From Centroberyx gerrardi (taxonomy: Eukaryota > Chordata > Actinopteri > Beryciformes > Berycidae), in NCBI RefSeq assembly GCF_048128805.1, contig NC_135999.1, positions 16,061,190 through 16,125,189 of the forward strand: a stretch of DNA of 64,000 nucleotides, given 5' to 3'. The notes under the pieces are model-generated. The model was not told the DNA's origin. It ran no database searches and was given only the letters and a program-made list of their open reading frames with translations. This document shows, in pieces, positions 1-64,000 of this stretch. How positions within the stretch are numbered: position 1 is the first letter of the stretch; each line of letters opens with the position of its first letter. Position numbers and translations under genes: made by a program.

Positions 1-1246
1 GCAGTTGTCCAAGAGATTCTCTGCTTTAGCTTAAGGTCAATACACACCATCATGCTGTGTTGGTAGATTAAGAGCGCAGCCAGGGTTGGGAAGTGACAGA
101 TTGCATGTAATGGAAGTAATCTTCTTACAAAAGACTGGTAACTGTAATCCATTACAGAAAACAAAAACCAGATTACGTATTATAGTTACTTATATTTTGG
201 GGAAACAAACCATTAATTGATGGATTACACAGAAAGATGTTTAAAGAGAAAGGGGCATTTTGATTTTTCTGTACACACAATTTCACTTGAAGTAATGATT
301 AATCGTGGTTGCAGATTCAGATTGATAAATTGGAATGAATCTTCATTTGTTAAATTTCTATAGTTTTTTGAGGCAAAGGGAAAAATTAACATTTTAATTA
401 CTAAAGTTTACTGAAGTTTGCGTATGTGCGTGTGTTTGCCAGCATCCATGCATGTGTACATCTGTGTTACGGTGGCGTTCACTCTCATGTGCATACTTTC
501 ACAAATTTCACAGTATTACAGCTGGCTTGTGTTGATCAGATGTGAGGCGGTCCAGTAATCCCGTGCTGTTGGGGTTATGCGTGTCTATATTTAGGAATGG
601 CATCAGGGAGGACCGGCTAAAAGTGTAAGTGGCTAGGTCTCCAAACCACTGGCTCTGTCCAATAACCTCACACCTGTTGTGTTAGTGGACACTCACTGGC
701 CTATATGAGTACAGTGATGAGAGAAGATTGGGATGGACGAGGAAAGAGGGGAATGGAAGAGGGAGGGAGGAATCAGGGAGCGGGTAAACGATACGCGCAC
801 AGAAGCGATGTGTTAGAATGCACGTGTAACAGAGAGCTACATTAAAGAAAGGAGTGCAAAAAGGATGGAGGTCCAATGTATCTGACATAACACCTCAGGA
901 ATACACACATTGTCTGGTTCTATACGCAAATGAGGGGAATTAGTAGGCACCAGCACATTCCTCTTGCTCTCCTGCTGTTGCTGCGCTGGAACCAAAGCCT
1001 TCACACAAGTGTAAGTGCATGCAGTGTCTCCCTTTCACTGCCATTTTTGGTCAGAGATTCCATCCTCCTTATGCTCCAGCACTGTTTCCTACTGGTGGGA
1101 TAAACTGAACATTAGTGAATATCATCTTTTTTTTCGGCAGAGAGGAGCCTGGAGTGATCATGGTGGGATCAGCAAACATTTTAGACCAGCCAGATTGTTT
1201 TCCCCCCATTACTTCCAAGATAATCTCACTTTCTGTCTTGTCGTCT

Positions 1247-1283
1247 TTCCTTCCTTCCTTCCTTCCTTCCTTCCTTCCTTCCT
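1247..1283 (+). repeat. (TTCC)n microsatellite
   Basis: Nine or so uninterrupted TTCC units; the small ORFs reading through it are artefacts of the repeat. Confidence 0.96.
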
Positions 1284-2977
1284 CCGTTGCTCTCTTTAAT
1301 TGAGCGCCTTATTTCTTTTCTTGCTTCAAGTACTCATTTGGAAGGGGAACATGGGTGTTATGGCTAATGTTTGCAGTAGTTTACCCAAACATAGACAGAT
1401 TTTTGACATGACAACAGAAGCATGTGAGAACACAAGGATTCAATAAAGGTAGTTGTGCAAGGCCAAGGCCAAAGATGGGACCCTAGGGTCAGTACAGAAG
1501 ACACAGGTAACAGACACAGGAGTAGTAAAACATGCAGTGAGACAGGAGCAATTCAACAAATGCCTGACTGTAAATTATTGCTCCTTCTTTGGCAGCATGA
1601 TACATCCCCTCAGCACTCTCATCCAGCGTTATTTATAGGCAGATGACCTAATTCAAACTTCAATGCAACGTTCCCTTGCGAGAGATACAATGTATCTAAG
1701 TTTCCTCTGTCCCGTAATGCAATATGGTTCGCCTTAGGTCATGACCCTCTGTAGTCTAATTGGGAATGTTCGGCTGAGTTTGAAGTTGGAAACAGGCTGC
1801 CTCCTGAGGTATTTGACCCTATATGACCCTGATGGTTATCTGGGACCACTTATTATAAACTTGATCACTTCCCAGCCGGCAGCATCCATATTCCATCTGG
1901 ATGCTGTCACATGGTGGGAAGCAGCACATGTTTACTTTATCTCCATGACAAGGGACGAACAGTTTACACGCATGCATACCAACCAGGGCAACGCAGTTCT
2001 GTAACGGGAACCCTCGCGCCGCATCACAGAGAGCAGCCGGTGTTTTGCAGTGTGCATGTGGTGCGAGGAGTGCTATATGTTTTTATTATATGATAGTGAG
2101 AGTTGGCATGGAGGCGTGTTATTGTGGTCCTGATGGCCAGCTGTTGAGGGCCACAGCATGGGGGAAGAACCTATTCATGTGGCGAATAGTTATGGTCCTG
2201 AATGGCCTGAACCTTTTCTCTGATGGGAGTTTATTGAATAGTTAGGCCTCTTCGGTGGAGTCTGGAGCTGGTGTTTTGCAGGACCTGCATTTAGGGCAGG
2301 TGATACCCAAACACCCTGCCTACATACTTGCCTCGTATATGAAAAAAGTAATGTAAACTTGTGATCCCAGTGGGGAAAATGAACAGGGGCCTTGCAGGCT
2401 AGTGTCGGCTCAGGAGATGAGGTGCCAGTGATTGAGAACAGACCAAAAAATTTCACAAGGCTTCACCATCTGTACATTATTCATACTATACTGTGTAAAG
2501 GAGATTAAAAGGGGAGGGAGGGAAGGATAGGGAGATAGAAAGAGGGAGAGAGAGAACACATGATAGAGAGAGGAGATTGTACAGAAAGATGCAGGGTGAT
2601 AGATGGGAGAGTAGCATGCCTTGGTGAAGACAAGAGGATGCTATCCCTCTGTTTTCTGAGCAGTGGTCAGACAAATGAGAAACCACTGCTCTCAGGACCT
2701 ATTCTACTGGCAAGTTTTAATATGAAAAACAAAAACAAATATAGGCAACAGCCTTATCTGCCACGAGCTCTGCTAATGTACATCAATTCATAATCATACC
2801 AACATTCATAAAGGTAGCACAACCCTGACAGTGTGATCACCCATTCCTACAGACTTAGGCTAAGTGAATTTTAAGGTATAATATTGTGATAAAAAAAAAA
2901 AAAGCTATACTGATTACATAACATTCAAATTTAAATAATGTATGCAACAGTTCAGCATTGCATGATTAAAGGCAAGG

Positions 2978-3545
2978 TGATGATGATGATAATACTTTAT
3001 TGTCAGATCCAGTCTGACATTTTTCTTGCATCACAGCAGCTCCATTTGCAACATCACAAAAAAGACAAAAATTAAGACAGGGCACAAAGATACATACATT
3101 CAACATATCATTACAATCACAAAAGACAGTATTCAAGGCCCTTCAACGTGCATTTGATCTGGGATTAAGCTCCATATTTAATTTTAGGATTGACTGGTGT
3201 ACAAAAGAGTGCTTCAGTCTAACCCTATTAAATCGTGGAACCCTATATCTCCGATTTGATGGTAACAGTTTGTATTCGCTGTTCAGGACGTGGTTGGGGT
3301 CAGAGACAATGTTGTTGGCCAGCCTTAATATGTTATTATGGTAGGCTGATTCATAGAGTTTCTCAAGTGATTGGCCTACGATCTTTGAGCAGATTTTTAT
3401 TTGGTGGAGCAGTTTTGACTTTAAAATAGTGGACAAACACTTGTACCATGTATTATTACAACACAGGTACACATGGTAAAATCTCCAGTTCAAGTCATAT
3501 TTAATTATGAAAACACAAATCTCCTTGTGTTTCTTTGATTATAGT
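2978..3545 (-). mobile_element. 3' end of a non-LTR retrotransposon (LINE)
   Basis: On the minus strand an open frame (3493 down to 3143) ends like the C-terminus of fish non-LTR reverse transcriptase ORF2: KIVGQSLEKLYESAY, then LLPSNRRYRVPR and a short K/R-rich tail before the stop. The 3' end runs into a (TCA)n simple repeat near 2980, typical of LINE tails of the CR1/L2/Rex1 kind. It is 5'-truncated and holds no polymerase core. The clade is inferred, not proven. Confidence 0.7.
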
Positions 3546-3811
3546 CAGAGTAGTAAAAATGACAGATTGGTTGACAATTATGAAATGGATTGATAAGCAT
3601 TACAGGGCCACAAGGCTATAGGTAGCCCTGCCTCATATTGTTTCCAAGCTGTTATGCAATCAACTGTTTTATGTATGCTCCATATGTATTTATGACTCAA
3701 TGGTTGTTGTGTGTTGAGTGCTCTCTTTCCTATGTGGGCAGGCACTCGTCCCATTGTGACGAAGACAGTAAGAGCCCCGACAACCAAACCAACCCCGCCT
3801 GCAGGAAACCT
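3546..3811 (+). pseudogene. Duplicated piece of pdlim3 intron plus 70 bp of a coding exon
   Basis: This stretch repeats the end of the pdlim3 intron and the first 70 bases of the exon at 7215. Bases 3742-3811 are identical to 7215-7284, including the AG acceptor just before. The upstream intronic part matches about 6967-7214 but lacks two short internal pieces, so this copy looks derived. Homology ends inside the exon, before the LIM cysteines and without the donor. It lies in pdlim3 intron 1, upstream of the second half of the PDZ domain. It cannot encode a working LIM domain; it could act as a decoy acceptor or cryptic exon. Confidence 0.85.
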
Positions 3812-4013
3812 ACACAAACAAAAAAACACAGCAAAAATGCAAAAACACTGTCTTCTCTGGTCCTCCCCCTCCCTTCTTCCTTCTGTAACACTCTTCTACT
3901 GACATCTTCAACCTTTAAATACAGTATATCCTCTCATTTGAACACCCACTGCCGCAGTCCTGTTTCTTATCCTATCTCTCCCCTCCTTATTCATCCCTTG
4001 CGCTCCCTTTCAG

Positions 4014-4327
4014 ATCACTCCGGGCAGTAAGGCCTCCATAGCCAACCTGTGCCCCGGTGATGTCATCCTGGCCATCGAGGGCGTCCCAGCCGCAGACATG
4101 ATGCACTGTGAAGCCCAAAACAAGATCAAAGAATCCACCACTCAGCTCTGTCTCACTGTTGAAAGGTTATATGCAAAAACTAGTAGCATACACGCTCACA
4201 TACTTACTCACGCAACATACGAAGGTGTCTTTGTTTGTATCCTGTGATATGGCAGGAAAAGGCTAGCATGCCAAGCATAGGTTTTAACCTGAGTTTAAAT
4301 GTTTTATGTCAGTAGATTATAGACAAT

Positions 4328-4373
<46 letters not shown>

Positions 4374-4506
4374 ACAACTTGCGGTCATGTTGAGCTGACC
4401 GTCTAACCATGATGTGTTCCCAGGAATGAAACAAGACTGTGGACACCACAAGTTACAGAAGACGGTAAAGCCCACCCATTCAAAATCAACCTGGAAGCAG
4501 AGCAGC

Positions 4507-4551
<45 letters not shown>

Positions 4552-5198
4552 GGGTCCATACTGATTAAAGATTAAAAAAAAAAATATTGTCTAAATTCAC
4601 TCCTCCCCCTTGTTCCCTCCTTTCTCTCTGCTTCCATTCAGGAGTACAAACCTATTGGCACCGGTCACAACCGGAAGGCTCAGCCATTCGTTGCGGCGGC
4701 GAACATCGACGACAAGCGTCAGGTGGTCAGTACAGCCTACAACACTCCCATAGGCCTCTACTCCTCAGGCAACATCCAGGACGCCATGCAGGGCCAGATC
4801 CGCGGCCTCGTCCACGACAAGCCTGAGAGGTGACACTGCATCTCAGACATGTCAGGTTCATTCCATACACTACCAGTCAAAAGTTTGGACACACCTGATT
4901 CAATATACTATGTTTTTCATTATCTTAAAGTCATTTTGAGCTAAAGGTTTATGCTTAAATGCTTGAAATTTGTTTCTTAGACAAATATTAATAGTGAAGT
5001 TGATGCCTATGTATGAATTTCTTTCCAAAGCCTTTGCCTTTCCATCAAGGCAAAGGGTGGCTACTTCTAATCTAAAATATAAAATAGTTTTGATTTGTTT
5101 GACACTTTTTTGGTCACTGCATAATTCCATTTGTGTTATTTCATAGTTTTGATGTCTTTACTAGTAAAAATGTGTGTCCAAACTTTTGACTGGTAGTG

Positions 5199-5247
<49 letters not shown>

Positions 5248-7489
5248 TCACATTCAAAGCCCTGCCCCATCTGTCTGGCCTTCTATATCTCGCTAATAGC
5301 AGTGTGTTGTTACTGCATTGGCACTGTCAACCTTTCCATTTTTTCCTCTATGTTTTCTTCTGCTACTGCTGTTTTTCTGCTTAGCTCGTGTTTCGTTTCT
5401 TGCATTTTTGCAGCCGACCTGCTCTCCACATCAGTCACCTACTGGCTCTCCCTGCCAGTCACACAGTTGCTGTTGGGAGGCGTCAGCCGCTTTGTTTTAT
5501 GCAGCCCCAGATCTGCTATGATAGCATTCAGCCTTCCCAGGAAGTCATGTGGATTTCATTAGGCTACCAGATATATGGTGTGTCATGCTGAGTGTATATT
5601 ACCGAAGCACACAGGAATGATTCTTTCCATGGATTGAGCAGGACCTGTTTCTGAATGAGATATAAATCACATCAAACCTGGGTCATGTCAGCTCATACTG
5701 CATTACATACTGCTGCGTACAAGGTACAAGCAGTACATTAGAAAGTAGGGCAGCCAAAATCTCAGTCAATACTGTCAGCAGACTAATATTTGTTATTGAT
5801 GCATAAATCAAACCATGAGTCTTGAAAAAAAGGGCAATTATACTAAGCATGGAAAAGGGCATGTTGTACAATCTGCATGTTGTAACAGCTAAAACCATTC
5901 ATTTATCAACATCCTCTCTCCTTCTCTGTGTGGTCCTGGTCCACTCTGTATTTCCTTACTCATCTCACATTTCTCATCTCTCTTGTTCTCCTTTTAAGGC
6001 TGCCTGCCCCTCTTGTATCTGTCTAATCTCCAGCTGGTTGTTCTCCCCTGATCTTGCCCACAATAACCACAAGTTCAGGACAAGGCAGTTAAGACTGTCC
6101 CAGCTGCCATGCATCATTTCTGCCAAAGAGTATAAAGCATTTTTTGTCATAAGTTATGTGAAAACCTATTATACCATAATAGTGCTGTGGCATGGTTATA
6201 AGTAACAGATACAGATACAGATACAGATGCACTTTATTTACATCTGTCTATATCTGTTGTGTGTGCACATGTGTTTGTGTCTATAACCAGGCACTATACT
6301 CTATGTGTGTGTGTTTTAATCTGTGTTTGTGTGTGTGTGTCCTGTTCAGCCCCAGGACCTTATCCTCCATTGAGGAGTCTGATGTGTACCGGATGCTACA
6401 GAAAGACCAAGAGGAGCCCCAGGAGCCCCGGCAGTCTGGCTCCTTCAAAGCCCTGCAGGACTTTGTTAACAGCGATGGTGAGCTCTTCCTCTTTCCCTGA
6501 TGAAGCACTTCCTCAGCACTACAAAAACATTTTACGCACGGCACATTAAGGAGTGAACGGCGTGAAATGATGGAGTGAAAGCCTTGAAATGATGGAGTGA
6601 AAGCCTTGAAATAGTACAGAGAAGCGTCTGAAAGTCTGAAACATTTTGGCTTATGTTGATAGTGAGCGAGGCAAGCCAAGCTGTCTAAATACTTAAAAAT
6701 CTATTTTATCATTGCTTCTGCATTTTTCTTTTCATGAGATACTGTTTTTGGTGAGAATCGTTCAATATGTTGTATTAATATCGTTGCAATATTGACGGAT
6801 CCAGTTCAATATGGGCTACAGAATAACAGTGCTCATCTGATCATCTATTAACTGTTGCATGAGCAGTTCATAGCAAACGGTGCATGAGTGGGAAAAGAGC
6901 AGGCATGAGACAAAGGCAGAGAGTTTACCGCACTTCCTTACCGAGCGGCTTCCTATCTATCTTATCGTTAGAGTAGTAAAAACGTGTTATGATACAGATT
7001 GGTTGACAATTATGAAATGGGTTGATAAGCACATCATGGATCAGATGGACAGTCCCAAAATAAAGCAGCAGTAAAGGGCCACAAGGCTATAGGTAGCCCT
7101 GCCTCATATTGTTTCCAAGCTGTTGTGCAATCAACAGTTTTTTATGTGTGCTCCATATGTATTTATGACTCAATGGTTGTTGTGTGTTGAGTGCTCTCTT
7201 TCCTATGTGGGCAGGCACTCGTCCCATTGTGACGAAGACAGTAAGAGCCCCGACAACCAAACCAACCCCGCCTGCAGGAAACCTGCAGAAACTGCCCCTC
7301 TGTGACAAGTGTGGGAATGGCATTGTGTAAGTACAAGTAGGATGTAATGAGCTGAGTATTGTATCACTAGTAGGAGTATCACCTCCCATTCACATTCAAA
7401 CCACTATCCTCATCCCTCAGTGTATATAGTCTTGCACTGTAGATAGATAGATGGATGGATGGATGGCTCGATGGCTGGATGGATGGATG

Positions 7490-7555
<66 letters not shown>

Positions 7556-7914
7556 ATCTCTATATATAATATATCTAAATATATCTATATACTATTCTTT
7601 GCTCCTGCAGTGACCCAGAAGCAAAGATTTATCGCCTATAACTTATTAAATACCTAATTAAATACCTAGAATTATTTGTCATTTTTTGACATCTCTCTCT
7701 CTCTCTCTGTCTTTTACGCTACAGGGGGACAGTTGTGAAAGCACGGGATAAGTATCGTCACCCTGGTTGCTTTGTGTGCTCCGACTGTGACGTCAACCTC
7801 AAACAGAAGGGCTACTTCTTTGTGGAGGGGCAGCTGTACTGCGAGACCCACGCTCGTGCGAGAATGAGACCACCAGAGGGACATGACCTCATCACGACTT
7901 TCCCCTCTGCATAA
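4014..7914 (+). CDS. pdlim3: PDZ and LIM domain protein 3 (ALP), all but the first exon
   Basis: Actinin-associated LIM protein, a scaffold that binds alpha-actinin at muscle Z-discs. Six exons are read: 4014-4165, 4424-4508, 4642-4829, 6350-6477, 7215-7326 and 7725-7914 (stop TAA). All join in phase with GT/AG borders and give 284 residues. Exon one here starts in the second half of the PDZ domain ([20 protein letters not shown]). A ZM motif follows ([20 protein letters not shown]), then a C-terminal LIM domain with zinc ligands in [19 protein letters not shown] and LYCETHA. The first PDZ exon, about 31 residues in the family, is not found in the window, so the gene begins to the left. With it the protein would be about 315 residues, close to the short human PDLIM3 isoform as I remember it. 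Sequence is closer to PDLIM3 than to PDLIM1. Exon two is bracketed by CA and GT repeats, and part of the fifth exon is duplicated upstream. Confidence 0.93.
4329..4370 (+). repeat. (CA)21 microsatellite
   Basis: Uninterrupted CA dinucleotide run in the pdlim3 intron, 53 bases before the exon at 4424. It is the reverse complement of the GT run that follows that exon. Confidence 0.98.
4509..4546 (+). repeat. (GT)19 microsatellite containing a splice donor
   Basis: Uninterrupted GT run that begins exactly at the donor of the pdlim3 exon 4424-4508, so the donor reads CAG|GTGTGTGT. Any GT in the run could in principle be used as a donor. Confidence 0.97.
4866..5200. mobile_element. Small inverted-repeat element (MITE, Tc1/mariner-like by TA ends)
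   Basis: Both ends carry the same terminal inverted repeat, about 29 bases beginning CACTACCAGTCAAAAGTTTG inside flanking TA dinucleotides. The element is about 335 bp, AT-rich inside and has no transposase frame, so it is non-autonomous. It lies in a pdlim3 intron and abuts a GATA microsatellite at its right end. TA-flanked ends suggest the Tc1/mariner superfamily; the family name is not certain. Confidence 0.8.
5201..5247 (+). repeat. (GATA)n microsatellite
   Basis: GATA tetranucleotide run directly abutting the right end of the inverted-repeat element. Confidence 0.97.
7441..7555 (+). repeat. (GATA)n/(GATG)n compound microsatellite
   Basis: About 115 bp of GATA units with an interrupted GATG/GGAT block at the left, in the last intron of pdlim3. 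Confidence 0.97.
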
Positions 7915-8260
7915 ATGCCCTCTTTAAGAACATACAAACAATCACACACACACACACACACACAAACACTCCTACATCTGTGCTGTATGTGTTCATTTAC
8001 ACTTTGACGTTGTCTGTGTGCAATGTTTTGCACGTAGGCTTGGAGTGATTTTAATAAGAATACACTTTTCTCTCATATCTAAACATAAAGGTGTGACGTT
8101 TTGTCAACTTTATAAAGTCAACTTTATAAAGGAGCATTTTGCAGATGACAGTTGGACAGCGCTGTTGTTGGAGGAGCCAAATGGCAGTGAGTGACAAAAC
8201 AAAAGACACTGAGACTTGCCACCTTCATCTCATCAACTTCTCACAATTTGGTGTCCTTCC

Positions 8261-8266
8261 AATAAA
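8261..8266 (+). terminator. Likely pdlim3 poly(A) signal
   Basis: AATAAA lies about 350 bases after the pdlim3 stop codon, on the same strand, with no other gene between. It implies a 3' UTR of roughly 370 bases. Confidence 0.6.
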
Positions 8267-8339
8267 GACCTCTATTCAAACTGTAAGATGGCATCTGTAT
8301 GTGGACTATCAGATAAATAGGACCACCTATAAAGATTAA

Positions 8340-9180
8340 CAGGGGACAGCCTCAATATGGCCATGTTGATAGATGACAAAAACCTAGTCAGTTATGTTGA
8401 TTGAATTGATCAATTAATTGATCATCCACAATTGCATTGTTTTGAGAACTTCATATCAACTGTTAAAGTTGACTTGTGGCCTCTTGTGGTTGGCTAAGTG
8501 AGGAGTGGAGCGGTCCACTGCTGGCAGCCTTGGAGGAGGCAGCTGCGTTCCAGTTGTCACTCAGGGAACAAAATCCCTGAATGCCCAAAACAGCCTGTAG
8601 CTCTGTAGGATACAAAAAAATAGAAACTAGATCTCCCTTTAAATGCTGGTGTAAGTAGATAACAGGCTTCTCAAGCTGATGCTACATCCAGGCAGGTGGG
8701 AGAGGCTGCCTCTGTCATTGCAAATAAAAAATAACTGCTCTGCCTCAACAGTAGTATTTCCTGTTACCAAGCAACCTCGAACACTAAGGAAAAAGTAAAG
8801 TAAAAGTAGTAAAGAATCTTTGATAAAGGCAAATAAAAAGCAAGCTTTGCTATGTTAAAATAATTTTCATATGTCAGTTTATTTTGATAGCTATGCTTTC
8901 TCTCTACCTGCGAGTAATTTGATAGTGGGCTAAATAAGTTGAATTTTACCAAGCCCTAACAATAACTAACATGTTAACATAAGTAGTGAACTACCATAAT
9001 TATCCAACATAGCTTAACCTTAGCTAACATGAGTTTAGCCAGAAAAGAAGATCAGAACTTGCAAGTCAACCCCTCTCTTTCTCAGAAAGGCCCAACAGAC
9101 AGGTCTTTTTAAAAGAAAACATAAAGGATGGATATCACTACATTTACTGGATATCTGATAAAATGCAGAATGTCACTTTT
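8340..9180. other. Intergenic stretch with no recognised gene
   Basis: AT-rich sequence downstream of pdlim3. Short open frames are present, but none has motifs or splice signals that I can support. Confidence 0.6.
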
Positions 9181-9185
9181 CATCA

Positions 9186-9255
9186 ACATCAACCTTTATT
9201 TAAACAGGGAAAACACTGAGAGCAAGCTCTCTTTTACAGGTGTGTCCTGTTTCCA
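9186..9255 (+). repeat. Interspersed repeat fragment
   Basis: Contains AACCTTTATTTAAACAGGG followed by CTCTTTTACAGGTGTGTCC, the conserved core of a repeat common in fish genomes. Only about 70 bp is kept. A weaker relative is seen near 30650-30705. Confidence 0.55.
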
Positions 9256-9419
9256 GGCTAAAAAAAAAAAGAATAAATAACAGACAACAATTACAAGATA
9301 AGGCAAGATAAGTTATAGGGTGAAAATAATGGGGATTGGGTGGAGAATAACCCTGTTTTGAGATGTGTAACTGCACACTGTAAGAACTAGGCCGACCTTT
9401 TCTTAATTTGACAATTTAA

Positions 9420-9824
9420 AAACTGTCTGGCCGGGGAAGTCAGACAGCTCAGAGACAAGCTGGTGTTCAGCAGAGCGGTGGACCAGAGGAGAATCCTGAC
9501 ACCAGCCACAAGGACGGGAGCCTTGCTGTAGGCCAACACCCAGCTGAATGAATGCTTTTCCAGTGATATTGTCCATAAATGTGAAAACCAGTTCAAAAAA
9601 GAAAATAAGTCTTTGAGACAAGGCTGGAGGAAGATTTGAGGAATATCAAGGAAGCTGCCGGCAACATAAAGAAGCTGAAAGAGAAACACGGTCGTCCTAA
9701 TAAATTCCTTCTTACAATACAGAAAGAGAAGGCTCTACTTCAGCTGGAGGTATGCAGGCTGCATTATGAGTACATAGACCTTGGAGAAACCATCTCCCTG
9801 CAGCTAAACATGAAAAGAGAATAA
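9420..9824 (+). pseudogene. Decayed coiled-coil coding fragment
   Basis: Two plus-strand frames read as charged, heptad-rich protein. The first (VRQLRDKLVFSRAV, then after a stop ANTQLNECFSSDIVHKCENQ) runs to about 9620. The second (RLEEDLRNIKEAAGNIKKLK to LGETISLQLNMKRE) runs to the stop at 9822. Joining them needs one in-frame stop and one frameshift to be ignored, and no GT/AG borders explain the breaks. I therefore read it as a pseudogene or relic exon of a coiled-coil gene. In mammals CCDC110 lies beside PDLIM3, so a CCDC110 relic is one idea, but I could not recognise the sequence. Confidence 0.4.
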
Positions 9825-10145
9825 TAGCATGGTCATATAATACACCTAGGCACAGGTATTGATCCTGTAGCTATAGACAGCACAATTCAATGCAGCATCA
9901 GCCCAGTTAGAACAGATAGAGGGTAGTTGAGGATATGAGATGATTTTTTTTTTCCTCATTCTGGTTTGTTTGGGTTCCTTTGTAAGATCAGTCAGATTTA
10001 AAAAAAAAAAAAAAGTTTAAAAAGGTTGAAAATATTGGAGGTAAAGACTAAAACTGAGATATAGTTTCAACTGTGTCAGCAATTATAATTTATACAGCAA
10101 TGATGTGACTTGCAGCCCACTTCGCAAGTGCAGGTAGTGTGATAA

Positions 10146-10490
10146 TTGTATTTGTATTTGTATACTTTATTATCCCCGTGGGGAAATTTGTCCTCTGCAT
10201 TTGACCCATCCTATACACACACTAGGAGCAGTGGGCAGCCGCAGTACAGCACCCGGGAACCAACTCCAGTTCTTTTGCCAGTGCCTTGGTCAGGGGCACT
10301 GACAGGAGTATTAACCTTAACATACATGTCTTTTGATGGTGGGAGGAAACCGGAGCACCCAGCGGAAACCCACACAAACACGGGGAGAACATGCAAACTC
10401 CACACAGAAAGGACCTGGGACGGACCGGGGTTCGAACCCAGGACCTTCTTGCTGTGAGGCAACAGTGCTAACCACTGAGCCACGTGCCAT
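10146..10490 (-). mobile_element. tRNA-derived SINE
   Basis: On the minus strand the element begins with a tRNA-like head: GTGGCTCAGTGGTTAGCAC (A box region) and GGTTCGAACCC (B box). A conserved body follows with TTTGCATGTTCTCCCCGTG and GGTTTCCTCCCACCATC. It ends at the plus-strand left side with a LINE-type tail read in reverse as AATTTCCCCACGGGGATAAT. Nearly full length. The open frames across it are artefacts. Confidence 0.85.
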
Positions 10491-12328
10491 AATTGAGCAT
10501 ATAAGAATGGATTTTAATGGAGAAGTGTAGAGCACAGACATACAAAAAACAGAGGCACAAAAATGACATTGATCAGGCTAGACAGAATATTCCCACTCCT
10601 TTCTCTGCTACTTCATGCGGGACAGTTACAGAGCCATAACTGGTTTAATAAATAATAGTTAGGCATCACTGCATCAACTGAATAATTAAGTTGGATGAAC
10701 AGCTGTGCCCACCAGTGAGGCAAGACAGTGTCTCCTGCTGTTCTGACAAGACAGTGTAAAGACAGTGGGGGGAGCTAGAGTATCATTCTTTAGCTCTTTG
10801 CCTATGAAAACATGAAAACACAAGTCCTTCTAGTCAAATTGGGTGTGAGGAGTTTTGGAAACCCCAGTATGCAGCAGGTATATACAGACCTCTAGTGGTG
10901 TGGTGTTGAGGTGATTTTGGAGTGTCCCACTTATATTGCCCTGTGGACTCAAGTGGCTGATAAACATAAAGAGTCATTCATGTTATTCATCTCATCTATG
11001 ATAAAGTAATTCATCAGTCTCACTGCCAGCTCCACTTCATTATTCTGCACTAAATATACAACTAATTGACAAAATCCATACTCAAGTTACTGACTGCCCC
11101 GATACCTATCATTAACTTTGATTCCTACTTTGCTCAGTGCCTCGCGTTGCATCGCATTATGCCATTAATTAAATATTAATACATAGATGGATGAATGGAG
11201 AGCCAGCAGGAAGACGAGCTTACTGACTTAAGTGCTTGCTACTATGTAAGCCAAAAGAGGCACCCGGCAGCAAACAAGGATAAATCTAATTAGTTTTAAA
11301 CCCCATTATTCGTTTTACTCAAAGGCTTGATTAGCGCGCGCGCCCCTCCCCTCTCCCAAGGGCACGCTTTGTGACAGCGGCAGCAGCTCAATAACTTTAG
11401 ACAGTTAAACAAACAATTATTGATTTACGTGCGGAATAGACCATGAATAGCTTACTAAAAACGGAGATGTGGGGCTAATGTCCTGCTCCCTCGGTCCCTC
11501 ACGCACAGACAAAGTAAATCAGCGAGGAGCCGGTCAACAGGAAGGCCTGCGCTATCCTAATCACGGCGAGAACATACAGCGGCAATTAGGATGCTCGCTG
11601 CAAACAAAGACAAGTTAGGGAGGGGGAGGAACTCTTCTCTGTCTAATAGGAAAGTCTGTTGTAGTTTCCTGCTGAACTCTAATGCACGCATCTGCATCCT
11701 ACTGTGTATCCATAACCAGGACCCCGACTGAAACAAAAGCTTAGTTAAATCCCTATGTTTACATGAATTAATGGAAATATTTCCAACATAGGTATATGAC
11801 TTGAGTTTTGTCACTACCTCTGTAGTAGATATTTTGTGTTGGTGAACTATAATTCTCTTTCTGAGCCGATATGTGGACCTTAGTGCACCTCGGTAAAGTC
11901 CTGATTGTTAATAATGGCATAATATATAGGCTACCTACTGGTGTAACATTTAATCAGGCAACTGAAGCTTTCTGCTTCCAACATTAATTACACATTCATA
12001 TTTTCATCTGTCATTTTCCAGTTGTGAAGTGGGACAGTTCCAAAAAAGTAGCTGCAACACTGCACTTATGAATATTAAAAACATAATACTGTCAACAATG
12101 CTGCCTTCTGACTTGTACTTCTATAGGCTACAGATTTTTACCAAATCCTGAATAATTAATTCAAAACAAATACATTGCATTACGCCATTAACCTAATTAA
12201 ATATTCATACATAGATGGATGAATGGAGATAGCTCTATAAGGCAAAACATCTGCACAAAACAGAACACAAAGTACACATTTTTTGCAAATGATTCATGAT
12301 TCTTCTTTGACTGTGATTTGATAATGAT
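10491..12328. other. Intergenic stretch downstream of npy2r
   Basis: No gene recognised. Bases 11280-11600 contain a GC-rich patch with GCGCGCGCGCCCC beside homeodomain-like TAATTAG/TTAAT cores, which might be a conserved regulatory element, but this cannot be tested without alignment. A 3' UTR of npy2r probably occupies the right-hand part. Confidence 0.4.
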
Positions 12329-13432
12329 TTAGAGATTTGTGGCTTTGAAATCTGTGCAAGCCATGTCTTGCGCCTGCCTGCTCTTGGCACCTCTTGACCT
12401 CAGACTGAAGGGCCGGTTACACTTGCACACAGACAGAAAGGCCGTCCTGTAATTGTTGTTCATCCACCCGTACAGGATCGGATTGACGAACGTGGAGCAC
12501 ATGGCCACGACATGGAACGCGGTGAAAAGCAATTTGAAGTCTTTCATATCTAGAACGCTGCTGTCTATGTCTACTGCCAACTGGAAGGCGTGGAACGGCA
12601 GCCAGCTGACGGCAAACACCACCACCACGGTCACCAGCATCTTGGTGGTTTTCTTCCTGCGCCGGTGCCGGTCATTCCGAACTCCGGGGCTCATCTGGTT
12701 CTTCAGTTTACTCCAGATGCGGATGTAGGCGAAGGAGTTGATGGCCAGAGGCAGGCCGTACTGAAGCAGCAGCATGGAAATACTGTAGATGCTTCCGTTC
12801 GTGCTGCTTCCCGGCCACTTCTCCGTGCACACCTGGATGGACTCGTCCGGTGAGAGGTCAAAGGTCCCATACTCCCTGAAGATGGCGAGCGGGCTGGCCA
12901 GGAGGGCGCTGACGGCCCACGTGACGACGATGACCGCGGCGCACATGTATTTGGACATCTTGGTCTCCAGGTGGTAGACGATGCTCCGGTGGCGGTCCAG
13001 CGCGATGATGTTGAGCGTGATGGTGGACACGTGCACGGCCATGCCTTGGGCGCACGGCAGCGTGAAGCACAGCACCTGCCCAAACTTCCACTCCCCGTAC
13101 AGAGTGTAGATCAGAGTGAAGGGTAAACACAGAGTATTCACCAGCAAGTCCGCCACGGCTAAGTTGACGATGAAGAAGTTGGTTACAGTCCGTAGATTCT
13201 TGAACTTGTAGACTACATATATCACCAAGGAGTTTCCAATGACTCCAAACAATATGATCGTGCTGTAAGCCAGGATGAGGACAACTTGCACGCCCACCAG
13301 CTTTGTACTGTCCTCTAGATTCAGAAAGTTGTCATATTGAGTTGGGGTTGCAGCCGAGCAGCAGTTGGAGGATTCAACTTCAAGTTTAGAATCTTCCATC
13401 TGAGTCATGTTTAGCTGACTTGCAGTATCCAT
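12329..13432 (-). CDS. npy2r: Neuropeptide Y receptor type 2
   Basis: Class A GPCR for NPY and peptide YY, coupling to Gi at the plasma membrane. One uninterrupted coding exon gives 367 residues (human about 381). Start is the ATG of MDTASQLNMTQMED; the frame remains open for 20 codons upstream, but a CTTTTCACAG acceptor lies about 27 bases before the ATG, fitting a 5' UTR intron. Seen in order: N-glycosylation site NMT at residue 8, TM1 (ILFGVIGNSLVIY), TM2 with LAVADLLVN, a DRH variant of the DRY motif (IIALDRHRSIVYHLE), ECL2 cysteine in VCTEKWPG, TM6 (FAVSWLPFHAFQLAVDID), NPILYGW in TM7 and C-tail cysteines in VCKCNRPF. The DRH and the STKL start of TM1 are typical of Y2 rather than Y1. 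Its place near LRAT supports npy2r; the fish paralogues npy2rl and npy7r are less likely. Confidence 0.93.
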   Translation of the reverse strand: MDTASQLNMTQMEDSKLEVESSNCCSAATPTQYDNFLNLEDSTKLVGVQVVLILAYSTIILFGVIGNSLVIYVVYKFKNLRTVTNFFIVNLAVADLLVNTLCLPFTLIYTLYGEWKFGQVLCFTLPCAQGMAVHVSTITLNIIALDRHRSIVYHLETKMSKYMCAAVIVVTWAVSALLASPLAIFREYGTFDLSPDESIQVCTEKWPGSSTNGSIYSISMLLLQYGLPLAINSFAYIRIWSKLKNQMSPGVRNDRHRRRKKTTKMLVTVVVVFAVSWLPFHAFQLAVDIDSSVLDMKDFKLLFTAFHVVAMCSTFVNPILYGWMNNNYRTAFLSVCKCNRPFSLRSRGAKSRQAQDMACTDFKATNL

Positions 13433-14209
13433 TGCTAACAGTCCCCATAAGTCAATCTGTGAAAAGATGGAGATGGAGATCAGTTTGAGCAATGGACAAG
13501 AAGTCAGTTATTTTCTATTAATCTAATGAAATTCATTATTTAGTTGCAGACTTACACAATTTCCTCAATATTTTCCCAATTAAACAAGACATAGCCTACA
13601 GGATATACAGGACGGTATCTAGAAAATACAATATAATGTTAATCACCTTTTGAGCACATGAAAAACATCACATTTGATAAAAATGTCCCCCTTCTCCTCT
13701 AAGGTGTCACCTTTAAGAAAGGCTGCTGTACTGCCTTCAGACAACAGTGACAAAAAGTTACAGCATTTTTATTACATCTGGTGATTTTGTGGGTTTTCAA
13801 AGTGTTTAATATTATTTCAATGTTGACTGTATTGATGATTTGGCTGCTAAATATCCATCTAGCAACATTATGGAGATAAGGGATGATATACAGTATATAC
13901 ATACATATATATATATATACAGACTATATATACAGTCTTAATTAGTCTAATCCAACCTGAAAATCTAAATTTAAGTTACTTAAATATTACGACTGACTTA
14001 TTTTGAGGTAGGAAAGTTAGCCCCTCCCCCTTGGCTAATCTTGAGTTAAGAACTTTGTTTATGGCAACAAGTCGGTCTAACTGTCAGAGTGGGAAGTTTA
14101 AATACTGAAGCTGTTTCATATAAGATGGCAAATCTTTGGTTTTTGGAAAGAGCCTGAAGAAGAGAGCAAGTCTGTGCTGGCCTGAGCCCGAGCCGGGGTC
14201 TGCAAGAAT

Positions 14210-14950
14210 ATGCTGCAGCAGCGGGCCATCCAGACCAATGGTGATGAGCTGGAGAAAACTATCCCAGAGCTGCAGGTTGAGCTGCAGGAAGCTAAAAATG
14301 AGGCACAGCAGCAGGCTGATGAAATCAAGGCCTTTGAGGTGGAGCAGGAGGCGCTTAACAAAGAAATGGAGCAGCTAAATGAAATGCTCCACAGGGAGAA
14401 GCAGCTGAGCTCCCAGGTTGCAGACAAAAGTCACGCTACCATCCTGGGCCTGCAGCTTAAACTCATGGACAACAACATCATCGAGGAGGAGGCAGTCTAC
14501 AAAAAAGAGGAGCTGGAGGAGACTCTCCAAAAGGAGAAAGAGAAAGCGTTGGAGAAGTGCCGGGCCTCCCAGCAGGCTCAGGAGAAGGAGGGAAGTGGCA
14601 AAAAAGACGAAATCATGGCCTCCCTCATGCTGGCTGAGCAGCAGCTGGAGAGCCTCCTCCTCCATTGGCAGGAGGAGAAGACCGCTCTCCTCAGGACCCA
14701 AAATGAGACCCATTGGGTCCTGGAGGAGAGGGAGCAAGCGTGGGACAAGGCAGAGAAGAACTTGATGGCCAAGCTTGCTGACCCGGAGAGGGGCATGGCT
14801 GACATTTTGAAGAAGAAGCCAAAGCTGGCTACGACGACTCATCGACGCCCTGACTCCGACCGCAAGGAGAAGCAGAAGAAGGAGAAGATGGAGTCCACCT
14901 CTAACCAGGACTTCAGAAAATTCCTCCAATTCTTCAAGCGAAGAACCTGA
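14210..14950 (+). CDS. Intronless coiled-coil protein of unknown identity
   Basis: A single open frame of 246 codons, rich in Glu, Lys, Gln and Leu. Heptad repeats run over roughly residues 10-190 (ELEKTIPELQVELQEAKNEA, then KKEELEETLQKEKEKALEKC and LEEREQAWDKAEKNLMAKLA). The tail is basic, KEKQKKEKMESTSNQD then FRKFLQFFKRRT. AATAAA follows at 15026. No splice signals break it. The same frame reads sensibly upstream of the ATG (FGFWKEPEEESKSVLA) but is cut by a TGA at 14183, so the present ATG may be a secondary start. It may be a retrocopy of a multi-exon coiled-coil gene, intact or just broken. I do not recognise the parent. Confidence 0.5.
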   Translation: MLQQRAIQTNGDELEKTIPELQVELQEAKNEAQQQADEIKAFEVEQEALNKEMEQLNEMLHREKQLSSQVADKSHATILGLQLKLMDNNIIEEEAVYKKEELEETLQKEKEKALEKCRASQQAQEKEGSGKKDEIMASLMLAEQQLESLLLHWQEEKTALLRTQNETHWVLEEREQAWDKAEKNLMAKLADPERGMADILKKKPKLATTTHRRPDSDRKEKQKKEKMESTSNQDFRKFLQFFKRRT

Positions 14951-15025
14951 GCCCCTTCACATCTGTGCTCACACATCTACACACACATCAAATTCCCCCA
15001 AACCCTTTGCCTTCTATTTTCACTT

Positions 15026-15031
15026 AATAAA
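15026..15031 (+). terminator. Poly(A) signal after the coiled-coil ORF
   Basis: AATAAA 76 bases after the stop of the intronless coiled-coil ORF, on the same strand. It fits either a transcribed gene or a retrocopy that kept its 3' end. Confidence 0.5.
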
Positions 15032-15039
15032 AGATATCG

Positions 15040-16286
15040 GCAAAGATATCAAAATAATGTACTGCCTGTATAGTTTTATTTTTGGATAGAGACAATGTTA
15101 GAGAGAAAATACATGCTGGCTGTATAGTTGTTTTTACAGTGTACTTTTGCTATTTGAATGCTGTTACTTTAAAAATAAGGCCTTTTCTTCTCTCTCTCCT
15201 AAACGATCAAACTCAGAATTGGAAGTGCAGCTACTATGTTACTATCTCATCCTGGAGTCACATCATGACCTTGGAATTATAACATTCCAGTTAACATTTT
15301 AGTCAAAAATAATTTATTCATATACAGTAATGCAGCCCTAAAACAAGCAGGCCTTAACATATTGCTGGAGTTTGATGGTTGAGAACCTAGAAGCTTAATT
15401 TCTCAGTTTAACTACTCTGAACACAGACGAAACTTTACATTTCCACCTTTTTTGTCTCTTTCAATCAATTCAGCTTTGCCTTTGGTAACTATTCAGCAGC
15501 CTGAGCAGGAATTTAGCTTAAAAGATGTGCTGATGTTTTCAGCTTGGTGTACCACAAATAGAGTTGCAGTCCTATGTCTATTGATACAGTCAGCAATGGG
15601 TTTTTCTATTTATATTATATTTTTTTTAATGGAAGATTCGTTTGAGATACTGAATTGTCTCCATCCCCCTTGATGATTGATAAACATTTCACAAGTCTCC
15701 CTGTAGTGTGATTCTATCTAGCACATTGTAATATACTGTAGGTCATTCAATGGCCCTGTTTGTTATAATGCCACAATAGTATTGAAGTGGTCAGTCGTCC
15801 TATTGGGCCATTTGTTTTTATCAGAGAAAAGCCTGGGTCTGTACCAATGAACGATGATCTTAGATGTAAATGTCTGAACTATTTTCGAATTAGCCTGTCT
15901 ACATATTTAGGGAATTGTAGCTCATCCTTATTATTTTTTCTGTTGTTTGTTTCTGCATAGACTCACATATATTAAGCTGAAGAAGCAGCTTTATATTGAG
16001 GACGCTCTTTCGAGCCTTTTGGCTGGAATTCAGTTGTCATCCGCGTCCCGTGGCAGTTCGTGATATCTACAAATCTATCAAGAAATGAAAGTAAGGCTTT
16101 TCCTATATGCAGGTTATACAAGTGTGTTCAGTTATTGTAAATAAATATTCAATTATAGTGTTTTATATTTTTTTTTAAATATCAAATGTGAGGTCAAATG
16201 TGAGATCAAATGTGAGATCAATTGATCATACTCAAACTAATAATTCAGCACCTACAGATTTGCTCGTTGTCCAGAGTAACATCCAC
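15040..16286. other. Intergenic or npy2r intronic sequence
   Basis: No gene recognised. The tail holds three near-perfect copies of a 13-base unit, AAATGTGAGRTC, at about 16182-16222. Confidence 0.5.
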
Positions 16287-16660
16287 TCACCTTAATCTGT
16301 AACAGGATGAGATGTTCAGGTTCCCCTTATTCGTCTCCACGTTCAATTAAGTTTAGCATTAGGCTCTAACATGCTTCTTCTCGTGTCCGTGATATCCAGG
16401 TAATTTGAACGATGTAAATCGGTAAACAAATCACTAAGCGAAGACAGATGTCATATTTGTGGAATAATGTTCTTCCAGAAGGCACAGCAGTCCGCAGCAG
16501 TAAGCGCACGACGTTCACCAGCGCGCACTGCAGCCTCCAGAGTTTGGAGAGGGCGCATTACCTGTGTGACAAGTCTGAGCCCGAGTGATGAGGCGTGTTG
16601 ACTGACAGAGAGGGGGCGTCCTTCCCTGACCAAACCAACCCAGGGATAAGTCTCTTTGCC
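16287..16660 (-). promoter_or_regulatory. Possible npy2r 5' UTR exon and promoter zone
   Basis: This is the most GC-rich patch upstream of npy2r. On the minus strand it holds two good donor sites, AAG|GTGAGT at about 16291 and CACACAG|GTAATG at about 16562. Either could pair with the acceptor just before the npy2r ATG, making an intron of about 2.8-3.1 kb. This is inference from splice signals only. Confidence 0.3.
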
Positions 16661-17085
16661 TGAATCATTTCTGATCCACTTCATTCATGAGCAATTAAGA
16701 GCGTCTGCTCGACATCCCAGTGCGCTGGAATGACAAATATCATTTTTCTGCCTAGATCTGTGCCAATGTAGGCAGGGAAATGTAAAAAGATATAATGAGA
16801 GCTAATGCATTAGAGTCTCATTAATGACCTACAGATCATGCAGGGGAACACGTAAGGAACAAAAAAAAAAAGCAAACCAAGATGGTTGTAGATTTGAGCA
16901 CTAACAGTATGGTGGGCCCAATATTAATAACTTCATACTTAAATGCATTTAGTTGTAAGAAATGAAGAGTTCAAATCTCCAGAAAACATGTAAGGTGGCC
17001 AACCGTTTGATATCAGCTCACTTTACCAAGAAGTACAGCTGGGTAGCATCGGCATAATGGGAACTAATGAATCATATAGCCTACC

Positions 17086-17346
17086 CTAAGGGTAGCATAT
17101 ATATGGAAAAAAGTATGAGGCTAATAATAGACGACAGGTAGCTTTTGCCAATGATGACCTGGTCTCCTCGGTTGCAGCAGAGAAAGATCTATCCAGATGA
17201 GAAAACCAGTACCAGATGAGATGTGGATCCAGTGTTTGAGACGCTCTAGTAGGATTACCAACCGTGTCAGAAGCTGCGCTGACATCTAGGAGAACTAAAA
17301 CCAAGGATTTTCCCACATTAGCTGCTAAAAGCAAGTATTTCATCAA
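17086..17346 (-). mobile_element. Possible decayed reverse transcriptase fragment
   Basis: The minus frame contains LVLVLLDVSAASDTV, resembling the LLDLSAAFDTVDH box of CR1/L2/Rex-type reverse transcriptases. A second piece with HLDRSFSA and FPYICYP resembles the later SYLSDRSFSV and LFSIYMLP blocks. The frame is short and the order is compressed, so this would be a relic. The surrounding plus-strand sequence (16880-17600) also looks like repetitive fish DNA. Confidence is limited. Confidence 0.35.
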
Positions 17347-17599
17347 CTTGAGAAGGGCTGTCTCAGTGCAGAGCTCTAAAACCAGACTGAAAAGAGACCA
17401 TTACTCATAAAAGAAACAAATTTTTTGGTGTTTTTTTTCAAGACCTTGGGCAGGAATGGTAATTTAGAGATCAGTCTGTAATTGTTTAAGGAATGAGGGT
17501 CAAGAGTAAGAGTAAGAGTAAAGGTTTCTTAAGTAGTAGTTCAACAGACATTCTTAAAGTAGGTGGGGAGATGAATTAATAATTGTTACGATACACAGA

Positions 17600-20500
17600 C
17601 AGACCATTTCCAAGACTTACTTAAGAAATATAGTGGGCAGAATATCAAAGGCACAGCTAGAGAGGGCTTCATCTTAGATATAGTCTTGACCTGATGAATC
17701 AGCAGACAACAACAAATGAATCTGTGTGGTGACGGCTGTGTTTTGACTAAGTGGTGTGATTTGCGTTCTGTAATTTCTGAAAAGTGCCCTTACATTTTGT
17801 TAAGTCTTTTCAGTGTGGTTTGAGAAAGATTGCATTCTTGCATTTTTCTTAGTCTTTTAATATGTCAAGGCAAACGTGAAGTTTTGAGGCTGTCCATTTC
17901 CACTTTGCTTCTCTACAGATTCTCTTTGAGGCACAAATATTCTCTGCTAACCAATGAAGAGAGGATTTATTAGCCTGATTTCAAGATAACAAACTGGAAC
18001 TCATAATCATAACAAACTGGATCTCATTAGAGACGATAAAATCTTGACAGATAAAAGCCTTATTGAAAAGGAACTTAACACTGAACAAGCCACAAACAAC
18101 AGTATCACTACAAGCATCAGATTGTGAAGTGAGCTTAACTGTATATAATAATGACAATGAGAGTTTATTATTTACAATGTGGGTCCATGTAGTTGAAACT
18201 GTTTAGCCTACCGCTGGTAATTGGGCTCATAATTTGATTTCCACCATTATAGTGCAAGGCAACATGTGGCCATTGGAAATTGAGTTACTGTCTACCAGCC
18301 TCCTTGGCAAAAGCCCACTTCGCCCTCAGTACAAATACACAGATGGTGAAATAATGACAGAAACCAGGAAACCCTGAATAGATGGGCATGTTAAGAGTTT
18401 CCCTTGTGATTTTAGGAGGTGGGGCGCTGCTCACATTGTGGTTGCTGACTTTGTTCTAAAGTGAATGTCAACACTAAAGCAATAAGCTTCCTGTTGTCAT
18501 TAAAAACACAGAAGACCCCAAAGAGGAGTCTTGGCTCTAAATGCGTATGAACCCCCTAAGCAACAATACAGCATGTGAGATTATAGTCTGGATGCTTTAA
18601 ATGTGATATTAATGCCTATTTAAGTTACTGTAGTTAGCTTTAGTCTCTCCACTGACAGTCTTTATCTGCCTGTCACAGTACAGACTCAATTAACATAACA
18701 TGAACTTGCATCATTTACATTAATCTTTTTTTTCACGTGGTATTGCTGTGTAGAGATAAAAGGTTTAAATGAAATTGCAGGAGCTCTCTGCTTTACATTT
18801 TTAATCTTTATCAAAATCAAACCATAAAGCTGAATTGATAGGCATGCCGAGCTAAACTGGTTTGAAGCTTTGTCTCTTGACCAGAAAGTTGTCACATTCT
18901 TGCGTTGTTTTCAGTTCACCTCTGGCAAATGAAATTCATAAGATTGCTTCAAATGATTACATGATAGATACAAAGCAGATTTTACTAGATTGATAAAATG
19001 AACAATGTTACTGTATTTACCTGTAATGAGAAAGAAAAATATTTATCTTCATTATTCAGTTCTTGCACAGTGTGAAATTCCTCTCCAATGAAAAAGCTGT
19101 GCTAGGATAAAATTTATTCATTGATATTTTCTGCTTTATTAATTTGATTTAGTGCAGGGTTGTAGAAATTATTGTCTTGATTCATGTCTAGATAAGTGTT
19201 CAGGTAAATTCAGACTAATCCATTGCATAAAACAATGACCTGCACTATGTCTGTACTGAAGACAATAACATAAAACTCATCAGGGTAATGATTGATTATT
19301 GATTTCCTCCATCTAGGCCACAATCATCTTCCAGCTATATCTGAAATGACTGATGCATACCTAAATACCTAGACTTACACACTTTGTCTGTAGAGGCTGA
19401 CAGTATAAATTTATCATTTTGAGAAGCAAAGACATTAATATTCCAAGCTACATGGAGCCTTTGTGTCAGGGATGTTTAATCATAATCTAGTCTAAAATAA
19501 CATAATTGACCAAATGTCACCTGTGCTTTATAATACTGCAGAGCCCTGTCTGCTGTTATTGATCCAAATACCAAATATACAGTTAGAGGTGAAAGGTTAA
19601 ACATGGCACCCTCTTCAGTCTAACTTTAAGCCATGCAGTCATACTTTTTGTCCTGATTTTCCTGAATGTGTTCTAAGAAATAACATGTGCATTGTGAAAA
19701 GTGATGCAGGTTCCTTACACATTTACACTCTTTCACACCTGGGAGCTGCCCAGTACAACCACAAACCATTCATAATCTATCTACCTATCATTTTACTGAA
19801 AAGAGGCGAGGACAATGTTAATATGCTGTCACTGAAGACACGAAGGACAGTGACGGGATATAGTCTGTGAAGGCTTTGCATGGTAAAAAAACTGACCAGT
19901 GAAGACATATTTATTTGGAGCATTTTGTTTTAGACATAATGAAAAATTTTCATTATTTTCTTTCCATATGCCTGTGCAGGTTTCACTTCAAGGATGTTTC
20001 CTTTCAGGTTTGTTTACTTCAATCTTTATCTGCGTCTCCAGAGGCCAAATGTCTTTTATGAATCTAAATGAGATGATCATGATACAACTTCAGTTATGAC
20101 TGGCACAAATTTGCATTCAAACAATGATAAAGCATTGCCCTTGCTTTTGACTTGCCCTGGGTTTCCTGTATGTGTATACTCAATTTAGAGTAGTATTACC
20201 ACAAACTTTCTAAGAGTCAGTACTAATGGTCTTTGCTGCCTGCTTGTTGGCCATTTCTCTGCCTCGAAATGAATCACAATTACTGTCATCGCTGCTGTGC
20301 TATACCTGCCCTTTGCTTTAATAAATCTGTGGAAGACAGCAGCTGCACTGTCTCTATTCTAAATTTATTAGGCAGTTAGGCATCAAACTACTGCAGCTAC
20401 AGTGGGAAAGTTGCCACCTCTGAGACTTGTCAATTTTTAAGACAGATTTTGTGCTTGTTGTCCTTTATGGCAAATGTGCTGTTTATCTTGTTGGTATGGT

Positions 20501-23480
20501 GGTACAGCTATAATGGATGTCAGTGGTTTTACTTTTCCATTAGTTTGATGTTAAAGTGAGACAACACCACATTTAGCTGATCATTCTGATGGTGGGAATG
20601 AAATTACTAAAACATGAACCTTATTTCTGTGGTCTAGGACAAACCAAAAAACTATTTTTGAACATCATCAACTCGCTCCTCAACGCAGAAACTAAAAGCA
20701 GTACTGAAAGCAGCAGTTGCACTTAACTATTGACAAACTGAAACAGAAGCTGTATGATTTCCCATTCTTTTCTCTCATTTTAGGGCACAAGCAATGCTCA
20801 ATAAATGCTACAAGTAGTCAAACTTGGACATTTAGCTTTAGCTGGAGTTAGCCTGCCTGCAGCACAGCCCTGAGTTTTGCCTCCAGTCTGATCATGACTT
20901 GAACCTTTGATGTCATGAAGATGCCTAAACTTGAGTTGCACTATTGAGATTGAACTGGGAAAGATGGTAAAGGTTGCTGTGAGAGCACTCAGGGAAATTT
21001 TCATGGCATAAGGTACATTTCTATGATTCATACCTGATAACACTGCTGTAGAATGACACTAATTTGGGTGTAAAAGCCTCTTATTCGCTGTCTATGGATT
21101 AGCTTCATATTTTACATATTGCTGTATCACAGGCTTGAGTCTTAGTTCTCTGAGAGAGTTGCTCATATTAACAAATATTATTTTGACTGTCCTAGATCAT
21201 GGGAATAGATGAATTCATAAAGTGAGTGGTATTCCCCTTTAAGATTTTTGAAGTGGATGGTTTGTTGAGGATGAAATACAGTAGCCTATTCAACATAATA
21301 TTTATTTATTTAGGTAGACTTTGTGAGAAAGGGATGGGGGATAAGCTAATCTTTTATTCAACTACTTGTTAGGAATAACAAAATATGTTATAGTTGATCT
21401 ATAAAGCATGCATAATACCAAGTTTTATTCCATCTTGACGGATACCTTGGAGTGTGGGAACCATTTCACAGCTGGAATGTCCGGCCTGTGTCGTCCCTCG
21501 AGGCGACAGCGGGCCGAGCAAGACTGCGGTTTGGGTGAAAAACAGTTGGAAATGAACAAGGGAGTGGAGAGATGGTCAGTTTCAGTGGCTTGACTGACTG
21601 CTGTGCTCATCTGACAAACATCACCATAGTTTCAAATGTAAAATGAAAAGTATGTTTTGAACAATGTCTTTTCCATTCCATTCTTTATCATATGGTTAAT
21701 GCCTAGAGCCGGCCCGGCCTTGTCCCACTCCATTCTGTCGGAGGCTGTATTTACACAGAAACAGAAAACTTGATTTTTTTTAAAGCCCCCTTGTCATCCA
21801 AATGTGATCTCTCCATTGCTGGTTAAACAGGGAAAACCCATGACTCCATCTGGGTACACAGATACAGTATGAAAACCAGATTTCCCTGAGTAAATCCAGC
21901 TTAAAAGCTGAAGGCATGTCAATTTTAGAAGCGACAAAGCCCAGTTACTCTTCAGTCTCAGCATGGGGTGCTGCAGCTGTACACCTGCACTTGACTTAAT
22001 GGAAGTTTTAAGCTTCAGCCTTGTATCTCAGCCTCTCTTAAATCAATACATAGTGCCTTTCTGCAGGATTAGTGTCTCAACGTGATGGCGAGGCAATTAT
22101 CCCTCATTAACGCCAGTCTTTACCTGTCTCACTCAGTCAGGGTCAAGGCAGGGATAAATCTTAAAGGTTTATTAAGCATCCTGGGGAAGTTCCAGCAGCT
22201 ATTTAAGATTCTAATGGAGGAAATCCTGACATCATCTTCATTTCTCAGAGCTTAGGCCAGAAGAACTTTTGTCTGATGGTTCTGGTAGAATTTACTATAG
22301 TTGTAAATCTGTGAATACACCTTTTGGCTGCAAGATAGAGATGTCGTCATGTGTTTTTTAGTTGAGTTAAATTACCTATGTGTTATATAGATTAGGCCTA
22401 ATAACAAATCGAGATGATGAATTTTTTGTTGGTTATTTTACTCTACACCAGAGGGTCTCTACATTTGTCCTTCTGTTTCCCTAAAAAAGGCTTGTTAGCA
22501 TTGTTAGCCTTCCTCACTGAAAACAATGGACATTGCTTGGCAGAATCTCTGCAGTCTGCAGTTTGCATCTAGCAGGTTCTTAATGTGGAAGAAGTGAGAG
22601 AAGAAGAGCAAGTGAAGAGAGAGAAAGAGAGAGATTGCTGTGAAGACGGAGGGGAAAGAGATGATGCTGGATCCACAACATACACAACAGTTGTCTTTAC
22701 ATACAGCCTGGTTTAGGCAGTACCACACACACATATTCACAAACCAGCAGTTTTCTTACATAATCTATTAAATGCATTAAAACAACGGAGCATCATATCC
22801 TATATCACCATTTTATTACCATTTTCCCTTTAGCCAGCAGCATGGTGCAATTATTTACAACACTGACCCCCAGATTCTGTAAATAGTTAATCACCCAGAG
22901 GTTTAGGATTAAATCTCAACTGTTTGGTTGAAGTTGACATACGTTTCAATCCTTACAAGTATAAACTTAATCAAATCAGATTAGCTCTCAAACTATACTA
23001 AAGATGCAATGATTTGTTAGTAATCATATTCCTTTCTCACCACTAAGCATCCCTTCCATCCAATCCGTCTCTTTGAGAGACCTTTTTGTTTGCTTGCTCT
23101 GAATTCTCAGTGGAAATGCTAAATGAAGGGTTAGGAACATTGCCCACTGGCATAATGTGATTCTTGATGTAGTTACATTGACAGAGAGTTGACCACATTC
23201 TTTGCGGTTGACTACAACTTAATGAGCAAAAATGTAATTTTTAAATACGGCTCTAATTGAGGTTGTTTCTGGCTGTTCTTTTCCCAAGCCTGTGATATTC
23301 AGTAGTATGTTCCCATGGACTGTCCCTCTAAATATTTCAAATGTGTTTTGCTTTTTTTTGTGTTGTTTTTTACATCAGGCATAACCGAGGGACTGTATGA
23401 AAGTATTATTAACTAGTGCAGTACATTGGATGTGGTGTTAAAAGTATGTTGAGATTTGATGTTTCATACGAGAAACGCAA
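17600..23480. other. Gene-poor intergenic stretch
   Basis: Nearly 6 kb of AT-rich sequence between npy2r and the LRAT pair. No open frame with recognisable domains, no tRNA and no long repeat is seen. RBM46, which lies between LRAT and NPY2R in mammals, has large exons with RRM domains; no such reading frame is present here. Confidence 0.6.
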
Positions 23481-23499
23481 CAAGAGGCAGGTAGAAATA

Positions 23500-23510
23500 C
23501 ATCTTTAATT
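23500..23510 (-). terminator. Possible poly(A) signal of LRAT copy 1
   Basis: Minus-strand ATTAAA about 640 bases after the stop codon. It would end a 3' UTR of about 660 bases. Confidence 0.35.
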
Positions 23511-24149
23511 GACAGCAAAAAACATGACCATCGTCATTACATCAAAAATGATACTTCAAAAGATGAAACTTATTGCACTTTGTCCAAGCCGGCCTTGTGA
23601 GTGTGATATCACACTGATGACAACATTTGCCAGTTATCTTTAAATAAAGTCAGGAAAGAGTCAGCCGTGACTCCAGCCTCCTTTGACGTGGCCACATACT
23701 GTGTGTTTACAGCCTCACAATATGTGTCCAGGGGTCAATCTCTTCTTTCCAAAGAAAGCGTCATCCCAATCTTCAGGATCCAGTTCACTCAGAATCTATG
23801 AGCTACCAGTATTAATAGAGATTAATGTTGAATATCAGTGTAGTACACAAAATTAGCAATCTATCTGAAAATCAGCTTTTGAACAATATCATGAACAAAT
23901 CAACAATCTAATAATTCTTTGATAATGTCCTCCCATCAAGACTACAGAAAATTAATACAACAGTAAATATAAAGAATCAACAATTGTCCAAATAATGTAA
24001 AAAATAGAATGTTGTTAGTTTTATCGCATTGTGTATGTGTTTCATTTCCCAGTGCCTTTAGTCACACAACTAAACCGTAGGACTTTGTTTCAGTTTCCAC
24101 AATATGTTAGATTAGAGTCTCTCCTCATGAGTCATGTTGCTAGAGGCCA

Positions 24150-25855
24150 TTAGGATGCCATCCAGATGGTGAAGGGGATGAGCAGGGTGGGTAAAGTGGT
24201 CAGCGGCGTCACAGAGCCCAGATACAGCATGGCTCCTACACCACACAGGGCGGTGAAATAGGCACTCATCCTGCTGCACACAATCTTCCTCACTGCTGTG
24301 CAGAACTGCAAGAAAGACAGTGAGAATTAGACAAAGCGCTCAGAAACTTTAGTGCAAAGTAAATTATAAATCAGAAGTGCAGCGGGTGGCTGTTGTCAAG
24401 AAAAAATGCAGAGAGAGTCTTTGTTGCCTCCACAATAATGTCAGTAATTTGGGCGTAAAGTAACACTAGATGGTGCTGCTCACCTCATGAATGACTGAAC
24501 TTAGTTTTCAGTTCAGCAAATAACCCCCTGCTGTGAAAAAAATCCTCATACGACCAAATGTCAGAAAATGTCTTTCTCTACCTGACCTGCTCTTATTAAA
24601 AGTATGTTAGCTGGTGGAGGAGTAAGCTGCAACAGTAAAATACTCTGTCATTGTGAAATGAGTATTTGAGCACAACACTGGTTTTTAACATAAGATTCCT
24701 TAAGCCACCTTCCCTCATAAGTACATTCAGATTCTTTCCACTTTGCACGTGAGTGTTAATACACACATATTGTCCAATAATCTTGTTTTCACTAAATCCC
24801 TGGAAATGCTTCAAGGTATTTCTCATACAACACATGCAATGCATCTCTCTTCAAAACAAGATCTCTTACATGTGACCTTCCTAGTGCAACAGTCCCCAAG
24901 ATTCAATGTCAGAGGAAGTTTGTTTCCTCCATCACATGCCAACAGGACATTGGCCCACATGTAGGTTTAGCTGTTCATATCAATGAGGAGTCAAAAAGCC
25001 TTGGTCACTGATCTTAGATCAGCAACATTTTTGCTCTGGACACTTGATAAAAATGGTATATTTTATACTGTAAAAAAGCATCTTCACCCCACGTAAATCT
25101 GCTGAGTACAAAGAAGGCACTCATTGCTCATAATAATCATCACAGACTGTAGCTTTTTTTGTAACAAGTTATTCCACTGTGATATAAATAATGACTTCTA
25201 TATATTTCACAACAGGCTCTTGGAATTGCCTCAATCTGTGATATATTTACCAGTTTGTCAGACAATGGGCAAACCATACTTTAATGCTGTCCTACAAGAT
25301 TACCCAGCTGTGTTTTCACTGCTCTGATATGAAGCTTTCCAGCAGACAGGAGGCCAGTTACTCTACCTGGTATGTCTGGTAGCTGATGGTCATGCCGTAT
25401 CGACAGTACATGACGTAGTGTTCACAGTTGTACCACAGTAAGCTGTAGGTGATGGAGCCCAGCAGCTTCTCCGCCCGCCGGGCGACCTCGTCCCCGTCCA
25501 TGGGAGGCTGGCTGCACACCTTGTCCATGTGGTTGACCAGAATCTCTGAGCCATAAGCAAAATCCTCCAAAGAGTCCACCCTGACGCTGGCCACCTTGGC
25601 GATAACTCCTAGTATCAGACGGTTGTTTGTCACCATCTTGGCAATAGCAGATTTATTCTTGGAAATCACTGGCAGGATGTCTGGGATGAGATGAGCCACC
25701 CGGTTGTCACCCAAGTAAATACCAAAATGGGTGAATAAGGTCCTGGGGACTTCTAACAGGTCGCCACGCTTGTAATGCGACAGGTCGTATTTAGAGTCCT
25801 CCTTTCTGACTTTGGAAGCCACAAAGAAAATGTTGAGTAGTTGGAAAGGAAACAT
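24150..25855 (-). CDS. lrat: Lecithin retinol acyltransferase, tandem copy 1
   Basis: LRAT moves an acyl chain from phosphatidylcholine to retinol on ER membranes. Two exons, 25367-25855 and 24150-24305, join in phase and give 214 residues. NlpC/P60-type catalytic residues are present: His43 in FTHFGIYLGD, His55 in NRVAHLIPD and Cys144 in YNCEHYVMYC. The His43 to Cys144 spacing of 101 equals that of human LRAT (60 and 161). The second exon encodes the C-terminal membrane anchor (CGVGAMLYLG, ending LLIPFTIWMAS). The N-terminal hydrophobic segment is short (MFPFQLLNIFFV). The frame is open upstream, but the next in-frame start would be GTG, so the ATG at 25855 is preferred. A TATA-like ATAAATAAAG lies about 40 bases upstream. 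The ends differ enough from copy 2 that they are probably old paralogues; which is lrata or lratb is not decided. Confidence 0.92.
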
Positions 25856-25892
25856 GATGGCAGTCTGCAGCACACTGTTGGACACCTGAGCA

Positions 25893-25903
25893 CTTTATTT
25901 ATG
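25893..25903 (-). promoter_or_regulatory. TATA-like box of LRAT copy 1
   Basis: CATAAATAAAG on the minus strand, about 40 bases before the ATG at 25855. It predicts a start of transcription near 25868 and a very short 5' UTR. Confidence 0.45.
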
Positions 25904-26621
25904 TGGGAATTGGGAGGAGCTAGTGTGATTAGTAGGATTAGATATTGGTCAATGTTTCAGTCTGATTTTGACAGAAATAAAGGAGCTTTCTCTAATCACT
26001 TGGATGTGTGGTTGACTTGATTTCAAAACTCAGACCTGGGCTCCAGTGTATTTAGGTCAAGGGTTCTAATTAAGAAGGCTGAACTGGCAACTCTGGGGAT
26101 TAAACCCTCATTTAAACGGTCACAGATATCGTACCATCGTACCTTAATAAACAGCCTGTAGTTTGACAATAGGCTACTGGTTTGTGCATGATACGCCTGT
26201 AATTGTAGATTTCGATCATTATTACTCAGCATTTTTTCCTGAGTATTAGATACAGATCATTAATCAGCACTGTTTTTGAAAATGAGGTTTCTAATTACCC
26301 AAATACATCACAGCATATCATACAACTAAAAGGTCACAGGTATTGTATCATAGTCTAAATAAAAAGACTCAGTAGTTTGATAATGCTATTCAGGCAATCG
26401 TGTCTGTGATAGTTTGAAATTGTGTCTTTTTCCTGTACACTTAGATTCATATTATTAGCCAACACAGTTTTTGAAAATGAAGTCTCAGATTAAGTGAATA
26501 CTTAGCATAGCATATCATACATATTAAGGCTAGTTCTGCTTCCACTGACATGTGGGTGGAGATGTGAACTATAGTGTATGAAGTTGTCACACACACAAGG
26601 CACACAAATAAAAATGAAAAG

Positions 26622-26627
26622 TTTATT
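26622..26627 (-). terminator. Poly(A) signal of LRAT copy 2
   Basis: Minus-strand AATAAA about 450 bases after the stop at 27081, before the promoter region of copy 1. Confidence 0.6.
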
Positions 26628-27080
26628 AAACCTTTTGCATATTTACAGTATTGGCTACTAAAAACAAAATTTCAAAGCAGCATTGTATTAAGTACAGTAC
26701 TCAAGTGCAAAACTTGAATATGCCTATTTTACATACATCATGGTTGAAAAGATTTCCTTATACTGGTTTAAATGGCAAGCTTAAATATTAAGAAATATGA
26801 ATCACAAACAGTATTTCTGCATCAAAGATTTAAGATGATGGGTCACTAGCTTCATACGTTTGAGTGGAAAATCATCAGCTGTACAGTAAATATCAGTACT
26901 TGCCATGTACCCTACTTACTAAAAATGAGTATTATGCTTGTGAAAACCAAGCATTTTATGAGGCATCACATGGAGTACAAAAGAAGCAGAAGCACCATTC
27001 TGAAAAGTTTCAAGTTAATGTCTCTGCAAAATAAAGGTTCAGTTCACTTTTTTTTTTTGATCGCCTTCTGCTGAGATCCT

Positions 27081-28120
27081 TCAACCAGCCATCCACAGAG
27101 TGAAGGGGATAAGAATTGTGGGTAATGTAGTTGAAGGTGCCATGCCAAAAGAGACGATGGAGATAATTCCAAGAAGAGCTGCTACAATGATGCTCCGCTG
27201 GTCTCGGATGATGGATTTCAAGCACTCGCAAAACTACAAAGGAAAGAAACACAAATTAATGTGTATGCAATATTTTATGCACTCTGCTAAAAGATAACTA
27301 ACAGGCCTACTGTTTTTTGCAACTTGGTGTACAACACTAAAGCATTAAGTCTGCATACATTATCATCATTTGGTTACTTCATATTGACATCATGAATTTT
27401 GAACGCGGAGTTTATAATATATTCAATAAAATATCAGCAAAAGGATTATTCATATTAATTCCAAACATGCCATTGGTGTGACGCATTTATGCAAACATGC
27501 AATTCACAGAATTCAGCTGCAGAATGAGACTTTGTAACTAAAAGCATTAATTTAAAGAAAAGTGTGAATTGTTGCAGGCTGTATACCTTTTCTGTCTGCT
27601 GACTTGCGGCAGATCCGTATCTGCAGTGTGTCACAAAGTGTTCACAGTTGTTCCATAGCAAACTGTATGGGATTGCTCCAATACGTTTTTCGGCTCTCTT
27701 TGCGACATCTTCATTCTGAAATGCTTGTGTCTTGATCAGCTGATCCATATGGTTTACCATTATGTTGGAGCCATATGCAAAGTCTTCCAGTGTGTCCACG
27801 CGCACCGTGGCAAACCTGTACATGCAGCCAAGGATGAGTCTCTTGTTTGTTATTACAGTGCTGATCAACTTCTTGTCATTTGTAAGTACAGGCAGGATGT
27901 CGGGGATCAGGTGAGCGACTTTATTGTCGCCTAAATAGATCCCATAGTGAGTGAATAAAGTTCTCGGAACCTCCAGCAGGTCTCCTCTCCTGAAAAACGG
28001 CAGAGGGACGCGCTGCGTCGCGCGCTCCCTGCGCTCACCACCCGACCATTTGGACTCAAAAAGTTTGAAGTTGGAGAGAAGGGATAACTTCTCGACCAGG
28101 AATGTCAACAGGTGGAGCAT
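27081..28120 (-). CDS. lrat: Lecithin retinol acyltransferase, tandem copy 2
   Basis: Same family as the copy 1.2 kb downstream. Two exons, 27587-28120 and 27081-27233, give 228 residues (human 230). Catalytic set: His58 in [10 protein letters not shown], His70 in KVAHLIPD, Cys159 in [10 protein letters not shown]. The N-terminal membrane helix ([20 protein letters not shown]) and the C-terminal anchor exon ([14 protein letters not shown] ending [10 protein letters not shown]) closely follow human LRAT. This copy is the more human-like of the two. Start: upstream in-frame ATGs exist at 28165 and 28294, but a TATA-like box at 28169-28179 makes 28120 the best choice. Confidence 0.93.
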
Positions 28121-28168
28121 TGCGAAAGTTTGCGTGGAAAGTGTCTGAGGGTGCTTGAGCGACATGGG

Positions 28169-28179
28169 CTTTTTATCCC
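28169..28179 (-). promoter_or_regulatory. TATA-like box of LRAT copy 2
   Basis: GGGATAAAAAG on the minus strand, about 50 bases upstream of the ATG at 28120, with a CCAATC box about 55 bases further upstream near 28230. Transcription would start near 28145, downstream of the ATGs at 28165 and 28294, which decides the start codon. Confidence 0.5.
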
Positions 28180-28329
28180 CATCTGCACGAGGAGGAGACG
28201 CGAGCTCAGAGAAAATCCCGAGAACATGATTGGTCACGAGCGAACTTCTTACTGCATTAATAATGCACGTGCACTTTCTTCTTTGTGTCAGCATCTTGCA
28301 AAATATTTCCTGCCTGTATTTCCCTGATT

Positions 28330-30295
28330 AGATTTACAATAAACATACACGTTCAACGAAAAAAAAAAAAAAATTAATTCACATAAAGAGAGGAAGAGCT
28401 GTCATGTATTCATCTTTTTTTTTAAAAAGGATTGTCTGTAGATTTCAAACTAGCAAAAAGCATAGAAGATATTCTCTCTTTCAGGGATGTCAGTTCACTA
28501 AGCCCTATTACAAAGTTACTGCTCTACTCAAATATCATTATTAACTTAGGTCATTTGATGTGAGTAGGAAACTTTTGCATGGGGGGAGGTGGGGGTGGTG
28601 TGTGTGTGTTTTATACTGTTATATACTATACTGATGCAATGCCATTCATTTTGTGCACCAGCTTTTTTGTGCCACAGTTAATCATGTATTGAATTGGTTG
28701 AGTGTAATGGTTATTGGAATGTGGTGGGTAACTAAGCCATCGATCCATCAATTTTGGCTTCACTTATTTGGTATGGATCATGTATGGAGTGTCAGATCTT
28801 GCCTGTTCAACTGAGGCCCGTGCTTCCCAATTTGAAATTTTCCTAAGTAATAACTGAGTTAGCAAAGCCTTTTGCTTTCATCTGTATTTTATCCAATTTG
28901 CTCAACTAATGAATGTTATAGTAACAGCCTATAACAGCCTATTTCTGTTTTGTTGTGAATTGGCTGAATTGTGTTCATTACTCCTTTGGTACCACTTTGT
29001 GAAACAGAATTCTAATTAGACAATTAAGATGATTATCCTCTAGACAATAATTTGGGGGGGGGGGGGGGGGGGATGGGGGGTTGTTGACTCACAGTCGCCA
29101 GTCTGTTCTGTCCCATCATCATTGCAGGATCACGATGCTTGAAAAGAGCGGGTTGTGTTGGGAGGCCTTCAGCTCGGAGGAGGAGGCATATGATGAGATA
29201 AAACATTCCTCAGGCCAGATTACTTTATAATCCTGTGAGCTTCAGTTACACGCTCATCTTTTGACCCAAAAAATACCTTGAGAAATACTTAAGCCTCTTT
29301 GATCAATTGCCTTTGAATTTTTTCTACATTTGCTGACCTAGATACCGTAAAATCCCTGCAATGATTCTATTATCACTGCAAGGTTGAATGGTCGCTGGTG
29401 TGTAACATAGTCCAGCTGCTTCTTCAGACTATGGGAAAGCAGCATACCTTTGAGGAAGTGAATGTGATTAATGCGTATACAATACCACAGCTCAAACCTA
29501 ATCAAGACATACATGGTACAAAGTGATCCATTCATCAATTCATCAAAACATTTATTGTCGTGCTCACTGCTACGAACATAAGCATGGGGCAGATGGGATC
29601 ATACTCTGTGATCAGTGTTTGCAAAGCAGGTGTGTCAACAATGTTATCGCTCAAACTGTAAATGCATTAGCTTAATATGAAGTCAATATTAACTTTCATA
29701 CAGTTCCTAGATGCAAAAAGGCTGGTATAGTTTATAGTGCAGAAGGGTCTTTGCTATTTACTACGACCACTCAATTTATTGGTAAACTAAAACTAAACTA
29801 AAAAGTGATTGATCATCGGCCTGGCTTGCTCATGAACTTCCAAAGCCTAAACATTTAGGTTGAGATGTGACACTCTGACCACAACAAGCGCCTGTTTTTA
29901 AAGGATAAGCATTTAAAAATACACAGGATTTGATGCAGATGTCAGAGAATGATGTACCAACCCATAAATGGTGACTATAGAGGACTTCAGGCTATGTGTC
30001 ATAAATCTACAGGACTATCAGACAGGCAGCACTGTTCACTTCCCACCTAATGTAAATGTTAGTGTTGAGTGTGTGAGTGCAGATACTGTATGTCTGTATG
30101 TCACTGGGGTTATTAAGTGGGCACCTCCCATCACAGATGTCACCCTCGACATCTGCAAAAGGTTCAATAAGTTCTGGTGTCCCAGATCAACCCCCTGTGA
30201 ATATGTGTAATACCTGTGTTATATATTAGTGTTATTCTTGACTTGATAGGAGTTAATTAATGCTACAGACTTTTGCTACATTTGTTAGCTATTTT
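28330..30295. other. Repeat-rich intergenic stretch
   Basis: No gene recognised. It holds a run of 19 G at 29054-29072 and AT-rich sequence. An open frame at 29968-30210 shows no domain that I know and lies next to the ribozyme-like motif, so it could be part of the same mobile element. Confidence 0.5.
29054..29072 (+). repeat. Poly-G run (19 G)
   Basis: Nineteen G in a row followed by GATGGGGGG. Likely length-variable and able to form a G-quadruplex. Confidence 0.95.
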
Positions 30296-30299
30296 TGCT

Positions 30300-30339
30300 G
30301 ACACCCTGAAGAAGGCATAATGCCGAAACATGTTGGTGA
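30300..30339 (+). ncRNA. Hammerhead-ribozyme-like motif
   Basis: The core boxes are in the right order and spacing: CTGAAGA (fits CUGANGA), then a stem-loop AGGC-ATAAT-GCC, then GAAA. The CACC just before the first box can pair with GGTG after the last box as stem I. Between GAAA and GGTG lies CATGTT, fitting a tiny stem III and a GUU cleavage triplet. Minimal hammerheads of this shape are known from Penelope-like retroelements and related retrozymes. Self-cleavage is inferred and depends on such a short stem III. Confidence 0.45.
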
Positions 30340-30399
30340 TCTAAAATAAATATTTTCATATGGAGAGAAGTGTGCAACCTTCATGATTACTTATTCCAG

Positions 30400-33300
30400 C
30401 TATTTTTGCTGATTCATCACTCCTGTAGGCAGCCAGTATATCTGAAATTGTACCTCATACACCATAAAAACCCACAGAAAAACACATTGGATGGAAATTC
30501 CACATATTAATAGTTGAGTTGCCAGTAATCAGCACAAAACTGCTTTCAATTATCTACAGTCTGACGTATCAAACCCTGTCAAAGCAAGAATGACATCGGC
30601 CATAAATGTCAAAAACACTTGTATTGAAATAACAATTTTCCTTTTCCTTTAATCTGTATTTAACTAGGCAGTTTTAATTTGAACAAATTCTTATTTGAAG
30701 ATGGTCTAGATGAGAGCAAGGGAATTCAAATAAAAGAATCAATTTAGAATAGAGAGAACACAAAACAAGTAGCGGATAAAACATTAACAACCAACGCGTC
30801 AACAGTACAAACATGAGCAGCAAGGCAGAACAGACACAGGCCAGGGGCAACATATGACAACTATTTATACAAATAACATGAAAGGTAGGTTAATATATTT
30901 ATAGCAGACAGCAGCAGGACCAAATGAACACACTCCAGACCAGCTATAAGAAGAAAAAAATAAATACAGTTGGCACTGATATACAAATATGTAGGGAGGA
31001 ATTAGGAGTAACCCATTTTTCAGTCACATCGAGGTCAACTTAAGCGCCTTAGCTACCTTAAATTCCTCTACCGTGAAAAAGGTAGTAAAACTCAGCAAAA
31101 AAAAAAGTTGCTGAATTTTTCAGGTTGCTCAGCATGATTTGTTACAGGAGCTAACTTGGCCCCCAGCATGACATTGCTGCTTAGTAACAGAAAGAATGAA
31201 AACCTAAGACTACAACATCAAAAGGAAGATGTTTCTATGAGTCATTTGATGTTTTTTACCAAAGTCACTGATGTTGTGTGGACAATGAGTTGTCAGCCCG
31301 CTGCACATTTCACCTCCGATCACACGGCGTTCAGCTGAGCCGACTTACCGTCTGTGACCATCGGTTGAACCCTGAAGTGGCATTAAAACAAACCTTTGGC
31401 CTCTGTCTTGGTGAGATTTACTCCATGGTCAAATGGCCCCACACTTATAGTTGTGGCCAATGGGGGACCATAACAAGGCTCTTTAAACTTCATTTCTGGT
31501 CAGACCACCTCTGAACTATGCTGACTTTGTTCCTCAGCCTGTAAACCTAAGTTGATTACTGACAGACACGTGTCCTAATGCTGTGAATACTTTCAAGAAA
31601 AACAAAATGACACAGCACCATATTACTATGTCTTGAATTTCAGTGTATGACTAAGTATTAAGCGAAAAGAGTGGAATTGCAGCTATTATACTCAATAAAG
31701 GAAACGGATATTTTTGCAGTGCTTTTATATTGTTTCCTATTCTGATGAAATACACTCAGTGTGAGGATATCCGCCTGACATCAATGTCTGAATACAATAA
31801 CAACAGCCCAAACCACATCTTAACATCCAGGACACAGCCTCGAGAGAGAGGGTGCCCATGTCTTCATGGCACTTGAAGAGAGAAAGCGACACTTTCCATC
31901 TGGTGTGTGTCCACAAAGAGGCCAGTTCAGCAAGAGTTCAGCACTGTTTAGGTTCATGGGCCCGACAGTTCATTCTCAGGTCAGCCAGGCTTTATATCCG
32001 TCTTGTGTCTGCTTTTTTCCCATAATAAAAACAGGTCACGAAAAGGTAGTCGAGGTGTGATTTATCATCCTCTGTCAACAAGGGGCCCACAGATGAAGCT
32101 TTATTAAGCTTTATATTATCACATGTATCTTAACTGTTTGTTTTGATGTAATAAAAAAAGAGGTGTGTTAACCTTGAGCGCCCCTATGAAGATCCATAGG
32201 CGGACCATTATCAACACCCACATACATTTTATACATTATACAAAATATTTGAGTGATAGGACTGATGTATGGCTGCTTTGAATAGTTTGGAAATAACACT
32301 GTATGCATTCCTCAGTCCAGACTGAAGAATATCACATTCTTCTCTGAAATATCACCGTAACTCACTTGCAGCAAGCAGTGGAAAAGGTTGTGTGTCATTT
32401 CTCTAAACCACAGAATGGAAAAGTATTATGTCCATTAATCCACTGATATGGCTTCAAACCTGTCAGGTGCACCAAAAGAAGTTTATTTCTGTTGACTATG
32501 ATGCAAACAAACACAGCCACATAAATCCACATGGATTCTCTCTCTAACTATTACTGACACTAGGTAATTTGACATTTTTACCCTCAGTGAAAATCTGAAA
32601 TGAGATATGTTAATCTGCTATTGATCAGCCCATACTGCTTCCTACAATTTAATGCACTTAAATAGCATTGCACAGAGCATTAAATAGAACAGTTCATCCA
32701 TATGTGCAGATTCTCCACTCTACATGTGAAATCCTGAACAACTCAATGGTGACTGCCTGATGTTTTTGTCTCAAGTCCATCAACCCATTGCTTATTGTAC
32801 TGTCTACCAATATAACTAGATTCAAGCAAATTGTGTATTAATACTCAGCTCATTGTTGGCCTTTCAGTCATGCTTGTTTGTGACTTTATCCTTTGATTGC
32901 ATGAGGAAACACTCCCATTACTGACTATTAGGTGCATAGATTGATGTCTGGGATTGTTGGTAATGTACCTATTCCTAGTTGGCAGGCTTTGCACCTAGTT
33001 TTCAAAGGGACCAAAGGGAAAAAGGGACTCCTTCATTCTTACTTCCATTATGCATTATGCTTATGCAGCCCTATGCTTATGCAGCCCTTGCAATTTTTGG
33101 GGGTTGATGAGGAAGATCTTAAGCATCTGTTTACTGCTTTATTGGTTGGTAATGGCACTATTGATATGAGCCTTTGCTGTCAAACTTGAGCTCAGTGGGT
33201 GTTTCCATCGCTCTCTTTAGGGGTAGCACAGTGGAGATTTCCCTTTCTCTTCTCTGCTCAGTTAATCTGTCTTTCAGTGCCAAAGTGTTTGGCTCCAGTT

Positions 33301-33930
33301 CAATCTACAATATCTTAGCTATACATGAGTTTCTTACAAATTAAGCCTGTGAAAAAGCTGCTTTGTTTTGTCAGAAAAACACATGGAGGCATAGTTTCCC
33401 TGCAGACTAAAGGAAATAGATCATTAATCCTCTTATGTTTCTGAAATACAGAAAACAAAAAAGTCTTATAAACAACATTTTTCAAGGTGAGATATCCATT
33501 AATACATAGTGACAGCTCCACTTTACTTTTTTTTGCACAAATGAACAAAAACAAAAACTATTCAGCTTTTCAATATGGTAAACCTGATTTTCCCATAGTG
33601 AATGCATCCTATGCTATTATCTTACAATGTAACTATAAATCAGATTCAGCTGTGTTGTTTACATCTACTCAAGCGCACACATTCAGAAAATATAACTTGT
33701 CACATGGATGATTCAGTAAATGTCACGACAAACTTTTCATAATAACCTCAATCCATTCACAGAGTTTTTCACTTCTGTCCTCCCTCAGCCACAAACAAAC
33801 CACCAGAGAGATACAAGCATCTTCAGTAAACTCATTGCATTATGAATTGCATTTCATTTTGAATGCCAATAAAGTCTTCAGTTTGGAGGTGTATCCACTG
33901 ACTGTATAGCATGTTTTGGTTGATTGTGGT
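30400..33930. other. Intergenic stretch without recognised genes
   Basis: AT-rich sequence. One fragment near 30650-30705 (CTGTATTTAACTAGGCAG...AACAAATTCTTATTTG) resembles a widespread fish repeat. Small open frames have no support. Confidence 0.5.
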
Positions 33931-33936
33931 TCCACT

Positions 33937-34976
33937 CAGGGGCGGAAATCACGGGGGGACAGGGGGGTCCGGACCCCCCCTTCCTGGGACTAACAGAGAA
34001 TTGTCCCCCTCAATATATCATTGTAAACATAACTATATAATTTTAAATAATATAATAATATGCATTGAAAGCACTTGTGATAATTATAGACGCAAAACAA
34101 TGCGTTTTTAAGTTTCGAAAGATTGAGTCCCCCCCTCATATGCCTCACAGTGGTTTGGTCCACTGCCTACCTGCCTCCCCGAACCCCCACACACACACAT
34201 TAGCCCTCGGTAGGAGTGTCTGTGGAGGATCTCTGGAAGTGTGTCAGTGGTGGCAGACCTCCAGTAAGTAGCTGAGGTTAACTTAAAACAAAGGATGTGT
34301 CAGACATTTTTCTTTACTTCTACCACTCAATAGAATAAAACACATTCACAATTGTAACCAGACTACATTTTGTTCCGTTACCTCGCGGTTGAATCTTGTG
34401 CGTCAGCGTGTTGGTACGGAGCCGCGTCTCCTAATGCATGTATGTGTATGGAGGCAGGAGGTCTATCCACAATTAAAATCATCATAACTCACTGAATTTT
34501 CGACCGATTTTCAAGCGGTTTGGTTTGTTACAAATGCCAGACATGTATTTATAATACAGGATAGTTGGTTAAATTAAAATGCGGGATTTCATACCAAAAT
34601 ACTTTATCTTTTGTAGATCGTAACAGTAATATTTCTATAATATAATATTTAAGATTAACTTACCCTATGTAATTAGGTTCTAAGTATATTATTTTTTTCT
34701 TACTGCATGTAAAATGGCTGCCACTATGTTATTTTGTTCATAATTTTGGAAATAAATGAAGACTTAATTAATAAAAAAGACATAATTACAACAAACATTA
34801 TGTTAAAATATAAGTAAGTTTCTGGCAGGCTTCATAGCGTTCTGGACTTTTACACATTGACAGCAAAACATTAGAGATCTGCTTTTTCGGGAAAACTAAA
34901 TCTAATTAGGCATATATTAGCTTTAGTTCAGTTAATGGGTGTTGCATCTCACCTACCACTGTAAATAACCTGCATG

Positions 34977-35037
<61 letters not shown>

Positions 35038-35335
35038 TATTTGTCAGCCAGCCAGGTCAGTTAAAATGGCAGAGAAAAGAAAAACAGACATCCGATCATT
35101 TTTCAGTGCACCGAAACGCCAAGTAGAAAGACCCCAGTAATATCAAAGGCAATTTGATAAAATCTTCATAAGAAAGGAATGAAGTGCTTATGGAAATGTT
35201 TCATAATGGACCTCTATATACATTTAATACAACAGTACTTTTGGCGGCACCTTTGGTGTCCCCTTCAGGAATTGCTCTTGAGAAATTTTTCTGTTTATTG
35301 TCCCCCCCAACAGTGAAATGAAATATCCGCCCTTG
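33937..35335. mobile_element. Complete non-autonomous hAT element
   Basis: Ends are inverted repeats, CAGGGGCGGA at the left and TCCGCCCTTG at the right (one mismatch). An exact 8-bp target duplication GTTCCACT flanks it (33929-33936 and 35336-35343), diagnostic of the hAT superfamily. Inside, near 35066, a short frame MAEKRKTDIRSFFSAPKRQV resembles the start of hAT-type transposases, but it stops soon after, so the element is an internal-deletion derivative. It also carries a (GT)n run at 34979-35037 and C-rich ends. Confidence 0.85.
34979..35037 (+). repeat. (GT)n microsatellite
   Basis: About 29 uninterrupted GT units inside the hAT element. Confidence 0.97.
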
Positions 35336-36200
35336 GTTCCACTCCCACTAGTGGTTCTGCCTGCTAATGCAGCCTTGAAAGAGGAGGTCACCACTATCCA
35401 CAAGACTGCAGCTGATCAAGCGTAAAATTAAGAAAGAAATCTACAAAAAGTAAAGTAGCCTTATGAAGAGTTGAACTATATTAACGATACATGCTCTCTC
35501 TTGACAAACATTTTTCTAATGACAGGAATATGGGATTGGAAGTCCTTTGGCCCTTGTATCCATTTCTTAAATTCATTTTCAGATGTCATTGGCAGCTTTA
35601 GTATGACAACATATTGATGTTAATCTTTAGCAGGGACACATTATAATGACAGTGTCTTTTTGCCTGTTCTATTCTGTTTTGCCTTTTACACGATCAGATG
35701 CTCAGTCTTCCTTTATTATTATTATATGATGAATAAGTATAGGTCAAATGAACAGAATGCTATATATCCATTATTTTCACTGCTGCATGAGTCTGAATGA
35801 TACATTTGACAACTCAAAAGCTCAATACTTGCAGAGCAAACCTGTAATGAATTGATTTTGAACTGTCTGTAAAGTCCAACAGAAAAAATGCCATCATGTC
35901 CTTGGCACAGGTGATTTCTCCAAAAAGCTGAGTCATCATTCTTTCAGACTTGCACGGTTGTACTTGCGCCATCATTAGCATCACTGAGTTATAAACAAAT
36001 GTAAAACCACCCACGGTTGTGACTGAAAATCCTCAGATAGCGAAGAAAGACCAGGTCAAAATAACAGGCCCTGTCAAATCTGGGAAATGACCAATGCTGG
36101 ACAGTTGAGTCACAGCTTTGTCCCAACACTGACTCAGGTTATGAGTGGGATGTTTGCACATGAGCCCCTTATCAAACACTGAACTGAGGACCTTGATCAG

Positions 36201-36210
36201 ATAAATATAC
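36201..36210 (+). promoter_or_regulatory. TATA-like box of fgg
   Basis: ATAAATATAC about 65-70 bases before the fgg ATG, fitting a TATA-driven liver gene with a 5' UTR near 40 bases. Confidence 0.45.
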
Positions 36211-36273
36211 CACAGAGTCCAGCAGCCCTTCATTCCCCAAAAAGTCAAGACCACAACTGGTGGCCGAAGCAAC

Positions 36274-39200
36274 ATGGCTCCATCACTTCTTGCGACGGCG
36301 GCAGGGATTCTTTTACTTTTCTCCTTCTCATCCGCAGTAAGTGCTTGAATGTTTAATGGGATGTTTCTGTCATACAAAATGGTGAGCAGCAAGAAGCTAA
36401 ATAGTGTTGTGGTTTCTTTTCTGTAGCAAACCAGAGGAGACCACACTGATATCTGCACACCAAATGACGGCTTTGTAAGTACACAGCTAGAAACGATGAC
36501 CTCACATGTCGTTGATGTGCTTGAGAACATTCATCACATCTCATTTCAACTTTTACTTGACCTCATGGATTCTTTGACATTGTGTAGATTGTATATGTCC
36601 GTATCACAGAGCACACTTGCACTGAATTGCTGTATATAGTCTTCACATCATCCAATATACCAGAACAATATGTGCCGTGTATTATTTTAAAAGAACAATG
36701 CTTAATGGGTTTTTTTCTGTATTCAGGGAAGGTACTGTCCAACTACATGTGGAGTGGCTGATTACCTGCTGAATTATATGCCAGGTGTGGACAAGGATCT
36801 GGACTATATGCTGGATGAACTGGATAGAATTGCCAATTTGACCGAGGTGGCCGAAGAAAAAGTCGTCTACATGAAAGACTCTGCTACATCAGCCCAGAAG
36901 AGTTCCCAACCAGGTAAAGTACTTCACTAGCAGCTTGGAGTTAAGTGTAGAAAACTGTGATGCCAATTTAGTCATTCTAAAATGATTTGATTACTATGTA
37001 ATAGAATGTATCATGGACTCAGTGTGAATACTGTAAAACTCTAATGAGTCAAATATTGAAGCAGATTGTGATTTTTTTTTTTCAGACCAATACTACAAAA
37101 AGACATCAAGTATGCTGGACGATGTCGTTCGATATGAAAAGACCATCGTTGCTCAGGAGCAGCAAATATAGTGAGTTATCTAGCATTGAAATGTAATGGC
37201 ATTCGTAGTACTTCCCGCTAATTGTGAGTCATTTAGACTTTTCCCATTGTGTAACAAACTGAGATGTGAATTACTTCAGAGAATTCAACTTAGATTTCAA
37301 ATTTGTTTCCCTCCCGCCATGCAGCGAACTTCAGAATTTAATTTCAGCAAACGAGAGGAGGATGGCTGACCTCAAACAACTCTCCATTCAGCTGCGGCAG
37401 AAATGCAACGAGCCGTGCAAAGAAACAGTTGAAATCCAGCCCACCACAGGCACAGGTAAAATCAACTGTGACCGTCAGGCCATTCCCACTTCACAAACAG
37501 TTACTCAATCATGCATCATGAGCACCACGCATGTCCTTGTCCACTGTTTAGTTAGAGTCTAATCAATATCATGCATCAATGCAGAGTACACAGTTTTAGA
37601 GTATTGTGGGTGGAATTTGTTGGTACTGCACTTCAAAAAGAATTTCTACACTTTACAATTTAAAGGAAAAAATAGCAGTTGTTCCCTAAAAATATAGATC
37701 AAAAAACAACAGGAAAAACATCAAGTAAGCTTGTGTTGTCCTATATCCTCTACATTTTCTTCTTTTGTAAACATAACCACCCAGCAACAAAAAGATACTC
37801 AACCAGATAGCTCTTAACGTGTGTCATGAAATAATGACACTGAGAAATAAACTTTCCTTTGCCTTTATTTGTTGTCTTTTTCAGACTGCCAGGATATTGC
37901 CAACAAAGGTGCCACCACCAGCGGCCTTTACTATGTGAAGCCAGCGAAGGCTGTAGAGCAGTTCCTGGTCTACTGTGAGATTGACAGCTTCGGACGCGGC
38001 TTCACAGTACTGCAGAGGGTAAGGCATTAAGGAAAATGTAGAAGATGTAGAAGTTAATGAGATAAAAGTTACATTTCCTGCTTATAACACTCAAATAGGC
38101 TGGTTATAAACTGCTAATCCCAAATGGTAATGAACTATTATTAGTAGCCTACTCACTAATTAGTGGAGTACTGGTTTTTAAAAAGAAGGGCATAGAAATA
38201 GATCAGGATTTGAGAAATGTTTTGTTAACTAACTGATTGAATGACTGAACCCTCGCTATGTTGTGCATCTCTTTGTGTCCACAGAGACGCGATGGAAGCG
38301 TAGACTTCCGCAAGGACTGGGTCCAGTATAAGGAGGGCTTCGGTTACCTCTCCCCCGACGACACCACCGAGTTCTGGCTCGGCAACGAGAAGATGCATCT
38401 GCTGACCACCCAGTCGACCATCCCCACTGTGCTGAGGATAGAGCTTGTTGACTGGGACGGCAACAAAAAGTACGTAAAAGAAACCCACATGATAACAGAT
38501 TACATAAGAGCGAGAGGAGCAAAGGAGCCACTGACAAGGCAAACATGACCCGGCAGTGGTGAAAGGAGGTTAAGAACAAATAAGGACTCAGCAGAAGTGA
38601 ACTAAATCCATTCCTCTCCCCCCCCCCCCCCCCCCTCCTGCCACCAGGTACGCCGACTACGCCATGTTCAGAGTGGGCTCTGAGGCCGACATGTATCGCC
38701 TGACCTACGCCTACTACCACGGCGGCGACGCGGGAGACGCTTTCGACGGCTTCGACTTTGGGGACGACCCTAGCGACAAGTTCTTCACGTCTCACAACGG
38801 CATGCAGTTCAGCACCCACGACAAGGACAACGACAAGTTTGACGGCAGCTGTGCGCTCCAGGACGGCTCCGGGTGGTGGATGAACAGATGCCACGCTGCA
38901 CATTTGAACGGCAAATACTACCAGGGTAAGACCAAAAGGCCGAATCCATCGCCAAGCCAAGTCTGTCCCTTTTAGAGGGTGTTCTTAATACAAGATTGGT
39001 GATAAATTGTCCAAGTTGAAAGCATCATAATTGTCTTCTTAACCCATACACACACTCACACACACACACAAAAACACAACACACAAAAACATACACATGC
39101 TCCATCACCGCCTTCTCACCAAATCATTTGAAGCCCACTTTAACCTCGCTGTGTTCCCTCCATCCAGGCGGGAAGTACACGGAAAAGGATGCAGGCGAAT

Positions 39201-39355
39201 TCGGCTATGACAACGGCATCATTTGGGTCACATGGCACAACCGCTGGTACTCCCTGAAAGAGACCACCATGAAGATCATCCCCATCAGCAGGATCACAGC
39301 AGGCGGCGGACAGCAGACCGGAGTCAAACAGTTTGGAGGACTGGGAGACGCCTAG
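36274..39355 (+). CDS. fgg: Fibrinogen gamma chain
   Basis: Secreted clotting subunit. Nine exons: 36274-36336, 36427-36474, 36727-36913, 37086-37170, 37325-37455, 37885-38018, 38285-38469, 38648-38925, 39168-39355. All junctions are in phase; product 432 residues (human gamma-A 437). Order: signal peptide in exon 1 ([11 protein letters not shown]), mature N-terminus [10 protein letters not shown], first disulfide ring [12 protein letters not shown], coiled coil, second ring [11 protein letters not shown], then the fibrinogen-related globe. The calcium loop ([11 protein letters not shown]), [16 protein letters not shown] and [10 protein letters not shown] are conserved. The tail ends [12 protein letters not shown], keeping Gln and Lys residues like those cross-linked by factor XIIIa. 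Genes for the alpha and beta chains are not seen next to it. A poly-C tract lies before the acceptor of exon 8. Confidence 0.96.
38618..38635 (+). repeat. Poly-C run in an fgg intron
   Basis: Eighteen C in a row ending 12 bases before the acceptor of the fgg exon at 38648; it forms most of the polypyrimidine tract. Confidence 0.95.
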
Positions 39356-39617
39356 ACCTTAGAGCGGCATAGGAACATCTCTTAGTGCAGTTCAGGTGTG
39401 GGTTGTCCCACGCCTGAACTTGTTGTGTTCGGCACAACAGCCTTAAAACTTTTAATGTCTCCAATCTGTTTAGAGTGGTTAAATCCTCTTGAATGGAAAA
39501 CTTCTGATTTCATGTTTTGTCTCAGTGTGATGTTTGCGAATTTTCCTTATCTGATCCCTTCAGGACACTGGAATGTTCACGTGTGTCTGTCCTTCTTCCG
39601 TGTTGTTTAGACCACTA

Positions 39618-39623
39618 AATAAA
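39618..39623 (+). terminator. Poly(A) signal of fgg
   Basis: AATAAA 263 bases after the fgg stop, followed by a T/GT-rich stretch. Confidence 0.8.
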
Positions 39624-39906
39624 TGTCTTTTCTTTGTCAAATATGTTTTGTTGTTACTTATGTGGCCAGTGTTATTCTGCATCCAAAAGTTGCTAGTCTG
39701 GAGACCCAACCCTAGTAACTCAATTCCTTGCAACGCCAAATAGCTAGAGGCTCTTCTGAAAAGCAATGCGGTGATCAAAGACACAAAGCGCTTGTTCAAA
39801 AGAAAATAATCAGGGAAATCAAAATTAGATTTGTTTTGGAACAAGCCTCCACAAAAACGTTGTTATGATCATTTCTAGTATAGTAGGTCATACTTACTTT
39901 ATGAGA

Positions 39907-39929
39907 ACACACACACACACACACATTCT

Positions 39930-39962
<33 letters not shown>
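39907..39962 (+). repeat. Interrupted (CA)n microsatellite
   Basis: Two CA runs separated by TTCTCC. Confidence 0.95.
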
Positions 39963-39964
<2 letters not shown>

Positions 39965-41394
39965 GCAGGTTATGATAAATGGCACACAGTATTCGCCATG
40001 CATTACAAATGGAGCAGCCCTTTGAGTAATGGGTAATGTGGCCTCACAGAGGACCTTTTAAATAAATTAAATGCAAGACGTAAAAGAATCACGGCTGAAA
40101 TCAATTTGCTTTACAGGCAACAAAGAGCAGTCCATCTCTTCAGTGCATCAATTGAATAATTGTAAAATATAGGATGGTGATACTTCATGTCCTTCTAAAA
40201 GGCACTTGAAAATGTTCCAGGATGAAATTAAACTAAAAGTGTAGTTAATAGTGGTCTTTTTATTAATTATATCTGTGGTTGTAGTTGGTTTGAAAAAAAA
40301 CAAACCTTTTAATGAGTCATAAGTGTGCCTATCAATCAATACAAGCCGTTTTCCATGCCTCGATAGACTTTGATAATTTATTGCGAAGAAGAATTTGAAT
40401 AAAAACAAATGAAGTTACATAAATGATGTAATTAGTAATTGGTGCAGGGTGGCTTGTTAATCATATGGCATGTTTTTCTTTTTCGAGGTCACACTATATA
40501 GGTCACCCTACCATCCCTATATATTGGTTATTCAAATGAACTGAACTCGCCCCTGAACTGTACTTGCTCTAAGACTAACTATTGGAGTTGTGTAGTGACA
40601 TTTTGAACAGAGCACACAATGTGATTAAAGCTTTTAACTGCAGAATATCAGCATGTTTGTCATGGAGTCCTTCCACAAAAAAATCCCATGGAAACATAAT
40701 TTCAAGAAATTCAAGTTGCCATGTCAGATCTTGTTGGGCAGTTCGTTTATAATACTGTGTACAGACCAGCAGTAACTAAAACACTATGAAGTAAAAGATT
40801 CACAGACATATGAGTGGGTGTGTAAGTTTAGTATTTGTCCCCATGCATCATTACACTCTCCTCAGTGACCACTTGTTCAGTCAATATTGCTAAATTCCCT
40901 CTGGCTCATTGTAAATGGTTGAACTGAAGTGACTGACAGCAACATTGTGATGAGCGCATTCACTTCACCAAGCTGTGATACTAACATATGGCCCAACGTT
41001 TGTAATGAAATAGTATAGTGGGAAGTTGCAAATATAATTAGGCTGTTTAAAAACTTGAATAGCATAAGAGGCCTATCCCGATACACCCCCACCTCCCAAA
41101 TGTAATGCCCAAATTTAGTGGTTTTGTTATAGAGAGCAGTAATAATAAATTACTTACAGTTCAATAACTATATTCTGTATTTGTTTCTGGTATTATCTCT
41201 TTCTTCTACTGTTTCTATTTGTTTTTGGTTTATTTATATACTGTTTTATATATAGGCCTATACTGTTTTTATATACTGTTTTTATTGGTTTGTATTGTGT
41301 TTTATTCGTTTTGTCTTTTAACAAAGTATACAAGCAACCACTGAGCTAAATTCCTTGTATGTGCAAATATACTCGGCCAATAAAAGGATTCTGA

Positions 41395-41510
41395 TTCTGA
41401 TTCTGATAATAATAATAAACTTTATTTATATAGCACCTTTCAAAACAAGGTTACAAAGTGCTTTACAATACAAGATAAAATCACCAACAGATAAAACATG
41501 AGTAAAAATA
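41395..41510 (+). mobile_element. Interspersed repeat fragment
   Basis: Begins with (AAT)n and reads AAACTTTATTTATATAGCAC, then TTACAAAGTGCTTTACAATA. The same core appears degenerate at 61262 and 58236, so three copies lie in the window. It probably belongs to a retroelement tail. Confidence 0.5.
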
Positions 41511-42104
41511 GGACTAAAAGCTAGTAAAAAAGAATAATAAAGTAAGAGAATAAAACAAGCATAAAAGAGGAAATAAAATAATGAAATCATGATAGAAAAT
41601 AATAAATAGAAGGAAAACAGCCACACTAAGAAAATGCCTAATTAGGTCTCAAACATTAGAGGAAAACCTACAGGAAGAAATGTCATGACCGACAACATTG
41701 GTTATTTATAATCTATGTCACAAAAATTACAAAATAATAATTCAAACACTTTGCACCGACTCTTTCTACTGAGTGGGCTTCTGAGTTTGAAGGATTAGAT
41801 AACCATTAATCAATGTACTTTGTTAGACAAACATTGCCTGAGCAGAAATGTGAATGAAAACCAAATAGACACTTTGGCCTGTGCTCACGTCACCAGTAGC
41901 CCCAACATAGAAATGATCATTATTTTCCTCATATTCATATATTGAAAGGGGTAATTTGTGGTCATTCAAGATTTAGGACATTTGTTGGAATATCTTGCAG
42001 GGTTTGGTTTAACAAACAGGTTTCAGCAATATTGTGGTATTCTGCAATTACTTTATTGACCGTTAGATGGCGTTAAAAAAAAATCAACGTAGCTGCACAC
42101 CGCT

Positions 42105-42287
42105 TTTGACCCGGAAGATAACCAGCCATTTTCGGCAATATTTGTTTACTTCTGGAGCATTCGGTCGTCGTGCTGTGGTGGTGATGGTTTTAGGGTTGTG
42201 ATATATTTCGACTGCAACCGAGCCAAAAGTATTGGCAACGAATTGTTTCCACATCAGCTGTCTTATAGCCGTATATTTAACATCACA
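42105..42287 (+). promoter_or_regulatory. plrg1 promoter with ETS and YY1-like sites
   Basis: CCGGAAG (ETS core) at 42111 and GCCATTTT (YY1-like) at 42125, no TATA box, then a GC-richer first exon. This is the usual plan of a housekeeping vertebrate promoter and lies within 180 bases of the plrg1 ATG. Confidence 0.5.
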
Positions 42288-45200
42288 ATGACTGAGGTAA
42301 GACAAGGCTGTGAAGTCTTTTCGACCGTTTTTCTTTGCTCCCGCTCAGGCGCTAACGTTACGTTCCCATGTTAATGCCGGGCCCGACTATTTGCTGGAAC
42401 GCGATAAGCTAACGATAGGATTTCTCCACTTGTTGTCTATAACTTAAGCTAACTTAAGCTCTGTCCATTTAAAACAAACGGGTGGAGATGGGTGCGGTAC
42501 TTAGTAAACGTCGCCGTCTCCGTGCTAGGTAAAATATAGTAGTTTTTAAATATAACTCCTTTCTTTTACAGGATGTCCAGAAGCACTCAGTCCACACACT
42601 GGTCTTCAGGTCTCTTAAAAGGACGCATGATATGTTTGTGTCTGATCATGCGAAACCAGTCGCACTGGATGATCAAAGGTAAGTCTTACAACGTATAACT
42701 GTGAATCTTTGTGTTTTTTGTTATTTGTTAACCCAAGACCAACTAACGTGATTATGCTTTGAAGTTGCATTTAACTATAGTCCAGTAACAAGGCAATCAA
42801 GTGATCACAGTCGCTTAAATCGGTAGTAAGTAATTGAGGGAAAGTGATGCATTAATGTCTCTCGTATTTGCAGCCATAACGTGAAGATGGCTGCCAAGCT
42901 GAAAGCAGACTACAGTGCGGTGTTACACATGCCAGTCCTGAAGGAAGGGAAGGAGAGAGGCTCACACATCCCGGGCGGCCTGCACGTCCACCAGGGCTAC
43001 ACACAGCCAGGTGGGTCAAATGAAATGACCGGTGCATGTTACTGAGTGAGGAGGGAGTGTGTGCTGTCTTAAACCAATAGAGAATTGATATAAATATTCT
43101 CCATGGTATTTTCATACTACCCAAAAAGCATAGTATTTAGGAGTGTGTCCACCAGTTGTATTGGCAAATATTCCTTCTAAATTTGACACTAGTGACTGGT
43201 CTGCTCAGATACTGCAGATACTTCTATTTTGAAAAAACGTGTTGAAAAATCCCATTCACTACCATCATATGTGCAAGATATTTCTCCATAACAGTTCATT
43301 CAATTATATAGATGCAGCTTATTTAGACTACTTTCTAAAAATCAATATCTTGTTTAAAACTATTTATCTGAAGCTCTAACAATAGCTCGCTGGGCCTAAT
43401 TTTCTTGCAGGAGATGACCCAGAGTACCTGATCACTGGGACACATGCTTACCCCTCTGGACCTGGTAAGTACTATGCTGTTAAATAAAACCAAACTGGCT
43501 GTATTCTGACTATTCTGTGGCCATTCACTGACCTACATGGATGTTAATACAAGTTTCTGTTTGTTTTTTGTTTTTTTTTCAATAGGAATAGCCTTGACTG
43601 CTGACACAAAGATGCACAGGTTGCCCAGTGAGGGAGGAGTCCATTCCATGGCATTGGTCTTGCCCCCCTCGCAAGCCAGGTACCCTAGTTTTCTCCACTA
43701 CTGTAATTGTGTAAATTTTAGTTTTATCAAAAGTTTATGTGCTCCAAATAAGACAAGTCAAAATACTTACAGTAATTCTGATACCTGCCTACCTAAATTA
43801 ACAAAATATCAAATTAACTACACTGTTGAAGCCCCATGCAAAAGAAAAACAAGCCCTGCTACAGCTTTCTTGCACTTGTCATTTCTTGCACACAAATGAC
43901 ATTACCAGAATTAAACAGTATACCATGATATATACCGTTACCATCCACAATGTAAAAAATGTTATGATATAAAATTCAGGCCATATCGCTCACTACTACT
44001 ACCTTTCAAAAACAGTCACTCCACACACCTAGTGTAATTGGAACTAGCCTACCTTTCTCGTTAGGCCAGAAAAACTATTTTGAAAAAAAACTATTTGTGT
44101 GTGTCAATATGTAGTTTTCTGTGTATTTGGGTTATCTTTTAAAGAGGTGATTTTGAAAGAGGGCAGGGACTTGGGTGGCTTGCAGCAAAGTTTAAATGAA
44201 ATTATTCTGGGGCAAATGGTATGCAAGCTTTAAGAACATGAAATGTTGTATTTTTGATAGTGAGAATATGATATACAAGATTAAGCAAATAAATATAAAA
44301 TGAGTTATGTATGCCTATGTCTTTGTTTGCATCTATAAGTGAAATTCAGTTCACCAGGGGACAGGTGAAATTCAGAACTTAGGAAAAAAGTTAACGTTGA
44401 CCCCTGATCTGTGAATAATGTTGTTTACTATGTTGCTGTGTACTTTCAGGCAGGAGGCCAGCCGCACTGCAGCCAGCGTTGGTGACATCCATAGACATGC
44501 AGGAGGAGCAGAGAGATCTCAGCCTCACTCAAATGCTGTGGTAGGCTGTAGTGGTTTTAGTTATTTTTTTCAGCATACACTGGACGTCACATTTTGTTCA
44601 CCTTTGCCGCAAAATCCCAGAAAGATGTGCAGAATTCATAAGATAATCACTGTATTTACTTTAGTCGCTGATGGAAGGAGGAGGCACCAGAAATTCTGCT
44701 CTCACGAGAAAAGCACCAACCATGCCTAAACCCCAGTGGCATCCACCATGGAAACTGTTTCGGGTAACTGCATATCATTTCAACTGTTACCCTTTATGCT
44801 GTTTTTCCTCTTTGTCTGTAGATAATATACATCACACACTGATGCTACAGCTTGACCTGTGTCTTTGATGTGTCCTTTGTATGATTTGATGTGTAATCTG
44901 ATAGGTCATCAGTGGCCATCTTGGCTGGGTGAGGTCCATAGCCGTGGAGCCTGGGAATCAGTGGTTTGTCACGGGGTCTGCTGACCGAACCATAAAGGTG
45001 AGTTAAGATTTTCATGGTTTTAAGTAGTTTCTGTTGTTAATTAGCCTAATTGATACTACTAATACTCTTGACCCCTAGCTGTTTATTCTGTGTTAAGTCA
45101 TGGATGTTAGATCAGTGAGAATGTAATGGAGGAAAGTTACACACGTTTCCACCCATGCAGAAAAAAATAACTTCATCTCTTGAAATTGGTGTTACCAGGG

Positions 45201-48144
45201 GAGGTCTAGTAATAATAATTACGAATAATAATTATTATGATTTGAGCACCTCAAATTAATTTTATCCTTTATTTAAAGAATATGCTAGTGTTTTTTTTTC
45301 TTCCCACCTATGCTGCAAAATGTCGCCAGTATTTTGTAAATCTTTTTTTTTTAATTTTATTTTAATTGTGAGTGCTATTTCAGTAATTTGAGCCATGTCA
45401 GAGTGATTAATATACATACATATATAATTAGGGCCCCTCAAGTGATATCGAAAGCACTTTTATCAATCTCTACAACTGCTGCTCTCATGTGATTACAACT
45501 CTCCTGCCAGCTCTAGGTGGCACCCTGGAGAAACTGTCTGTGAATGTCTGTAATAGGCGTAATATGACCTGAAGGCTCTTTCTCTTGTCAGATCTGGGAC
45601 CTGGCCAGTGGGAAGCTGAAACTCTCCCTGACCGGACACATCAGTACGGTCCGTGGTGTGGCGGTCAGCGGCCGCAGCCCCTACCTCTTCTCCTGTGGAG
45701 AAGACAAGCAAGTCAAGTGTTGGGATCTGGAGTACAACAAGGTACGCCATTATAATGGATTAGTGGGCAGCAGGGTGGCCTAGAGGTTAGAGAGACCGTC
45801 CTTCAGTTGGTGGACCCAGGGCCCCGCCTCAGCAATTATCTGCCCAGTTGAAGTTTGCTTAATTAAGACACTGAATCACTACAGGCTCCAGGGGTGCTGT
45901 TCTTCAGCTGACCCTGTGCTCTGAGCTCCCTGAAGGGGGGCAAGTCAACAGACAATTTCTCCACGGGATCAATTAAGCATCACATTACTGAATGACTTGT
46001 TTTTGATTCATATATGAATGACTATAAAACATTCTGTGTTGCATTATCATTCTGTAAATCTGGTCTAGGTCTTAAATTAAAAGCCTTAGCCATAAAATTA
46101 ATTTTTGGTTGATCTGTGATATCTTGCCATTCTCTTGACAATGTCCATCTGTGTATTAGGTCATCAGGCACTACCACGGACACCTGAGTGCTGTGTATGA
46201 CTTGGACCTTCATCCAACCATCGACGTGCTGGTGACGTGCAGCAGAGATGCCACAGCAAGGGTAAGGTCTGCTAGCTGCGCATGTACTACATCAAATATA
46301 TTGTTGGCAGTGCTATAATTAAGTCACTTAACTTTGAATCTTGTCCCGGTCCAGTTTCCATTTAAAGGATGCAATCTACAGTTCATTTTAGTCTGGTCTG
46401 AATTGAAGTGGAAAAATTAACTTTGTGAATATGAGCATCAGTCCAGACTACGGTTTGCCCTCATGTTGTTATGCTCAGTTTTCCAAGCATGATGAACTGC
46501 TCGCTATGAGATGTCAAAATCCATCTCTTTATACCCATAAAACTATATGGAACAATGGTCGAGTAATGAACAACATACTCATAAAAGCATGCGTGTTTGT
46601 ATTGTTTCCTGTAATTGGTGCGATTACGTTATCACTCCTAACAAAGGGCATCACAGTTCGGTTTGAAGAGGACTGGTCATGTGAATGCTTAATTAGTCCG
46701 ACCTTTTAATTGAATGTGATTTCATCTGTCAACATTGAGTGTTCATAATTGGTTTTCCTCTCTGCCCTTGCAGGTGTGGGACATCCGGACAAAAGCCAAC
46801 GTGCACACCCTGTCCGGCCACACCAACACTGTGGCCACAGTCAGATGCCAGGCTGCAGAGCCACAAATCATCACTGGTAAATAAAACTGGCAAACTTGAT
46901 CCAAGCATACCGATCATATCTCATTCTCTTCAGTCCCTCAATGTTACTGTGTGTTTACTCTTGTGGCTAATTGACTGGCTTTTTACTATATAGTCTCAGA
47001 TTGTCAAATTATTGACCTCTTGCAGGCAGCCACGATTCAACCATCAGGCTGTGGGATTTGATTGCTGGGAAGACCAGAGCCACTCTGACCAACCATAAGA
47101 AGTCTGTCCGAGCTCTGGTGTTGCACCCCAGACAGTAAGCAAACTCATACTCTAAGATAAGCTCATGTTGATTGTAATAATTTTCAGCAATATGACATTA
47201 ACCCTAGGGATAATAGTTGTGTACATTGTTTATGATGACATTTACCAGTACAAAAACACATTAAGAGTTTGAAATATGCTTAATATCCCATCACCCATTC
47301 TTTGTGTTTTACAGATACACCTTTGCCTCTGGCTCTGCCGACAACATCAAGCAGTGGATGTTCCCAGACGGCAACTTCATCCAGAACCTGTCTGGTCACA
47401 ACGCCATTATCAACACTCTGGCTGTTAACTCAGATGGCGTGTTGGTGTCTGGAGGTATTAATAACCAGCCACATTGGCACCTTTTTTTACTCAAGTGCTT
47501 GTTTCATCTGAAGTTCATGTTTAACCGTCATTGCTGAATAATGGACCAGCTGTTTTTGGTGTTAATGTTGATTTCTGATGGGTGTTTTGTGATTAAATGC
47601 TGGGGGTATTGGATCAGAAACACATGAAGCTCCAAGATGACTCATCATACACATTTATCTTCTCTCTGCAGCCGACAATGGAACCATCCATATGTGGGAT
47701 TGGAGAACAGGCTACAACTTCCAGAGAATTCATGCCGCTGTGCAGCCTGGTTCCCTGGACAGCGAATCGGGGATCTTTGCCTGCATGTTCGACAACTCAG
47801 AAAGCAGACTGATCACCGCCGAGGCTGACAAGACCATCAAAGTGTACAAGGAGGACGACACAGCTGTAAGTTACACTGTTACATTTTAAAAATCAGTATA
47901 GGTTTCAGTGTCGGTAGAGTTTCAGAAGTCTGACTTCAAAAGAGGTGTTCAGCAAATTTAATTTAACATCTAATTGTTTTAACACTGGGTATTGTAGTAT
48001 ATATATTTAGTTTGTGAAAGTCATTGTCATGAAATTTCCAGTTAACAAATGGATCAATTGTTAACCCTCCTTTATTTCTTGCAGACGGAAGAAAGCCACC
48101 CAGTCAACTGGAAACCAGAGATCCTCAAGAGGAAAAGATTCTAA
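42288..48144 (+). CDS. plrg1: Pleiotropic regulator 1, WD40 spliceosome protein
   Basis: Core component of the PRP19/CDC5L complex needed for spliceosome activation in the nucleus. Fifteen exons: 42288-42296, 42572-42678, 42874-43010, 43411-43464, 43586-43679, 44450-44540, 44665-44763, 44905-44997, 45592-45741, 46160-46261, 46774-46876, 47026-47134, 47315-47454, 47672-47865, 48085-48144. All are in phase and give 513 residues (human 514). The first exon codes only three residues (MTE). A low-complexity N-terminal half ends in [17 protein letters not shown]. Seven WD40 repeats follow, such as [39 protein letters not shown] and [18 protein letters not shown]. The tail is [12 protein letters not shown]. 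Nearly identical to human over the propeller. A SINE sits in the intron after 45741. Confidence 0.97.
45757..45990 (+). mobile_element. tRNA-derived SINE in a plrg1 intron
   Basis: The head GGGTGGCCTAGAGGTTAGAG resembles a tRNA A box. The body is followed by the tail ATTTCTCCACGGGATCAATT, related to the tail of the SINE near 10.15 kb though the heads differ. It starts 16 bases after the end of an exon and lies in the sense direction. Confidence 0.75.
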
Positions 48145-48342
48145 AGATTTTTTTTTTATTGTTCTCATTCATGTTGTCATAGAAACCACCTTGAAAAACT
48201 TGTCTACCAGGCCACCTGTTGTAGATGTACCCATCAATTTTGCTTGTTAGTGCTTATTCATAAGACAAATATTTCCATAACAGACGCTACTTTGACAATA
48301 ACCGCCACCTATTGGACAGAAGAACTTCACCCAGTGTTCCTC

Positions 48343-48348
48343 TTTATT
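48343..48348 (-). terminator. Poly(A) signal overlapping the TIR gene stop codon
   Basis: The end GAA TAA AGA contains AATAAA, so the stop codon is inside the signal. If used, the 3' UTR would be about 20 bases. Another minus-strand AATAAA lies at 48155-48160, next to the plrg1 stop. Confidence 0.4.
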
Positions 48349-50239
48349 CTAAAAACCATTTGCAGTCTTCGTTGTATGATGTTAGTCCAATAAAGCTGCC
48401 GTTTTGGACTGCCAGGAACCTCCCAGAATGTTTGTTCTTGATGATGACGGCTCTCTGGTGGCTCTGGTCCGTCTGGTCCACCAACAGCAGCCACTTCTCG
48501 GCCTCAGAGGGACCGGCCTTAGAGTACACATGGTCCTCACTGGGGTCAAACCCTGCAGTGGGACAGACAATGAGGCCTCTTTGTTCCTAATGCCCTGAAA
48601 TCATTCTTTTTGTATTGACCCAACAGAATCGCTAATTGTACATACAGGGAATCAAACATTTCCCCTTTTTTTGGCTTGCAATTTGATGTTTATATTGCTG
48701 CATTAATAAAGGGCACAATTTTTTTCACATCCTTCCTGTTTCTTTATTTTGTAGAGATGAAACGCCATACTTACCGAGGTATCTGTTGGTGACAATGTTC
48801 CGGTAGTATTTGCAGCCATTACCCTTACTCTCCTCCCAGTACCCATGATCCCCAGGTGTCTCCTGGAGCTCCACTGTATTCATGGTATCAGTCTCTGGGT
48901 CGAATATCTGCTCACCTGTTGAATCAAGTCATGGCTTTAATTATACGTGCGAAGGCATCAGCTTGTTTTCAGCATTGATGCTAGATTAATAACAGCCTGC
49001 ATTGTTAACCACACAACCAAGTTTCCATGTGTAAGTCTCAAACCTCATTGTGCTATTATGAGTCTCAGCTCAGCTTTAAAAAAAACGTGTCATTGGTTTT
49101 ATTGTGTTGTTGGTGTAGTTTTTGTATCCATGACAACAACAAATCCTGGCCCATATACAGTATCTACCTGAGTCGTGGATGTAGAGCATAGAGAGAGCAT
49201 GGCGAAAGCCTCGGCCTGGCTTCTTCTTCAGGCAGCGTTTCGGGGACTCCGGCTCATCCTCCACCTCATTAGCAGGCTCCTCCACAGTCAGGAGGTGACC
49301 GGCATTAAACATGATCTCCTCCTCCAGAGACTGAAGACTCATCTCAAAGTGCTCCTCACCCTTCTCTGCGTTTCTGGAAGATGTTAGCACAGACAATTAG
49401 ATGTAAAATATATTTGAGAAGTCAGTTTAAAGCTATTCACGTTTGGAAACAGTCTTAATGAATGGTGCTTTATTCTAAAAAACATTTATTTCATCCTACG
49501 CCAAAAGTAACATACTGTAGGCCTAAGTAGTTAATTTGTATGAGACATGCTTCTCTCAATGAAAATGAAATACTGAAATAATGACATAAGATTTAAAGAC
49601 CACTGTATGAGTGATAGAACTCCATACCATAAATCAATTCTCTGCCATCTGAGTATTACATTGTTTTCCCCTCCATAATTTATTTGGTATAAAATGTGAC
49701 CCGTCTATTTGAAAGGCCCCCTCACCTGAAGTCCACCCACAGCAGGCCAGCAGTGATCAGTCCCAGCCACTCACTGGCCTCCCAGTTCCTGGCCAGCATT
49801 ACTGGCACCATGATGACCTCTCTGGTGTCAGCGTAGTTCAGCTCCTTCTTACAGCTGCGGGACGCCTGGTAAGCTGGAGTCATGAACGGACAAATCACTA
49901 CGGCCTCCTCCACACCTGCAGCCATCCTGACAACACACACACACACATAGCTTTTGCTTAAACCAGGAGGGAGGCCAGTTTTAGTGTATAATATCTAACT
50001 GCAAGGTGTGAAGTCATCATGACAAGCAAGGACTGATCCTCTCGGTGATTATGAATGTAAAGGGTTCATCCATTACCACCATCTTTCAAGGACTGTACTC
50101 ACGCATCGTTGATGTTGCCTGTCACCCCTCCCTCGATATCCATCCATACTGGTAAGCCATCATCTTTGAGGCGGTTGTATATCCTCTTCACAAGGGCTTG
50201 GTCATCCCACTGGTAGGAGAGCATAATATGAGCTGGCAT
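48344..50239 (-). CDS. TIR-domain protein with beta-trefoil-like C-terminus
   Basis: Five exons on the minus strand, 50103-50239, 49726-49926, 49168-49373, 48775-48915 and 48344-48552, join in phase with GT/AG borders and give 297 residues. Residues 1-113 read as a TIR domain: strand A HIMLSYQWDD, helix KRIYNRLKDDG, VWMDIEGG before the BB loop, then VVICPFMTPAYQASRSCKKE and REVIMVPVMLARNW. Residues 114-175 are a Glu-rich, then Lys-rich linker. Residues 176-297 look like two or three beta-trefoil units of fascin type, with NRYLGFDPSEDHVYSK and HSGRFLAVQNGSFIGLTSYN. No transmembrane helix or signal peptide. The ATG at 50239 is supported by homology-like fit, but an acceptor-like TTTTAG 14 bases upstream leaves room for an earlier exon. 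I know no named vertebrate gene with this architecture; related TIR proteins seem common in invertebrates. Confidence 0.82.
48389..48394 (+). terminator. Candidate plrg1 poly(A) signal inside the antisense TIR gene
   Basis: AATAAA 245 bases after the plrg1 stop. It lies within the last coding exon of the TIR gene on the other strand. A second AATAAA is at 48705. Confidence 0.45.
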
Positions 50240-51489
50240 TTTCTCTTTTTCAACTAAAATATATGAGGAAACAAGCCTGTGTCAAGTTCACTCCACTCCA
50301 GGAGTTTTTACAGCCTGTGGTACTGACAGTTGCTGAAGAAGCTGTCCCAGACAAAGGTAAAAGTTGGTAGCTATGCTGCTTGTTTACATCTCAGGTTACA
50401 TCCGTTGCTTGGTTACAGTACAGCAGTGGGAGGATGCACACCTGCATGCTATGCCTGCAAGACCCATAAGGGATCCACAGTGATCTGGGCAGTTACAGAG
50501 TTATGACCCAAGAATGAATGTAAGGTGTTTGATTTAGATGTAGGCCTGAATTCTGTTGTTTACACTGACAGTGACTATTCAGTTCAATTCAATTCAATTC
50601 AATTCAATTCAATTCAATTCAATATACCAAGCATGTTGTGAACATTGTCTGTGGCTGTACTGGGATGAGTTGGGGTGGTAGTGTGTGTGTGGTGGGTTAT
50701 GCAACACCTTCATTTGCCTTGTTCACATGTTCATGGAATGGAATGAAATAACTAATGGGACTATGGACTGAGTACAGTTAGCAATGTTTCTTATTGCCGG
50801 TAGAGGGCGCCATGTCAACATAATATGGGCCTATGCTAAAACTGAAAATGACTTGGTTCAACCGCTTATTCGTTTGATTTAGTCTGTGTCGAAACAACGA
50901 CTTTACTATTTTAGTCTGGGTTTTTTTTTTTGGATTTTTTTAAATCAATCACATATGTTATTCAATCTATTTCCCGAGTAGCTTTACCGTACGTAATTGT
51001 ATCTCTCTCTCTACTTTTCTTGCACACTTTACAACAGGTAAAACATGATGGCATCTATCAGCACGCGGCCCTTCTTGTGTGCTGCAGCCCGCACGTCATG
51101 GTAATCTTGGCCTAATTAAGTCTTGGGCAATCCCGGCCACAGATGGAGTTGAGCAGCCTGGGACGGTCGCCGACAGGAGGTGTGTTCAGTGCGCACAGCG
51201 GGCTGCACTGTGGCCACAAGACATTTCAGTGTAGTAATGTGTGAACGAGGCCAGGATTTTTGCGTTAGGAATACTACTCCTGTGGGATTATAGGGTCCAA
51301 AATCAGCCTGGAAATCTGCTGGAATCATGTTTTATACCTACGATGGAGAATGACTACTGGCTGTTTTCCTGCGCGCAAAAATGCGCATGGTGCGTTCACC
51401 TGCCTTTATTTTGAGAGGTGGTCTAAGACGTGAGTGAGGAGTGACTTTGATACGGAAATATGTAGGGTGACCTCGACTCGGATATCAAT
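50240..51489. other. Shared upstream region between the TIR gene and dchs2
   Basis: The two genes are divergent and about 1.25 kb apart. The region has an AATTC pentanucleotide repeat (50583-50624) and, on the right, the dchs2 5' UTR. No other coding exon is recognised, though a 5' exon of the TIR gene may lie here. Confidence 0.5.
50583..50624 (+). repeat. (AATTC)n pentanucleotide repeat
   Basis: About eight units of AATTC/TTCAA upstream of the TIR gene. Confidence 0.95.
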
Positions 51490-53520
51490 ATGTGTAAAGG
51501 AGGAATGGGTCACCAAAATGTAAGAACTTTGCTCCTTCCAACACTTGTCCTGTCGCTGCTGTGCGCGCCGTCACTCGGACAGGTGTCCAACCTGACGCTC
51601 TCTGTTGAGGAGGGTCTGCCCGCTAAAACCATCGTTGGAGACATTGGAGCGGCGTTAAGCAGGCCGAGCACTGGATTCTTCATCTCAGAAAGCAGAGACT
51701 CTTATGTTTTCAAAGATCTGGAAATAGATGCGGACACTGGTATCATTTCCACAGCCATCATTTTGGACAGAGAGAGTAGAGATAAGTATGAATTTGTGGC
51801 AGCCACTCTTACAGGTGAGATGATAAAAGTGAAAATAGTGGTTAAAGATGTGAATGACCATTCTCCTATGTTTTCCTCTAAGGAGGTTGACTTGGAAATA
51901 TCAGAATTAAGTCCCCCGGGAACTCGCTTTCAGCTCGGAGGTGCCAAAGACCAGGATGAGGGTGAGTTTGCAACCCAGGGATACAGAATCACTGACAGTG
52001 AGATGGGGGAGTTATTCCACATGGAATATCGCAATGGATCTGATAACCCCTTCAACCTCGATCTCATCCTCACCAACAAACTGGACAGGGAAGCGAGAGA
52101 CTCTTACTCCCTGACCATCGAGGCGTTCGATGGGGGGATCCCTGCCCGGACGGGACGGCTTCAGGTCAACATTCATGTCTTGGATGAGAACGACAACCCA
52201 CCCATGTTCAACCAGACAGAGTATCACGCCTTTGTGTCTGAGGATGCTCCAGTCATGTCTGCTGTGTGTCAGGTTCAGGCCACAGACCTTGACCTGGGTG
52301 ACAATGGCCAAATCACCTATGAGATAAACAGGCGCCAGAGTGACTCAAATGAGGTTTTCTTCATCAACGAAACCACTGGTGTGATTTACATCAATAAACC
52401 GCTTGATTTCGAGACTCAGCCTTTTCACGAGCTCATCATCAGTGCGAGGGACAACGGCGCTCAGCCTGAGTACAGTAGCACTTTTGTGGGTGTGAAGGTG
52501 CTTAACATCAATGACAACAGCCCCACGATCAGCATCCTGTTTCTCAGTGAGACGGGGGATGCTGTGGTGTCAGAGGCAGCAGGTATTGGGGAGTATGTTG
52601 CCCGGATATCAGTGTCGGACCCGGACCTCGAGGAGGAGAGGGTCGCAGTCACTCTCGAGGGTGGTGATGGGAAATTCACCCTGAAGCAGACAGACGATTT
52701 CCTATATGCCTTGTGCGTTGACGCTGAGCTAGACAGGGAAGAGAAGGACCTGTACGAGTTGAAGGTGCGAGCATCTGATTTCGGGAGCCCAGCTTTGAGC
52801 GGTGAGATGGTTTTTCTTGTGAAGGTCCTAGACGCCAATGACTGCCACCCAGTCTTTGAGCAGGACGCGTACACCATCAGAGTAGCTGAGGACATTCCTC
52901 AAGGGAGCTCCCTCATCCGGATGCAGGCCCGAGATGCAGACGACGGCGTCAACTCGGACGTCAGCTACTCCATCCTCAAGTCCAGCCGGGACAGCCGGGA
53001 CAGCCTGGTCAGCGTTGACCCGAAGTCGGGCCTGGTCACCACAGCTGCCGAGTTGGACAGGGAGAGAGAGGCGGAGCTGTGGTTCCTGGTGGTGGCGGTG
53101 GATGGAGGGGAACCGGCGTTGTCGTCCACGGCTACGGTCACTGTGGTGGTCGAGGACGTCAATGACAACGAGCCTGTGTTCCAGCAACAGCTGTACAACG
53201 TCTCCATCCCAGAGCACAGCGAGATCGGAAGCTGCTTTTTACAAGTATGTCGGGGTATATACAGCTTTATGGTCAGACGTGTCAAATCATCTAAAGAAAT
53301 CAATCATTTATATATACACTAACATGGTTTTACAAGAATGGAGGAGACGCATTGACCACACAACACAGAGCAGTTTAAGAAGGTCCCCACTGTGGACACT
53401 CAACCTCTCGTTCTCTCTCTCTTGCTTTCTTTTTCACACATCTCATAGGACAAAAGTAGCCTTCTTTCTCTCTGTGCACAAAGCCATCAGTGTTCCTCCT
53501 AAAGGCCCTGGCTGCTCCCA

Positions 53521-53551
<31 letters not shown>

Positions 53552-56500
53552 CTAGTCCAGCTCTGTGTCTTTGATATGACAGATGTGATGCCTGGTACCA
53601 CCCTCCTAGCCTGGCACAAGCTGAAGCCCATTACAAAAGAAGCCTTAATCACTAAAGCCTGATCTCTAAACATGATTGACATTTGACATTCAATTCAACT
53701 TTATTATGCCCACGGGGAAATTATTTTTGCAGCCATGTGAATAAAAACAGACGCATTATAAATAACACAATCCCATAGAATGCAGAAAATCAGTAAAAAA
53801 AACAAAACTATAATAATAACAAAGACAACAGTTGATCAAATAGACAGATATAAACAATAGCCAGGTAGTCATTTAATATTTTGAATTCATCTATTTGTTC
53901 CAGACCATTCTCTATTCCTGAGCAGTTAATAAACAAAGTTCTGTTGTATGTGTTGATGATGAAATCTGAGTTAGCACACTGCTGAGTCACTGGTGAGTAT
54001 GTTGACTCTGTGCCAGTATTAACTGCCATCAGAAGTGAAGAACTCAGACTAATTACAGTCAAACTCTATTTGCATACAAAACGCTTCTGAGGGAATCAGA
54101 AAAACACTCAGACTCATAGGGAAGAGTTTAGATTCCACAGAAACAAGATCGACATGATCGAAGAGCCATCACAACTGCATATATATGATTTTTCTAATGC
54201 ATTATGACTGTACACAAGTTGTATGTGAGATCAAGCAGGGGTTCCATTGTGCATTAAAGTGTCCATCACTGAATGGTCACGTATGTTAAGCATGCAGTTA
54301 AAGCACAGCCAGTGCAACATGAACAGTAAACAGAGGACAAACCTTCTTACAGTGCATACTATTTTATAAACCTATATTTGTTATAAATGTATAAGCCAGG
54401 TTGTCAAACATGTGAGAACATAATGTAGGTTCAAGGGCATGTTTGGTGTTACTGATGTCTCCGAAGCAGACCTTGACCCGCGGCTCTGAAACTTCCTCTG
54501 ATCTGGCTCATAAAGTCCAAGATGATATCACCTTTATGGCTGGAAAGTGAGCGCTGTATCTAGTAAATTGTGTCTCTGTCATCTAAGACATGAAAGGACT
54601 TCTGATGGATTTAAGGCACGTCTTTACCTTGACTGTTTGACTGTTTGACTGTTTTCCACTGTAATGATACTCTCGCCCACGACTGTGGATTTCTTTATGG
54701 TTTTATAATATGTATCTTCTTTGGCAGAGCAAGATTATTGTTAACATTCAGGACTACTATTCAGAGATGGTAGATCTGAACATTATGATGGATGATGTAG
54801 CCCAAATACTGCTACTTCAGTTTAAGACTATTCTTTAATCAGAGATGTGTAGCTACTAGGGTTGAACAATACATCAAATTCATATTGATATTGCGAATGA
54901 AACAATGTAAAATATATAATGCAAAGGCTTTTTAAAATTCAGTTTTTATTACAGGCAATCAAAGAGTGAAGTAGTGAGAATGAGAAGTGTGTGGCAGACA
55001 CGCCTCCCCCAGAAATAAAATGAGGAACTTGGTAGGAGATATTCCCATCAGCCACTGTAGAGCTGCTGGCAGCATTTCACACCTTGCACTTGTGCTCTTC
55101 TGTTTGTCTTGACAATTAGATAACATCACAGTAATATGATATTTTGTCCATGTAGTGCAGCCCTCGCAGCGAGTAAACATTAGCTTGATTGCAGTTCTGT
55201 AGACATGCAAGCATGACAGTGCAGCGGTCCAAGTCCTCTCTTTGGCACTATGCTCCTACAGGATTAGCACCACTATTTTTAATCTTGGCTAATACTGTCT
55301 ATCAACAATCTACCATACCAAGTGCCAGCTACTTAAATGCAGACAATAACAAACTGAAAAAAGTTGGATGTTTCCTTTATGTTTTTTTTTGGTAGTTTGT
55401 ATGTAGGAGGACCAAAGTGTTTTTTTTTTAAGATGGCACAAAAGATTGTTTTACTTTCAATATTACTCATGATGATTTGGCGTCAAGGTGCAGAAAACTC
55501 CCTGAACTTTTATAGTGGTTTATCATTAACAAGCTAATGCTTAGATAACATACTTCTACAGTTCTGCCTCAGCTTCACCACTGTTCCAGCTCGAACTGTC
55601 ACTCCTAAAAAAGTGTCCACATCATTTTCCAAAGATACTTGCCTACCTCCTTCAACAAGAACAAATCATACTGCGCACACTTTTTATGCAGATTTAGATA
55701 ATCATAATTCCTCATCAGACTCCATTCATGCATTATATTGTTGACTCGTGGTGAGTCAGACTTCTTGTGAATAGTTGCACACAATCTATAGTAGTAATCC
55801 TCAGTGGATTTTATCTTTTGGGTCATTCTTATCCTTATCTGCAAGGTGTCTCACCCCTATAGAGACTAGTTATAATTTTCCAGCGCCATGTTGATACTGT
55901 CAGTCATTGTGTGAGATTAAAAGGATGTTTGAGTGTCTCTTACCAGATGCCAAGTATAGTGAAAACTATGAGATGGAGGACTCCTTCTCAGTACATTATT
56001 ATACTACACACACTTTACACGTCTCATCCCTGTTCCTCAAATGTTAATGTCAGTATTTTAGTGTCTTAGGATCTTTATGAAACTGTAACACAGATATTTC
56101 TCCTCTCCTCAGGTTGTTGCCACAGATGCAGATAGCCCTGATTTCGGTGCACTGCGCTACTCTCTGTCTGACGGCTTTGACAAGCAGGACAAACACCCCC
56201 TCTTCCAAATCAACCCCGAGACTGGAGAGCTGTGTGTGTCGCAGGATATTGATCGAGATACGGGACAGACGACCCACGACATTCTAGTCAAAGCTGAAGA
56301 TCCAGTGAGTGGGCTTTATTTCTGAATAATTCATTTTGATATACTGTATACAGGACCTTTCATTTTATGCACCAATAGTTACTGACTCATTGACTCATAA
56401 CGCAATCATGTGATCACAATAACATCAGATTGCATTTGACTTATCAAACAACCTCCTTTGGAGCTTTTGAAGTTTACATATTGATTGTAAAAACAAAATT

Positions 56501-59500
56501 TGAACACAGCAAAAATGTATTGACTTACACTTCTTTTCTCGCTCTGCAATCATCAGGGAGGGCTGAGTGCTCAAACCTACGTGCACATTGAGGTAGAAGA
56601 CCTGAACGATAACCCTCCAGTGTTCAACCCTGAGCAGTATGCCACCAGCATCAGCAGCCATGCGCAGCCTGGCACAGAGATCCTCAACGTTATCGCCACT
56701 GACCAAGACTCAGGCAGCTTCGGTCAGGTCACCTACGAGGTCCTTCCTAGTGACCTGTCCACTTTGTTTGCACTGGATAAAAAGACAGGTAGGTTTGCCC
56801 AAGTTTAGTTTAGTTACGCTAAGTTTTGTTGAATACTCTCCTGTATAAGATAGTAAGCGTGACACATAATATTCAATGACTTACGTTGTTTTTTCAAGTG
56901 GAGTAATGCTCTGATGCAATTAAAAGGTGAAAATAAAATCAGCTGACCAAGCTGCTTTAACAAACCACATACATATGTTAAAACTGAGAGCAATAGACTA
57001 TCAAGACTAGAATACAGGGAAAAGTTATGCACTGGATAACAGGATCAGAATCTGTAGTTCTTTAGAACCAGGCTAAGGGATCTCAGAGTAATTTCTGTGC
57101 CAAGTTATTTTTTAGAGGTTAATTCATCCCCTCTAGTTGCCCTTAACTCATTTAAGCCACTTACTGTTTGGACATCAGTAATTATGTTGGACAGCGGACG
57201 AGGCCCTCGTAATCGAATCAGCTGCAAGTACCACACACAGTATTAACAGAGAGTTGTAATAAACACATTTTACAAAAACAGGGAATTAACTGAAGCAACG
57301 ATTATGTAACATTTTGGTACAAGAGTTTCATTAAGTTTATTAACTGTATCTAAATCATTTCTCAGGCTGTTTCAGTGACTTAAACAATGTGACACGTTAC
57401 CTAGAGCACTCATTCTGGGATAAACAACTACTTACTTTGGGTAAGCTTCTGTGATATGATTGCCAGTGTCATTTAACAGTAGGGGTGATGCAGAAAGCCT
57501 GCTTTAAATCCCCATGGAAATGCCCATTGGCTATGATAGCACTAGAATTCAGCCACAAACAATGTGATAGTAAATAAAATACATTTGATATGAGTAGCAT
57601 ATGAGGCAACCATTTCTAAACTAGTGTCTACCAGCACATAAATGCTTTGCTAAACTTAATATCAGCATTAGTATTGATTCACCGTCTGCACCTCGCTCAC
57701 TGGGGCTTCCAGAAGAACGGACCCTGCTACATTGCGAGGTAAATGTAGGCGACAAAAATAAGTAACTGCCCGAGCCATCTGTCTTCACACAGACAGCGTT
57801 CTGTCTACCAGAGCAGTGAACAAGACATTGACTGATATGGAGAGATCTTCCCTACTCATTCTGCAGGTTTTACCATAGCACCTTGTTGAGATGAAAGCCT
57901 AATAAATAAAACTAAATGCTAACTGTATTTCTGTCCCTGTAGGAGTGCTGTACCTAACCTCCACTCTGACCCACCTGGGCACTGCCAGTGTGAAGCTCTC
58001 TGTAACAGCCCAGGACAGCGGGGGCCTGACGTCAGCCCGGCCCGCAGAGGTCACCGTCAACGTTGTGCGTAGCGCCCAGGCTCCAGCTGTGTTCCAGAAA
58101 TCACGCTACACCTTCACCGTGCCTGAGGACGCACAACCTGGCACCTCAGTGGGAACAGTGGAGGCCATCAGCCCAGCCAGTGAGTCTGTATATTTGACCA
58201 CATGGGGGGAGATGAGGTTGACAAGGAGGCTGATTCAAGTCAAGTTTACAAGTTTATATATATCGCCCTTCATCACAAGCATATCTCAAAGGACTTTACA
58301 GAGACTTTACTAACCCTAAGCCTACCAAGATCTAACTGATCAGTAATCAATCAGAAAACAAAATGATGCAATACAGTAATACAGTACTGATGTTGCCAGT
58401 GTTGGGGGTAAGAGTAATCAGATTACTTTTTGGTGGTAACTGGTAACTTAATGTGAAATCGGCTACTTTTTAAAATGAGAATGTTTTTACTCATTTTTCT
58501 TTCATATTGTTTCATTTTTGTGTTAAAAAAGTTTTTAAAAAAGTGAAAATCCCATGGCATCTTGTGCAAACAACATGCTGCAATCTAAGTGTCCTAGATA
58601 AAACTGAAATTGGCTTAAAACAATGATTAACAACACACTTGGAGTACAAGCCATATTACTACAGCATGTTTTTGAAGTGGCTAACGCAAACGGACTCTGA
58701 TTTACTTTAAATAATGAGTAACTTTGTAATGTACCTACTTACTTCTTAAGGCAGTTAACAAAGTAAAATACCTAATTACTTTAGTAATTTTCTCCAATGC
58801 TGGACATTAAGGCAGGATTGTTGTCCTGATGGATGAATGTGACAAAAAGAACTGAGCGAGCTTTGTTGCCACTCAGTTCTGCCAATCTCACTGCAGGAAT
58901 GAAGAGGTGGTAAAGAGGGGGGCTAACAGTTTAATCTTTAATCCGCCTTATCCAAATGAGACAGCTGTACAGTATATTGTATCAACATTTTTAGAGTGAT
59001 AAAGATAGTCTTAACATGAACATACACCTGAAGTAAGATTTCTTGTCATTGCTATTATAATTGTATTTGTTTTGTGTTGTTTTGTTTGATTTAGTTTGCA
59101 TTTGCAGGTAGTCAGCTCTCTTTTCTAAGGTTGACCCAGCTTGTTAAAAAATTACAGGAAAAAGTCAGTAACATTTTACATATTGTGAGCGCTAATAGGA
59201 TTGTGAGAAAGGAAAAGAGATATAGTAGCTTGTATTCTGTGTAATGTTTGAGTTCCCCTAGAGTAGAGTCTCTGTGGGGGATTCCCAGCTCTCCAGTTTT
59301 CCTGGATTATCCCCTCACAGGCCACTTGGTGCAAAGTCACTGACTCCCTTCAACAGCTAAACCACTCTACAGCGCTAGACAGTCACTTAAGGTTGTCTAA
59401 TCAATTAACAGATTAACTCCTCAACTTAAACCAGGAAACATCAGCATTGTGTCCTTCTGAATGGGGTCGGGCACCTTTAAGCCCCTTGAAGCTTAACTGC

Positions 59501-62500
59501 TCGCTGCTTGTTACAGTAGTTTACTGTTTCAACACAGAAACACTTGTAGGGGATTAAGGGGGTCGTCTGACTTGAACTGTAATTACTTAATGTTGCCTAG
59601 CGTGTGTGTGTGTGTGTGTGTGTGTACAGTATGTTTGTGTGTGTTTGTGTGCAAATAACTGAGTATGTTTGTGAAATAATTGTACACAAATTTCTCGACT
59701 ATGTAGTGAATTATTTGTACCCAAACAATGTGCAGAGAGATTGATATGCAGAGAAATTATTTGCAATCTCTCTATTTGAAATTATTTGCAATCTCTCTTT
59801 TCTTCGTCTTTACAGACTCTGTGGAATCTATATCGTACCGCATCTCTTCTGGAGACCCTCAGGGTTTGTTCTCAGTCGACCCGCAGTCTGGCCTGATCAC
59901 CAGCAGCCAGCCGCTGGACCACGAGTCCCAGCCCTACGCCCTGCTGGTTCTGCAGTCCTATACCGGCACCTCTCCTGTCTACAGCACCACCCAAGTCAAC
60001 ATCACTATTGCCGATGTGAACGACAACGCCCCCGTCTTCCCCAAAGCCAGCGACACGGTCACAGTGTCCCAGAACACGCCCCCAGGAACAGTGCTGTTCA
60101 TAGCTCACGCACATGACTCTGACAGCGCTGCCAATGGGAGGGTGCAGTATCACCTAACGCCAGGGGAGACTAGTGGAACCGGCACTTTTGTCGTTGACCC
60201 CAACCTTGGAACAGTCACGTTAAATCGGAGTTTACACTCAGATGCCCGGCAGAGGTACAGCCTTGAGATCCTGGCTAAAGATGAAGGGGAGCCTTCCCTT
60301 AGCTCCACCTTGACCCTCACAGTCAACATAGACCGCACCGCCACCGAAGACACCCTGGCGTTCGAGACATTAGTCTACCAGGTGGAGATAGGAGAGGGCT
60401 ACCGGAAAGACACACGGGTCATCCAGGTGAGGGCGCACCGCAGCCGGGGAGCTCACGCATCTAACTCAGGCCTCGCTTACTCCTTGGAGCCAGAAGCGGG
60501 GTTCCCTCCTCCTCCGTTTCGGGTTCACCCGAGGAGCGGGTGGTTGTATCTCTCCCGCAGCCTGGACTATGAGACAGAACCCATGTTTCGTTTTAGGGTG
60601 GTGGCCGCAGCCAGCGACGCTACGCTACCCAACACCACGGCTACAGCCAGCGTGATAGTGCTGGTGCTGGATGCCAATGACAACGCCCCAGAGTTCAGCA
60701 GCAAGGTCTACTACTTCACAGTGTCGGAGGGGCCGTCGCCTCAAGGCCTGGTGGGAACGGTCAAGGCCGCGGATAAGGACTCTGGGAAAAACGCCCAGCT
60801 GTCCTACATCCTGCTCTCGGATGGGAAGCACTTCCGCATCAACGCCAAAACAGGTAAAACATTCACATCGGCTACACCAGAGTGGTAAAGTGTTGTGTTC
60901 TGCTGTGCAGCGTCCAAACCTTTCTGTCTCTTCACCGCACCCATCCAGGTGAGATAATCAACTGGGTGGCACTGGACCGGGAGCAGCGTAGCCAGCACAG
61001 CCTGAAGGTGATGGTGACAGACCAGGGCCACCCGCGCCTCAACGCCACCACCACTGTTCACATCCTGGTCACTGACATCAATGACAACCCTCCACAGTTC
61101 ACCCACCTGCCTGCCACCAAGGAGCTGAATGTTCAGGTACTCGTGTTTTTACACTCTCATTCTCCTACAACAACCTATATGAGCCTGTTAGAGCGCATCC
61201 TTTTCTTCAGTATCAGAGCTTGGTACGGAGGTCTGAAAAAAACAAAATTAAATTAAGAAGACAATTTATTTATATAGCACTTCTGCAAAAACAAGGCTTA
61301 ACAGAGAGCCAGAGACATAAGGCACAAAACGCAAACACTTATACAAAAGGAGGGCAACAACAGAAGATTAAAAACATAAAAAAGAATTACCTATAAGGAA
61401 GTCTTTACAAGTAGTATGTGTTATTTTATCACTGCCATAGGCAACTAGATTGTATTAAAATCTGCCTTAAACGAAATGAAAATGCCATGCCACGTGTCAA
61501 TTTTTTCTGAAAAGAACAATATTTACAGTGCCATCATCCAGCTTGTGAGGAACTGGCTTCTCTTCCCTCTTTTTAGACAGTGTAAGGCATAATGATGAAA
61601 CTTTTCATGGAAAAGTGGCATCTAAAAGGTTAGAGTAATATTTTCATCAGTGGAGGTGATTTTTGTGGGTTCCTGCAGTGTTTAAGATAACTTTTCAGGT
61701 ACATTGGAAGTCTCACCAGTATTGACTTGACAAAGATGCAAGAAAGACATTGGACCCAAATAGCAAAAACACTGCTATAGTGTTTTTAAAAAGTGTGCAA
61801 TGTGTTTGATATGTTGTCATATTGAGGTACAATGTAACTGCATCTTGTACAATGTTCATCATCTTTATTGCAGATGTGGGCCGGCCTACCAACTGGATCC
61901 TTGGTGACAAACGTGTTCGCTAAAGACTTAGATGCAGGAGAAAACGGAACAGTTACCTTCTCTCTGATCACAGGTAAGTTGTGAATGTTATATTTTTGGA
62001 TTGTGTGGAGCAGTAGAGTATGCACATTTACTCTTATGTGCCACTTGTTTTGAGCTTCTGAGTTTGTGCAGCATTAGCACCCTCTATTTCTCTCAATTGA
62101 TCTTGAAGATGATGGCCTTGGACACTTTGAGATTGACAGTCAGAGTGGAGACATCAGAGCAACGTCGCTTTTCTCCCAGAACATCGAAACATACTACACT
62201 CTGAAAGTAGTTGCTAAGGACAACGGACCCACACCTCTGGAGGAAACTGCAGTCATTCATGTGCAGGTACACACCCACTGCATACTGTGATGCCATCTGA
62301 GTGATGAGGTGGAACTGAATATTTGGATCAAATATAGTAATTTTTGTTGTTGATGGTATTCGTTCTTAGTTTCAGTTTTGAGTCTTTTTAATTGTTGAAT
62401 GATATTATATGTATTTAATCTTCAGGTTCATGGAGTTGAAGCTCAGGTCGGCAGCTCAGACCACCAAGTTGTGAGACGCTTTTCGGTGAGAGAAGACGCC

Positions 62501-63723
62501 GAGCCTGCAGCTGTCATCGGCTCTGCCAGCATTTCAGACAGGGGCAGATTCCAGTATTCCATCTCTGAGGGCGACGGGAGTGTCCACTTCGGCATCGACA
62601 GCTCCTCTGGCGACATATATGTTAACCAGCTGCTGGACTACGAGTCTGCCGCGCAGTACTTCCTGGTGGTGCGTGCCGAAGATGCAGGACTCGCTCCCGG
62701 GACGAACCGGTCTGTGTTGGTCAGTGTGATGGTGGAGGATGTGAACGACCACACGCCCTGGTTCCCCGAGAAGCTGGTCACGTTCGGTCTGAGGGAGGAT
62801 GCTGCGGTCGGAGCGCTGGCATTTGCGTTCCACGCCAAGGACGCCGACGGGAGCTTGCCTAACAGCGCCCTCCGCTACTCCTTGACCTCTGACCCTGAAC
62901 CGGGACTGTCCGGGTCGTCGCCACCCTTCCCCTTTCAGATCGACCCCCGCACGGGAAGCCTGACTGTAGCGGCGCCCTTGGACCGCGAGACCACGCCGAG
63001 CTTTGCCTTCACTGTAACCGCCACCGACCGGGCGAAGAGGAAGGTCGACCGTAAACAGACTTCGGTGACAGCTCAGGTCTTCCTGCTGGATGTGAACGAT
63101 AACCGCCCGGTGTTTATATCGTCTGACTCGATTCAGGTGGTAGAGGATGCAGAGGTGGGGAGTCTGCTGCATCATGTTGTGGCTGTGGATGGAGATCTGG
63201 GTGAAAATGGCCTGGTCTCCTTTATCATTGTGGCGGGTAACGAGGAAGGATTCTTCACCCTGGAGGAGAAAACAGGTAAGCTTTTTACATGCTTTTTGCA
63301 TGATCAATGAATTAATGGACTGTTTCTCACTGAATACATTCTGCACACCAAATATGAAAATTTCCAGTTCTCCAGTTCATTGTGTATCACTTCTAAAGGT
63401 TTAAACCCATTTCTGCCAGCAAGATTGGGAAATGATTCCCCCCTCTGGACATTTTTTTTCTAACTCTTTCCCATCTTCTGCAGGACTCCTGTATCTCTCC
63501 GCCCCTCTGGACTACGAGGCCCAACCCTCCCACCGCCTCACCGTCCAGGCGGTGGACTGGGGCCGGCCCAGCCTCTCCTCCACCCACACCCTGACAGTGG
63601 AGGTGGGGGATGTGAACGACCAGCCACCTGTCTTCCAGCAGGACGTCTACAGTGCCAGTGTGGCGGAGAACAGAGATCCTGGAGAGCCAGTGGTCAGAGT
63701 CTCTGCTGCTGATAAGGATTCAG
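51490..63723 (+). CDS. dchs2: Protocadherin Dachsous 2, N-terminal part (runs off the window)
   Basis: Giant cadherin of the Fat/Dachsous planar polarity system. Ten exons: 51490-53244, 56113-56304, 56557-56788, 57943-58179, 59816-60853, 60949-61136, 61874-61973, 62109-62266, 62426-63275, 63484-63723. All are in phase and give 1,663 residues so far. A signal peptide (LLLPTLVLSLLCAPSLGQ) precedes about 15 and a half cadherin repeats, each usually closing with a calcium linker such as DVNDHSP, DENDNPP, DLNDNPP, DVNDNAP or DINDNPP. The expected family total is about 27 repeats plus a membrane helix and cytoplasmic tail, which lie to the right. Linkers after repeats 7, 9 and 12 lack the DxNDN motif, and the one after repeat 4 reads DANDCHP. 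DCHS2 is preferred over DCHS1 because PLRG1 is its neighbour, as in mammals. Confidence 0.92.
53519..53547 (+). repeat. (CA)n microsatellite
   Basis: CA run in dchs2 intron 1. Confidence 0.95.
53690..54070 (-). mobile_element. Retroelement fragment in dchs2 intron 1
   Basis: On the minus strand it ends TTTCCCCGTGGGCATAATAAAG, the same tail type as the SINEs at 10.15 and 45.99 kb. The body has no recognisable tRNA head or polymerase motif, so it is probably a truncated LINE or SINE. Confidence 0.45.
54070..56112. other. Rest of dchs2 intron 1
   Basis: About 2 kb of AT-rich intron. No exon, repeat family or RNA gene is recognised. Confidence 0.6.
58396..58803. mobile_element. Small inverted-repeat element in a dchs2 intron
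   Basis: Left end CCAGTGTTGGGGGTAAGAGT, right end TTCTCCAATGCTGG, which are imperfect inverted repeats (CCAGTGTTGGGG against CCAGCATTGGAG). The inside has TAATCAGATTACTTTTT-like motifs seen in a common fish MITE family. Another piece of this family appears near 82-200. Confidence 0.5.
59602..59625 (+). repeat. (GT)n microsatellite
   Basis: GT run in a dchs2 intron, followed by looser GTTTGTGT units. Confidence 0.95.
61256..61380 (+). mobile_element. Interspersed repeat fragment in a dchs2 intron
   Basis: Contains CAATTTATTTATATAGCACT followed by GAGAGCCAGAGACATAAGGC; the core matches the fragment at 41395. Confidence 0.45.
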
Positions 63724-64000
63724 GTAATAATTTTGAGCTGTGGATATTATCTCTTGGGTTTGATTTTCTCTGTTAGTCATGTGTAAGTCATGTGTCTTTT
63801 TCATATAAAGTTCAGCATGGCTAGCAGACTTGCATTCTGTTACTTATATTGACTTATATTTAAACACATTTCACAAACCAAATTTTCTGAACTAGTGATA
63901 GAACATTCCAAAATTAAAATTAATGTAGCTGTTTGTAAATCTCATAGCAATAGATGGGCAGGGATATTACAGACATTACAGTGCAAAAATATTAAGAAAC

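Follow-up and report, generated by a model that had tools for sequence, protein, structure and literature searches.

What kind of protein is encoded by the small gene that lies between PLRG1 and a cadherin gene of Centroberyx gerrardi, and how might it work? This gene runs along the minus strand of the 64,000-nucleotide window (the whole stretch of DNA analysed here), and its five exons join to give 894 nt, from ATG to TAA, with 297 intact codons. Its product has a TIR domain followed by a C-terminal part that is predicted to be beta-rich.

Gene structure, neighbourhood and copy number

All five coding exons are on the minus strand. Exon 1 (50103..50239) carries the ATG and encodes the first part of the TIR domain, as judged from the spliced frame and the TIR_2 profile. 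Exon 2 (49726..49926) encodes the TIR core with a CKKEL motif, placed by the spliced frame, the profile and an alignment in which its Glu74 falls in the column of SARM1 E642. In exon 3 (49168..49373; spliced frame and profile) the TIR domain ends; a linker with acidic and basic stretches comes next, and then the C-terminal domain begins. Exon 4 (48775..48915) contains four predicted strands and Trp208, and from the spliced frame and a model appears to be a piece of a putative beta-trefoil. Exon 5 (48344..48552), which includes the TAA, has four predicted strands, a predicted helix, Trp249 and Trp294, and would be a further piece of the putative trefoil. An AATAAA that overlaps the stop codon (48343..48348, minus strand) is a possible poly(A) signal.

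The four introns (176, 352, 252 and 222 nt) all have GT..AG ends, with running phases of 2, 2, 1 and 1. GC content at the first, second and third codon positions is 0.56, 0.37 and 0.66, against 0.33-0.43 in the introns; when the coding sequence was shuffled base by base 20,000 times, no shuffle kept an open frame, which is a weak null. The coordinates, the GT..AG sites and the third-position GC agree with the initial annotation of five exons, four in-phase introns and 297 residues. The gene is real and intact, with a coding-like composition. That it is a decaying gene or pseudogene without function is very improbable, since the frame is intact, the splice sites are canonical and third-position GC is that of coding sequence.

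PLRG1 ends at 48144 on the plus strand, and its last 84 aa match human PLRG1 at 2.3e-51. The 3' end of the TIR gene faces that of PLRG1, and its 5' end faces that of a cadherin frame, also on the plus strand, whose first ATG is at 51490. The gene had been placed between PLRG1 and DCHS2; the first neighbour is secured by the match, and the cadherin frame is present on the other side and fits DCHS2, a name taken from the earlier sequence reading. Within exon 5 there is an AATAAA on the plus strand (48389..48394), the single AATAAA or ATTAAA on that strand in 48100-48700 and a possible poly(A) signal of PLRG1. Because of its position inside the exon, PLRG1 and the TIR gene may overlap at their 3' ends. 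Seven tandem CAATT units lie at 50585-50619, in the stretch that separates the TIR gene from the cadherin gene. The window also holds two LRAT-domain frames on the minus strand (25358-25894 and 27455-28327), whose closeness suggests a tandem duplication, and a 254-aa open frame on the plus strand (14186-14950) that is coiled-coil-like by eye and has no Pfam match over cut-off. A rhodopsin-type receptor and fibrinogen C-terminal exons were recognised in the window with Pfam. Together with frames elsewhere in the genome that look like TLRs and SARM1, these genes mark the host as a vertebrate, and four fascin loci on three contigs suggest a ray-finned fish.

No second copy of the gene was found in the genome (778.9 Mb, 278 contigs). 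The whole protein, searched at E up to 1, gave five matches from nine candidates, all of them its own exons, and the C-terminal part, searched at E up to 10, gave three stretches, all from its own gene. No paralogue appeared at that sensitivity, and as far as these searches reach the gene seems to be single-copy. No relatives were confirmed in viral contigs, plasmids or phages, the viral-contig search reaching close relatives only, and none in prokaryote genomes, which were searched with the TIR part and again at a reach of close relatives only. PHROGs had no match below 0.05, and the sole NCBIfam match was FxsC_Nterm at 0.061, far under its cut-off.

The TIR domain and its relationships

Pfam TIR_2 (PF13676) matches residues 5-122, across exons 1-3, at 2e-21 and with 77.1 bits against a cut-off of 28, which bears out the TIR domain of the initial annotation; the TIR part alone scores 80 bits. 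The TIR type of TLRs and IL-1 receptors (PF01582) is unlisted for the whole protein at E<=10 and for the TIR part at E<=5. PF01582 does recognise a TLR TIR from this genome, taken as a control, with 81.8 bits, and TIR_2 gives that domain 66.3. The TIR_2 model has 25 matches in the genome, with 23 over cut-off; two belong to the gene described here, in exons 1 and 2. Among single-exon frames the highest TIR_2 score is 77.8 bits, in a comparison that scores TIRs split over exons too low. The TIR_2 type alone does not distinguish the gene, since the available text of PMC9440496 assigns vertebrate TIRAP, TRAM, TRIF and SARM1 to TIR_2 as well.

The TIR part was compared with seven TIRs of the same genome, each scored against 1000 shuffles. 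The loci named TLR, SARM1, TIRAP and TICAM1 in this set were named by recognition, and we take them to be those genes. The closest of the seven is L007, a TIR-membrane protein, with a z of 13.5 and no shuffle as good (0/1000). For the TLR TIRs the z values are 3.0 (L012, 15 of 1000 shuffles as good), 1.7 (L014, 79) and 1.2 (L011, 141), and for the others 2.4 (SARM1, 37), 0.9 (TIRAP, 181) and 0.6 (TICAM1, 272). Unlike the five-exon gene, L007 and its neighbours L008-L010 are single-exon frames of 424-425 aa, and L007 also matches the TLR-type TIR model. L007-L010 (contig C4:9369728-9379057) are four tandem, closely similar TIR frames with hydrophobic segments seen by eye, and form an unusual TIR-membrane gene cluster. 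L007 has in addition a weak match to DUF4481 (0.0012, below cut-off).

Pfam profiles at E up to 10 list neither leucine-rich repeats nor a death domain in the protein, and there is no Pfam match to an ARM or SAM domain; the TIR match begins at residue 5, and an upstream unannotated exon is possible. Nothing in the hydropathy profile points to a membrane helix or a signal peptide: the highest value over 19 residues is 1.26, and the N-terminal 30 residues are not hydrophobic. The lack of leucine-rich repeats, death domain, membrane helix and signal peptide is as first annotated. The leucine-rich repeats and membrane helix of a Toll-like receptor, the death domain that goes with the TIR in MyD88, and the ARM repeats and SAM domains that precede the TIR in SARM1 are each absent from these profile and hydropathy results. 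The statement that the protein is neither a Toll-like receptor nor a known adaptor is upheld on domain content for TLRs, MyD88 and SARM1; for TIRAP and TICAM1 the observation is a low similarity between the TIRs (z 0.9 and 0.6). With no membrane helix or signal peptide indicated, the protein is probably cytosolic, as had been proposed, and probably soluble, the possible upstream exon being the proviso. The linker after the TIR domain is acidic and then basic, and could act as a nuclear signal.

A likeness to bacterial defence TIRs had also been suggested. The best match in a defence library has an E-value of 1.2e-7, and two TLR TIRs of the same genome match the library at 5.8e-9 and 7.2e-9. 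Because these TLR TIRs match better, the likeness is undiscriminating. With the SAVED-TIR profile the TIR protein scores better than those two TLR TIRs. A sequence search of solved structures with the TIR part (E<=10) recognised no TIR; an annexin, the best match at 0.015, was judged to be chance.

The C-terminal domain

The C-terminal region, from about residue 168 to 297, is predicted to be beta-rich and is plausibly an all-beta domain, with a beta-trefoil as the likeliest candidate fold, judging from weak profile matches, tryptophan spacing and models of its exons. It had been called fascin-like. Fascin is made of four trefoils, and the TIR protein has at most one. A Pfam search of the whole protein and of C-terminal cuts gave no match to fascin (PF06268), and the fascin profile lists 20 sites in the genome, at four loci on three contigs, with none at the TIR-gene locus. 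Aligned by hhalign with the genome's own fascin units, the region reached a weak E of 0.039, with 5 of 100 shuffles as good and the TIR part as control at 0.37. This alignment ends on similar motifs, HSGRFLAVQ and SHLGRYLATD, and the similarity is weak. A relationship to fascin is rejected at the family level, the profile having its 20 sites elsewhere and no match here, and the earlier description does not hold; the likeness would be confined to a possible beta-trefoil fold and the weakly similar GRFLAV/GRYLAT motif.

Three other Pfam families give weak matches. RicinB_lectin_2 is listed at 0.12 for the whole protein and at 0.016 and 0.023 for two C-terminal cuts, and its scores of 13.5, 15.8 and 16.3 bits against a cut-off of 25.6 leave the region outside the ricin-type lectins. 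DUF4859 (0.14 for the whole protein, 0.062 and 0.043 for the cuts) and FGF (0.092 and 0.14 for the cuts, unlisted for the whole protein) are likewise sub-threshold; RicinB_lectin_2 and FGF are both beta-trefoil families. Nine controls, eight shuffles and the reversal of the C-terminus, gave a weak chance match in 4/9 and a trefoil family in 0/9. Since the best of them, the reversed control, reached 0.0089, better than RicinB_lectin_2, single trefoil E-values mean little. The trefoil signal in Pfam appears to lie in the agreement of two trefoil families only, with the single E-values at chance level.

Exons 4 and 5 were modelled from single sequences, each piece folded apart. The exon 4 model has strands at 184-187, 192-195, 207-213 and 216-222 with a mean pLDDT of 72, and in the exon 5 model strands at 249-254, 263-268, 274-278 and 281-286 are followed by a helix at 289-296; the mean pLDDT there is 65, rising to 76-84 over exon-5 residues 31-60. 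Together with the unmodelled ends, the eight modelled strands could make up twelve strands in three units. Tryptophans 208, 249 and 294 are spaced by 41 and 45 residues; the first two are in predicted strands and the third is in the modelled helix (289-296), in a place where a strand would be expected if the trefoil were closed. The internal threefold repeat is not significant, with as many as 644 of 5000 shuffles as good for units 1-2, 2120 for units 2-3 and 4944 for units 1-3. In free self-alignment, 89 of 300 shuffles were as good for the C-terminus, and the TIR half, as control, came nearer significance (13/200).

Structure searches were of little help. Foldseek and VIA-align found no usable match for the model of the exon-5 fragment, and a sequence search of solved structures with the whole protein and the C-terminus (E<=10) recognised no TIR and no trefoil. 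The best C-terminal structure match, 7on6 (SAKe6AE) at 0.00024, comes from one segment of some 21 residues that pairs with a repeat protein six times over, and was judged to be chance. It is rather unlikely that the domain is beta-rich and not a trefoil, for instance a novel fold or a portion of some other beta fold. The tryptophan spacing, the strand order and the presence of two trefoil families among the three weak matches argue against this, and a propeller would usually be larger than some 130 residues.

Possible modes of action and significance

The best explanation, held tentatively and at a little under even confidence, is that the gene encodes a soluble TIR protein that binds a ligand or anchor through its C-terminal domain and assembles through its TIR domain, which then scaffolds or cleaves NAD+. 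The C-terminal domain would bind its ligand or anchoring partner inside the cell, and this binding would bring TIR domains together. The assembled TIRs might then recruit other TIR proteins or cleave NAD+. We lean slightly towards assembly and scaffolding over enzyme activity.

The alternative of a NAD+-cleaving TIR enzyme, in which ligand binding by the C-terminal domain sets off NAD+ depletion or nucleotide signalling in the manner of SARM1 or bacterial TIR defence, is the enzyme branch of this same explanation, so that their probabilities overlap, and it is a real possibility though by itself not the expected outcome. In the alignment, with numbering checked by counting, Tyr9, Asp34, Gly41 and Glu74 fall in SARM1 columns Y568, D594, G601 and E642. 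Asp34 is shared with SARM1 alone, the other six aligned TIRs lacking an Asp in the D594 column, and Glu74 matches the catalytic E642. The SARM1 changes D594A, G601P and E642A are reported, in the available text of PMC8266388, to reduce NAD+ hydrolase activity. However, Glu is also found in that column in six of the seven other TIRs, all but TIRAP and including the TLRs, so Glu74 is not specific to enzymes. SARM1 Trp638 and His640 are replaced by Ser70 and Lys72 (the H685 region aligns uncleanly), and the same text counts mutants of these two residues among those whose kcat falls by a factor of about 100-400. Taken overall, the similarity to fish SARM1 (z 2.4) does not exceed that to one TLR (z 3.0). 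From its sequence, an enzyme that cleaves NAD+ is possible.

It is improbable, by our estimate, that the protein is a negative regulator or decoy whose TIR domain binds and blocks TIR proteins and whose C-terminal domain directs it to membranes or the cytoskeleton. Its small size and apparent solubility would suit such a role, as would the fact that neither a death domain nor any other output module was recognised in it. The protein also has no proline before the BB-loop glycine, which is a weak point in favour because two of the three aligned TLRs lack it as well.

Among known systems, SARM1 is also a soluble TIR protein with the four columns matched above, but it has ARM and SAM domains that find no match here and keeps W638 and H640. 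Invertebrate ecTIR-DC proteins, anemone TIR_2 genes and bacterial TIRs resemble the present protein in having a TIR_2-type TIR outside TLRs with another domain attached; they differ in that this gene comes from a vertebrate and its product may end in a trefoil, in a comparison made by description only. The invertebrate ecTIR-DC families are said to have been defined by architecture and orthology (Gerdol 2017). In the text available for each source, ecTIR-DC proteins are apparently absent in vertebrates (PMC6321704), ecTIR-DC family 6 is reported only in other invertebrates (PMC6836662), and novel anemone genes mostly have TIR_2, called there a common bacterial TIR (PMC5094078). Plant PP2-A5 is described, in the part of its source that was available, as a TIR with a PP2 lectin domain of the beta-sandwich type. 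It resembles the present protein in the fusion of a TIR to a putative sugar-binding domain, and differs in the beta-sandwich and in being a plant protein.

In the available text, a human list of 25 TIR genes (TLRs, the IL-1 receptor family, MyD88, TIRAP, TICAMs, SARM1, PIK3AP1 and BCAP/BANK1) names no TIR-trefoil gene (PMC9440496). No description of a vertebrate TIR-trefoil protein was recognised in the literature searched, which was mostly outside the subscription journals and in part covered by an unspecific query; nor did a paper on the synteny of PLRG1 and DCHS2 come up. Fish databases quite possibly already list the gene as uncharacterised. A bolder and doubtful proposal is that this is an ancient invertebrate-style TIR protein kept by a vertebrate in a conserved neighbourhood, whose beta-trefoil would sense an intracellular ligand and which would act by TIR assembly or NAD+ cleavage, in a pathway separate from TLR/MyD88 and SARM1 and outside the human list. 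A vertebrate TIR gene of this type is a compact and testable candidate for an additional TIR pathway, and might reveal whether an older TIR repertoire disappeared from vertebrates or was partly retained.
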